This document shows, piece by piece, positions 1-64,000 of a stretch of 64,000 nucleotides of DNA. The stretch's first letter is position 1. Each line of letters opens with the position of its first letter. The position numbers were made by a program, and so were the translations under genes. The stretch is taken from NCBI GenBank assembly GCA_949152475.1, contig OX424562.1, forward strand, positions 39,480,157 to 39,544,156, in the 5' to 3' direction. Below the pieces are notes generated by a model, which was not told the origin of the DNA, made no database searches, and was given only the letters and a program-made list of their open reading frames with translations. This stretch comes from Terebella lapidaria (lineage: Eukaryota > Annelida > Polychaeta > Terebellida > Terebellidae).

Positions 1-507
1 AGTTGTATACTAAATCCATCAAGTGTATAGTAGGAACAACTACATTTAACACAATGTCTGACCCGGATGACGCCAGTACATGTATGTCTTTTGATAAACT
101 GTTTGGTCGGGTTTTGTTCTGTTGCAAAGTGTATTTTACGTTTATTATTGGAATCATCAAAATTTGGCTATATTGGTGGTGATAGATTGATACTTACATT
201 CATACCACTGAGACGTCGCTGCTGGTGAACGTTAAGTCTGTCCCCGAAGATACCATGAACTCAGTAGTCTTTTGGCTTGTGATTAGGTACTTATGAACTT
301 TTCAAATATCTATTCCATGAGATTTGTTTCGGATTTCTAAAGTATTGTCATAGGTTGGTGGGCAGTAGTATACTGAATCCATCCAGTTTACAGTAGAACA
401 ACTACATTTAACACACTGTCTGCCCCTGGTGATGCCAGTATGTCTTTTGATAAAGTATTTGGTCGGGCTTTGTTTCTATTGCAAAATGTTGTGTTTTACG
501 TTTTTTA

Positions 508-681
508 TATGAGGACTTTGTCTATCGAAGTGCCCAGCTAGTCTCTAAACTGCTACGACAAGGATATGTTTTACCAAGACTTATAGCTGCGTTTAAGAAA
601 TTCTGTGGACGTCATCATGATCTGGTTGATAAATACAGCAAATCCATGTCTGCCATGCAACTAGATCTATTTTCATGTTAA
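508..681 (+). pseudogene. Penelope-like reverse transcriptase, C-terminal 57 residues only
   Basis: An open stretch of 58 codons including the stop reads YEDFVYRSAQLV, then KLLRQGYVLPRL, then FKKFCGRHHDLVDKY. This is the conserved thumb/C-terminal block of invertebrate Penelope-like reverse transcriptases. There is no start codon and no upstream RT core, so it is a 5'-truncated copy. It begins at the same YEDF codons where the large Penelope-like element near 62.7 kb loses homology, so the two fragments are complementary in content. The following non-coding part (682-923) has a GTGGGGCAGGAAATGC block and then about 110 bp (814-923) nearly identical to 59642-59753. Confidence 0.8.
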
Positions 682-923
682 TTTTGGGGAATTCATGACG
701 GGTGCCACTAGTGGGGCAGGAAATGCTCACTCTTTCCGGAACACCTGATTTCACCTCCTAATGGCCATTTACGGGGGTTCATGAGTTTCTCTGTCATTTT
801 TGTTTTCTCTCACTTCGTATGCCTGATATGACTTTCTGTCCCCGGACTATGAGATTGGATAATGGACCCTGTTTTGTTTGGTCGGAATACTTAATACTGG
901 GTATTGATTCCACGTCTGTTATT
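682..923 (+). mobile_element. Penelope-like element 3' untranslated region
   Basis: This continues from the C-terminal coding fragment. Its second half (814-923, starting TCACTTCGTATGCCTGAT) matches 59642-59753 almost base for base. There it sits upstream of a Penelope-like ORF, as expected if these elements form head-to-tail partial copies. The junction with the A half-unit lies near 921, at the shared GTTATT. Confidence 0.7.
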
Positions 924-1331
924 GGAATCATCAAAATTTGGCTATATTGGTGGTAATAGATTGATACTCACATTCATACCACTGAGTCTGTGTCACTGCT
1001 GGTGGACCTTAAGTCTGTCCCCGAGGATACCATCAACTCAGTAGCCTTTTGGCTTGTGATTAGGTACTTATGTACTTGTCATATATCTATTCCATGGGGT
1101 TTGTTTCGGATTTCTAATTATTTTCATAGATTGTTGGGCAGTTGTATACTAATTCCATCATGTGTACAGTAGGAACAACTACATTTAACACACTGTCTGC
1201 CCCTGATGACGCCAGTGTGTCTTTTGATAAACTGTTTGGTCGGGCTTTGTTCTATTGCAAAATGTATTTTTTTTGTTATTGGAATCATCAAAATTTGGCT
1301 TTATCGGTGGTAGTATATTGATACTTATATT

Positions 1332-4300
1332 GTACAGTGCGGAAAATCAGGAGCTGGGAAATTTATAGAGTGGGATTCGATGGGCTAATTGGTCCTGGGT
1401 GTGGTGTTTGAATGAGGATTGTTATCCGGTAGCGAGTGTTAATTTTCGAACTCATATAAAAGAGTCGGTAGTATTATATTCATGATGCAGATATTATACT
1501 GTCAACTTGTTCCGAGATGGAGTCCTCTAATATACTCGACAATGATGACAATATTCTCTCCCAATATAAAATCGACAGTCAATATTATACCACGGAGGAA
1601 TTAGACAAACAACTTGCGAATAAACATCTAATCAACTATAGTGCTCTACATATTAATATTCAAGGACTTGCGAGTAGTTTTGATAAACTGATCCACTTAT
1701 TATCCAACTTGGAACAAATGTCTATCTCATTAGATTTTATATTAATTTGTGAAACTTTTGTAAAACCCAACGGAACATTTGATCCGGAACGGAGATTCCA
1801 CATTGATGGTTACAATTTTATATATAAAAATCGCACAAATTTGACAAAGGGTGGAGTAGCGTTGTACATAAAGGATATATATCAGTTTAAATATAGAGAA
1901 GATATATCTATGTTTATTGAAGGAGAATTTGAATGTCTGTTTGTTGAAATTATTAACCAACCACGCAATCTTATTGTAGGTGAAATCTATAGAATACCTA
2001 ATACATCCGAAACATTATCTTTACAGCGATATGAAGAAACTTTAAACAAAATTAGCCAAACTAAATCATGCGATACCATAATAGGTACTGACCAAAACTT
2101 CGACTACATACAAATAAACAACCATAAGACCTCTGCTGAACTTCTGGAAATGACCATAGCAAACGGATTTTTACCAATAATTACGCGGCCAACACGTATC
2201 ACACACAGCTCGGCAACGCTCATAGATAACATATACATCAAATGTGGCAACTATGGTAATTTATTTTCAGGTATTCTAACCGTTGACATGTCCGATCATC
2301 TACCGGTTATCGCTTGTACGACTAGATCCCCGAAAGCATCATCTAAACCAAATTATGTTACGTATAGACGAATCAACGACAATGATATCAATGACATAAA
2401 TACAGCTCTTAACAGCATAAACTGGAATAAATTGAATGTACTTGATGTTAACTCAGGTTATGACTACTTTATTAAAGAATTGTTGTTAATAATTAATAAG
2501 ATATCACCTGAAAAACATAAGTCAATATCACCTAAACAAACACGCAAGGAGCCCTGGATGACTAAGGGGCTCATGAAATCATCTTTTGAAATTGAGAAGC
2601 TCTTCAAGAAAACAATAAACAAAAAACCTACTGCCCCCCTAGTGGTGAAATATAAACAGAAACGTAACTTACTCAACCGACTCAAAAGGCGAACAAAAAT
2701 GATATATTATCAAGAACTTCTGAATAACTGCAAAAACGACTCCGCCAAGACCTGGAAAATTATGAGATCTATTATCAATAAAACTAACGACAAAACAAGC
2801 ATATCAGACACATTCAAGGTAAACAATGTTGATATAACGGATCCTAAAACAATAGCTGATGGTTTTAGTGATTTTTTCACCCATATAGGACCCTCATTAT
2901 CAAACAAGATACCAAAACCCTCTAAACCATTCCATCATTATTTAAAAGTTAAACAAGCGGACCCGAAATCGAGTCTCTATCTGAGCCCTACTGATGTAAA
3001 TGAAGTATCGTTGATTATATCTGAACTGAAACCTAAGCGATCATCTGGCAATGACGGTATCTCTTCCTGGCTCCTAAAACAATTGAACAAATCCATCGTT
3101 AATCCACTTGTAATTCTAATAAATAAATCTATTGAAACTGGCATATTCCCTGAATCACTAAAAACAGCAAAAGTAGTGCCTGTCTATAAATCCAAAGATA
3201 AAACTGACTTCTCTAATTATCGTCCAATATCCCTATTAGCTTCAATATCTAAAGTGTTCGAAAAAGTTATCTATAAACGTCTTTACCATTACATGACTAA
3301 GTTCTTATTTGCTAGTCAGTATGGATTTAGATCCAAGCATTCAACTATACAGGCAATTACTGAACTATGCACACACATTATCAATGCATTAGACAATAAA
3401 CAGCATACCCTGGCAACATTTCTCGATTTATCTAAAGCATTCGATACTATAGATCACAATATTCTAATTGATAAACTACGCTATTACGGCATCCGCGGTA
3501 TCCCCCTTCAATGGTTCAAAAGTTATTTGACTAATAGGAAACATTTTACCCAATATAAAGATAAAAAATCGGATCTAGAATCGGTACAATGTGGTGTTCC
3601 TCAGGGTTCAATCTTGGGACCCCTATTGTTCATTATTTATACTAACGATATGCCTAATTCCTTATCTAAAACAAATTGCATTTTATTCGCAGATGATACC
3701 ACTATCTATTCGTCTGCCCCTAATATCAATACACTTTATAAAAATACAAACACAGATCTTGCGGTGCTAACAGACTGGTTTAGGGCAAATAAGTTGTCAC
3801 TAAATGTAGGGAAAACAACCTTTATAGTTTTTGACTATAAAAGAAGTCAGCCACAAGACCACACTGAAAACATACGTATTGGTGATAATATCATTAAAAG
3901 AGAGAAATATGCAAAATTTTTAGGGTTAATTATTGATGATCAACTAAAATGGGACATTCATCTTAAACATATTAAATCAAAGTTATCGAGTGCTCAATTT
4001 GCTATAAAATCAGCCAAAAATACCCTGCAGGTAGGTCACTTAAAAACATTATATTTTTCATTATTTCAACCATATATAGAATATGGCGTTATGTTATGGG
4101 GTAACGCCGCTAAACAACTAATCAAACCATTAGAAATAATGCAAAGGAAAGTCATGAGAGCAATCTTCAGCGAAACCTACAACTCACCGGTAAATCATCT
4201 TTTTAAACAGTTGAATATACTCAAAATAGATGACCTCAAAAGATTACATACCTTGAAATTCATGTATAATCAAATTAACCATAATCTTCCCTTGAACCTA

Positions 4301-5175
4301 AATGAGATCTTTAAACCAGTAAGTTCAATCCATGGCCATGATACACGTCAGAAAAATAATCCATACTTTGACAGTAAAAACTCCTTATTATCTATCCAAT
4401 CATATTTACATATTGGTCCTAAATTATGGCAGGAATTGTCCACTGATATAGAAGAATCTAAGTCGGTTAAGTGCTTCAGCAATCGAGTCAAAAGATTACT
4501 CATCAAACAATATTGAATCATATGTTAAAACCACACCTTACTAAAGTGAATCTCACACTTCGGTGCATGTGGCGTCGTTCTGCTGCGCGGCAGCTGACCT
4601 GGCGTTCTACTTCGTCGGGCAAGGGTCTGTGACACTGTTTCAACTGGCAGGTGTGAATGAGCTCTTCCATGTTATGACTGTGTTATAATAGTGAATGTGA
4701 ACGCATGTGAACGAGCTGTACGTGAATGAGTTGTATATGAATGAGCTGTATGTTATTGTATTTGTGTATGTCTGTGTGTGTTCATCCATGTGTTCGTGGC
4801 TATGTGTAAGATCGTATGTGTTTGTCCACGTGTTCCGTGCTTAGCATAGGTTACTGTCTACGTCTATTTGTCTCGTGATACAGAGTATGATTGCATATGT
4901 GTCTACGTATTCTGTCCTTAACGTTTGAGTGTATCGGTTTAGGGTTTTTCTCCCCGTTCTTTGTCCCCCAATAAACGTCTGTCCCCCCAATTATTAAGGC
5001 ATTACAACTCCATGATTTAAGATGTGTTTAATTAATATTCAATACACTGTATAAATTACCTGGAATCACAGCCTAACGGCTCTTGTAATGTCTTGGAATC
5101 GTATCCTGTAAATATCACTGTTAATTTTGTGCCATCACATGTACGTTTCCAAATAAATTGATTGATTGATTGATC
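1332..5175 (+). mobile_element. Near full-length LINE (jockey/CR1 group)
   Basis: The element runs from the point where the A half-unit is interrupted to a (TGAT)n tail at about 5153-5175. It has a 5' leader of about 185 bp (1332-1516), one long ORF (1517-4516) and a 3' UTR of about 650 bp with T- and G-rich stretches. A short tandem-repeat tail in place of poly(A) is usual for CR1/L2-like and some jockey-like elements. No ORF1 is visible. I could not see a target duplication: the right flank does not resume the A/B repeat. The uninterrupted ORF suggests a young copy. Confidence 0.8.
1517..4516 (+). CDS. LINE endonuclease-reverse transcriptase, 999 residues, intact
   Basis: This is the retrotransposition enzyme of a non-LTR element: it nicks target DNA and copies its RNA there. 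The N-terminal APE-type endonuclease shows N47 in HINIQG, E79 in LICETF, GTDQN at 190-194 (where many families have GDFN), LIDNIY near 235-240 and SDHLPV at 259-264. The reverse transcriptase shows YRPISLL at about 567, FLDLSKAFDTIDH, GVPQGSILGP at about 693 and the catalytic FADD at about 724-727, followed by WFRANKLSLNVGKT. The C-terminal region is the long connector usual in the jockey/CR1 group. No RNase H domain is seen. The ATG at 1517 gives the complete endonuclease, so it is the likely start. No stop or frameshift interrupts it. The exact clade needs a tree. Confidence 0.93.
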   Translation: MESSNILDNDDNILSQYKIDSQYYTTEELDKQLANKHLINYSALHINIQGLASSFDKLIHLLSNLEQMSISLDFILICETFVKPNGTFDPERRFHIDGYNFIYKNRTNLTKGGVALYIKDIYQFKYREDISMFIEGEFECLFVEIINQPRNLIVGEIYRIPNTSETLSLQRYEETLNKISQTKSCDTIIGTDQNFDYIQINNHKTSAELLEMTIANGFLPIITRPTRITHSSATLIDNIYIKCGNYGNLFSGILTVDMSDHLPVIACTTRSPKASSKPNYVTYRRINDNDINDINTALNSINWNKLNVLDVNSGYDYFIKELLLIINKISPEKHKSISPKQTRKEPWMTKGLMKSSFEIEKLFKKTINKKPTAPLVVKYKQKRNLLNRLKRRTKMIYYQELLNNCKNDSAKTWKIMRSIINKTNDKTSISDTFKVNNVDITDPKTIADGFSDFFTHIGPSLSNKIPKPSKPFHHYLKVKQADPKSSLYLSPTDVNEVSLIISELKPKRSSGNDGISSWLLKQLNKSIVNPLVILINKSIETGIFPESLKTAKVVPVYKSKDKTDFSNYRPISLLASISKVFEKVIYKRLYHYMTKFLFASQYGFRSKHSTIQAITELCTHIINALDNKQHTLATFLDLSKAFDTIDHNILIDKLRYYGIRGIPLQWFKSYLTNRKHFTQYKDKKSDLESVQCGVPQGSILGPLLFIIYTNDMPNSLSKTNCILFADDTTIYSSAPNINTLYKNTNTDLAVLTDWFRANKLSLNVGKTTFIVFDYKRSQPQDHTENIRIGDNIIKREKYAKFLGLIIDDQLKWDIHLKHIKSKLSSAQFAIKSAKNTLQVGHLKTLYFSLFQPYIEYGVMLWGNAAKQLIKPLEIMQRKVMRAIFSETYNSPVNHLFKQLNILKIDDLKRLHTLKFMYNQINHNLPLNLNEIFKPVSSIHGHDTRQKNNPYFDSKNSLLSIQSYLHIGPKLWQELSTDIEESKSVKCFSNRVKRLLIKQY

Positions 5176-7177
5176 TCATCAGAGAACCTAAATTTCGAAA
5201 TTGTTTCTATTGTATATGGGGGTTTGAAGATGTGACGTGTGATTATTTGAGTGCATGGATGGGGCGCCGGGTGAAATATACATGTCATTAATAATTGTCG
5301 TTGTCGAACAAGGTGGGCCCGCCCCCTGCAGATTTATAACAGTAATATGTTTCGGAGTACATCCTTCCATTATTACGGCTTGTTAAACAATATGTGTTTA
5401 TTATTACGAGTAATAATATATGTTGCTTAACAGAAGTTGCCGCACACTATCCATTAGACCGTCAGGGTAAATAGAATATTGTTTGATCTTACGTTTCATT
5501 TTACAGGCATACATGTCATCAAATAGGTATTTGAGGAAATGAATATTATATTTTTACACATACTTTCTTTGATCTGGTAACAAAATTTGGACAATTCTTC
5601 CCAGTAAACAAAGCATTCTGACAAAACCATTCTACCAATTTGGAAGATTCTGATCATTATCCTCATGATAGATTGATATTGTACGATTACGTTTTTCTCA
5701 TGACTGAGTAATATTGTTTCTACTTTGATCACACAGTTATATAATACATACCAACTTTATTCCACTTCAGATTGAGTCATATTGCATGGTCATCTTCCTC
5801 TCATTCTCACATGACAGAGTATCATTTTACAGGCAATACTGAATCTGATATCTAACGTCCTTCCTGTCGGCAAGAGAGCGATATTTTGAACACGACAAGC
5901 ATGACAACAACAAAACCCATGGCTGAGCACAACATCCGGGTAGTATCCGTACTATTCTGTGAAACAATCTAGTTTTCACGTAGAGACTGTCGGTGACTAG
6001 ACGTTTGCTGCATCAAAGCGACTCAGATTACCATTTTTTGAAAACATGACCTCGTCGTTTTCCTAGCGAAACATAATTTTTGTTGAAAAAGTATATGAAC
6101 CCATCTTTACCTCTCCTCAGCTTCAGTTTCCATGCTACAAATTAATATTCGAGTGGATTCGAAAAATCACCTGTAATTAGTTGAATCTCTGAAACTAATA
6201 TTGTGACTGGTCAGTGAAAAAACTGAGAATCTGGCGAATATCACAAGATTTGTAAATATCGGAGAAACCACGCAAACCTTCTGAGAACTCTCAGATTATC
6301 CTCCGCAAAGGCCATTCGCAGTTCATTCATTACGTCGTGAAGCAGCACTTGAATAAAACACAAATGATTTTGACTAGCAATGTGCCATGTTTTTTCAACA
6401 CACAGGATGAGCAGTTTCCTCTCATTACAGCGCTCTCTGACGTCGAGAAACCCGCTGCAAATTAAGGTTCATTGTAATGTGGCGCGAATGTGAAAGATAT
6501 AGGTAGCGCAATATGTATTGTGGGATTACAGGCGATTCATTGTTGCCTGACACTCATCAAATTCGAGATGAGCAGTCTGACGAACAGAATTACTACGTAC
6601 CGTAGTAATTCGAACAATCTTAATTATCATTATGTTTTATCATCAATCTTTCATGAATTCAATTCAACACATTAATTTTGCTCGTAGTCCAGTCATGCCT
6701 TAAGTTACTATTACAACTCACCTGGCAGTCGAACAGTGATTTACTACAAAAATCAATATCTCTTTTTTTCCACAATCGTAATCTTCACTAATGTCAGATT
6801 TAAGTCAAAAAGTGGGATCTCGTAAGGGCCGAAATACGAAGCGGATGCACATCCAGGACCAGAAGTTCAATGATGAGGCATAAATTATCATTTGGGTAGA
6901 GATCCAACTGTTTACATTTCCTGGAAAAAAAAACGGTGAGAATTCCATGTGAAATCTGTGAAAATTTGGGATGATAGCTTACACTATAGCTGAACTACAA
7001 CTGAGAAAATAATATAGAGCAAATAGAAGCAAAAAAACACAGCTCTTCATAACCATATATAAGTTTTAACACATGTTTTCTTACCGTGTACCTGAAATCT
7101 GTCACCGTTCCAAAGACTATTGATGTCTGCAAGTAATTATCACTAAAACAACGAATATGAAGATCACCAGTGATAAT
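5176..7177. other. No gene seen
   Basis: AT-rich non-coding DNA with only short, unrecognised ORFs. I found no domain, tRNA or convincing exon. Confidence 0.6.
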
Positions 7178-7355
7178 ATCCCAATTCCTATCCAAAGATT
7201 CCACATGTTATTGGAGATACATGTAAGCACACAGCATTCGACTCATTCCAATCCAAAGATTCTACATGTTGGTGACGATACATTCATGAAAATGGCATTG
7301 GAACCATTGTCTCAATTCCTCTACAAAGATTCCTCGTTTTGGTGAAGATACATGA
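7178..7355 (+). repeat. Three degenerate units of about 67 bp
   Basis: The phrase CCAAAGATT (or ACAAAGATT), followed by CACATGTT-like and GATACATG-like words, recurs starting near 7179, 7243 and 7313. The units are clearly related but diverged. No coding role is apparent. Confidence 0.55.
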
Positions 7356-7549
7356 AAATACGGCTTTCAAAGCCAACTTCTAAAAGCCAATGATTGATCT
7401 GTTGCCGGTATCGTGGTATTGCGCAATATCGTGTTTCCCCAGTGCCCAGCTCATAGCACATGCAATCAGTTGAATGCGGAAACATTATACCACTGAGCTG
7501 GGCGTGGAAGAGTGTTTTTGTCACGGAGCTGTCACGAGGATAACAAGAG

Positions 7550-7944
7550 ATGGTATTAACAACCAGGGGCGTATCAAGGGGTGCAGTTGGCGGGGTGGGG
7601 GGGGGGGTGCGAACGAATCCCCCCGCTACCTCCCCACCCCACCCCCGCGCCGAGAGTACCGAAAATTCTGGTAAACGTAAAAAAATACTCACCAATCTCT
7701 GGAAAAAAGACTGGGTCCGTTAGTTCCATTCAAAAAATTTCTGTTCCAACATTTCCCACAAGTCGTAACATCATTTCCCGAAAAAGTTCTGGCCCTGCAT
7801 GTATGTATCATGTGCATTTGCCCGATTTGCACATATATGGTCAATCGGCGAAACGTGCGCACATTTGGAGATCGCAAAGTGCGTTCATTGGATGAACGTT
7901 TATACAATTGTACTGATCAATTGGTGAGTCGTTGTTAATACCAT
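7550..7944. mobile_element. Possible small inverted-repeat element with a G-rich run
   Basis: ATGGTATTAACAAC at 7550-7563 is the exact reverse complement of 7931-7944. Inside lies a hAT-like CAGGGGCGTATCAAGG word and a very G-rich then C-rich stretch (7590-7655) that could form a quadruplex or a hairpin. No target duplication was identified, so this may be two unrelated insertions. Confidence 0.35.
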
Positions 7945-8365
7945 GCCTGGTGTATTCTCAGTTGAAGTTAAGGTCGTTCAAATTTCTGTGGTACTAAAGG
8001 CATACTGTAGGCCAATATTATTCAAGTTTGGATAATCAACATCATAAAACTACAGGCATCACAAATCACACAATTATTTCACCCATTGCTGAGAACTCGC
8101 CTCTACTGTGTATAGCTATATATGAAATAGCTATATAAGAAATATAGCTGTGTATAGCTATATATGAAAATGTTACTCGAGGGGTTTCTCTATTTTACAC
8201 CATACAGAAAACTACTCAGTCATGACCGGCAGGTATTTAACCAACATACAGTATTGATTAAACACGTGCGAGAGTACAGTTTAATTGAATATACAATGTA
8301 ACAGATATCACGAGATGGTGTGTCCAAAAACACACCAACCAGCCTGTCAGTCAAAACAATTACTA
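7945..8365. other. No gene; AT-rich short palindromes
   Basis: Around 8105-8170 the words TATAGCTATATATG and its variants recur as overlapping short palindromes. Nothing else was recognised. Confidence 0.5.
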
Positions 8366-9315
8366 GTAGCCCAAGGGCTAAGAAAGGCTACCTGACAATA
8401 TCCATTTTAGATATTAGCCTTTTGTCCCTTGACCTTCAAAATAAGGTAATTGGTCAATTCAAGGTCACAAGAATGTTCAGCATATATCATTTCTAGTATG
8501 TCCACAATTGATTCATAAGCTGTAAAGTCGATAATAAGTGAGATGTTAGCCATTTTATGATCTGACCTTGAAAAATGAGGTGAAAGGTCAAGTTCGAGGT
8601 CATGGGACTATTCAACATATATCATTTCCTATATGTTCACTATGGATTCCTAAGCTGTAAAGTCGATAATAAGCGAGATATTAGCCATTTTGTGCTCTGA
8701 CCTTGAAGATAAGTTCAAGGTCAAATTCAAGGTCATCAAAATATTCAGTGTATATCATTTTATATCAAAATGTATATCAAAATCTGCTGTATTGGTGGTA
8801 ATAGATTGATACTTACATTTTCTATATGTCCACAATTGGTTCCCAACCTATAAAATCAATAGAGGAGCAAGATATCAGTCATTTTGTCCTTTGACCTTGA
8901 AAATGAGGTTAAAGGTCGAACGCAAGGTCATGGCAATATTCAGCATTTATCATTTTCTATATGTTCACAATTGATTCCTAAGCTGTAAAATCGATAATAT
9001 GTGCAAAAAAATTGCAAAAACGAGGTGAAAATGAGGTTAAAGGTCGAACGCAAGGTCATGGCAATATTCAGCATTTATCATTTTCTTTATGTTCACAATT
9101 GATTCCTAAGCTGTAAAATCGATAATATGTGCCAAAAAATTGCAAAAACATTTTGCAAAAAATCGCGAAAATAAAAGTATTTTTAAGTGTTTTTGTTCAA
9201 AATTTTAAAAAGATTCGCCTGTAAACTGTAAAGATAGAAATGTAGGCGGACGACGACGGACAACGACGACGATGGACGACAGACGCAACGCCATTCCAAT
9301 AGGTTATCGGACATG
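8366..9315 (-). mobile_element. Helentron-like non-autonomous element, family 1, copy B
   Basis: This is read on the minus strand. The 5' end (right side) has CCGATAACCTATTGG followed by a GCGTTGCGTC and GTCGTC-rich block. The 3' end (left side) has the palindrome AGCCCTTGGGCT at 8368-8379. Between them are degenerate units of about 130 bp with nuclear-receptor-like words (AAGGTCA). The outer inverted word AGGTTACC is lost or diverged at both ends. A 43-bp piece of the A half-unit (8776-8818) is embedded in it. Confidence 0.65.
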
Positions 9316-10429
9316 ACTGCTGTAAAGATTAAATACATCAGTAATAATAATCAGATAACGGCCGTTCATTGGAGCAAAATATCGTGACTATTTGAGAATG
9401 ACTTGTCTGTTGATATAATTGTACCCTACATTTCCTCAATACCCCACTCAACATGTTTTAGTATTAATTTCGTTAAGTAAAAACTCTTGCTTATTGTGTT
9501 CGTAGCCCCACCGGATGACTTTTTTTAATTGCTGACATCATAATTTCTCAAAATGACATTGATTTGCTTTAAGCGTGTGTTTCATTAGGAATATATTATC
9601 ACTGACAGTTTTCTGAAATATATGATGTGAAAACCAAACACATCAGTCAAAATGTCTGAGAATCTTCAGAGTTTTTCGCACATACTGTCATGTTATATGA
9701 GGAGAATGTCTTATGTTGCAATGCCATCTAGCCAAACGCGTGCACATCTCGAGAGAGTCCAACGTTAGTCCGGTCGACCAAACGTGTGATCGGCTGCGCA
9801 AACCGCCCAAATCCGTTTGAAATAATATACATCTATATAAATCCATATAAATCGTAGGATGCCATTCTCGAGAGTTGTCTGTTAGCTTCAAAAATATCGC
9901 ATTAACGAATTTGGTGAGGTGAAACAAAATTATATTTGTTTTGATTGGAATAAACTTTATTGTTAAACCCGGTTGTATTTATACTTTACAACATACCGGT
10001 ACAATAATAAACATCTGAAAACTTTCGGTGGTTTATCCCCCCCCCGTCCCCACCCCGTCGACAAGGAAATTTCTGGATGCGCCACTGATGACAAACGCCT
10101 AAGACAGGTGCTCGGTCAACAAGCGAGGCGAAATGGATATTTTACCTCTAAGAATTAAAGTGTCAAAGGACCCTACTCTTGAATAAAATTGAAGCAAATT
10201 GCATATTTTATATGGTGTCACCTTCGCTTCAGGCGGAGCAGCACGTGACAGGATGGTCCCGCAATATCATGAAAAACAGACTTTTGATCATGTCTATGGT
10301 CAAGGGTTTGAATGTAATATTATCACACATGCGTAATTCACTTTGGAGTAGTTATGCACTGTCAACTCGTGTCTACGTGATGGTATTGTGATGAATGTAA
10401 TTTTTCGATAAAGTAAGTGCGACTCAATT
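9316..10429. other. No gene; one hAT-like terminus
   Basis: Non-coding. At 10016-10090, read on the minus strand, CAGTGGCGCATCCAG followed by a G-run resembles the terminal inverted repeat of hAT-like elements. The partner end was not found. Confidence 0.4.
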
Positions 10430-10924
10430 CCTTGACGCCTATCAAGCGCTCCAAGCGCTTCATAATGAACACGAATTACAGGGCACATTGATGAGCAAGA
10501 CATGTCTACCTGAATAAGACACACACTAAGTAGAAGAAACAGATAAGTTTGAAGGCAAGATTTGACGACAGGTGATGTCTGAGACCCACTTTCTATGGGA
10601 CGGCATTCCATACCTTCACCTTGGCTGCTGCATAACTGCATTGACGATTTCTGAATGTTTGTGTTCTGGAAAACGGGACAGCCAGCATTAGCTGACATTC
10701 AGAGAGGAGTGACCTTGTGGGCTGGTAGGGATGAGGTCGGTAACATATGGTGGTGATAGTCCATTGAAGACACGAGGAGTGTAAAGGATGACTTTATACT
10801 CACTAGCAACCAAACTAGGTCCTTGAGTATTGTTGGGGTGAGGTGGTAAATTGCAGCCGACATGGGGATGATTCTTGCACGTCGGCATTACACTTGTGGG
10901 GTGTTGGGTCACTTGTGGAGACAT
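10430..10924 (-). pseudogene. L2/CR1-like LINE relic, C-terminal part
   Basis: Minus-strand frames contain VFNGLSPPYVTDLI, then in another frame VPFSRTQTFRNR and AAAKVWNAVP, then a final lysine-rich-type block. These match the order of the C-terminal blocks of L2/CR1 reverse transcriptase proteins (a GLAPSYL-like word, then a WNALP-like word). The pieces lie in different frames with stops between them, so this is an old dead copy. No RT core or endonuclease is present. Confidence 0.55.
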
Positions 10925-11053
10925 GGCCTTGAATCTCCACCAGACTTATTATCATACATATATCATGATTCATATTACAAGAAGAATGATGCATAATCCA
11001 TTATCTCTGTTGTCACAAGTATGATTACCCGAATATCATACTGCATGCAATGC

Positions 11054-11621
11054 AGGTTACTTATCACATATAACTTCCTTATATGGTCCGATTTGAGCAT
11101 CAAAGTACTATATTATTTTAAAACTCCCAGTTCCTCCTCAAAATGCACAGGTATTGCTTTAAAATATCTCTGTTTTAGATTGTACTGTTGTAATAGAGGC
11201 ATTTTTCTCTGTACATGTGAGTTTTCATGTTGAATGGAGCTGTTACTGTGCGCATGAATACATATAAACAAACCGGCCCTTTTTGGGGATTTGCTTTCCG
11301 AGGCATTCGCCAGGTGTTAGCAGCTCACGATCAAATGCCTATAGCGCTTGATCTATTCCTAAAACATTTGCTGATATTTCTTATATTTTGTAAGTTGTAT
11401 ATCTTGCTCTAACATACTGAAATTTTATGAAAATTGAAACTTTTTGAAAGGGAAATTTCTCAGAAAACTTCATAATGGAGTTAAAAGGCATTTCTATATG
11501 TGTCAGGTAACCTCAAGGTTACTTATCACATATAACTTCCTTATATGGTCAGATTTGAGCATCAAAGTACTGTATTATTTAAAAACTCCCAGTTCCTCCT
11601 CAAAATGCACAGGTATTGCTC
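11054..11621 (+). repeat. Pair of direct repeats of about 107 bp
   Basis: The segment 11054-11160 (GGTTACTTATCACATATAAC through CACAGGTATTGCT) recurs at 11515-11621 with only a few differences. The 350 bp between them is unrelated. The second copy abuts the family 3 repeat at about 11622. Confidence 0.75.
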
Positions 11622-13080
11622 TGGTTTCAATCAGTATTAATTTTTCAAACTAATTTTGTATTTTCCTTGGCCAATTCCCGATCCTATGGTGTACGGAAGT
11701 AGGTCGTAAGAAGAAAACTCCATTATCGCCCTTTGTCGAAAAATCGGGGGTCACGAATTCGGTTATTTTTTGCCAGCGACTTTTCAGAGCAAATATCTGC
11801 GCTCAAAACTTTGACAAAAACATTCCGATCGACCTAAAATTTATAGGCCTGAAGCGTGAAGGTAGTGGCTTGGTTCCCTTCAAATTTAGTCAAAATCGGA
11901 TGAAAACATTTGCCATGGCAACGGAAAAAAATGGAAATAAAATATTTGGCTATAAATCCAGTTCTACTTGCTATTATTTTTTCCAAATATTTTTGTATTT
12001 TTCTTTGGCCAACTTCCGATTGTATAGTGTACGGCCGATGGTCTCTCCATTATCGCCCGATGTCGAAAAACTGGGGATTAACGATTTCGGCTATTTTTTG
12101 TCAGCGACTTTTCTGTGCAAGTGTCTGCGTTCATAACTCAGAGACAAACGATCCATTCGATCTGTAATTCATAGGACGGAAGCGTTTGTGTTAGTGGCTC
12201 GGTCTCCTTGAAATTTTGTCAAAATTGGTTGCCATGGCAACGGAAAAAATGAAAATCACATTATCGGCTATAACTCTGATTCTACTTGATATTATTTTTC
12301 CAACTATTTTTCAATTTTTCTTTGGCCAATTTCCGATCGTATGATGTATGGCCGATGGTCATGCCACGAAAACTCTCTATTATCGCCCGATGTCGAAAAA
12401 ATAGGGGTCTCGACTTTAAGGCTTTTGAGTGTTCTGAGGTTCAAGGCCATATTGTGAAGCTAGTGTTCAATCGTTTCAACCCATTTTCGCTCAGGAGATG
12501 TGCGTAGATGACAGGAACAATACTGTGAAATTTGACAGCTCAATCTTGAGCGACAAGGTCAAGGTCAGGGTAAAAATAAAAATCGAAAATTTACAATAAC
12601 TCTGCTTATATTGCTGATTAATTTCCTCTATTATTTGAATATTTTTTTGTGCTCAATTCCCCTCAATTGCTGTATGACCAATGGTCCTGTGATTAAAATC
12701 CCCCATTATCACCCGAGGTAGTAAGTGTAAGGGTCATCAGCTGAAATCGCTGATTTGTAGTATTTCAAATAGTGGTAATTCCCAAACCACTGACGATATT
12801 CAATAGAACGTTGAATTTGTGAGAGCTCGCAAAGTTTGGGTTGTCAGTAACAAGAATTCAGGTCGTGGTCGACAGATCGAGAATATATTCAAGGTAGAAA
12901 AATGGCAAGGATGAATATTGCTCCCATGATTTTTGTATTTTTGTGGCCAATTTTCGATTTTTCGATATGACAATAATAGTACGACCAAAATCCCCGTTTA
13001 TCGTCCAGGTCGAAAATGTCAGGATCATAAACTTTGAATTTATTAACTAAATCTGGAAGGGCGAGGGTCTGCAATCTCTG
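11622..13080 (+). repeat. Family 3 repeat: degenerate units of about 320-340 bp
   Basis: The word TTGGCCAA, within a block that also contains CGATCGTATGGTGTA-like and CCATTATCGCCC-like words, recurs near 11668, 12006 and 12323 and in more diverged form to about 13075. The same body appears at 33381-34330. There it is preceded by a strong hairpin, which suggests a mobile family of the Helentron-like type. No coding capacity. Confidence 0.65.
12228..12241. promoter_or_regulatory. RFX X-box-like palindrome
   Basis: GTTGCCATGGCAAC is a perfect palindrome and equals the consensus site of RFX-family factors. Related words lie in the same family at about 11911 and 33449. That this site is functional here is inference only. 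Confidence 0.3.
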
Positions 13081-14640
13081 ATTGTCTCGTTTAATTGTGT
13101 ATTTGATTGGAAAAGCTAGTTATGATTATTTTGATTTTTTCTTCCACCAATCCATAGAAAAGCTATATAATATTGAGGAACTGGGGAAAAATGGAACAGA
13201 GGATATATATTGGAATTTTTGGATTTGTTAACAATGTGACATGTACAAATGTCTTATTTTTTCACAATACATGAGAACATATTAAATATGATTTTGTAGT
13301 GAGAAATAAATGATATGTACAAGTTTCAATGCATTGCACCTCGTACGCGTAGCTTCATCAATACTGATTTAGGATAGAAGAAACTGTCAATATTGAAACT
13401 GTCACTATTGAAGATATTTGTAATATTCAGAAAAAACTTCAGCAGAAGAGCACGACTAGTCTAGTTATATGGACTATTGTAAAATAAATTGGTTTTATCA
13501 TGGTAGCGAGCTTAGGTGGTGCGGACACATACATCAACTAACAAATTGAAGTATCGAATCCATACTCTAAAATGACGAAACGGAAATAATAAGTCAGCGA
13601 AACCTGTCATCGTAAATATCACCGATCCCATGCATACTTGTGGGGTGAATCCAGAAAAGAATATAAATAAATGATAAGTGTTTGCTGTTTTCATGAGACT
13701 ATGAAAAGTGTGTCAGGGTACATTATGATTATGGTACAGAGTTATTGGCCAACGCGTCGCTGGGTAAAACAGACCCACGGAGGGTAGGCATGGGCGGCCT
13801 CAGTCCTGTTATCATTTGTTTTAAATATAGTTATCTAAAGAAAAGCGTCATAGCACTTTCAAAAATGATATTTCTGATTGTTTCAATGAGGTTTACATTT
13901 TAATCTTTTGAGTAAACGAAATATTTTTGGATGGTTTACCGTAATAAATACGCATACAGTAGCGCAACATTTCTGATGTTGGCAGAACTATTACGAAAGA
14001 TAGCCAACTTTTATAGTTTCCGACATAAAAGTGATAAAGTGTGATGTAAAATATGATTTTTACACCAAAATACACACCTTGAACCATCGATTTGATCCAA
14101 AACAATGGACAACATTAAAACCATTGATCTATAGATATGTCTCGCAACGAAAAGTATCACTTCCATATTCGTATATTCCCTCCTATATCTATATCAGTTT
14201 ATTCACAGAGTCAGAAAAACCACTCTAATCATAATAAGAAAATAACAAAATATCATAGTGGACGCACGCCTTCTTTCCGCACAGAGCCAGTGTTCAAAGA
14301 TATGACACTGGGAGCGGTAAATTTGATGGCAGGCTGTGTAGTATGATATGTGGTGATTGTAAACGCGATGGGTTTACCGAAAAAATGGTTCACAAAAAAT
14401 ACATTACATCTCATGAGCTAGCTCCATCACATGAGCTACACGCGATTTTAAGTGGATAGTTTCCGCATGTACTCTTGTACAAAACATGCATTTATAAATA
14501 TGGAAAATTAACAAATTATCACACGGCCAGGGAATCCTGCTGAATCATTGCGTAGATTGAATATAATGAAGTGGTAGTTCATCAGTATGAGCTATAATGA
14601 ATCCATATATGTTGACAATGCACTTGCACATGCACATTTC
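13081..14640. other. No gene seen
   Basis: AT-rich DNA without recognisable domains or repeats beyond short palindromes. Confidence 0.55.
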
Positions 14641-14790
14641 TTTTCTGAATTGGAAAGTGCGGATCGAGTTTTGATAGAAAACTTCAGGACTTAACTGGAT
14701 TTGAACCAGGACAATCATTCAATTCACTATTTCGAATATCTTTACCCAACCGGGTCGGGAAATTTCCTCTTATTTATATGTAGGATTTAA
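14641..14790 (-). mobile_element. Possible SINE remnant with B-box-like word
   Basis: On the minus strand GGTTCAAATCC is a perfect Pol III B box, preceded by a stretch starting CCCGACCCGGTTGGGTAAAG. A matching A box and tRNA acceptor stem are not convincing, so this is only a candidate tRNA-derived element. Confidence 0.25.
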
Positions 14791-16216
14791 TGTAAAAAGG
14801 AACCTATATTATAATGAGAGTACAGTCCTCGAACCAAACAAATGGTTTTCATTGACCTTTCCATTACATGTGATGTATAATTTGTAACCACATCGATGAT
14901 TTATATGCACAGCATTGCACATGCCATTTTTCCCACCGGTTATGTAATATCTGATATTCAACTGACCATATTCTCCAACATCATTGAATTTCACATTCCA
15001 GCTGTCGTTTATTGTTTGTTTTGGGTAGATAAATTGCAGGTATACCACGCATAAAATATATTTTAACAACAATGATGTAACACAATATTACGGCTACTCT
15101 TTCGTGGCACTGATACTTTATGCAATGAAAGAATACTACTGTAACTAGAATATATCATGAAATCGATTTTATATGGAACTCAGGTACTGAAATGCAGCGC
15201 ACTAACATATGTATCAACCCATTACACACCGACCAATAGCCAGCCCAAATTACATTTTCGTAATGAAATTTCGGAAAATTTACTGCCAAAGCCACACTTG
15301 CGCCAACTGGGGCAGAGAGTGTGTTTTTTTTTTTAGTTGTATGTGTTGAACCGTTGCATCTGGAAACTCCTTTTGATGATGCTAAATTCACCTCGCCAGA
15401 GCTCAGTGATTGTCCGCTGTAGGTTGGGATAATACTCTCATCCATGGTCGGGGGTAGACTGATTAATACCATACAATAAAGTAACAAATAATGAGCAAGT
15501 GAATCTTCAGCATGATCCTTTCTATTCGTGATTACGATTATGATTATACTCGAGAATATTATCATCTTCATGATTAGGATTGAAATTAATTTCATGATTA
15601 TGATTATGTTCGTGGTCATGGACATGTTGTTGATTATTTTCATGATTACGCTTGTGATTACAATCATCATTATGGTTCATGATTGTGATTATTGTTATGA
15701 TTATAATATGGATTATGTTCAAGATTATGTCCATGATTGTGCTTAGGTTTTGATGAAAAATCTCATCGGAACTATTTGACGAACTGATGGTAGTTATAAC
15801 CCACCGTACCTACAGCCTATGTAATATTAAACAACACATTGCCATATACTGCAGCCAGCAGAGAGCTTCAGTCGTGCCTTGTGACCACAGGAGGTAGCGT
15901 GTGGGCTAATTCGCTGCACACAATTGATGCATCGTTTTTCACACAAGGTCTACAGACTCTACGAATATATGTGGATTCATGAACGCAGATTCATGATGGA
16001 TGATGAATGACCGTGATCTCCTCTTGAAAATGACAGCCACGGACCGGATATTTTTGTTCATGTTGTCTGTTATTAATTTGATAACAGATGGAGTCATTTC
16101 TCATCAATGGCCAAGCAAACCATTTGACGGTGAGTTATTCAAATACGATCAGGACATCTATATACATTATGCATGTATATGCTCAGCAGCATGAATGTTT
16201 TTTAAAAGTTTCTTTC
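14791..16216. other. No gene; GATTAT-rich low-complexity block
   Basis: At 15525-15745 the words GATTAT and ATGATT recur many times and create long but meaningless ORFs on both strands. The rest shows nothing recognisable. Confidence 0.6.
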
Positions 16217-16330
16217 AGGTTACCAGACATTAGGTTCGATAACCTATTGGTATGGCATTGCGTTCGTCATCATCCCTCATCACTGTCCGTCGTCTAATTA
16301 TTTTTACCCTAGAGGATATAGTCGAATCTC
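16217..16330 (+). mobile_element. Helentron-like family 1, copy C, 5' end only
   Basis: It starts AGGTTACCAGAC, then TTCGATAACCTATTGG, then GCATTGCGTTCGTC, matching the first 100 bp of the neighbouring full copy at 16571. No central repeats or 3' hairpin follow before the next copy starts, so it is truncated. Confidence 0.65.
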
Positions 16331-16570
16331 CTGAATTTTCTTTTGTTAAAAGCACGTGAATAAAGATGTTCAATGCTTCAATTTTTAATTCTGGACTTTG
16401 ATGTATTCAAACGTGTTCTCTTACGAGACCGTTGGTGGATGTTTTGATACTTTGTGGGGCTTGATATGAAATAGTCCCCAAAATTGTATATGATTTGGAA
16501 ATACTTTCGGAATTCTTCTACCATTGAAAACGTTGTCCCATACTTATAATGGCAAAAAGTTCATGTTTTT

Positions 16571-18718
16571 AGGTTACCGTACATTTGGTCCGATAACCTA
16601 TTGCCGTGGCGTTGCGTCCGTCGTCCGGCGTCCGTCGTCCGTCGTCCGTCAACAATTTTATCTTTAAAGTTTACAGTCGGATTTTTCTGAAATTTTGCAC
16701 AAAAATGCCTAAAAATATTTCGAGAGGGAGGTATTTTTTAGTTTTTTGATTTTCGCATTTTTTTTCAAAATGGCGGCCGTTTTCGTCGAAAAATGGCCAA
16801 TTTTGGACTTTGACGGTCGTTTTCTCAAAATCTTATCAGTAACTTTTTTTCTTATTGATGCATAACACTCCTCCTATGTACCCCTGTGACATGTATAATT
16901 TTTGTTGGCCTTGAATCGCTCGAAGTGGGCCATTTTGGGCCCAAACTCGGCTCAAATGGGACTCTCCCATGTTAAATTCTCCTATGCTTTATAATGGGAC
17001 ACATTAAGCCTAATATCTCACTTAAAATTGAGATTAGAGACTAAGAATCAATTGTGGACATATAGGAAATGATATATGCTGAATATTCTCGTGACCTTAA
17101 ATTTGACCTCTGACCTCGGATTCAAGGTCAGAGCGGCCGTTTTCGTCGAAAAATGGCCAATTTTTGACTTTGACGGTCGTTTTCTCAAAATCTTATCAGT
17201 AACTTTTTTTCTTATTGATCCATAACACTCCTCATATTTACCCCTGTGACATTTATAAATTTCGTTGCCCTTGAATCGCTCGACGTGGGCCATTTTAGGC
17301 CCAAACTCGGCCCAAATGGGACTTTCCCATGTTAAATTCTCCTATGCTTCATAATAGGACACATTAAGCCTAATATCTCACTTAATAGTGAGATTAGAGA
17401 CTAGGAATCAATTGTGGACATATAGGAAATGATATATGGTGAATATTCTCGTGACCTTGAATTTGACCTCTGACCTCGGTTTCAAGGTCAGAGCGGCCAT
17501 TTTAGTCGAAAAATGGCCAGTTTCGGATTTTGACGGTCGTTTTCTCAAAATCTTATCAGTAACTTTTTTTCTTATTGATGCATAACACTCCTCCTATGTA
17601 CCCCTGTGACATGTATAAATTTCGTTGCCCCTAAATTGCTTGAAGTGGGCCATTTTGGGCCCAAACACGGCCCAAATGGGACTTTCCCATGTTAAATTCT
17701 CCTATGCTTTATAATGGGACACATTAAGCCTAATATCTCATTTAATATTGAGATTAGAGACTAGGAATCAATTGTGGACATATAGGAAATGATATATGCC
17801 AAATATTTTTGTGACCTTCAAGTTGACCTCTGACCTCGGTTTCAAGGTCAGAGCACAAAATGGCTAAAATCTTGCTTATTATCGACTTTACAGCTTAGGA
17901 ATCAATTGTGGACATATAGTAAATGATATATGCCGAATATTCTGATGACCTTGAATTCGACCTATGACCTCATTTTCAAGGTCACAGGACAAAATGGCTA
18001 ATATCTCACTTATAATCGATTTTACAGCTTAGGGATCAATTGTGGACATAAAGGAAATGATATATGCTGAATATTCTCGTGACCTTGAATTTGACCTTTG
18101 ACCTCGGTTTCAAGGTCAAAGCACAAAAATGTCTAATATCTCGCTTATTATCGACTTTACAGCTTAGGCATCAATTGTGGACATATAGGAAATGATATAT
18201 GCCGAATATTCTGATAACCTTGAATTTGACCTTCGACCTCATTTTCAAGGTCACAGGACAAAATAGCTAATATCTCACTTATTATCGATTGTACAGCTTA
18301 GGGATCAATTGTGGACATATATGAAATGATATATTCTGAACATTGTCATGACCCTGAACTTCACCTTTGACCTAATTTTCAAGGTCACAGGACAAAATGG
18401 CTAATAGCTAGCTTATCATCGACTTTACAGCTTAGGAATCAATTATGAACATATAGGAAATGATATATGCTGAATATTGCTATGACCCTGAATTTGACCT
18501 TTGACCTCATTTTCAAGGCCACAGGACATAATGGCTAATATCTCGCTTATTTTTGACTTTACAGCTTAGGAATCAATCGTGGACATACTAGAAATGACAT
18601 ATGCCGAATATTATCGTGTTCTTGAATTGACCAATGACCTTTTTTCCAAGGTCATGGGACAAAATACTAATATCTAAAATATATATTGTCCGGTAACCTT
18701 TCCTAGCCCTTGGGCTAA
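16571..18718 (+). mobile_element. Helentron-like non-autonomous element, family 1, copy A (longest)
   Basis: The 5' end AGGTTACCG...GTCCGATAACCT can fold back on itself and is followed by a GTCCGTCGTC-rich block. The 3' end has CCGGTAACC (18690-18698), the inverse of the start, then the palindrome AGCCCTTGGGCT at 18705-18716. T-runs lie on both sides. The centre has about three units of 360 bp (GCGGCC...TCGAAAAATGGCCA near 16772, 17132 and 17492) and then units of about 130 bp carrying GACCTTGAATTTGACC-like words. Subterminal inverted repeats, a 3' hairpin, internal minisatellites and insertion between Ts is the described architecture of Helentron-associated elements. No protein is coded. Confidence 0.7.
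18092..18104 (-). promoter_or_regulatory. DR1-type nuclear receptor word in repeat unit
   Basis: TGACCTTTGACCT is the reverse complement of AGGTCAAAGGTCA, a perfect direct repeat with one spacer. The same 13 bases recur at 18495-18507, 31355-31367 and 46320-46332, always inside the family 1 central unit. Function is inference. Confidence 0.3.
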
Positions 18719-18830
18719 TTTTTATTCGAGAAGTGATGGAATTTTTGTAAGGTGTTACTATGCGAAAGTCCCAACATCGTGTTTTTTTCCGAAGTAGCAA
18801 TTAAAAGTGCTATTAGCAATTGAAATTTTA

Positions 18831-19240
18831 TGTGAGAATATTCAAGTCTTCTCAGACGAGATGATCATGTGATTGGATCCTCTGAGACTTTCTATGGTGA
18901 TACCATGGAACAGTCCCAACAGCTGATTTTTTCCGAGTTCACTTTTAAAATGCCATTTACTCCTATGTGAGAAGATTCAAGTCTTCTCAGACGAAACCAT
19001 GTGATGGGATCCTCTTGAGATTTTCTATGGTGATACTCTGGAACAGTCCAACAGCTGATCTTTTCCGAGTTGAAATGCCATTTACTCCTATGTGAGAAGA
19101 TTCAAGTCTTCTCAGACGAAACCATGTGATTGGATCCTCTTGAGATTTTCTATGGTGATACTCTGGAACAGCCCAACAGCTGATCTTTTCCGAGTTGAAA
19201 TGCCATTCACTCCTATGTGAGAAGATTCAGATTTTCGTGG
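18831..19240 (+). repeat. Tandem repeat of about 125 bp, 3.3 copies
   Basis: GTGAGAAGATTCAAGTCTTC-like starts lie at 18831, 18966, 19091 and 19216. The two middle units are almost identical. It lies directly beyond the Helentron-like copy A. Confidence 0.8.
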
Positions 19241-20079
19241 ACGAGATCGCAATGATGGACTAATTTGGAGCTTTGTATGGTGATAGTATCATGATTATGA
19301 GATAATATGAGGCCTCAATATCATATGTTTGTATTTCGACTTAAAAAAAATGTTGGTGAAATTCTTTTCAGTTTGAGAAATTATATTTTATTCTTAACCG
19401 GAGAACAAACTAGATTGAACTATGTATTGTGCAGCCCGAATAGTTGCAGATAGAAGTGATGTTTGTACTTCGATGGTTAGGAAATCGCAAGTACAAGTGT
19501 TCCCTTGTACTAACAGTCGTCACTGGCAAGTTGCACTCGACGTATGTGAGAGCTTTATGAAATATATAACAAGAGACTATCAATGTAATTATTGATGTTC
19601 TATATGGATTCCAAATACCATTTCAGCACATATATAGAGTGACTTATATAATTCATACTGATACTGGCATGCTTTCTGGCGATAGACTTTCACTGCATTT
19701 TGCACGCTTCGCGTGGGCGAGGACTTGTGCACTGTTTCTGTTATAACTCCTAAATAACTAAAATATTGGTTGAACATATAATACGAGCAATATTATTGAC
19801 AGAAATTAGCCGTGCATAGAATAATGTCTATAATTTTGATAATTCTAGCGAGTATTAACTCATGAAACGCATAGGCATGAGTCACACTGGCAGGTGAAAC
19901 ATTTTGACATGCATTCAGTGTTTCATTGAATGAAGCAAGTGTACATTCAAATGTATTATGAACAGCCTGATGGAAATGAGCCGCATATACATGTAAACAT
20001 TTTATCTGAAATCATACTGACCTTCATGAAACGTATTAACGTGCATTGTAACTAGACGGAAATGTGCATTCTTTGATCA
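19241..20079. other. No gene seen
   Basis: Non-coding, no recognised repeat. Confidence 0.55.
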
Positions 20080-20085
20080 GATATG

Positions 20086-20702
20086 TACGGAAGCGCATTT
20101 AGGACATGGAAGAAAAAATTATTAATCCGCCCGGGCGGAATACTAATTCGCCCGAACAAAATAAAGTTTTGTTTGGGCGAAATACTAATCCGCCCAAACC
20201 GAGTAAAGTTTTGTTTGGGCGAAATACTACTCCGCCCAAACCGAGTAAAGTTTGGTTTGGGCGAAATACTACTCCGCCCAAACCAAGTAAAGTTTTGTTT
20301 GAGCGAAATACTAATCCGCCCAAACCAAGTAAAATTTTGTTTGGGCGAAATACTAATCCGCCCAAACCAAGTAAAATTTTGTTTGGGCGAAATACTAATC
20401 CGCCCGTGCGAATTAATTATTTGTTTGCACAAAATAGAAATTTGGTAAAAATGAAAAAACTTTAACTTTGGTTTGGGCGGATTAGTGATTCGCCCAAACA
20501 AATTTTTATATTGTTTGGGCGAATTAGTATTTCGCCCAAACAAAATTTTACTTGGTTTGGGCGGATTGGTATTTCGCCCAAACAAAATAATATTTTGAAT
20601 TAGTATTTCGCCCGGGCGGATTAGTATTCCGCCCGGGCGGATTACTATTTCGCCCGGGCAGATTAATATATTTTTCTTCCATGTCCTAAATGCACTTCCG
20701 TA
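20086..20702. mobile_element. Foldback MITE made of 42-bp hairpin units
   Basis: The ends are inverted repeats of at least 33 bp (TACGGAAG...TTTAGGACATGGAAG on the left, its complement on the right), flanked by a 6-bp direct repeat GATATG (20080-20085 and 20703-20708). The left half has about six 42-bp units, each with TTTGGGCG...CGCCCAAA able to form a hairpin. The right half has the same units inverted. Because 42 is a multiple of three and the unit is near-palindromic, four overlapping repeated ORFs appear. They are artefacts of the repeat. The superfamily is not recognised. Confidence 0.8.
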
Positions 20703-20708
20703 GATATG

Positions 20709-23225
20709 GTCAACTTTCTGAAAGATCATACCTTTGTAAAACAAAAGGTGAGTACAGGCAGCTTACTTCATTTGCAAAACCAACGAAGTTGGAAGACGTC
20801 TAATGAGACACCTACAGGTATCCAAACTTCGTTTGATTGTGGAAATTTCACCTAAGAATTGGTTTGTGATGTGAGTTCGTTTCCTGTCAGGTATGAGGCT
20901 TGTGTCATGAACCAATGAGCTAGTACAGCGTTTAAGAGGAAGTGTTCTCGAGATATTTACATGAAACTTAACGTACAGGTATAATTGCAGGATTGGGATT
21001 GATTTTTGCCGAAATCCAAAAAACAAGATGTCCGTCATTGCGACGAACTCGGCCATGTAGGATGTACACCCTCTAAAATTTTGGAGAAGTTTTTGAGATA
21101 CCTTCTCGAATACTGATATGCTGGTAAATCATGCCAATATAACGTTTGGTGTCGACTTCGTCAAGATCCCAAAACTAAGATACCCGCCATCATACATCTC
21201 ATCTTGAACTCGGTCGAGCTTGCACACGAAGCTATTAAACCCTCTAAAGAGTAGAGTATTCAAGATAAATTATGTCAGTGGTATTTACCAATATCTAAAT
21301 ACCCTTCCATAACATAAACTGTATTTTATATAAAAAATATCTGCAGTCACTGATTTTTATGCCTTGGGAGACACCCTTTGCGGTTTCATGTGTTTGACTA
21401 TGTCTAGTTACATATCGAATTTCGTTCGATGGAACTAACATTACCAGAAAAACTAGATGTCAAAGCCTGGATATGTCTTGGGGAATCTTGACTGAATCAA
21501 TATGTCAACAAATAGTCAGCACTAGGTCAACAATCAAAAACAAATAAAAAAAATACATACTATTACTTTAAATTCCCCAGCATAATTCCCCAGTCACATT
21601 ATTATACATCATTTCTGAGATACAGCCGCAATAAAAATGCCAATTCAGCGAATCAAGTTTGTATCGAGAGTACAAAGAGGTTATCCATAAGGCATGTTTG
21701 TCCTGGGCGACTAACTTGTAAACGACATCCGCTTTGTTCTACGACGCATCGTGTCAGTGCAACGGTCAGAAACAGAAAATGCTGACCAAAACCATTCTGC
21801 TCCAGGGCAAAGTTCACTCCATACAAACATTAGACATGTTCGGTTAGGGAATTATGCTGAAAATAATGTCCGTTCCGGACGACCCACCGGATATGGCACA
21901 AAAATTGATACTGATTCAGAAAATCTTCATTTCTGGCCGAGGGCTAAGTTCAAGCCACAAACCGTTTCTAAGATATTATATGTTCGGCTAGGGCATAGTT
22001 ATGTTTCAAAAGTAATTGTCCGCATGTTCAAAAGTTGAGGTCATATTCTCGAATTTATCGGGCTCTTGTGACAATTGCTAATTCAGTACCATGGTCGTGC
22101 TTACTATCAAGGTTGCTGTGTGTTCTGATATGTGCTTTTGTGTTCTGATATGTATCATTCAACACAAAACCAGATCAGCATTAATCTGTACATTTGCTCC
22201 AGTGTATGTACGTATGCTGTTATGGGACACTTTTTCAGCGAAACTTGTGATTGACGACATCAGCCTCTGTATGTCCGTTGCTTCTTCCGTTACATCAATG
22301 CTGATGTTGTAATAATAATGTAATGTAACAATAATAGTTTGATTTGATTAATCTGGCATAGATCGATCTTTCATACACACCGGTATCTCAATAAACCTCC
22401 ATAGACCCCCAGAAGTCATCGGCAGATTGCACTAGACGTCTGGAAGAGCCTTATGAAATGTATAACAAGACACCATCATGAAACTATTGACTGTGCTCAG
22501 TTCCGGGGAATTCCACATGCCATCGCAGCACGCTACATATAGAGATTGTTCTTGTATAATCGACAGTGACAATGACATGCATTTCGAGATCTCCTTCAGT
22601 GCATTAGGCATGAAGAATGCAATCATTGTCCGGGCCCCGGGCCCGGATATACTAAAACGCACTAATTTCAGCTGGTTCCGTTTTGCGAGGTTTCCCGCAG
22701 TGACGGGCAGGGATTGATTCCACGGTGGACATACGTTGCGCGCTATTGTGCGGGATGTCTCATGTCAGATATGTTTCTGTGGTACAGCGGGGGTCGCAAA
22801 TATTGTCACTCTGTTTGCCCAGGCAGTGATTTTTTGCACGCGCTGATATAACGCTGATGTAATAGAATCATATTAGAATCGCACTTAGGATATAATATAG
22901 GCTTATGCGCATAAAAAACCTGGAGTGAAGACTCGAGCACTGGGGAATAATAGGCGAGATATTAATTTAATTCATAAATTAAAAAAACAGCAAAACATTC
23001 CGTCCGGACATATTCCTAACACTTTCCATTCCTACTATTCTGTAGCTTGTATAAATTGAAATACGACAATACTAGCTGAATGAGTGGGGTATGATTTGAA
23101 AGGTTCCAGCAAAACATATGAAACGAATATGATATAAGTGAACTGTTCATGAACATTACGTCCAGAATCATACTGTTATCTAATAATTTATGGAACGTTT
23201 CGATATGCGTCATAAACATGGAGCA
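20709..23225. other. No gene seen
   Basis: About 2.5 kb with only short unrecognised ORFs on both strands. I saw no domain, repeat array or convincing splice-bounded exon. Confidence 0.5.
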
Positions 23226-23233
23226 TTCCTTGC

Positions 23234-24147
23234 CAGGGGCGGATTAAACGACAGAGGGGCCTGGGGCTGGAAAATATAAATGTGCCTGAAGCTATGCGGT
23301 CGGGGGCGCCGTAAGCCCCCATCCCCCCGGAGAAAAATATGGCTTTTTTGTTTTGTGAGTTGAGCAGTTTGGCGTGTAGTTGGACGAAATTATGCGATAT
23401 TTGGACATTCAAATCGGATTCGAATTTTGAACTTTTTCTCCACTAAAGAGTGACAGGACTGAAAAAGTAATTTGGCCTAGATCTATTATTGTAAATCCGC
23501 TAGATTTCAAATTTTGTGAATTTATCGAGGATTCCAAATAATTATTGAAGTTGACCACCTAAAAAATCAGTGATAAAAAATCTAACAGTTGTTTATTATA
23601 AACAGTGAAACACAAACTTTTGATGTAATCAATTTTTATTTTATGATCATACGTATGTACTTTTCAGTGATTTTTTTCACAATAAAAATCTCGCAGTTGT
23701 TTATTATAAACAGTGAAACACAAATTTCTGATGTAATCAATTTTTATTTTATGATCATACATCTGATCATACATCTGTTGATGGCAGATGGCAGGAGTAG
23801 GCCTATCATGGAGGCCCATCATGGATACCTTCTATAGGCCTAAGCCCAGCTGTGTGAAAAGAAGACACACTAGCACCCGCAAAAAAATATAGGTCCCCAA
23901 GTTTTGAAAAAAAAACACAGTTTCAATCTGCGGGTTACAGTAGGCCTATGAGTGAGAAAAATGGGCGAATAAGCACTCGCAAAAATAGGACCCAAGTTTT
24001 AAAAAAAAACTGTGCAGTTGAAAATAGGCCCCCTAGTTGAAACAAAACTGTGCATCGTTTTCGTGAGAATTGGGGCCTGTTTTTTTTCTGCTGGGCCTGT
24101 GGGCCTGGGGATGCAGCCCCAATAGCCCCTACGTTAATCTGGCCCTA
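23234..24147. mobile_element. hAT-like non-autonomous DNA transposon
   Basis: The left end is CAGGGGCGGATTAA and the right end, read inverted, is TAGGGCCAGATTAA. Both are flanked by the 8-bp direct repeat TTCCTTGC (23226-23233 and 24148-24155). An 8-bp duplication with a CAGGG-type end is the hallmark of hAT elements. The interior is non-coding. It contains a duplicated block of about 70 bp (near 23585 and 23692), and related words recur near 23880-24040. No transposase. Confidence 0.8.
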
Positions 24148-24164
24148 TTCCTTGCAGAAGAAAT

Positions 24165-24173
24165 TATGCATTA

Positions 24174-24213
<40 letters not shown>

Positions 24214-26215
24214 TATGATGCTTGTTGAGCGCGAAAATCAGGTCCGAATGAACCTATCGGTGCGCTTTACAACCTTGATATACAATGATATAAAACAAGA
24301 TACAATATATTTACAACACAGAAACGATGGAAGGACAAACTTAGAAGTAACGTTGTCAGAGCAATGTTTTTAGTTGACGCCGGAAAGTGTAGAGGTTGTT
24401 GATTTCTCTCAGACCCGATGGCAGAGCATTCCATGCAGACGGTCCCGCGAAGGAGAACGCAGATCTGCCAATTTTTCGAGATGGTTGTGGAACTGCAAGA
24501 TCAGTACTGTGTGGTTGTCGGAGACGAGCTGGCCTTGTCGCAACACTCAACTGTTCACGTAGGTAAAGTGGCGCCTGACCATGCACACACTTATGCACGA
24601 TGCAACACGTTTTAAATGTTATGCGAAGGTGTACTGGGAGCCAGCTAAGTTCTCTCAGGAGTGGCGAGGAGTGGACCACCTCGTTCCTGGCTCTACGAGG
24701 GCGGAGAACGAGACGTGCGGCCCGATTTTGCAGCTTTTGCAGTTTGTTCAGTAATACGCCTGGAATATCCAAAAGAACTGAGTTGCAATAATCGAGTCTA
24801 CTGATCACGAGTGCGTGGACGGCGCGCTTGCAGGCATCTTTCGTTATGTGCTGCCGTACTCGTTGGAGCTGACGTAATGAGAAATTGCAGCTCCGAATGA
24901 TGTGAGAGACGTGTTTCTCGCGAGAAAGCTGGGGGTCAAAAATCACTCCCAGGTTCCTAACGCTTGTTGACAGGGGAATGTCAACGTCAGCAAGGTGGAG
25001 GGTTAGTCCGTGTGGGACCGTGACCTGTCGGTTGTGAAACACCAAGAATTCCGTTTTACTGTCATTTATCATGAGCTGCCAGCGGAGCATCCACTGTCGG
25101 ATGTCGTGCAGGCAACATTCTAACTTGTCTTTAGCCTCATCTATCGCAGTGACGGTACAATCCACGTAGACTTGGAGATCGTCTGCGTATTTATGATACA
25201 TGAGTTCATGACGATCTATGATACGTGCCAATGGGGCTGTGTACAAGTTGTAAGCGATTGGGCCGATTACTGATCCCTGAGGGCACCCTGTTTTGAGATG
25301 AACAGGATCAGATTGAAACCGGCCAATCTTGACATACTGTCGGCGATTTGCAAAGTATGAAGTAAACCAGGCTAGTGCAGTTCCGCAGACACCATACTCC
25401 TTGTCGAGCAGGTAGCAAAGTTTTTCATGAGATATCGTGTCAAACGCCGATGACAAGTCAATCATGGCGAGTAGCACGATGCGGCGTTTATCCAACTTGA
25501 GTGCGACATCGTTGAAGACTTTAAGGAGGGTAGTTTCCGTTGAGTGGTCTTGCTTGTACGCCGACTGGTATGTTTCACCCAGATGTGATTCAAGGATGTG
25601 TTCATTTAACCGACGGATTGCTAATCTCTCCAGCCATTTGGAGATCGTCGGTAGGTTCGATACCGGCCTGAAGTTTTTGGGTGATGTGTGGTCCAGACCT
25701 GGCTTCTTCAGCAAGGGTTTGACCTCTGCAACCTTAAATTGTTCTGGGAAGACGCCTTCTCGGAAGCTGGTGTTGAAGAGGTGCAGTAAAGGCTCCAGAT
25801 GCGACGTCATAGTCGCCTTTAGGAGCACAGTTGGGCACGAGTCAAGAGAACAGGTCTTCGCATTGGACGCTGTTGTGACTTTGACGAGTTCTTCCTCTGT
25901 TACCGGATATAAGATATCCATAGCTAGGGGAGGATTTGTGGTAATGTCACTACGCCAGTCTGTGGATATTCCCTCGTCAATGAGTTTGTGCTCGATGACT
26001 TGGTGAATGTCAGCAATCTTTCTGCTGAAGAAAGTTGCAAACCCATTACAGAGGTTATCTGATGGTTCTGATGATGATGATGGTTCATCATCTACCGCAG
26101 TTAACTCTTTCAGAACACGAAAAGTGGACCGTTGATCACAATCAGCAAGGCGCTCAGCAAAATATTGTTCAAGTACGTGTAACCGTCTTGAAGGGCACCG
26201 CCTATATATAAGAAA
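24165..26215 (-). mobile_element. 5'-truncated L2/CR1-type LINE
   Basis: On the minus strand the element ends in a (AAT)n tail, seen as (ATT)n at 24174-24213 on the plus strand, after a 3' UTR of about 150 bp. The coding part begins inside the region before the reverse transcriptase. The endonuclease is missing, so it is a usual 5'-truncated insertion. The 5' junction is near 26205-26215, judged by where family-like protein sequence begins. Confidence 0.8.
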
Positions 26216-26242
26216 TGATGAGTGAACGATGACATTTTTCAA
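24356..26242 (-). CDS. LINE reverse transcriptase, 628 residues, endonuclease missing
   Basis: This is the reverse transcriptase of an L2/CR1-type non-LTR element. Motifs in order: NFRPVSNLPTISKWLERL (190-207), AMIDLSSAFDTISH with the catalytic D262, TGCPQGSVIGP (318-328) and the catalytic YADD at 352-355, then WQLMINDSKTEFLVF. The C-terminal end has GPSAWNALPSGLREI, the typical closing block of L2/CR1 proteins. The reading frame is open throughout, so the insertion is fairly recent, but without an endonuclease it cannot move by itself. The first few residues before YRRCPSRR are probably flanking DNA read in frame. The long plus-strand ORF at 25437-26006 is its antisense shadow. Confidence 0.88.
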   Translation of the reverse strand: MKNVIVHSSFLIYRRCPSRRLHVLEQYFAERLADCDQRSTFRVLKELTAVDDEPSSSSEPSDNLCNGFATFFSRKIADIHQVIEHKLIDEGISTDWRSDITTNPPLAMDILYPVTEEELVKVTTASNAKTCSLDSCPTVLLKATMTSHLEPLLHLFNTSFREGVFPEQFKVAEVKPLLKKPGLDHTSPKNFRPVSNLPTISKWLERLAIRRLNEHILESHLGETYQSAYKQDHSTETTLLKVFNDVALKLDKRRIVLLAMIDLSSAFDTISHEKLCYLLDKEYGVCGTALAWFTSYFANRRQYVKIGRFQSDPVHLKTGCPQGSVIGPIAYNLYTAPLARIIDRHELMYHKYADDLQVYVDCTVTAIDEAKDKLECCLHDIRQWMLRWQLMINDSKTEFLVFHNRQVTVPHGLTLHLADVDIPLSTSVRNLGVIFDPQLSREKHVSHIIRSCNFSLRQLQRVRQHITKDACKRAVHALVISRLDYCNSVLLDIPGVLLNKLQKLQNRAARLVLRPRRARNEVVHSSPLLRELSWLPVHLRITFKTCCIVHKCVHGQAPLYLREQLSVATRPARLRQPHSTDLAVPQPSRKIGRSAFSFAGPSAWNALPSGLREINNLYTFRRQLKTLL

Positions 26243-27913
26243 TATCAGTTCTCGTCCACCTCAAGCAAACGGAGATTGAGGACGTTGAGTGATGTACACT
26301 TGAGAAGTACACCCTCTATGTATGACTGTCAAAAGTTGACCCAAGGGATATGTTTTATTGCAGAGTTTTCGGTGGTTGAAGGGCTAGACAGATTCGCTGA
26401 TCGTATAAACAGGTGTACTCAAAATTTATATGCCTGTTATATACTCGTATATTCAACTTGTTAAAACCTAGATGTGTTCAATATATTGGTGATGATATGT
26501 TCATATCGGCCCAAGTATCCTCGCTTTTCTCTATTTTCACTAAGGATTAAAAAGGTTTAACACGGATTGAATGGTGTTTCAGTGGACGAGCAGTTTTAAG
26601 CAGCAGTGTACGTTACTTGGGCCATGATGTCATTTAGAAGAAACAAAATAATTCTGCTTTTCAATATGTGGTTTTTATATGAATACATTATATTTATTCG
26701 CTTGGACGTGTTTGTCACATGTTCAATCTATCAAAGTCGAATAATCGGTTTTCGACTGAAAGTGATCAATAGCTGTCTTCAGAGTAGCTGTACAGTGCAA
26801 AAGTTCCAGTGCTGTTCCATTTGACATTGAAAATCGGATTTTAAAACTAGTTTCGCACGAAAAGGTTCCCATGGAGTGATGTAAATTTAACAAAAATAGC
26901 TGAAAATATAGAAAGAATACACAGCCTATCACTTAAAACTCGTATATGTATGGTATATTATAGTGATGGAACCCCACATATTCAAGTGATTCTTTGGTGT
27001 TGCAAATAACAAATTATATGGGGAATTTCATATCTTTGTTACCGCAGATGTAAACAATTCGTTCACATCGTGCGTTTTTTCGGGATGTTCAAATTCCACT
27101 GCAAGGTCATGCGACATGTTTTGGGGGTTGTACCGGTGCTATAGCATTCAATATATGCTAGCCAATTGATTGATAATGAATTTCAGAAACCGGTTATTCC
27201 ACTTTAAACACCGAATAATGTGGTGTTTCATTATCGTTATAATCATCAGTGTTTGATTGTTATGTATTGTTGTCAGTAATTATTATCTGAGGATAATTTC
27301 CACATAATGAGTCAGATATCATGCTAATAATCACCACATAGATCATTGGATTACATTTCAATAACAAATTAGTGCGTGTCCATTGTTATAATGATCAATT
27401 AGGTACAACGTTTTGTATCGTCATTTCGGATTTGAAGATGATGACAAGTATTTGGATCAAGCATTGACACTGTTCCTTGCAGTGACTCTAGTACATGTGT
27501 GCAAACATATGAGAAAAAAAATGATTCAAAATGATTTTTTTTTGTGCTGCAGATAAGGACAGTGTCCGTGAATTCGTGTTATTTTATGCGAGAGCGAAAG
27601 TGAACAACTCGTTCACATCTAGCATTTGTCGGTATGTTCAAACAACGAAGTTAACATGTTTAGAAAATCGAGGAGAAATGATTGAGAGCACTGGTCAAGT
27701 ATTAATAATGTTACATTTCAGGTTGAATTATGTTATAAGAGACCCTCGAATCGTGCATATGTTGATCAACACATGCAGAATTCGATTGAACTGGGCAAAT
27801 ACCGACGAAAACGGTGGCAAATTGAAAATACACAATAGAGCGTTTGAAGTCATTGGTCAGAGAACACGTCATTGGTCCTAAATGTGCACATTTAATATCA
27901 TTGTATGTACACC
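26243..27913. other. No gene seen
   Basis: AT-rich. This could be intron or upstream region of the gene at 28.5 kb, but no exon could be recognised. Confidence 0.45.
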
Positions 27914-27927
27914 CAGTCTGATAACAT

Positions 27928-28395
27928 TTTTCGAAAAAAAAATTTTTCAATATATTTGTTGGGCGAACCCATTTTTGTGTATATGCAGTGCAACTTAATT
28001 ATAGGGTGTGATATATCTACAATTCCGGTTTGGGACTGCATGACAGGGTTATGTCACACGCTTCCTATCATACCGTTTATGGACCTAGCATGGGGGTGAC
28101 TCTACCAGACCATGAATCTATCCTGGTGTCAACCAGGCCCGGTGAACATAGCACCTGCAGACCCTATGATGTAATCATCCCCATTCTTGAGTCATACCAC
28201 CAGGAAGTCCCCCAATATCGTACTCGTAAGGGAGTAACTCACGGCTGAGTAGTCAGCCTACCCATTGAGCCCACAGCACACCCATTTTGGGTGGGGATCG
28301 GCCATGATAAATCCCTCGGTCACCGATGGGAATCGAACTCACGACCTCCCAGCTTTGAATCCTGTAGGTTAACCACTGCGCTACAGGGGCCGGTT
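27928..28395 (-). mobile_element. tRNA-derived SINE with perfect target duplication
   Basis: On the minus strand it starts GGCCCCTGTAGCGCAGTGG with an A box (TAGCGCAGTGG), then a B box (GAGTTCGATTCCC) about 35 bases on, at tRNA spacing. A tRNA-unrelated body of about 370 bp and an A/T-rich tail follow. The 14-bp direct repeat CAGTCTGATAACAT flanks it (27914-27927 and 28396-28409), as expected for LINE-driven insertion. It sits about 90 bp upstream of the splice acceptor of the laminin-G gene, so it probably lies in an intron. Confidence 0.85.
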
Positions 28396-28496
28396 CAGTC
28401 TGATAACATGATTGTGCACTTATGCCATGTACATCCTCATCTGGAAAATGATAGTTTCCAGGATATAATAACGAACTACAATCAATTGTATTACAG

Positions 28497-29692
28497 CTGA
28501 TGTATACCTGCCGATGTCTAGTGTGGGATCCACGACCACAACTGGAGGTACAATTTCCTGAGACACGTTCATGGGCCAGCCAACTGAGGGCGAGGGCGTG
28601 GTTGGGTCAGGTCTGCATTTGGACGGACAGTCCGCTCTGTTGCTAGGCAACGAGAGGTCTTCCTGCTTCTGGCTGCCAGGTATCTGCCCCCGAGGACTCA
28701 CGCTCTCTGTGTGGTTCAAAGCCAAAGACCTCACTGTTGATGGTCATTCAGACTTCATTATCTCAAATGGAGGCCAAACTCCAGTGTCATATGGGGTGGC
28801 TGCCTACGTCAAAGCGACTGGGGAGTTGGGCGTTGTCGTCAGAACCAAGACCAGTTCGTATTGGGTAGAGACGGTCGCAGGTTTTACAGTTGTCGACACG
28901 TGGTATCACCTGCTCATGACCTGGGAGGAAAACCTAGGACTCTCGGTCAGCAGCATTTTATTGTCGAATGTTCAATATGCATGATATAACGAAAAATACC
29001 ATTATACACTATTTATATTCACTAGCATGTCTCTTGATTTCACAGCTGTATGTGAATGGTCTCCTGGTGGACACAGCACCAGCACCGCACGCTGTATACA
29101 CAGAAGTGACCACACATTACAACAACTATCTCATTGGCGAATCGAACAAGGACATTCACGGTGGTTTTCATGGCTTTGTGGATGAGTTCCTCTTCTGGTC
29201 AGAGCACAAGAAGCCAGAATTCATTGCAGCTGTGCACGACAGTTACCTGGGTAATACTAACACTGCTATTCTAGATGTCATCCAGTTCACGGGAAAGATC
29301 TTTCCGTCCACGGGAAAGATCTTTCCCCTTCACTGTTAGCAGGTCACGTTTAATAGATGGGTAGAACTCTGTTAAGCCATTTGTTGCCTCTTCGTTACAC
29401 GTCCAACCTCTTCACACTGACAGGCATGAAGATGTGGAGGCAGTACCAAGCCAGTTTCTCGGATGCTGCAACAGACAATCGTGTGTTGGCTGGTGTTTTC
29501 TCTGCAACATCGGGTGTCAAGTCTGCAACAGCCTGCCGAGGACTGTGCGCCGCTGAGCCCTACTGTCTGGGGATCAACTGGCTGAGCATTGGAGGTGTCT
29601 GTGAAAGGTTTTCCTTTGTCCAGTGGTGGACAGTCATTGGTCAGGAGAACGACTATATCGTCTCAATCAAGTTAAATGCCATGCACATTTAG
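28497..29692 (+). CDS. Laminin-G-like plus PAN/apple protein, last three exons
   Basis: This is a host gene and likely an extracellular binding protein. Exon a is 28497-28945 (acceptor TTACAG, donor GTCAGC), exon b 29046-29250 (acceptor TTTCACAG, donor GTAATA), exon c 29424-29692 (acceptor CTGACAG, stop TAG). Phases agree (0, then 1). Exons a-b give a concanavalin A/laminin-G fold: GVVGSGLHLDGQ, LTLSVWFKA, TWYHLLMTWEE, LYVNGLLVD, GGFHGFVDEFLFW. Exon c gives a PAN/apple-like module with spaced cysteines (SATACRGLCAAEPYCLGINW, then GGVCERF). In exon a the reading frame upstream of the ATG at 28571 is protein-like (DVYLPMSSVGS) but has a TGA at 28559-28561. So either the copy is a pseudogene, the base is an error or variant, or the start is at 28571. 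Upstream exons were not found. Confidence 0.7.
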
Positions 29693-30828
29693 TTGGGAGT
29701 GCAAAAATTTGTTTATCTTGAGGTTTGCGTAGCTGCAAATTAAACAATGAGGCCATTGGGATAGAGATATACTCCAGTTTGTTATCGTGTAATATGCCAT
29801 TATTACTGTAAAAACCATAGACAATCACGCATGGTGGAACTTTTTGGTAATCATACAACTTTAGCTTCGATTATTTGTGATAATAGGGTAAATGCTTAAA
29901 TTGCGATGTAAGGTTTCAGTTCTAAATGAGAGGGTCGTGGTTTGGAATAAGCATGAAACTCATGACGACTCCAATCTTATAAATGTAACCGTGGCCGTGA
30001 TTGAAGACACTTGGTTGTGTTTTAATTGTTTATTGATCCAGCGAATTCAATCTGTAAATACAATCATGAATGACATAATATTCCACCGGGCGACTCCAGG
30101 ACAAATGCCTTGGAGTTATTATTCAATACAGTTGTGAGTGAATAATACAACACATAAATAGTTTGATACTTAGTACAAAGCTATAATTATTTGAAGATAT
30201 ATTTACTAGACTAAATGCTAACTCTACCACCATGAATCTCAAACAGCTATCAGCAACGTAACTTGTTGCAACCATTGCATTGATAATATTTTAAATGAAT
30301 TTAGAATAGTATAACTCTAGAATGATGAAATGATTGACGAATGAAGAATGAACACATACCTGTAAATACAATCATGAATGACATAATTTTCCACCGGGCG
30401 ACTCCAGGACAAATGCGCTTTGCCTTTGCCGCCAATTCAATTTATATCAAACATTGAGATGAAAGTGAGGGTAAAACAAACAATGTTTAACCAATGAGCT
30501 TATTAATATTTGCCGCCGTTGGTATGTGGAAGTCATATGATATGATCGACACAGGTGAATGCACAACGGTTGGTAGCATATATTGTGTTCGTACATGTAA
30601 ACAAGTGAAAGTTGTTGGTCGCCTATACGTGCTAATGCAGTACGCACAATAGAAAAGCCAAGGTAATGAAATTGTTTGTGCACAAGTCCTGAAAAATAGA
30701 TAAATGAATAGATTAAAGAATACAAACCCTGTTACATAAATGAAATCTACAAAGTATATTTTATTCTTATATTATTATTTTATTCAACTTCCAACGAGGT
30801 GAAGGCCAGCTTTGTCTTAGTCATTTTT
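29693..30828. other. No gene; one pair of 56-bp direct repeats
   Basis: TGTAAATACAATCATGAATG with the following bases (30053-30108) recurs at 30361-30416 with one difference. Otherwise AT-rich non-coding DNA. Confidence 0.6.
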
Positions 30829-31944
30829 AGGTTACAGGACCTATGGTCCGATAACCTATTGGCAAGGCGTTGCGTCCATCGTTGGTCCGTCGTCCATCCA
30901 TTCACATTTTTATTTTTAAAGTTTAAGGTCAAATCTTCTCAAAAGTTTGCACAAAAATACTAAAAAATAATTCCACAGGGAGGTATTTTCTATTTTTTTT
31001 TATTTTCAGGGTTTTTTTTTCAAAATGGCAGCCGTTTTGTTGAAAAACGGTAATTTTTTTACTTTGGTGACCATTTTCTCAGAATATGTTCAGTAACTTT
31101 TTTTCTTATTGATGCATAACACTCTCCATATGGACCCCTGTGATGTGTACAAATTTCATTGCCCTTGAATAGCTCGAAGTGGGCCATTTTGGGCCCAAAG
31201 TCGGCCCAAATGGGACTTTCTCATGTTAAATTCTCCTATGCTTTATAATGGGGAACATTTTTCCAAATATCACACTATTCCAATATTGAGATTAGGAATC
31301 AATTGTGGACATATAGGAAATGGTATATGCTGAATAATCTCATGACTTCGAATTTGACCTTTGACCTCATTTTCAATGTCACAGGACAAAATGGCTATTA
31401 TCTCGTTTATTATCGACTTTACAGCTTAGGAATCAACTGCGAACAGGAAATGATCTATGCTCAATATTCTCATGACCTTGAACTTGTTTCTTGACCTCAT
31501 TTTCAAGGTCTGATCAGAAATGACTAATATCTCACTTATTATCAACTTAACAGGGTGGGAATCAATTGTGGTCAAACTCCAAATGATATATGCTGAATAT
31601 TCTTGTGACCTCAACTTGACCAATGACCCGATTTTCAAGGTGACAGGACAAAATGGCTAATATCTCGCTTATTGACTTCATAGTATGGGAATCAATGATG
31701 GACATATAGGAAATGTTATACGCCAAATATTATGATGACCTTTGCCTTCATTTTCAAGGCCACAGGACAAAATTGCTAATATCTCTCTGATCATTGAATT
31801 TACAGCTTATCAATCAACTGTGTACACGATATGTGCTTAATATTATATATGCTGAATATTCTCTGACCTTGAATTTAACCAGTGACCTGGCTAACATCTA
31901 TTAAACATATATCATCCGGTAACATATCTTTGGCCCTTGGCCTA
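30829..31944 (+). mobile_element. Helentron-like family 1, copy D
   Basis: It starts AGGTTACAGGACC, then GGTCCGATAACCTATTGG, then GCGTTGCGTCC. It ends ATCCGGTAAC and the diverged hairpin GGCCCTTGGCC, followed by TAATTTT. It contains the TCAAAATGGC block and about five units of 130 bp with TGACCT words. More diverged than copies A and F. Confidence 0.7.
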
Positions 31945-33351
31945 ATTTTATTGGAAAGGATTGGAATACTTGCATGTAAACTTCTTATATTAAACTGCTT
32001 GATCTGTCTTCTGCACTTCAGATTCTCTAATGAAATGGAAACAGATCAGTGTTGTATTGTTTCTTCCCTCTTTGATGGCTTGACAAATAAAATGTTGTAT
32101 CTTAGTAGAGTTCGAGTGGACTGTTTTGGTTGAATGTGAACAAGGCACAGTTCATTTTAGAACAGGTGAGATAGCTACAGTTCAAGATCCAGTTTACATG
32201 TATGATATGCAAGGCTGTTTTTGAAGAATTGTTGAATATTCCTTTATGTCAATGAGTTGAAACATGTCCACAAAATTATGAATCCGCCATGGTAAATAAA
32301 TGATCCTGTATCAGGATATATCCATCGGCATGTGAAGACCCTAAAATGCGTGTGTTATGCAAAACTAATGCAATGCCACGTCATCTGTAGATGTATGACA
32401 ACGATCGAGCCGCTTCGTGGAAGACTATAAAAAGTGAAAACAGATCAATATATGGAAAAAAAACCCTAAAGAGTTGAAAATGCACTGTGGTTTTGCTGAT
32501 AGACAGGAGTTGACGCTTCATAAACATGCTCAGTGTGTGCGCGCGATTATAAATGTATTTTGAGGATCTCAACACACCATAGTTTGCTGCCTTTCATGTG
32601 GAAAGGGGTGCATAGGATGAGTTCACTGAATACATGTTATGGGTAGGAACAATGACATCTATAGTTCAAAGCAGTTCAAGAAGACTTTATGTGTTCTTTT
32701 CTTTTGACAACAAGCTAAAGTGTTAGGTTAATAAGTTACAGTTCGTGTTATACATACAATATATATTACACACCATGACAACGTCGAATAACATCTTTTC
32801 ATTCCCCCATTAATATCTAAATATCTTACCATGTCCCTCCTCCTTCAGTAACGCTCCTTTGACACTCAAGCTATTCCTATTCAATATTTTATTGAATGAC
32901 ATAAAAGGGTTTAAACATGGTGATATGTGTATGGTTACTGGCAGTGAACCTGAACTCTCTCTTCTGATTGAGTGCCGAATGAACGTAAATAGTAAAAAGC
33001 ATGCCCGCGCCAGTCGTATTATTCATGTGATTCGAATCACCATTCGCCAGATGGCGTTTCTCATGGTATACTTGTCTCACTATACCACAGACATATATGA
33101 TTTCAGAACCCCTTCTTACACGTGTAACATGCATACCACGGAACCAACTCCCACAACTGCAAGCAGGTCTGCAAAGTTTCATCAGGAATTATAATATTTC
33201 ACACATAAATCTCAAAAATGCAAGATTATTTTTCAAATAAACCAGAGTGACATTTTTAGAACAAATTATTGAAGTTAAAATCAAATTTTTTGGATGCCCC
33301 GTGGGCGATTCTGTAATTACGTAGGCGATTCTGGGTGTCAGTTTCTGTAAT
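31945..33351. other. No gene seen
   Basis: Short ORFs only (for example at 32859-33194), without recognisable domains or splice context. Confidence 0.5.
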
Positions 33352-34330
33352 TACCCTCGCCCCGATAGGGGGAGAGGGTATTGCAGTTGGGTCTGTCTGT
33401 TTGTCTGTCTGTCTGTCTCCCTGTCCAAATCGGATGGAAATGATTGCCATGGCAACCAAAAACACGAAGATCACATAATTAGCTATAACTCAGGTTTCAA
33501 TCAATATTAATTTTTATTAAACAATTTTGTATTTCTCTTTGGCCGGTTCCCGATCGTATGGTGTACCCCCGATGCCCTTAGGTCCGAAACTCCCCATTAT
33601 CGTCTGAGGTCGAAAATTTGGGGGTTACGATGTTACGACTTTTGAGTGTTCTGAGATTCAGAACCATATTATGAAGCCAGTTTCTAATCTTTTGAAACCC
33701 TTTTCGGTTCTGAAAACATGCTTTGATGATGGAAATAATACTGTGATATTTAACAGCTCGATAATGAACGACAAGGTCAAGGTCATAGAAAAGGTCAAAA
33801 TCGAAAAATTGCAATAACTCTGTTCATATTCATGATTATTTTTTCCCATTAGTTTTGAATTTTTCTATTGTCGATTCCCAATCATTTGCTGTATGACCCA
33901 TGGTGGTACGTTCGAAATTCCCCATTATCGCCCAAGGTCGAAAATGTAAGGGCATCAACTGAAACCACCAATTTGTATTAGTTCAACCAGTATTATTTTC
34001 AAACCACTGACGATATTCAATAGAATATTGAACATAAAGAATGGAGTATAGATCTGACAAAGCTGGCGAAGTTTAGGAGGTCAGTATCAAGAATTCAATT
34101 AATGAATATTTCTTCAATGAATACTTTCCTATGGCAAATACCAGACCATTGGATACATGACCGATAGTCGTACGACCAAAATCTCCGATCATCACCCAGG
34201 TTGAATTTGAAAGGGTCATCATCTTTAATTTTATTAACTAAATTCGTTTTTGCATGTATTTGGCACAGTAAACTGTTCCTATGGTTCATCTATACATGCA
34301 TTACATGGTGGAGATCCTAGTGGCAAACAG
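33352..34330 (+). mobile_element. Family 3 repeat with 5' hairpin
   Basis: A strong hairpin, TACCCTCGCCCC - GATA - GGGGG-A-GAGGGTA (33352-33380), is followed by a GTCTGTCTGT run and then the same body as at 11622-13080 (TTGGCC, CGATCGTATGGTGTA, CCCCATTATCG). The organisation resembles the 5' end of the other Helentron-like families here. I did not find a clear 3' hairpin, so the right border is approximate. Confidence 0.55.
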
Positions 34331-35204
34331 CAACCTCATTGCAAAACTGAAACAAAATAATCTTTTTTTTTTAAACAAACCGTGACAATCCCTCTACTAA
34401 TGTAATTTACATGGGAAACATTACAGCGTTCATAGTGGTTAGATCCAATACCATACAGAAATGACATACTCCTTGTTTTTGTATTCACCTCAGCAGTCGG
34501 TTTCAGTTTTTTGTTCCAAATATTATGTCCATTTTTCCTTGCGACGAAAATACACAGGATGAAATGATTCAGACAACTTAATAGCGCCCCAATGTTGGCA
34601 TTGTAAACAAAACAAAAAACTGCATCAACAACTTGGCAACATCTTATTCTGAGTACATTGTTCCGACAGCTGATTCCCATACAATCAATGTGTCATCGTG
34701 TGCTACAGAGATGGGATATCGTGCGTTCGACGGAAATACTTCAGTGATTATTTTGTTGAAGAGATCAGCATCATTCGTGCAGACCCGGAGTAACAGCTCG
34801 ACCCACGTAACTGTTACTTACTCTCCAACCAGCTTCAACAGTGACCCATGTACATCGCATATCGACATCTAGTAGATCGTATCAGATGAACACGTTGCAA
34901 TAATCATTCGCAAGCCAGCCTGCAAATCCTCCTGTGATATAATTTCAGCAGAACTCTCAAAACGTGTGTCTTAGCATCGAAAATGCAAACTTATCCTGAC
35001 GGCAGCTTGTTGGTTGAGAGTTTTATTGAGCATATCGACCTGTCAGAGTCCCAAGTGATGAAGCAATGAAACATCTGTTATATTCGCCAGTTAGTCCTTC
35101 AATAACGCACTGTTGGGATATACTCCTTGATACTCAGCTGACGAGTCAAATAATCCACGTATTTTATTAGATTTGGCTTATGTGAATGGTACACACCAAA
35201 CAAT
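34331..35204. other. No gene seen
   Basis: Non-coding as far as I can tell. Small ORFs are unrecognised. Confidence 0.5.
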
Positions 35205-35965
35205 GGTGACTAGCAACATTCTTCACTTTTGTTCTGTTCTGGTGGTAATTCTGCATGATCATATTCAAATATTTTTGCCATGAATGTCATGGAATGCTCT
35301 CCTTTTGTTGGATTCTTCTCATGACTGTTATGCAGGAGCCTGTTGACGATTGCTTTTGAGTTTAGGCCTTGTTTCTTGAAATGTAATGGAGCTGCCCAGT
35401 TACCTATCCCATATCTCTCCATCTGTTTCTCCATGATCTCAAGAAACTCCTGATCTTCCACTGAGGAACCGGGTTTATCATCATCGCTTGTTGTCTTGAA
35501 AACAGAGCTGCTGTGGAATAATGTATGTTTAACTGTTATGTGGGTGGAACACTCTTGAAGGGTTGTAGATCGACCACTGCTTTGCAGACATATGTTGTTG
35601 ATTTCTACTTCGTTTGGTCTGTGCTTTTTTCTAAGCATATCTCGCCTAGGATGGTCCATTCCCATGGCACCTTCTGTGCGTATGGTGGATTCCTAGGACC
35701 TGTTCTTTGATCTAGCACGTGGTCCACCTCAATCATGTCTCGTTCTATCAGGAAGAGGATTTCTGCTTCTTCATTTATTTCCGGCACGTTAACATCTCTC
35801 AGATGTGGATAGTTCTCGGTAACTGTTGGGGTAGGTATCTCATACCTCGCGTCAGATATTTCGCTGGACTCGAGAACTGTTGGCATGTGCATCTTGCAAC
35901 GTTTGTCGAAAGATTCTATCACGAGGTTATTGACTCGTCTTTTGTGTGACCAGAATTTATTCATG
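35205..35965 (-). mobile_element. Fossil BEL/Pao-type retroelement fragment
   Basis: Minus-strand coding remnants resemble the polyprotein region at the protease/reverse-transcriptase border of BEL/Pao elements (for example a word like LDQRTGPRNPPYAQK and, further on, GNWAAPLHF). Only this internal fragment of about 760 bp is present. No long terminal repeats, capsid part, RT core or integrase was seen. The element is broken and incomplete. Recognisable protein similarity suggests moderate age. Confidence 0.65.
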
Positions 35966-36585
35966 CGTACTTACCTCGTGTGAAATTATCACACAGTTGT
36001 ACAACAAATAATAACTGGGAACTGTCGAGATGTTGCGATTGATATGTATCTGAATGATAAACATGTGGAAATAAACATGACCACAAAACCTAAAAATGTG
36101 ACATTCACACCAAATCTTTCGACACATCACGCAAATACATCTTTAGAAGTATATAGTGTTACGTGCTTTTCTGATTGCACAGAAGTGACGACTTCCATTC
36201 AAAATCAATTAGAATGCACGTGGCAAATCTAAACTCTGAAAGAATTCAACGTCAGACATGCTGTGGAAAAAAGTTATGTGGCATGAATTGCGAAAGTTTG
36301 CTGTCATGTTTATATTTCTATAGTGCTCCAACTCGTGAGTTGTCAGGACAGGGGTTATCAAAGATATCATTCTCACCGCAATATTGTCATTTTCTTTCAA
36401 ACACACTACTATTTAAAGCAATTTCAAATTGAAATATATTTTATTTCAACACAAGTATATCTGCATTGTACCAAAAAGGTTTCAAGCAAGTTTTAACACA
36501 TAAATCGATAAGAAAAGTCAGACATGCTGAATTTGTTGATGCCTAAACGTGAATGCAAAAAATGTTAACAATTGGGTTGTTGAGT
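35966..36585. other. No gene seen
   Basis: AT-rich flank between the retroelement fossil and the pogo-like transposon. Confidence 0.5.
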
Positions 36586-37798
36586 TAGGGGAGAGTGGGG
36601 TAAAACGGTACCCCCGGGCAAAACGGCACCCTGACCATTTCGTCATTGCCACGTGCTTCTATCCAGCGAATACCTAGTGTTATAATCCGTCACGTGATCA
36701 GTTTCATTTGCACGTGTAGCGCGTTTCCCTGGGTCGTCTGTTGTGCCTTGCCTGGAAACAAGTTCATAGAAGGTGAGTTTCCTTGAAATATTCAGCAAAC
36801 GTATAATGTTGCATCACGCCACAGTTTTATTGAATAATCATATGTCTTGGTAACCATGAACATATGTCGAAATTTTTCTTCCTTCCTCATGCAGCTTCAT
36901 TTGTCAATGTTAGCTAGTTCGGGGATAACGGAAGTTTTTTCTTTAATATCATATATGGGTAAAAACGGCACCCACTCGCTGGGGCAAAACGGTATCTGTG
37001 CCGTTTTGTACTGGCCTGGGATGCCGTTTTGACCCTAAAATATCAACTCTGAAATGTATTCCAATGTAGTAAAACAAAAACAACAACAATAACATCGGTT
37101 ATCAGTAGATGTACTGTATGCTTACATGTATTGTACAATATGTTCTGGACATACTGGGCAAGTGATGATACATTTTATCGTAGTGTAGGACTAATCTACT
37201 TGATATGTTAATGCACAAAATCCTACAAATAATTAACAAAATGGATAAATAAATTGTGTTTTGAGCAAAATCAGTAACAAGATTAATTACCCTCAAATTG
37301 GTGACCTTGATCAGACATCAAAACATATTGATTTTCGGATTATTCCGTTCAAATTATATAGTGTAGTGCCTAAGCAGTAGCAGATAGATTCTCCATTAGT
37401 ATTGAACACTTTTAGGAAGTCATATGACCTTCAGAATTGTGACTTTGGATGTGACCTATATTTCAAATATTGATTTTGTAGCGTAATTCATTTAGACAAC
37501 AAGGTGTACGCAGGGCTAAACGATGGCTCTATCAATATTGAACATAGGAATAGAGATCAAATCTTGTTGTATGAACTCCATTCATAATACGATATAGCAA
37601 TTATGGTCTTAACGCTTGCAGACAAAGCCTACAATATTATGGTACACTTATTGGAAGTAATATATAGCCCTAGATTTGTAACATTTAATAATGTCTAGAT
37701 ACATGTATGAATCTCTGATTAATTAGCTGATGATGTGTTCAATCGTTATGCTCAAATGTATAACATCACCGGTAGTGTCAACTAGACGTCTAGTTTTC

Positions 37799-38466
37799 AG
37801 GTTACCGAACCACAGGACTAAATGGCTAATATCTCGCTTTTTATCAACTTTACAGCTCAGGAATCAATTGTGGACGTACAGGAAATGATATATGCTGAAT
37901 ATTCTCGTGACCTTGAATTTAACCTTTGACCTCATTTTCAAGGTCAGAGAACAAAATGGCTATTATCTCGCTTATTATCGACTTTACACCTTAGAATGAA
38001 TTGTGGACATTTTGTAAATATTATGTGCTAAATTTTCTCATGACTTGACCTTTGACCTTATTTTCAAGATCAGAGCACGAATGGTTGATATCTCGATTAT
38101 TATCGACCTTGCAGCGTAGGAATCAATTGTGGACATATAGGAACTGATATATACTAAATATTCCATTGTCCTTGAATTTGACTTCATTTTCACGGTCATA
38201 TGATAAATTGGCTAATTTCTCATTTATTATCGACTTCACAACTTCAGAATCAATTGTGGATATACAAGAAATGATGTATATGCTAAATATTCTGATGACC
38301 TTTAATTTGACCTTTGGTTTCATTTTCTGAATTACATGACAAAATTGTTGATATCCATTATTATTAAATTTACAGGTTAACTATCAATTGAGGGTATATA
38401 GGAAGTGATATATGCTGAATATTCTCGTGACTTTGAATTTGACCAGTATTTTCAAGGATTGGGCTA
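37799..38466 (+). mobile_element. Helentron-like family 1, copy E, nested in the pogo-like element
   Basis: It starts TTTTCAGGTTACCG and moves at once into the 130-bp central units (TATCTCGCTT, ACAGCTCAGGAATC, ATGATATATGCTG). It ends near GGATTGGGCTAG, a remnant of the 3' hairpin, 68 bp before the transposase ATG. The 5' hairpin arm and the GTCGTC-rich block are missing. The palindrome AACTAGACGTCTAGTT lies just upstream (37780-37795). Confidence 0.6.
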
Positions 38467-38534
38467 GTTTTGTCAAATATCTGACACGGGGCTGCTCTGG
38501 TGGTGTTCTGAAGTTTCCAGCATGGTCGTTTCAG

Positions 38535-40448
38535 ATGCCACGGGAATACAAACGAACATCAACAAGAAATTCATGGGATGCGGTTTCTATGGAGCAAGCC
38601 ATAGAGGCTGTCCGGAGCAAAGAGATGGGCCTTAAATGAGCATCAAAGCAGTTCAGTGTGCCAAAAACAACGTTGAAGCATCGTGTGCATGATTCAAACA
38701 AGAGAGCCAAAGGTGCATCCAATATATTGGGCAGATACCAAACTGTGTTCTCCCCTGCAATGGAGGCTGAGCTTGTGCGTTACGTAGTCCTCATGGAAGA
38801 AAGCATGTTTGGTATAAGCACCAAGGATTTTCGTGTTCTTGCATACCAGTTTGCGGAAAGGAATGGGATCAACCATTGTTTCCGAAATGAAATTACCGGA
38901 AAAGACTGGCTGTCGAGTTTCTTGACGCGACATCCACTGTCCATCCGCAAGCCAAAGAACACTTCATCTGCACGTGCCAATGGATTCAATAGAACAGCTG
39001 TCGACAAATTCTTTGACATCCTGGAGGATCTGTGCGAGGAACACAAATTTCATCCTCCAAACATATATAACTGTGATGAAACCGGGGTAACTACAGTGCC
39101 CAACATCCCATCGTCTATTCTGGCCTTACGAGGACGCCGACAAGTTGGGGTCAGAACATCGGCCGAGAGGGGAACACTTGTCACCACTGAGATCTGCATG
39201 GGTGCCACAGGGCATTACATAACGCCCATGTTCATCTTCCCCAGAGCCAGAGAAAACCTCCAGCTGATGGATGCTGCACCCGCTGGTTCCATTGCAGCCT
39301 ATCACAAGAGCGGATGGATGCAACTCGAACTGTTTGAGAAATGGTTCCGGCATTTTGTGCAACAGTCTGGGGCTTCAACAGAAAATGAGGTGCTACTGAT
39401 CCTAGATGGTCATTCAACACACACCCAAAATGTCATCGATATGGCTCGAGCTCATGGCGTATATATCATTTCGATACCACCGCACACGAGTCACAGGTTG
39501 CAACCACTAGATGTAGCATTCATGCGTCCCTTGTCGACTTTCTACACCCAAAGCATTGAACGCTGGCAGAGATCACACATAGGCCGATATGTGACAATCT
39601 ACCAAGTCGCAGAGCTCTTCACTGAAGCCTGTCAGAAATCAGCAACCACACTAAATGCCATAAATGGTTTCAAGAAGATGGGTATATTTCCCCTGAACAG
39701 GCACATCTTCACAGAAGACGACTTCGCTGCATCTGATGCAATGGACACCATCCCCAGGTCCGAGTCTGCAGTCATTGATCCAAGCGATCCAGCAATCTCA
39801 GTAGAAGTACCAGATGTGCCCGCCATCACACATGAAGGGGATTCTGCACAGCATGATGCCACGTCACACAGCGAAGTGATGCGACCAGTGCAAGTGGGAC
39901 TGCCAAGAGAAGACTCTCAGCCGGTAGCTGGACCATCTACTGCAGATCCAGTACAGATGCGACCCATAGTTACAGACCAGAGAACCCCTATCAGTGAGAG
40001 GCCAACGATCACTGACCGCAGAGCCATGATTCTGAATTCTCCAAGAGTAGACACAGATCAGTATGTTTCTCCATTTAGCATTGCCCCAATTCAATCATCA
40101 AAAAAAGAGACCCGAACAAGACAAGGAAGGAAACGTTCATCCGAACACCTTACCTCCAGTCCATATCAAAATGCTCTACGACTTGCACGAGCAAACAAAA
40201 CAACACAGCCAAGAAAAGCTACTAAGAAACCACCTAAAACCGCTGAGAAACAGAAAAATCGAAAGCAACAGTCGCTGGAATGCAGCTGTGAAGATGACAC
40301 AGCTTGCCTCTTCTGTGGCGAGAAGGCCATACCGAGGAACCCCTGGATCCAATGCCAAGGAGCTTGCAAACTCTGGGCACACACTGAATGCGCCGGTGTT
40401 GACAACGACACGTACACCTGGGTTTGTGACATATGTAGAGCTGATTAA
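38535..40448 (+). pseudogene. Pogo-like transposase with C-terminal PHD finger, one in-frame stop
   Basis: This enzyme cuts and pastes the surrounding transposon. From the ATG at 38535 the frame gives a psq-type helix-turn-helix (SMEQAIEAVRSKEMGLK - stop - ASKQFSVPKTTLKHRV). After the TGA at 38637-38639 it runs open for 596 residues from 38658. A CENP-B-like DNA-binding region follows (GRYQTVFSPAMEAELVRYV, then GKDWLSSFLTRHP). The DDE core shows YNCDETG (D140, numbered from 38658), LILDGHSTH (D250) and HRLQPLDVAFM (D285). The end has a PHD-type zinc finger (CLFCG, WIQCQ-GACKLWAHTEC, WVCDIC). AATAAA at 40675-40680 is a likely poly(A) signal. TGA may come from CGA (arginine) by CpG decay. A fused PHD finger is known in some invertebrate pogo-like proteins. 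Confidence 0.88.
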
Positions 40449-41937
40449 GCCTGTTACTAGTATATCGCGAAACCTCATCGGTGAATGAAGAAGCTTGTGT
40501 AAATACAGTTTCAACAATTTTGTGTGATTTGGAATTATTCAACAATATCTACTGAACAATGTTAAGCCACCTTCTGAAAGCTTGGTTGTTCTTTCTGAAT
40601 TCAAATTGTCATGGAAATGTACGTATGTGTTAACAGTTTAGACACGAATATGTCTGTGTTTCAAAACTTATTTCAATAAATACTTTTTCAATAAGCCTTT
40701 TTTGTCCAATTTATCACGAGCAGCTGAAAACATTTGGTACGGATTTTTGTTTGCAATCTTTTTTTTTAGTCAACCTTGGCAAAATAGCACAAAATATCGG
40801 AATCTGTTCGAACTTTTTTCAAATTTGAAGTGCTCTTCATGAAATATCTCGGATGTATTATTATCATCAAAATTTACCCACTGTCTTCTAGAGGCTATCG
40901 CTTGATGATAGGGTCTTAGTTTATTTTATGAGCATATTGGATGTCGTATGTTGTGCACCTTTTGGTGACCTTGAACTTGACCTCGCCTAACCTTGAGCAC
41001 TCAAGTGCTCCCTCAACACGTTTTGGTCATTGCAAGCATTTGGTGATAGAGCTCAGTTTTGTATTATGAGTAATAGAAGGTCTTATATGATGCATCTTTT
41101 GTTGGCCTTGAATTTGACTTAGGATGGCCTGACGTACTCAAATGGCTATTTCAGCAAGTTGAAATTGGCCGGTAGTGAGAAATGTTTGCTGATAGATCTT
41201 AAGTTTGTATTGTTAATCAACTTAAATGTAATACATCTTTATATGATCTTGAACTTGACCTCGGATGACCTTGGACCCGACCTCAAGTGACTTTGAATGG
41301 AAAATTCACCCATCAAAAATATTCCACTCACAATTCAACATTATAACCATATAACGACAAGCCTCAAAATCCATCAATGGTCAACTTTTATCAATTCATC
41401 TATGCACTGGTACATACACGTATAGAATCATTGTTGTAAAATCTCGCGATCAAGTAATAAGTCACAATTCATAGAAACCAAATATATCTCTAAATGATTG
41501 AATTTAGTGACACAATAACCTGTGATATATGTGTGCATTTACAAATAATATTGTTTTTATATCCATTCTTATATGCCTACTAAGAGTCTAAAATGCATAC
41601 AGACTGCCAGAAGTTCAATGGCCATCTACGTTTTGGAAAATTTGCGAAGATTCCGGCAGGCCTAATGGAATTTGGGAAAGGTGCCTTTTTGCCCCACCTG
41701 ACGGTGCCGTTTTGCACAACTCGTGTACAAAACGGTACCCCTAGCAGCTATTATCAAAGAGTGTTTTATAGTCTGACTTGAATAACACAATGCCTCATAA
41801 GAATTAAATGGGTATAATACATAACTGGTACTTAATGTAGCACTACTTATGGTCTTTATCATTCTTTAGTTATCGCGCGAATGACAACCGAGCGTTAAGG
41901 GTGCCGTTTTGCCCCACTTTCCCCTATATATCTTTGG

Positions 41938-42220
41938 AGACACACTACGCCCTTCATGGACTATGCTCTCTCACCCATCAAACCAAAACGTACAACTGTT
42001 TAGTTATATGTAAGTAGATGCAACTTACAGACAATGTCTGTGTAGACACACTACGCCCTTCATGGACTATGCTCTCTTGCCCATCAAACCAAAACGTACA
42101 ACTGTTGAGTTATATGGAAGTTGATGCAACTTACAGACAATGTCTGTGTAGACACACTACGCCCTTCATGGACTATGCTCTCTTGCCCATCAAACCAAAA
42201 CGAACAATTCTTACAGAGAA
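41938..42220 (+). repeat. Tandem repeat of about 106 bp, 2.7 copies
   Basis: AGACACACTACGCCCTTCAT begins at 41938, 42044 and 42150. The units are nearly identical. The first unit is cut on its left by the end of the pogo-like element, at the same GTTGAGTTA word found inside the other units. Confidence 0.85.
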
Positions 42221-44400
42221 ATAGACGGCTGTTTATCTCCTTACACCCTCCACGATGAAACAATAGACGGTTTCAGGCACTCGCAACTAAGATGTTTGTA
42301 TCCGAGTTGACAATTAATCCAACACGATCTTGATCTCAAACAGTGTTGAGGTCGTGCTGGCGACCGGTATTACATGTAGTAAATATGTCCTGTAAAATCC
42401 ACCCGCATCAGTATCACCTGTAAAACGAGTGCATCACATGTGGAGGCCCTGCTCCTGGAAAAGAAAATAGAGAGTGAGCGGGTCAAAGCAAGAATAGAGT
42501 ATGTGCAGAAGTACGAATAACAGAAACATCAAGCCATGATTGAAACTGACACCGCCCGATCCCTGCTAAAGCGGATATGAGAGTAATCGAAAAACGATAA
42601 CAAGGAACATCTGTGCAAGCAGAGATTGAGGCCCTTGGGTATCTCAGTATTCATAGTATTGACACCAACTCGAGTCCCCCATTCCCGGAGATCAACACAG
42701 CTGAAATACCTAGACAATATGGTGGACAACAGACGGACAGACGTTCGTTTTATTAGATCACATATAGTATATGCATGGAGTTGATCTATTGGAGTGTAAT
42801 GAAATTATTATAGATAACAGGAAAATAAGAGACCAAGTAAAGCCTTATGGCGGAATTACACTTGCCCTCAGTTCGAGATATAAAAATTGTATGAGTTTTG
42901 CACGATCATGAATGGTACAAAAAACAATAAACATATAAACTCGATAGTGGGTAACATTTACACTGTGGGTGGAACCGGAACGGGACACCATGAAAAAATC
43001 GCCGAGTGATTGGTATTATGATATGAAATTCAGGGCAAGAACGTGGCTGAATTTCGACTGACTTCATAATATTTAGGTGTATCTGATACGTTATTGAGAA
43101 TATATATCAAATAATGACTCACGAGAACAACTGGTTTTCCAGCACATGTATAAAAAACGAAACGATCAAAATGGTTACAACAGGCATATCGCTGGCTGTC
43201 ATAACGTCCGAAAAGATTGAATCAGACAGGAAAACACCTAGGGTTATTGCAACGAACCATGACATATGAGTCCAAGATGTGATGTTTTATTTTCTTTTTT
43301 AGTTGGGCCACCGACAATATATTGTCAATATATTGTTCCATACGCGTGGAAAGGTGAAAAAAGGAAATTTACTTACAAATTCAGAATTTTGGTATCTAAC
43401 TGCAAATAGATTGACAACACGCCACCATCACACAGGAACAAGTAGATAAAGATGTTACCATGTCACAAGACCGTAGGTCCCAACATCATAACATAGGATT
43501 CAAGATAATATGTACACCGTGGGCCATGTCAACAACATATTGAGGGAAGTCATGCGGTTCCTCAGTATGTCACGTCATTTCCACAAGATCATGCCAGTCA
43601 GGCAGTAATATTTTCTGAAAGAGGACAACCCCATGGAAACACCTAGGGCCGATCTCGGTGTTCGACACTCAACAAGTATATACGCTACTCTACCAGTGTA
43701 CACAACACAACTAGTGATTTCCCTCAACCGGTGTATACTACTAAATAGTATGCAACACACAGACGTCCTTACAACCAGTTAAGATGCAGTGAGACCTTTC
43801 ATCTTGGAAGCCATTTTTTGCTCAGGGCAGAACCGCACCAACAAGGAGTCATTTGATATAAATTATTGAGTAATACTAGGCCTAAAATTTCAGGTTGTGG
43901 TAGCCGAATAGTCAGTTCTCAACATTTAAAAAATATGTTGGTAACCCATGTGGGTCTGGATCCATCCGGATCAAAACCCAATTTTACGCGTAGCGGTTCT
44001 CAAACTGAGTGAAGACAGGTCCCTAGGGACCTCAGTGTTCAGAAAGTTATATTTGTGTAATATTCGAGCCGAGCCTTACATTTTTTACTTTCTCTATAGG
44101 TACGTGAGAAATTGTCATCGTTCTCATTGCATATTCAAGAAAACCGCCATTTTTCATTTTCAGCATGTTTTGGGGGCAACATTGCTGTAACAAATCTGCA
44201 TTGAAATAGGCGACAATGCATAGTTTGTGGCACTTACTATTAATCCTTGGGATGTATTCTTCATCAGTACATATCCATTACAACAGTTGTTTCGTTATTT
44301 TGTTCTAAAAACACAATCCAAATGATAACATTTCAAAACAGTTTTGGCAAAACGGCATGTTTGTATTCCTAAATCACGTGATCAAGATGATACGTCATTG
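42221..44400. other. No gene called; faint coding-like remnants
   Basis: At about 42440-42600 a frame with many K, E and R residues (EALLLEKKIESERVKARIE) looks like a decayed coiled-coil segment. Fragments to about 43800 have codon-like composition but are interrupted often. I do not recognise a family and assign no function. Confidence 0.3.
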
Positions 44401-45540
44401 TATCGTTACACATCCCAACAGCTGATCGGTGCCTCATCATAACAGGAATAATAATAGTATAATAATCGACTTTTCAAGCTGTAAATGGGATGCTCTAAGT
44501 AAATTCAAGTAATACACAGATAAATAACATTTCTTCAATGCCACAATACGGAAGAATCTGGGACTATTTGCATTGCTGCCGCACACGTAATTGGGCAAGG
44601 AATGACTCAGGACTTCTATTCGCCAGATGGCGCATTGAATGTTTCCAGGAATTTCCCAAACAACAAAAAAGTTTTGAGGCACTGTCGTCAATCAAAACAC
44701 TTGAGCTAGTCCAAAATGACTGATTAAATACAGGAATGTCATACGCCAATGAATTACAACGATCCAACAACTGTCAACGTCTGCAGGTGAATATATCACA
44801 TACGCAATGCATCAGAACCCAGGCTAGGGCACATGTGCTTTGCCCTTTAAATCCGACTCGGAACCGATCGGAAGTAAACATTTGTCACAAAAAAACACAT
44901 GCAAGCCCATGTGCATCAACAGCTGACCAGCATGTGAACAACACTGGTATGCAGGTCACGTGTGTGGTTAACCCTATCATTTGCAATGTTCGGCACATGG
45001 GAAGGCCCGATGCCAGCCATTTGTAGAATTTGGTCTGTCAACTCAGGGACGTGCACACATTTTGGCCAGTGCAACAGGTTAGTATTTGTTTATTTTTTAT
45101 ACCAACAAACAGTGTTTGTTTATTATTGATACTGATTAGGACAGGTTTCAATCCTACATGTACCCAATCTAGCATAATACTGTATACACCCAAAGATTAC
45201 TTATGAATATTTCACAAATTACATGTTCTCTTTACTTTTTTAAGGCCTCTACCACATGACAATTAGGGGAAGGGGGTGTTCAGGTCCCCCCCAGGACAAT
45301 GAACCCCACCCACGTCTCTAAATCCTGCATCTTGCATCATGCCATGTGAACACATGCAATCACCAGATTACAATGACAAAATGGATATTATGGATGTGTT
45401 GCTACGTGTTTTACCCGTATTATTGATAATGTTGATAACAGCTAATGACTGTGATGTGATTTAGCTGTTTGATCGGTGCCACATGAATTGGATCCCCAGT
45501 TGGATATACTCACTAGCTGGATAAGTGTGTGCTGCTACAG
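44401..45540. other. No gene confirmed
   Basis: A stretch ending CAGTGCAACAG with a following GTTAGT (donor near 45078) reads PMPAICRIWSVNSGTC and has exon-like character. However, its phase does not match the candidate exon downstream. The palindromic word CGCCAGATGGCG at 44622 also occurs at 33044. Confidence 0.3.
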
Positions 45541-45677
45541 AGATTGAAATTGTGGGTCTGACTAGCAACATGGTCTCCGAAGCCACGAAGAAAACTGTAT
45601 CATGTGTATCTACCCAAATTGGACATATCGGCAAGTCCATATGTGCTAAAAGACCTACTCTGTACTGCAGATATACT
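45541..45677 (+). CDS. Possible single internal exon, product unknown
   Basis: An acceptor (GTGCTGCTACAG) and a strong donor (GTGAGTAC) bound 137 bp with an open frame containing IEIVGLTSNMVSEATKK, VSCVSTQIGHIGKSIC and LYCRYT. Three cysteines suggest an extracellular protein. No partner exon in a matching phase was found, and I do not recognise the family. Chance is possible. Confidence 0.25.
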
Positions 45678-45875
45678 GTGAGTACTAATTTACATAGATA
45701 TATATAATATGGCTTGCATACCGAGATGCGAAAATTATTATCTGGTTTAGATATCATGTGGAGAGTTCGTATTTTCATGTAATACCTGACAACATCATGT
45801 TTGGACCTGGAATGCTATGCCTCCAGCAGTTGCATGAACTTTTGCAAACAGGCTGAATTGAAAGACAATGTTTTT

Positions 45876-46667
45876 AGGTTACCGGCCCTATGGTCCGATA
45901 ACTTATTGGCATGGCGTTGCGTCCGTCGTCGTCGGCGTCGTCCGTCCACATTTTTATCTTGGAAGTTTACAGGCGAATCTTCCTGAACTTTGTGCAGAAA
46001 AATGCCTAAAAATAATTTAAAGAAAGAATATTTTTTTTTTATTTTCACGTTTTTTTCAAAATGGCAGCCATTTTCGACGAAAAACAGCCAATTTCTGACT
46101 TTGGCGGCCATTTTCTCAAAAACTGTTCAGACTGTTTTGAGATTTTTGTCCTCATATACCTCTGTGATGTGTATAAGTTTCGTTGCCCCTGAATCGCGGG
46201 TCTGCGTGTGGCGGCCATTTTCATTTTCTTCACAGGTCCCAAATGGGACTCTCCCATGTTAAACTATCCTATGCATTATAATGGGACACATATGCTGATT
46301 GTTGTCATGACCTTGAATTTGACCTTTGACCTCATTTTCAAAGTCACAACACAAAATAGCTAATATCTCGCTTATTATCGACTTTACAGCTTAGGAATCA
46401 ATTGTTGACATACAGCAAATGATAAATGCTGAATATTCTGTAGACCTTTAATTTGACATTTGATTTTCAAGGTCACAGGACATAATGATTAATATCTATC
46501 TTATCATTGAACTTCCAGCTTAGTAATCAATTGTGAACGTATAGGAGATCAAATATGCTGAACACTCTCGTGACTTTACGTTTGAACAGTGACCTTATTT
46601 TTAAGACCACAGGACAAAATATAGCTATTATATATTGTCCGGTAACCTATCTTAGCCCTTGGGCTAT
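45876..46667 (+). mobile_element. Helentron-like family 1, copy F, both ends intact
   Basis: This is the best-preserved pair of ends: TTTTTAGGTTACCGGCCC at the start, and TTGTCCGGTAACC, a short gap, AGCCCTTGGGCT and TTTTTT at the end. AGGTTACCGG and CCGGTAACCT are exact inverses. The interior is short: a GTCGTCGTCGG block, a TTTTCAAAATGGC block and three units of 130 bp. It can serve as the type copy for the family. Confidence 0.75.
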
Positions 46668-48199
46668 TTTTTTCTACATACTTGGGTAAATTGATCCCTG
46701 TATTTTGGATGTACATGTATTTCCATACACATTCAATGTCTGTAGTAGGGTTTCATGGTGGCCCAGTCCTGGTGTTCCTTGAGTAAATTCATTATGATGT
46801 ACAGTAACCATGGTGAGAGGGACACTCAGATGAAGGCCAAAATAGTTCATGCATTTAATTTTTTGATGTGTGTATGGCCAAAACAAATTGCAAGTATTGT
46901 GAAACATGTACAGTATGTTAGTTATTAGATGTCTGACCATGTTCATTTCACTTTTTGTGACCATGATAATTTATATGTACTTCTTCACATAGTATACAAT
47001 TTTCATATGGGAGCATTTGAGTACCGTTTATTATTATACAGGAAACTATCGAAATATTGAACATACATTTATTGAGGAACAGCCTGATTCCATCATGACC
47101 TAGCATACGTCATTATGGTTATGTACAAATGCTGGTATTTCTTATGTTAATTATTCTGAGCCACTTTCTTAGCAACTAATATAGAGCAAAGAATGAACTG
47201 ACCAGTTGGATAAGATTGTGTGCCTATGATAAGAGTGAATCAATAAATGAAACTAATTTCAAACAACTTGTAATCAAGAATTAAATTAACGATGGTTTTA
47301 ATACTTGTGTTTCATGATTGGTAGGTAAAGCTAGGTATATTAATTTACCGTATTTTGTGAATAAAGAATTTTAATTAATCACTTTTATAAATTTTACTTG
47401 TACATGTTCATGTATGTGTTGGCATGGCAGAACCATTTACAATATTAAAGTACTAGTAAAGTGGAAATATGATGTTTTGTTATATGAAAGATCTCACTGA
47501 TCTGAGCAAAATGGTCTTTAGGGTATATCAATATCTCTATCCGTTCAAAAGTTACAACCGTTTGAAACTGCCATTCCGGCACTACATTACAGAAGCCACT
47601 AGAAAAGTTCTAGCAACTCATTAATATGCAAATTAGATGCTAATGAGAATTCATGACGTCACGAGGGGAACAAATTTTAATTAGGATATTTCAAGCCATG
47701 ATTTAATGATTCTTATTGAAGGTTCTGACGATCTGACTAGTGCATATTATTATGAATCATACATAGTCAATATCCACACAAATTTTACTGTTGCTATGGT
47801 TACCAGTCGTTCCCTACAGCCTTAGTTACCCATGGTTGCCATGGCCATTAACTGCCAAGTCAGTCTATCCACAGACTTTCTGTCGATTATTTATGAAATA
47901 AATTATTATAGATCTCAAGTTGGCACCATTTTTATTTGCGCATACCCTGTTCTAAGTGGGTTTCTGGCCCTAGCAACCATGGTTGCTATGGGCCATACCA
48001 GGTTACTGGTTACCTTGACAACAACAGAAAAACTGAAAACACTGATTATTCATATTAAAACATCATATTTTCACTATACTAGTATTTTAATAATCAGAAG
48101 TATGTTCTAAAAATATGTTATAAATGTATTCAGATATTTATTAGTAGTATTTAACCTCAGTATTGAAGATTCATATGACAGCTTGAGGAGTATACTGAC
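46668..48199. other. No gene; short CCATGG palindromes
   Basis: At 47795-48005 RFX-like half-sites recur (GGTTGCCATGG, AGCAACCATGGTTGCT). No coding region or known repeat was recognised. Confidence 0.5.
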
Positions 48200-48385
48200 T
48201 TGTTCTTGACATGCACATCATGTACTAGTATTTGAGCTTCTATTAACACGAGGAAAGCAATGTGCACCTTGTATGTGCGTTACACATGACTGCACACATA
48301 GTCCAGGCAGGTGCCTGTAGCATGTGGCACACAAGATTCCTGTAAACAAAGTATATCTGCTTGTTCTCACTTATTTAACTTATTT
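48200..48385 (+). repeat. Direct repeat of 186 bp, left copy
   Basis: TTGTTCTTGACATGCACATC through CTTATTTAACTTATTT matches 52251-52436 at roughly 93-95 percent by eye. The pair brackets the 147-bp array element. Together they look like a local duplication or copies of one unrecognised short element. Confidence 0.85.
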
Positions 48386-48667
48386 GTCATACATCTTCCC
48401 CTTCCAGACAATGAATGAATGTTCCATAGGTGTACAAGGGTTAAAAAAGTAGTCCCTTTGGAAGTGAACCTGTGGCCATGATGGATTTGTTGTTCAGTTC
48501 TCACAGCAGAGTCAACTTCAAAAATCCTTTGTATGGTTTTGGGGGAAATCTAAAAAAGTAAGGCTCGGCTCATAGACTTGAGTATGTGGCAATTGTTGGA
48601 AAAATAGTTAGCAGATTTATTAATGTATATTTCTATGTAAACGGCGACGCGTAAAATTGTGTAATTA

Positions 48668-51630
48668 GGGCATTTCGGCCCGAAATGCCCTTATGGTTTT
48701 GTCTGTTTTTTTTGTTTTTTTTTTTTTTTTCTTCTTTTTTTTTTACTTTCCGCCGTTTTGGTTTCCGATCAATAACTCGGGAACGCCTGAATGGATCTTG
48801 TCCAAATTTACACCACTGGTCAGAAATATTACATGGAAGACCCCTATTGTTTTGGAGGCGGCTCCGGGGTCCGTGAGGTCCGTGAGGATGAAATCAAGGT
48901 TTATTTTGAGACTTGGTTTCCGATCGATAACTCAAAAAGTATTCATGCAATGGCAAGTATTCTATGCATGGGAGTTCATATACCACCAGGGAAGAACCCT
49001 ATTGATTTTGGGATCAATCCGTCGAACGACCTCTGACCTAGAGCTCGGAAGAATTTTTGCTGATTCATCCTTGAGGCTTTCATGCATATCTCGGAAACGG
49101 TGCGTCGTAGAGCAAAACGGAGCTCAATTTCGGCCTCCTGGCACTAGACAAACTAGTCTAGTGGGTATCTTGGGTCGAAACGACCCCTGGTGTCGAATTT
49201 TTTTTTGCCGAGTCGGCACTTCCTGTTCGGCCGTATCTCGGAAACGGTGCGTCGTAGAGCGAAACGGAGCTCAATTTCGGCCTCCTGGCACTAGACAAAG
49301 TAGTCTAGAGGGTATCTTGGGTCGAAACGACCCCTGGTGTCGAATTTTTTTTTGCCGACTCGGCACTTCCTGTTCGGCCGTGTCTCGGAAACGGTGCGTC
49401 GTAGAGCGAAACGGAGCTCAATTTCGGCCTCCTGGCACTAGATAACTAGTCTAGGGGGTATTTTGGGTCGAGACGACCCCTGGTGTCGAATTTATTTTTT
49501 CGCCGACTCGGCACTTCCTGTTCGACCGTATCTCGGGAACGGTGCGTCGTAGAGCGAAACGGAGCTCAATTTCGGCCTCCTGGCACTAGACAAAGTAGTC
49601 TAGAGGGTATCTTGGGTCGAAACGACTTCTGGTGTCGAATTTATTTTTTCGCCGACTCGGCACTTCCTGTTCGACCGTATCTCGGAAACGGTGCGTCGTA
49701 GAGCGAAACGGAGCTCAATTCCGGACTTCTGGCACTAGACAAACTAGTCTAGTGGGTATTATGGGTCGAGACGACCCCTGGTGTCGAATTTATTTTCGCC
49801 GACTCGGCACTTCCTGTTCGACCGTATCTCGGAGACGGTGCGTCGTAGAGCGAAACGGAGCTCAATTCCGGCCTTCTGGCACTAGACAAACTAGTCTACT
49901 GGGTATTTTGGGTCGAGACGACACCTGGTGTCAATTTTTTTTCCGCCGACTCGGAACTTCCTGTTTGGCCGTATCTCGGAAACGGTGCGTCGTAGAGCGA
50001 AACGGAGCTCAATTCCGGCCTTCTGGTACTAGACAAACAGGTCTAGGGGGTATTTTGGGTCGAGACGACCCCTGGTGTCGAATTTATTTTCGCCGACTCG
50101 GCACTTCCTGTTGGGCCGTATCTCGGAAAGGGTGCGTCGTAGAGCGAAACGGAGCTCAATTCCGGCCTTCTAGCACTAGACAAACTAGTCTAGTGGGTAT
50201 TTTGGGTCGAGACGACCCCTGGTGTCAAATTTATTTTCGCCGACTCAGCACTCCCTGTTCGACCGTATCTCGGAAACGGTGCATCGTAGAGCGAAACGGA
50301 GCTCAATTCCGGACTTCTGGCACTAGACAAACTAGTCTAGTGGGTATTATGGGTCGAGACGACCCCTGGTGACGAATTTATTTTCGCCGACTCGTCACTT
50401 CCTGTTCGACCGTATCTCGGAAACGGTGCGTCGTAGAGCGAAACGGAGCTCAATTTCGGCCTCCTGGCACTAGACAACTAGTCTAGGGGGTATTTCGGGT
50501 CGAGACGACCCCTGGTGTCGAATTTATTTTCGCCGACTCGGCACTTCCTGTTCGACCGTATCTCGGAAACAGTGCGTCGTAGAGCGAAACGGAGCTCAAT
50601 TCCGGACTTCTGGCACTAGACAAACTAGTCTAGTGGGTATCATGGGTCGAGACGACCCCTGGTGTCGAATTTATTTTCGCCGACTCGGCACTTCCTGTTC
50701 GACCGTATCTCGGAAACGGTGCGTCGTAGAGCGAAACGGAGCTCAATTCCGGACTTCTGGCACTAGACAAACTAGTCTAGTGGGTATTTTGGGACGAGAC
50801 GACCCCTGGTGTCGAATTTATTTTCGCCGACTCGGCACTTCCTGTTCGACCGTATCTCGGAAACGGTGCGTCGTAGAGCGAAACGGAGCTCAATTACGGC
50901 CTTCTGGCACTAGACAAACTAGTCCAGTGGGTATTTTGGGTCGAGACGATACCTGGTGTCAATTTTTTTTGCCGACTCAGAACTTCCTGTTCGGCCGTAT
51001 CTCGGAAACGGTGCGTCGTAGAGCGAAACGGAGCTCAATTCCGGCCTGCTGGCACTAGACAAACTAGTCTAGAGGGTATCTTGGGTCGAAACGACCCCTG
51101 GTGTCGAATTTTTTTTTGCCGACTCGGCACTTCCTGTTCGGCCGTATCTCGGAAACGGTGCGTCGTAGAGCGAAACGGAGCTCAATTTCGGCCTCCTGGC
51201 ACTAGTCAAACTAGTCTAGGGGGTATCTTGGGCTGAGACGTCTTCTGGTGTCAAATTTGTTTTTTCACCGACTCGGCACTTTCTGTTTGGTTGTATGTCG
51301 GAAACGATGCGTCGTACAGCGAAACGGAGCTTAATTTCAGCCTCCTGGCACTAGACTAACTAGTCTAGAGGGTATCTTGGGTCGAGACGACTTCTGGTGT
51401 CGAATTTTTTTTCACCGACTCAGCACTTCCTGTTTGCAGTATCTCGGAAACGGTGCGTCGTAGAGCGAAACGCAAAGATGCCTTAGGGTGGGGTATGTCA
51501 CTTAAACTTTGATCACGGACAGTTTCAGAGTCATCATGGTTCTAGACACGGTCTCTTAGGTATATGTTAGCTAGGAATAGAACTCACACGAAATGCCCCA
51601 AGGCATCTTCAGGCCTTGACGTCTAGTTAA
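48668..51630 (+). mobile_element. Helentron-like element, family 2, built on a 147-bp array
   Basis: The 5' end is a perfect hairpin, GGGCATTTCG-GGC-CGAAATGCCC-like (48668-48690), followed by a T-rich run and a unique region of about 300 bp. Near the 3' end CGAAATGCCCC (51589-51599) is the inverse of the start, followed by a short hairpin AAGGC...GCCTT (51600-51617) and the terminal GACGTCTAGTT. This is the same plan as family 1: start arm, central minisatellite, inverted copy of the start arm, 3' hairpin. No protein is coded. Family membership is inferred from architecture, not from a helicase gene. Confidence 0.65.
49000..51475 (+). repeat. Satellite-like array: 17 copies of a 147-bp unit
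   Basis: The word GTGCGTCGTAGAGC (or a near variant) occurs at 49100, 49247, 49393, 49542, 49691, 49838, 49985, 50132, 50279, 50426, 50572, 50719, 50867, 51011, 51159, 51307 and 51452. The spacing is 144 to 149 bp, mostly 147. The unit is CpG-rich and much less AT-rich than the surroundings, and holds inverted words such as GGTCGAGACGACC. Because 147 is 49 codons, ORFs up to about 250 residues appear. I regard these as by-products of the repeat. Confidence 0.92.
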
Positions 51631-52250
51631 AGTTTGTCATTTTGCACCCTAAAATTTGATTAAATTCTTCAAAATTCTTCTTTAAGATAATATTGCTTGC
51701 TCGAATGCTATTTCTAGGCCTTTTTCTCCATATTGGGTTTGATAAAAATAGTTAAGTAATATTCAATGCTGCAATATTTACTGTGCTACACAAAAAAATG
51801 GTGGGTATTTCTGAATCTTAATGCCAATCACCAACAAGGTCCAAACTCTTCACCAGGAGTTCCGGTGAACTCTGACTTGACATAGTTTCTATTAAAATAA
51901 AAACTTGTACTGTCACACCTCCCAGCAAATGACAATCGTCCGGAAAATTATGCTGTACGGGCGTCATGAGTGTCAGCGAAGAACTTGAGCCAACGCCTGC
52001 GGAACAGCTTGATTTGCTAGTTATTGGATTTGATTGAATTGATTGATTGAATTTATTTAGGAACTATGCACATTCATACAAATGTACAGGATATTTTTTT
52101 ACAATTTCAAAATATTGAGATGTATAGCCCTGAGCTGTGGGGATAGAGTCTGTTAGACTGTAGGCCTCAGTGGTAGGAAGTCATATGATAATATAAAATC
52201 TTCACAACCAGTAATAACAATGAATGAATGCCAAATGTATTGAAGATTTA
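51631..52250. other. No gene; short (TTGA)n stretch
   Basis: At 52025-52050 TTGATTGAATTGATTGATTG may be the tail of an unrecognised LINE or SINE. Nothing else was recognised. Confidence 0.45.
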
Positions 52251-52436
52251 TTGTTCTTGACATGCACATCATGTACTAGTATTTGAGCTTCTATGAACAT
52301 GAGGAAAGAAATGTGCACCTTGTATGTGTGTTACACATGACCGCACACACAGTCCAGGCAGTTGCCTGTAGCATGTAGCACACAAGATTCCTGTATACAA
52401 AGTATATCTGCTTGTTCTCACTTATTTAACTTATTT
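52251..52436 (+). repeat. Direct repeat of 186 bp, right copy
   Basis: Partner of 48200-48385. Its last base abuts the first A half-unit of the second Penelope-related array exactly, so the border at 52436/52437 is a real junction. Confidence 0.85.
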
Positions 52437-53333
52437 CCATCAGGTGTACAGTAGAAACAACTACATTTCCCACACTGTCTGCCCCTGATGACGCCAGTGT
52501 GTCTTTTGATAAAGTAATTGGTCGGGCTTTGTTTCTATTGCAAAATGTTGTATGTTTGTTATTGGAATCATCAAAATTTGGCTGTATTGGTGGTAATAGA
52601 TCGATACTTACATTCATACCACTGAGCCGGTATCACTGCTGGTGGACGTTAAGTCTGTCCCCGAGGATACCATTAACTCAGTAGCCTTTTGGCTTGTGAT
52701 TAGGTACTTATGTACTTGTCATATATCTATTCCATGGGGTTTGTTACGGATTTCTAAATTATTTTCGTAGGTTGTTGGGCAGTTGTATATTAATTCCATC
52801 AGGTGTACAGTAGAAACAACAACATTTACCACACTGTCTGCCCCTGATGACGCCAGTGTGTCTTTTAATAAAGTAATTGGTCAGGCTTTGTTTCTATTGC
52901 AAAAAATGTTGTATGTTCGTTATTGGAATCATCAAAATTTGGCTGAATTGGTGGTAATAGATCGATACTTACATTCATACCACTGAGCCGATGTCACTGC
53001 TGGTGGACGTTAAGTCTGTCCCCGAGGATACCATCAACTCAGTAGCCTTTTGGCTTGTGATTGGGTACTTATGTACTTGTCATATATCTATTCCATGGGG
53101 TTTGTTACGGATTTCTAAATTATTTTCGTAGGTTGTTGGGCAGTTGTATACTAATTCCATCAGGTGTACAGTAGAAACAACTACATTTACCACACTGTCT
53201 GCCCCTGATGACGCAAGTGTGTCTTTTGATAAAGTAATTGGTCGGGCTTTGTTTCTATTGTAAAATGTTGTATGTTTGTTATTGGAATCATCAAAATTTG
53301 GCTGTATTGGTGGTAATAGATCGATACTTACAT
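52437..53333 (+). repeat. A/B tandem repeat array 2, order A-B-A-B-A
   Basis: A is at 52437-52613, 52796-52974 and 53157-53333. B is at 52614-52795 and 52975-53156. The units are about 95 percent alike, more uniform than in array 1, suggesting a recent amplification. B shares words with the leader of the Penelope-like element at 59757-59822. The array starts and ends with A, and stops at GATACTTACAT, the same word at which array 1 stops. Confidence 0.88.
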
Positions 53334-55840
53334 GTACACGGTAGGAGGGATGAAAAATATTAATAAACGAGGCACCCCACAGCTCTTCACATAATGAATT
53401 GTTTGTTATATGAGCAGGAATCAGCTAATGGGTAGTATGTTACGTCCATGACGAAAAATTTCGTTTTTTTAAAAAGTTCTACTCCAAACTGGTAATTTTA
53501 AAGTTTGAAACCTAGAATGGAAAATGTATTGATGGAGAAACCAGAATCTATGGCTACACTGTTTGAAATAAATATTTTATAGATCTAAAACTTGAGACAT
53601 GTCCTCGAAAATCGCTCATATTTTGATGTCCTTTTTCGGCTGTTACGTCCTTCCCCATAAGCTTTCTAAAAAACTATGTGCGTGAGTGATAACTGATTTG
53701 TGGGTGCTGATTCAGAATGCTACGAGTATTTGAACAAATGTTTTCTATTGGTTATTATACACATATTTCAATAATAAATATATTCTTTAAAAATATCAAA
53801 TCAGGTGTGAAAATGTCCTCGATTGGGAGTTACGTCCAAAAACGTGGCTGTAAGGAGTACCATATAGCTCAAATAGTAGAAAGTGCAATAATATATGAAA
53901 TGCCACACAAAAAGACGCAACATGTATGTTTCACTTATTGTATGTATGTGAATACCAGTTTGTAAGAGAACGTACGAAATGCATGTGTGACTCACAATAA
54001 TCGAGTTACGTCCAGTATTAAATTTTCAGAGTGTCTTTATAAATCGGATAATGTTTGTGAATGGATGCGAGTCTAAGTTTTACGTTCTCGAGCTACCATG
54101 GCAACGTTACAAATTTTCGAGCTCCAAATGGGACACAATGGCGCGCACCGTCGGCGATCTTCGGTAAGGCTCCATGGAAGTTCATTTGGTTACGTCCGCC
54201 GTTCAATGGAAATTAGCTGGGTTTTGGGGTATTTGGTGCGTATAACTTCATAGAATATGCATTGTAAGTATTGAAAGGATACCCTCTCCGATAGGCTTTC
54301 AAATCACAATGATTGTGCCGTGTTACATGAGCGTTCACGAGCAGAGCATGATGACAGGAGCCTACACGAGGTTATTCATGGACGAACAAGGACATTTCTT
54401 GTTTACGGTTTAGTTGAAATGTGTGCCGAACATGGACATTCTCCGTTATTGTCTCTGCATTGTGGACGAACAAAGACCGAAACCAACCCGTAACCAAATA
54501 TTAACAAGACATACACGGAAATTCTACGTTCGTCCATCTGTGATGCCGATGGCATGTATGGTATGATGCTACGTGTTATGCATATATATGATATACTTGC
54601 TACAATATATTTACACTGCACGTTGGAGGTGCTGAAGTAGATTTAGATCTAGGACTTGTAGATAGAAAATCATAGAATCCATATCACATAACTGAACCAT
54701 GCGATGATTTATTTATTATATGAATGTAACCTACGTGTTACTGAATACCAGGACCGTATAAAGCTGTCAGGCCATGGCCTGACCAATAATTTGACCCACA
54801 GGAAGGGTTGAGGTCATTCAATGTAGGCCCATGGCGTGCTCCATTCGATGGACAAAGAGGTAAGTTCGTGATTTGTCCTGCCTTTTTTCTTGGGTGAGAT
54901 CTCCTAGGTACTCTCCGAGGTAAAAACCTAGGCCACCCCATTGTCGGCCACAGTTGTTTGGAACCCTAGGGTCAGATTATTTTATTTATTAACATGTGGT
55001 GGCTGTCAACGTGAATGGCTCAATATGACAACATTACGCAATGTATTATTAAAAAAAATATATAAATCAACAAAAGTCACCATGCCAAGCAACATGAGCA
55101 AGCCTCACCATCAATATCACCATCAATATGATCGCAATGTTTATGATATTCGTGGACCAAGAACTGTTTGCTTTTTTTTTTGGCATCTTCTCAAAAATAA
55201 TGTCTGAAACTCCTAATTTTGTACTAAAGTTAAGTTATATTAAAAATCAGACCCCCCCCCCCCCCCCTTTTTTTTTGCTTGGGGTTTTGCTTGGGGTAAT
55301 CGGATCAGCCTGAAATTTTATATATGTCACTTCTGCATCACCCCCACAACTTTCTGGTGATTTTCAAAATCCTAGCTTCAAAACTGAAAAAGTTAGTAAT
55401 CTACCTCAATGTTAAATTTCGGCTCAAAATGCCATTTCTGGAATTTGGCTGAATTTTCAGCTTTGGTCTTGTTCCTAGATAACATAATTGAAGAAGTGTT
55501 GCAATTTTAAGTTAGGTGATACAAAAAACTATATTATAAATGAACATACTCAATTGACTGCTATCTCATTTATATCCGCATCAATAATATGAATAAACAT
55601 GGTTCGTTTTTGGCGCTCAGCCGCCCTCGTGATAAAATTCTTTTATACCGGTGAATAAACCCAGACCGCTCGAACTGTGCTCGCTTCGTTCGTTCGCACC
55701 CGTCCTGAGAATTATCGAACACGCACCTGTTCAGAATAACACTTCGGATAAAAATCTGATCATGTGACGAACCTTGTGACATACGTTCCGACGAATCAGA
55801 AAGTGAGCAAACATGACAAAACGCGAACATTTTAAATGTA
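53334..55840. other. No gene; spaced GTTACGTCC words and a homopolymer run
   Basis: GTTACGTCC occurs at about 53437, 53642, 53829, 54004 and 54189, at intervals of 175-205 bp, within otherwise unrelated sequence. The segment 53410-53450 (GAGCAGGAATCAGCTAATGG) is inverted at about 57488-57515. A C-run then a T-run lies at 55250-55276. This may be the interior of a large decayed DNA transposon spanning 53.3-57.6 kb. Confidence 0.4.
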
Positions 55841-55847
55841 CGAGGGG

Positions 55848-55885
55848 CGTTCCAGAAGTTCATGGACTGCGTCTGCCATTTAATC
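55848..55885 (+). mobile_element. Possible mariner-like terminus
   Basis: TACGAGGGGCGTTCCAGAAG resembles the inverted end of mariner-like elements, which often begin ACGAGG-GTTCAAAAAG. No partner end or transposase was seen, so it is at most a solitary or truncated end. Confidence 0.3.
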
Positions 55886-56197
55886 ACTTTTTCAAGTGAA
55901 ATTTTCGCAGAAGAAATCTGCAAGGGTTATGAGTCGAATCCCCATGTGATGGATATTGTATCCTTCCATACTGCATGGCAACGGTTGTCATGGTAACCCA
56001 AAGCCAGAGGTACCGGAGCATGGTGATATTTATTTTGCATACAGATATTGCAATCACCCATTAGTGAGTCAATTTCAATCAACTGAATACACGGAACAGC
56101 ATAAGCTGCATATTAATATGCCGCATATCTCACACATAATTTTGTATAAATTCCACAAATGATAAACATAATGAGATATATATGAGATTTCGTTTAA

Positions 56198-56613
56198 CGT
56201 AGTACGCTACAAACAGGGAGGTAATGAATTGTCAAAATTTAAAAGTGATATCTTGAATATTATCTCTTCAAAATAACATATTTTATAGAGTAACTGATCA
56301 GCATTCTAATACTGAAAAGAAGATAGGGGGTCACCGTGCTTGTTTCTTCGATATATTCGATCAAAAGTCACAAACATTTACTAAAATGACTTAATTTATT
56401 GTATTTTGACACATTTTTTTGCCCATATTCACATCTTGCATCTTGTTTTCCAAGAGAACGGATACGGTGACCCCCTATTTTCTTTTCAGTTTTAGGATGC
56501 TGATCAGTTACTCTATAAAATATGTCATTTTGAAGCTCTAGATTTTGTTAATACAGTCATTTATTTTGAAAAACTCTTTGACCCCCTCCCCTCACTGTTT
56601 GGAGCGGACTACC
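56198..56613. mobile_element. TTAA-flanked MITE (Kolobok or piggyBac type)
   Basis: The outer inverted ends CGTAGTACGCTACAAACAG and, inverted, GGTAGTCCGCTCCAAACAG are flanked by TTAA (56194-56197 and 56614-56617). The interior is also a long inverted repeat: 56273-56330 (through GTAACTGATCAGCATTCTAA) is mirrored at 56457-56555. The whole element of 416 bp can fold into one long hairpin. No coding capacity. Confidence 0.82.
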
Positions 56614-56617
56614 TTAA

Positions 56618-57819
56618 TACCAGTGGAAAAATTACATTTGTACATCCAAGGATGAAAGAGATTATATGGTATTGTTTCGAGTGCCAGGTCGGTTTATCTA
56701 GCACTCTGATCGCCGAATCTTGACCGAGCCTTTAGAACTCCCCCGCGTCAGATGTTTTTTTTTAATAACCTCTTTTCTCAAATTTTCAACGAACACTTTT
56801 TTTTATCTAAATTTTTCTTTTCATTTTTCCCCCTATTTTCTGAATCGATATACTCTGGTTATTTCTGTCTCACAGTTTTTGACCTTGTAGCTCTGGACAT
56901 GAGTGCACAAACTGAGTGGACTAAAAAAAAATAATATAAAAATTATTATACTTCGATATTTATATATTCCTTTGTGGGTTTACAATATACCGGTATACGC
57001 CACAAACATATATATGCCCATCAATATGCGCTGGACCCCGATATCCAGATTAGCAGTTATAAAAAAAACTCAGAACCATAGCACCAATTTTGGAGCATCA
57101 CTGGGACGCAACCAAAAACATTTTTTCGTTAGCCTTCCACAATACCACTGAAATTTATTCACTGATAATCACTGTGTTTGGTACCATAACGTGGACATGT
57201 CATTGTTTGCACTTAAATTCTTCCACCACTGAACCATTCTAATGTAGACATGTCCATGTTCGTCCGTTTGCAATGCAGACATGTCTGTGTTATTCCATTT
57301 GGAACGCATGTCCAAGTTCGTCCTATGCAAAACATTAAAGATAAAATATTAAGATAAAATAGTGTTATTGCTCATGAAGTCTCAACAAATACATTATTTG
57401 ATAACTATGACCATATTTACACAAAATGCACTTCTTAAAATTGTTGAAATATGAAAAAAAATAGGACATGTCCATGTTACGTACTCTACCCATTAGCTGA
57501 TTCCTGCTCATATGCGTTATATATACATACGATATTTGTAATTTGGACAAAAATGAACATATATACGAGGTTGATAAGTGCTGTAAGTTGTCAACCGCTA
57601 TCTGTCCCCACTGCGCCGACACGCCCCCGTACCCATGCTGAGTCCGAGTCTACACGTCCCTAGCCGCGATAGCCCCGCAATGACTCCTGCTTGAAGCGTG
57701 AGGAGAACCTTTTCTTACCAACTAATATCTGGTGAATATTCATTTAGAGAGACAGGGGAAGTTTGTTCCATTGTTTGTGGACTTCAATCTGGGTGCTGCA
57801 CTATGCCGGGTATTTAGGC
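56618..57819. other. No gene; ACATGTCC/GACATGTC words
   Basis: At 57190-57320 and 57465 the words GACATGTC and TTCGTCC recur in loose tandem, related to words at 54370-54540. Otherwise non-coding. Confidence 0.4.
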
Positions 57820-59641
57820 TCATGCACACCAATCGATGGTACGAAAAGTTTTTGTAATAAATTTGGCACTTTCTCAGTCAAGGCACATAATACATATTTA
57901 GCAACGTATAGTTCATAAATGTCAGATAGTTTCATGAAATTTAGTGCTTTGAAGAGCGGTTCAGTGTGTGTGTTATATGGAACGTTGGACATCAATCGCA
58001 CAAGTTTTTTTTGAAGTATGGTTAGCTTTTTTAGGTGTACTGCATGAGTACCTCCCCATATAGTTATACCATAGGTGAGGTGGGGATATGCTAATGTATA
58101 GTATAAAGGAATCAAGTTCGACTTCGGTAGCATTTGTTTGGCTCTATTTAGTGCAAAGTAAGATTTTAACAACCGTTTATTTACTACCTTTGTATGCTCA
58201 TCCCACTTCAGTTTGTAATCTATATGAACTCCCACAAATTTTGTGCACTTGCATTTTTCAAGGACATGACTGGCTAATTTCAATTAAATTTATATCGTCA
58301 TTGTTATTACTGGTTGTGAAGAGCATGTAGTTTGTTTTTGTGACATTGAGTGAAAGCTTGTGTGATTTGAACCAGTCTGTCAAGTTGCCTAATTCTTCGT
58401 TCATTATAGTATCACAGGGAGGAACCGTTTGTCTGATTCTATGTGCATTTGCCTGATTCTATGGGCAAAAAGTCTGATTCTATGAGCAAATTGTCTGATT
58501 CTATGGGCAAATAAGCAAGTAAGCTGCGGGGCACCTGTAGAACATGCTGGATCGACGGCTAGTTTCTCAACACAATCTGATGGCATATGTTCTGTTTACT
58601 TCTTAAATCATTGCAGCATATGATTCATGTTCAGTTTCTTATGTGGTGTTCACCGCTCTTCATATATCTGTCGCACAAAAGTGGAACGGCTAGGCAGTGG
58701 AGCAGTTAGCCATCACAAATCACGAAACACAAAGCGCTTCCAGTTACTTACCAGGATATCTTGACCACAATTACAAGACAATTATTCCAGTTAACATTTT
58801 GATTGTTCCTGGATGTGAAGTCAGCTACGTAATCCAACAAAATTGGACATAGAATAATAATAACAGAAACAAACCTGATTCTATGGGAACAAACCTGATT
58901 CTATGGGTAGGGTGTTGTTATAGCCATGGAACTAAGAGCTTCTCGATGCTGATCCTGAATAAATATAGTATTGAAACTTGATTTTATGTTTTGTTTCTAA
59001 GGGAAGGTCAATAACATGGATGACAGATCGTAGTCCATAGTTCCATGGTTATCAAATAAACCTACCCATAGAATCAGGTTTGTTCCCATAGAATCAGGTT
59101 TGTTTCTGTTATTTTTAATCTATGATCAATTTTGTTTGGTTAGGTAGCTGATTTCACATCTAGGAACAATCAGAATGTCAACTGGACTAATTTTTGTCCA
59201 GATACCCCGGTATGTTAGTGTGAACGCTTTGCAGTTGGTGATTTATTATGGATAACTGCTCCACCACCTGGCCGTTCCACTTTTGTGCGACAAATGTATG
59301 AACAATGGTGAACACTGCATAAGAAACTGAACATAATCTATATTCTGCAATGATTTATGGAGTAAACAGAACATATGCCATCAGATTGTGTTGAGAAATT
59401 TGTCGTTGATCCAGCATGTTTTACTGGTGCCCCACCGCTTACTTGCCTATTTGCCCATAGAATCAGACAATTTTCTCATAGAATCAGACTTTTTGCCCAT
59501 AGAATCAGAATAATGCACATAGAATCAGACAAACGGTTCCTCCCTGTGAGTATATAAATGAGTCAAATTTTTGTGTGGGCAATACAGCGTGGCATCGTCT
59601 GCAAATGAAATGGAATTAGAGTGGCCTAATACATTGGGCAA
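57820..59641 (-). pseudogene. Jockey/CR1-type LINE reverse transcriptase relic, split by a transposon
   Basis: On the minus strand the part at 59641-59554 reads DLPNVLGHSNSISFADDATL, with the catalytic FADD, up to NLTHLYT. The part at 58407-57820 continues in frame IMNEELGNLTDWFKSHKLSLNVTKTNYMLF. A stop and frame change follow, then FVGVHIDYKLKWDEH, AYPHLTYGITIWGG and NTHTEPLFKALNF to a truncated C terminus. A 1,136-bp foldback element (58413-59548) interrupts it. The upstream RT core and the endonuclease are missing: at 59642 the sequence switches to Penelope-like DNA. The family is the same as the fragment at 63544-64000. Confidence 0.82.
58413..59548. mobile_element. Foldback transposon inserted in the LINE, 5-bp target duplication
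   Basis: The two arms of about 540 bp are inverted copies with roughly 90 percent identity by eye. They start CACAGGGAGGAACCG and are flanked by AGTAT (58408-58412 and 59549-59553). Each arm has several CTGATTCTATGGG words near the tip and again near the centre. Mirror-image ORFs of 60 residues in the two arms are by-products. Removing the element and one AGTAT joins the LINE reading frame exactly, which supports the borders. No transposase is seen, so it is non-autonomous. CAC ends with a 5-bp duplication are known in the Transib/RAG-like superfamily, but the rest of the tip does not match well enough for assignment. Confidence 0.9.
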
Positions 59642-59862
59642 GTCACTTCGTATGCCTGATATGACTTTCTGTCCCCGGACTATGAGATTGGATAACGGAC
59701 CCTGTTTTGTTTGCTCGGAATACTTAATACTGGGTATTGATTCCACGTCTATTACTATAACTGAGTCGGTGTCTTTGCTGGTGGATAATTATTTGTCCCC
59801 GCGGGCACCATCAGCTCAATAAACCTAGTATAGTTAGGTTTAACCTAGTATTTGAAATAACT
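59642..59862 (+). mobile_element. Upstream partial copy or leader of the Penelope-like element
   Basis: 59642-59753 nearly equals 814-923, which follows the stop codon of another Penelope-like copy. This stretch is therefore 3' UTR sequence placed upstream of the ORF, the head-to-tail arrangement (pseudo-LTR) typical of Penelope-like elements. 59757-59822 resembles the B half-unit but lacks the A sequence found in the arrays. Confidence 0.7.
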
Positions 59863-62364
59863 ATGCAGTACAAAGACAACGGAAACAAACTGGTTGGCAC
59901 GGTGCCCAGCATAAAAAGGTGCCAAAAAGCTGTGTCCAAGGGCACGGTCACAGCTTCCTCAGAAGGTGCCCCTAGACTCATCATATCAGATATTATGAAA
60001 ACATCATACGTAGTCTCTTCTGATCGTTCCCTATGGTACAACAACTCGGGTAAATTTATTAATATTAGAGATTGCAAAATCAAACTTCCAGATAAAATGA
60101 AAACAGAGGGTGATGATTGTCAATATAGTAATAATAAATGTAGAGCTAAAAACTGCAAAACTTGTGATATATTAATTACAGATTCACAGTTCACAAGTTC
60201 ACTTACTAAACGTACATATACTAGTAAAAGTTATGAAAACATCAATTGCAAGACCAGCAAAATCGTATATGGAATTGAATGCACTATATGTGGTCTCGTC
60301 TATATTGGAGAAACCAAAGGACAGCTTAACAAGAGAGTTAATGGTCATAGCTCCAACATCAATAATAATTCTAATCAACTACTTTATCAACATTTTAATC
60401 AGGATGACCATTCTATTTTGTCAATGAAAGTTCGAGTCATAGAAAAAATATACCACCATACTAATAGTCCCTCATTAAGTACACCCACCCGCAGGAAACG
60501 AGAAGAACATTGGATACGTGAACTAGGCACAGCTACACCTTATGGCTGTAACGATAATATCAGTTCAGTGGGAAACCTGACAAGCCCAGGATGCAGTTCA
60601 GTCAATGTAATGAATTTATTTACATCATTTAAACGTAGGAAACGAAGCCATGGACAACGACATTATAATCGACCATCTATTCATAATATTTCCTTTGATG
60701 GTCTACTCGAAATATCGAAACAACCACTAGGACTCCACTATGTTCGCACTAAATTATTTGCCATACCTCATGTTAAACTTAAAGAACTAGAGGACCAATG
60801 TCCTACCCACTATATCAGAAATACCAATAGTTATGAATTTCGTCTGTATTCCGTTATCATGGATATTGTTTATCATCGGCTTTATAAGCCAACACAGACT
60901 TCCGAATATATACCACCCAAACGGTCTTTTCTGAAGATAAAATTTGCCAATAAAGGTATTGATGCAATTAACATCAGTAATATATTACATCATAAGTCTG
61001 TTCAGTCCCCTGTACCATCATACTTCGATGACACGGCCGCTCCATCTATATCCTACTCATATACCAAATCTGTTGCTTCCAAGATATTCAACTACAAACA
61101 AACATTGAATGATTTGGATATTGATGATCTCTTACATAACCCACCCTCCTGCACTTGCATTAACTCTCCGTTCATACATGATCCAGTTGGGCATGTTATT
61201 TCAGGCGACCTCAATATAGTGGAGAATGAATCATTGAAAGACATTTTGTCCAAAGGTCCCAAATATAGAGAGCCCATGTCGTTTTCATGGAGATACAATT
61301 TCAAGTTAATCATGGATGCAGTTGAGGAGCATGCCAGAAAATGGACAAAGAGAGAAAAGGCAGAAACTGATTCTCTGTCAGAATGGGTCAAACAGATTAG
61401 GTCATTGGTAAACAAACGCATTAATGTTTTGTCAAAGTCAGATAGTACTAAATATAGCTCTGTCTTCAATGATCCCATGGTTACTAATAGTTTGTTTAAA
61501 CTTCAAGAAAGGTTCGTCATTGTCCCTGCAGATAAAGCTTCTAATAATGTTGTTTTTGTTTGTAAAGCATACTATATACAGTGCCTGTTTGACGAACTGG
61601 GTATTGCCAACAATACTAATTCCAATAGTACATACCAAGCCATTACCGTGCCCAAACAGGATATCTTATCAAATCATGTGTCTGTATTGCATTCGTTTGG
61701 TATTACTACCTCGTGTAAAGATTCTAATCTACCAAACTTATATTGTATCCCAAAGTTGCACAAAAATCCACATAAACAAAGATATATTTCAGGTTCAGCA
61801 TCATGTTCTACCAAAGCCCGTTCTAAAATATTAACTGTTATATTGTCTAAAATTAAACAGGGTCTCCAAAAGTACTCTGAAACCATCTATTCTAGAAGTG
61901 GTATAAACCAAATGTGGATATTGAAAAAATTCAAATCTTTATTGGAATATCTGCATGCTCACACACTTTCAAAAGTAACGTCTATCAAAACATTTGATTT
62001 CTCCACTTTGTACACAACTATACCTCATTCTGAACTGAAGTCTCAGCTTAAAGAACTAATCAATAATTCATTTTTCTCTAAAAAGGGACAACGTCGGTAC
62101 CACTATATTGTAGTTAAAATTAATACCGCTTATTTTGTTGAAGGCGACTCTGATGCCCCATACAAATATACTGAAATAGATGTGGTAAATATGGTTAATT
62201 TTCTGATTGATAATATTTTTGTTGAATTTGGTGGTCGAATATTTCAACACACTATTGGTATTCCCATGGGTACAAACTGTGCACCATTATTGGCAGACCT
62301 GTTTTTATACTCATATGAATCAGATTTTATCCAACTTTACAACGAGGAGGTTCTAAGAAACTAA
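59863..62364 (+). CDS. Naiad-type Penelope-like protein: GIY-YIG nuclease then reverse transcriptase
   Basis: This is the replication protein of a Penelope-like retroelement with permuted domains. Residues 86-101 hold a cysteine cluster (CQYSNNKCRAKNCKTC). Residues 135-220 hold a GIY-YIG nuclease (VYGIEC, LVYIGET, KRVNGH, and glutamates in REEHWIRE). In classic Penelope elements this domain follows the RT. In the Naiad clade it comes first, as here. The RT part shows VIVPADKASNNVVFV, CIPKLHKNPHKQRYI, KTFDFSTLYTTIPH (first catalytic aspartate near 711) and TIGIPMGTNCAPLLADLF (near 797). The ORF ends with TAA at 62362-62364, just before the YIDD catalytic box, which lies in another frame (62365-62720). 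The ATG at 59863 opens the frame, but the start is not otherwise fixed. Confidence 0.88.
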   Translation: MQYKDNGNKLVGTVPSIKRCQKAVSKGTVTASSEGAPRLIISDIMKTSYVVSSDRSLWYNNSGKFINIRDCKIKLPDKMKTEGDDCQYSNNKCRAKNCKTCDILITDSQFTSSLTKRTYTSKSYENINCKTSKIVYGIECTICGLVYIGETKGQLNKRVNGHSSNINNNSNQLLYQHFNQDDHSILSMKVRVIEKIYHHTNSPSLSTPTRRKREEHWIRELGTATPYGCNDNISSVGNLTSPGCSSVNVMNLFTSFKRRKRSHGQRHYNRPSIHNISFDGLLEISKQPLGLHYVRTKLFAIPHVKLKELEDQCPTHYIRNTNSYEFRLYSVIMDIVYHRLYKPTQTSEYIPPKRSFLKIKFANKGIDAINISNILHHKSVQSPVPSYFDDTAAPSISYSYTKSVASKIFNYKQTLNDLDIDDLLHNPPSCTCINSPFIHDPVGHVISGDLNIVENESLKDILSKGPKYREPMSFSWRYNFKLIMDAVEEHARKWTKREKAETDSLSEWVKQIRSLVNKRINVLSKSDSTKYSSVFNDPMVTNSLFKLQERFVIVPADKASNNVVFVCKAYYIQCLFDELGIANNTNSNSTYQAITVPKQDILSNHVSVLHSFGITTSCKDSNLPNLYCIPKLHKNPHKQRYISGSASCSTKARSKILTVILSKIKQGLQKYSETIYSRSGINQMWILKKFKSLLEYLHAHTLSKVTSIKTFDFSTLYTTIPHSELKSQLKELINNSFFSKKGQRRYHYIVVKINTAYFVEGDSDAPYKYTEIDVVNMVNFLIDNIFVEFGGRIFQHTIGIPMGTNCAPLLADLFLYSYESDFIQLYNEEVLRN

Positions 62365-62720
62365 CGTGTAATTTTAATTTCACTTTCCGATACATAGATG
62401 ATGTATTGTCGCTAAATAATCCCAAGTTTGATTATTATTTGGATGTCATATATCCTAAGGAACTTGAAATTAAGGATACTACAGACTCCGCTAATTTTTC
62501 CAACTATTCAGACCTGAGGTTGGAAATTGATGATGATTCTAACCTGTCAACTAGATTATATGACAAACGTGATGATTTCAATTTTTCCATAGTCAATTTC
62601 CCTTTTCTAAGCAGCAACATTTTCATGTCACCGGCATATGCTGTTTTTGTTTCTCAACTTATACGCTATTCCAGAGCTAGTTGCAAATATGAGGACTTTG
62701 AGGACAAATATGAGGACTAA
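62365..62720 (+). pseudogene. Penelope-like reverse transcriptase, YIDD part in a second frame
   Basis: In a frame different from the main ORF the sequence reads TCNFNFTFRYIDDVLSLNNP, then FDYYLDVIYPKELEIKDTT and, at the end, VFVSQLIRYSRASCKYEDFE. These are the catalytic box and the thumb region of the same protein, so this copy is not functional as it stands. After KYEDFEDKYED homology stops: the last 55 or so residues and the 3' UTR, present in the fragment at 508-923, are absent. The repeated word AAATATGAGGACT at the break suggests slippage or a rearrangement there. Confidence 0.82.
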
Positions 62721-62959
62721 ATTCAGTGCAATGACAAAAACATTATTATAATAGTAGTTCAACATACAGAAATTAGGCACATCTCAACTTTACTTTTAAA
62801 ACCAGTGAGGGAATAATAGAACGAGAAAAAAACATAAATGCGATGAATGGATGACGATGGTGAGGGGTTAATGGGGAGATGTTGATGGACATGAAGTGAA
62901 AAAAAAGGGACGCAGTAAGGAAGAAAACGTAATTAAGTTTGATGCTTAAGAACGTTATC
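62721..62959. other. No gene seen
   Basis: A-rich flank between the Penelope-like element and the minisatellite. Confidence 0.5.
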
Positions 62960-63440
62960 ATAGCCGAAGCTAAAGAATGAGATGATACCCATAGCTAAAG
63001 AATGAGATGATACCCGAGGCTAAAGAATGAGATGATACCCGAAACTAAAGAATGAGATGATGCCCGCTGCTAAAGAATGAGATGATACCCACAGCTAAAG
63101 AATGAGATGATACCCGAAACTAAAGAAAGAGATGATGCCCGCTGCTAAAGAATGAGATGATACCCAAAGCTAAAGAATGAGATGATACCCGAAACTAAAG
63201 AATGAGATGATGCCCGCTGCTAAAGAATGAGATGATACCCAAAAGCTAAAGAATGAGATGATACCCGAAACTAAAGAATGAGATGATGCCCGCTGCTAAA
63301 GAATGAGATAACGACGCAAAAGAAAAATGATGATACCCGATGCTAAAGAATTAGATGATACCCGATGCATAAGAAATTGATGATACCCGAAGCTAAAGAT
63401 TGATGGTACACGATGCTAAGAATGTGATGTAATACCCAAA
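62960..63440 (+). repeat. 25-bp minisatellite
   Basis: CTAAAGAATGAGATGATACC starts at 62970, 62995 and 63020 and onward, with a 25-bp period and variable last bases (CGAAA, CGCTG, CATAG). About 14 good copies run to 63310, then degenerate to about 63440. Confidence 0.9.
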
Positions 63441-63543
63441 GATGAGGATATTGCCGACGAGGAAGGTGTAGATGTTTGGAGATGACCAGTGTTCCCGATG
63501 CAAAGCCCCACAACGACAGCCCATTGGACCAAGCCACTCCGAA

Positions 63544-64000
63544 TCAGAGATCGCTATACCCCTGCAAGACACGACGCCCGACGCGCGAAGAGAAACTGTT
63601 TTTGCTACGCAATGTCTGGTCAGAGTTCAAGTATAATTCACTCGAAAGATTATTCCATATTTCAGGACCTTGTCTCAAAAGACTCTGTCCCGTTACAACA
63701 TTTTTATACTTATAATGAAGTAATTTCATTTTCATACTGTGTCGAGTTCCATGCTGATGAATTTCATTGGAAACAACAAATATACCATTCAATGCGGGAG
63801 GTAATTTTCCCAAGAGAAACGCATGCACGTATTTAGATACTTGTATGTTGTAAATATCCATCAACTTGAACAGCTTCAAGTTTTTGAACAACGGCTCAGT
63901 ATGAGCATTAAAAGGGACTCCCGATATTGATCGAATTATTTTCTTTTGTTGGACTATAAGTTTTTTAGTATAGATACTGTGTGCTGCCCCCCACATCGTT
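63544..64000 (-). pseudogene. Jockey/CR1-type LINE reverse transcriptase, C-terminal fragment at window edge
   Basis: The minus-strand frame reads MWGAAHSIYTKKLIVQQKK, SGVPFNAHTEPLFKNL, DIYNIQVSKYVHAF and SLLRQGPEIWNNLSSEL to a stop at 63544. The blocks match those of the LINE relic at 57820-58283, so they belong to one family. The RT core would lie beyond 64000. Whether the element is longer cannot be judged from this window. Confidence 0.8.

Follow-up and report, generated by a model that had tools for sequence, protein, structure and literature searches.

The 64,000-nucleotide stretch of Terebella lapidaria DNA analysed here (hereafter the window) very probably carries a decayed Naiad-type element, a Penelope-like retrotransposon that has recently been mobile and whose endonuclease is N-terminal. 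Penelope-like elements (PLEs) with an N-terminal nuclease are already known from many invertebrates, where they are called Naiads; the defining paper is that of Craig et al. (2021, Mol Biol Evol 38:5005). The window copy is an ordinary new example of this known kind.

A damaged copy in the window

Homology to other copies places the element at 59643..62700 on the forward strand, within 20 bases of the span 59642-62720 assigned to it in a preliminary description. Over 3060 columns it is 97.4% identical to one observed unit of 3348 bp, the reference for all our mapping, and it is similarly close to 19 copies fetched from the same genome (L002-L020; 97.3-97.6% over the first 2577 frame bases). 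The copy corresponds to unit positions 1-3059. Its 5' end lies within a pseudo-LTR, of which 110 bases remain (59643..59752, forward; unit 1-110 recurs at the end of full copies), and its 3' end is lost.

A stop-to-stop frame of 867 aa at 59761-62364 can be read from a first plausible methionine, Met 35, as 59863..62364; this and the other parts of the copy lie on the forward strand. The frame contains a Cys cluster, CQYSNNKCRAKNCKTC, and a GIY-YIG endonuclease (together 60106..60606), supported by the PF01541 profile and a nuclease alignment in which the CxxC, Arg, His, Glu and Asn positions are kept. The motifs VYGIEC, LVYIGET and EEHWI, from which the nuclease had originally been recognised, are all present here, as is the cluster. 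A CxC motif (CTC) follows in the linker between nuclease and reverse transcriptase (RT), at 61150..61158. The first part of the RT, located by alignments and by the RVT_1 profile in the undamaged copy L004, comprises the fingers, motif A (FDFSTLYTT) and motif B (GIPMGTNCAP) and occupies 61498..62364; compared with C-terminal-nuclease elements, alignments show extra sequence inserted after motif A and before motif B (62068..62169).

The YIDD box (62391-62402) is off-frame, as the preliminary description had it: a frameshift near 62.34 kb moves it to a second frame, 62319..62720 (133 aa). Element homology stops at 62700, and the residues beyond (EDKYED) are foreign to the element. Intact copies run 53 residues past the break, close to the loss of 55 or so first estimated. 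With a frameshift before YIDD and the C terminus gone, a full protein is now beyond the window copy. In the broken 867-aa frame Pfam detects GIY-YIG above cut-off (residues 168-257, E 6e-5) and reports no RT family. In L004 both profiles pass the cut-off and show the claimed order, nuclease (GIY-YIG, 168-257) ahead of RT (RVT_1, 667-884).

At 50 sites where all 19 fetched copies agree, the window copy carries a private change; 24 of these are third codon positions. The split of 32 nonsynonymous to 18 synonymous changes fits decay. An AlphaFold model of the window frame alone had a mean pLDDT of 31 and was set aside as unusable. Two PDB sequence searches returned one weak unrelated match and zero, respectively, and a search of viral contigs gave no relative.

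Sequences around the copy

Beyond the broken end, an unrelated dispersed repeat begins (62717..62950, forward). Among 40 matches to it, 35 start exactly at query base 17, which is 62717, and 25 of these run from 17 to 250; one of the five remaining matches is the window itself. Window positions 62717-63429 comprise this repeat followed by a 25/75-bp minisatellite. Directly upstream of the Penelope copy stands an 86%-identical inverted repeat, a fold-back element (58401-58934 / 59038-59561).

Another piece of the family, a 3' fragment truncated at its 5' end, lies at 507..921 (forward), where unit 3046-3348 is followed by unit 1-112. It adjoins a satellite of ~363 bp: window positions 200-506 are satellite-like and match tandem copies ~363 bp apart on many contigs. 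A 361-bp tandem repeat at 52431-53333 shares part of its sequence with 200-506, by eye. In unit coordinates the fragment at 507-921 overlaps the copy broken off at 62700 by 14 bases. This is likely a coincidence, because the fragment, which adjoins the 363-bp satellite, has a normal 3' end, and because a similar fragment occurs elsewhere (L064 8788-9109, unit 3138-3348 then 1-110).

A young family with open frames

We searched the genome (761.6 Mb, 438 contigs, the window lying on contig C8) with the window-frame protein, scoring 52 of 4942 first-look candidates, so that copy counts are a minimum. The search gave at least 57 matches, namely 52 near-full ones, the window copy included, and five short leader pieces. 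All 52 near-full matches listed span residues ≤52 to ≥857 of 867, and the nuclease is therefore ahead of the RT in each. Other copies with the same domain order, which the preliminary description had proposed to seek in this genome, are thus present in 52 of 52 listed near-full matches, and also in a second, 61%-identical family described below.

No internal stop interrupts 41 of the 52 listed near-full matches, and 19 of the 52 are held in nine arrays, their starts 3347-3348 bp apart. The 19 fetched copies are 98.9-100% identical to one another over the first 2577 frame bases (median 99.77%), and adjacent units of one array can be identical (2229/2229 bases in L005). Their frames measure 1033 aa in 16 cases and 1043, 970 and 984 aa in the others, and no in-frame TGA occurs in the long frames. 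The family is young: it has been recently amplified and is open-framed at many loci.

On contig C2 (52243616-52281798), five family copies are spaced ~7.9-9.3 kb apart, each with a single TAA; this pattern suggests that a segment with one damaged copy was duplicated in tandem. Elsewhere in the assembly, two contigs bear a mitochondrial cox1: C438 (L051) and C417 (L052). One is animal-like, with nad2, cox1 and cox2 on one strand under table 5; the other has an inserted cox1 that is ciliate-like by eye, which suggests a contaminant or symbiont in the assembly.

Two nuclease positions in one genome

Of 37 matches to a GIY-YIG profile in the same genome we extracted 30 as loci, 17 of which have a frame with YIDD. 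Three families were read wholly or partly and have their nuclease behind YIDD: L054 (932 aa), L055 (1014 aa) and L057 (513 aa). Pfam recognises RVT_1 then GIY-YIG in L055, and GIY-YIG alone above cut-off in L054. These C-terminal-nuclease elements resemble the window family in having a GIY-YIG domain of the same kind, a YIDD-type RT and a single frame; they differ in that their nuclease follows the RT, in the absence of the A-B insertion and in a hammerhead-like core (L054/L056/L059, L055).

A second N-terminal-nuclease family in this genome, L069 (1038 aa) and L070, was found with a mussel-symbiont contig (L065, below) as query. Over 997 aligned residues L069 and L004 are 61.3% identical, with 65% within the nuclease and 69% within the RT; pS is near saturation at 0.79, against a pN of 0.25. 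In L069, Pfam places GIY-YIG at 172-260, above cut-off, and RVT_1 at 751-888, below its cut-off.

Four contigs with relatives came from a scan of bacterial genome assemblies. Two (L066, L068) are C-terminal-nuclease elements, and of a third (L067) only the RT was read. The fourth, L065, from a Bathymodiolus mussel-symbiont assembly, holds a 210-residue RT fragment (4911-5540; 49% identical); no nuclease was found in its 10.5 kb, and it counts as N-terminal by tree position only. All four are probably animal or other contamination of the bacterial assemblies, L065 probably from the host.

In an RT tree restricted to own-genome families and bacterial-assembly contigs, the N-terminal-nuclease elements split from the C-terminal ones at 100/100, both with L065 (11 rows) and without it (10 rows). 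This value rests on few lineages, the N-terminal side consisting of two families as near-copy pairs plus the short L065; the tree is midpoint-rooted for drawing only, and its long branches, L067 foremost, call for caution. Copies with a C-terminal nuclease, named beforehand as counter-evidence to the Naiad reading, do exist in this genome, but they belong to other families, separated at 100/100 in this tree.

In four N-terminal rows from two families, the only such rows that reach the motif region, RT motifs A and B are separated by ~26 additional residues that five C-terminal rows and L067 lack. Their site would correspond to that of the telomerase insertion-in-fingers domain. Ahead of a common DPVGH stretch, the linker CxC reads PPSCTC in the window copy and L004 and PPSCSC in L069. 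None of the five C-terminal rows has a CxC ahead of the RT; L055 has one inside the nuclease. The nuclease itself (YGIECTIC...NGH...YQHF) aligns with those of the C-terminal elements, with the CCHH residues kept and the CxxC, Arg, His, Glu and Asn positions common to both groups.

Rfam detected no hammerhead in either group and was therefore uninformative, and we used a core-motif scan instead. Neither strand of the 3348-bp unit, scanned with 300 further bases, contains the core CTGANGA..GAAA, and L069 has one core-like match, in coding sequence and without a stem. In the four C-terminal families scanned, the picture is different: a core with a 4-pair stem II was found by script in L054/L056/L059; a core also occurs in L055, L066 and, weakly, L068, with stem II seen by eye (script pairs 0, 0 and 1, respectively).

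Insertion structure and 3' ends

Copies begin at varying points of the unit, pass its start, the ORF and its end, and stop ~110 bases into the next unit. Solitary copies lying within the fetched stretch (L007, L009, L016) consist of one unit and stop ~110 bases past its end; in L002, inverted fragments precede the main copy. The family was tested for pseudo-LTRs, for tandem and inverted copies and for 5' truncation, and shows all of them.

We could read 16 3' ends: 14 from 13 of the 19 fetched loci, the other six running off the fetched stretch, plus those of the window fragment 507-921 and L064. Matching stops at unit 109-111 in 14 of the 16. In the remaining two, L018 and window 507-921, the first mismatch falls at 91 and 108, and BLAST extends both to 112. 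Among the best 40 of 1496 candidates in a wider DNA search, 14 end at unit 113-117 and 26 reach the query end; this list favours the longest matches and gives no fair distribution of 3' ends. The range 109-111 thus overstates how sharp the 3' end is.

A perfect simple repeat of ≥8 bases (units 1-6 only) was found in 0 of 23 flanks of long copies (10 5' and 13 3'); for comparison, 1.3% of 2000 window stretches hold a simple repeat of 12 or more. Longer or degenerate repeats were seen by eye at the 5' junctions of L002, L012, L014 and L018. Target-site duplication did not exceed chance: the longest shared string was 5-6 bases in all five copies examined, and 6 bases is the 95% point for random sequence. 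Folding of the RNA around the 3' end gave z values of 0.90, -2.16 and -1.81 in three windows, weak evidence for a candidate hairpin, in the second window, that starts ~15 bases downstream of the 3' end.

A probable assignment to Naiad

Pfam gives neither the window copy nor L004 the arrangement of canonical Penelope and Poseidon, in which GIY-YIG is C-terminal to the RT. Naiads are marked by a nuclease in first position, of the CCHH type, a linker CxC and an RT insertion between motifs A and B, and further by pseudo-LTR, tandem or inverted copies and 5' truncation; they are not known to carry a canonical hammerhead ribozyme. They also show an insertion bias for microsatellites, a tendency rather than a defining trait, and selenocysteine occurs in those of spiders and clams. 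The T. lapidaria family is like them in its N-terminal GIY-YIG with CCHH, its linker CxC, the extra RT segment between motifs A and B, its pseudo-LTR and tandem copies and the absence of a hammerhead core. It is unlike them in that the sampled sites are free of microsatellites and that the long frames, having no in-frame TGA, would encode no selenocysteine. Judged by sequence against these marks, the family agrees with Naiad in all structural features tested, with microsatellite targeting the one exception.

The initial call of Naiad rather than classic Penelope stands as far as the leading nuclease and the accompanying marks go; the domain order, on which that call had been built, cannot by itself separate Naiad from Chlamys. 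Both PLE/Naiad and PLE/Chlamys are listed as transposable-element classes in PMC10941475. That the family belongs to Chlamys, the other N-terminal-nuclease group, or to an undescribed branch of such elements is improbable on a comparison limited to elements from this genome and from bacterial assemblies. The CCHH-type residues, two His and the CxxC within GIY..YIG, are conserved here and align with those of the C-terminal elements. Chlamys is not known to have them, and under that definition their presence sets the family apart from Chlamys. The host is, moreover, animal-like by its mitochondrial contig, read by eye. The mussel-symbiont contig, in which we found no nuclease, has an RT fragment of 49% identity.

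A rival reading takes the order to be illusory, produced by reading a C-terminal-nuclease element across the join of head-to-tail copies. The family does form such arrays, but tandem read-through as the source of the order is refuted: a single unbroken frame spans nuclease to RT inside one unit, and the solitary copies L007, L009 and L016 consist, in the fetched stretch, of one unit with the nuclease on the 5' side. The second family shows the same order, and we consider this explanation very improbable. Domestication of such an element as a host gene would suit the mostly open long frame, but the frameshift and lost C terminus of the window copy and the at least 52 near-full matches genome-wide, with their array structure, make it scarcely credible.

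A possible route of amplification

For the Naiad-type element preferred here, we now propose the following pathway. The element is a 3348-bp unit with one frame of ~1000 residues, encoding the Cys cluster, GIY-YIG, the CxC linker, a telomerase-like RT with the A-B insertion and a thumb. By analogy with one PLE studied in vitro, we infer its activity, its RNA and its nicking. RNA would be transcribed through tandem units, and the element protein would nick chromosomal DNA via its GIY-YIG domain. Reverse transcription would then start at a preferred internal RNA site, near unit 110. New copies would in turn end there, be truncated variably at the 5' end and often consist of head-to-tail units resembling pseudo-LTRs.

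The model for this is a PLE of the green anole, PAc (Poseidon, Anolis carolinensis): in vitro its reverse transcription starts inside the RNA, genomic copies end at those sites, and its hammerhead, although present, is dispensable (PMC11167929). The T. lapidaria family shares with PAc the tandem/pLTR organisation and preferred 3' ends that fit an internal RT start, and differs in that PAc has a C-terminal nuclease and a hammerhead (same paper). The start site differs as well: it lies 111-118 bases inside the ORF in PAc and would lie ~110 bases before the first Met in our family. For canonical PLEs, pseudo-LTRs and partial tandems are described in PMC3846280. The clustered 3' ends are consistent with the internal-start rule of PAc, transposed to ~110 bases before the first Met.

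We suggest tentatively, and with considerable doubt, that this family, which has no hammerhead core or visible microsatellite targeting, lays down near-identical head-to-tail units of 3348 bp, with 3' ends within ~10 bases of each other ~110 bases upstream of the first Met, in such a way that unit length and ends are set only by an internal start of reverse transcription, perhaps guided by the hairpin ~15 bases downstream, and not by ribozyme cleavage.

Taken alone, the window copy is one more example and nothing further. The wider interest is in its setting, a single genome in which Penelope families with N-terminal and C-terminal nucleases stand side by side, the N-terminal one described here recently amplified and open-framed in many places. 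Such families offer a usable natural comparison of nuclease position, hammerhead and the start of reverse transcription.
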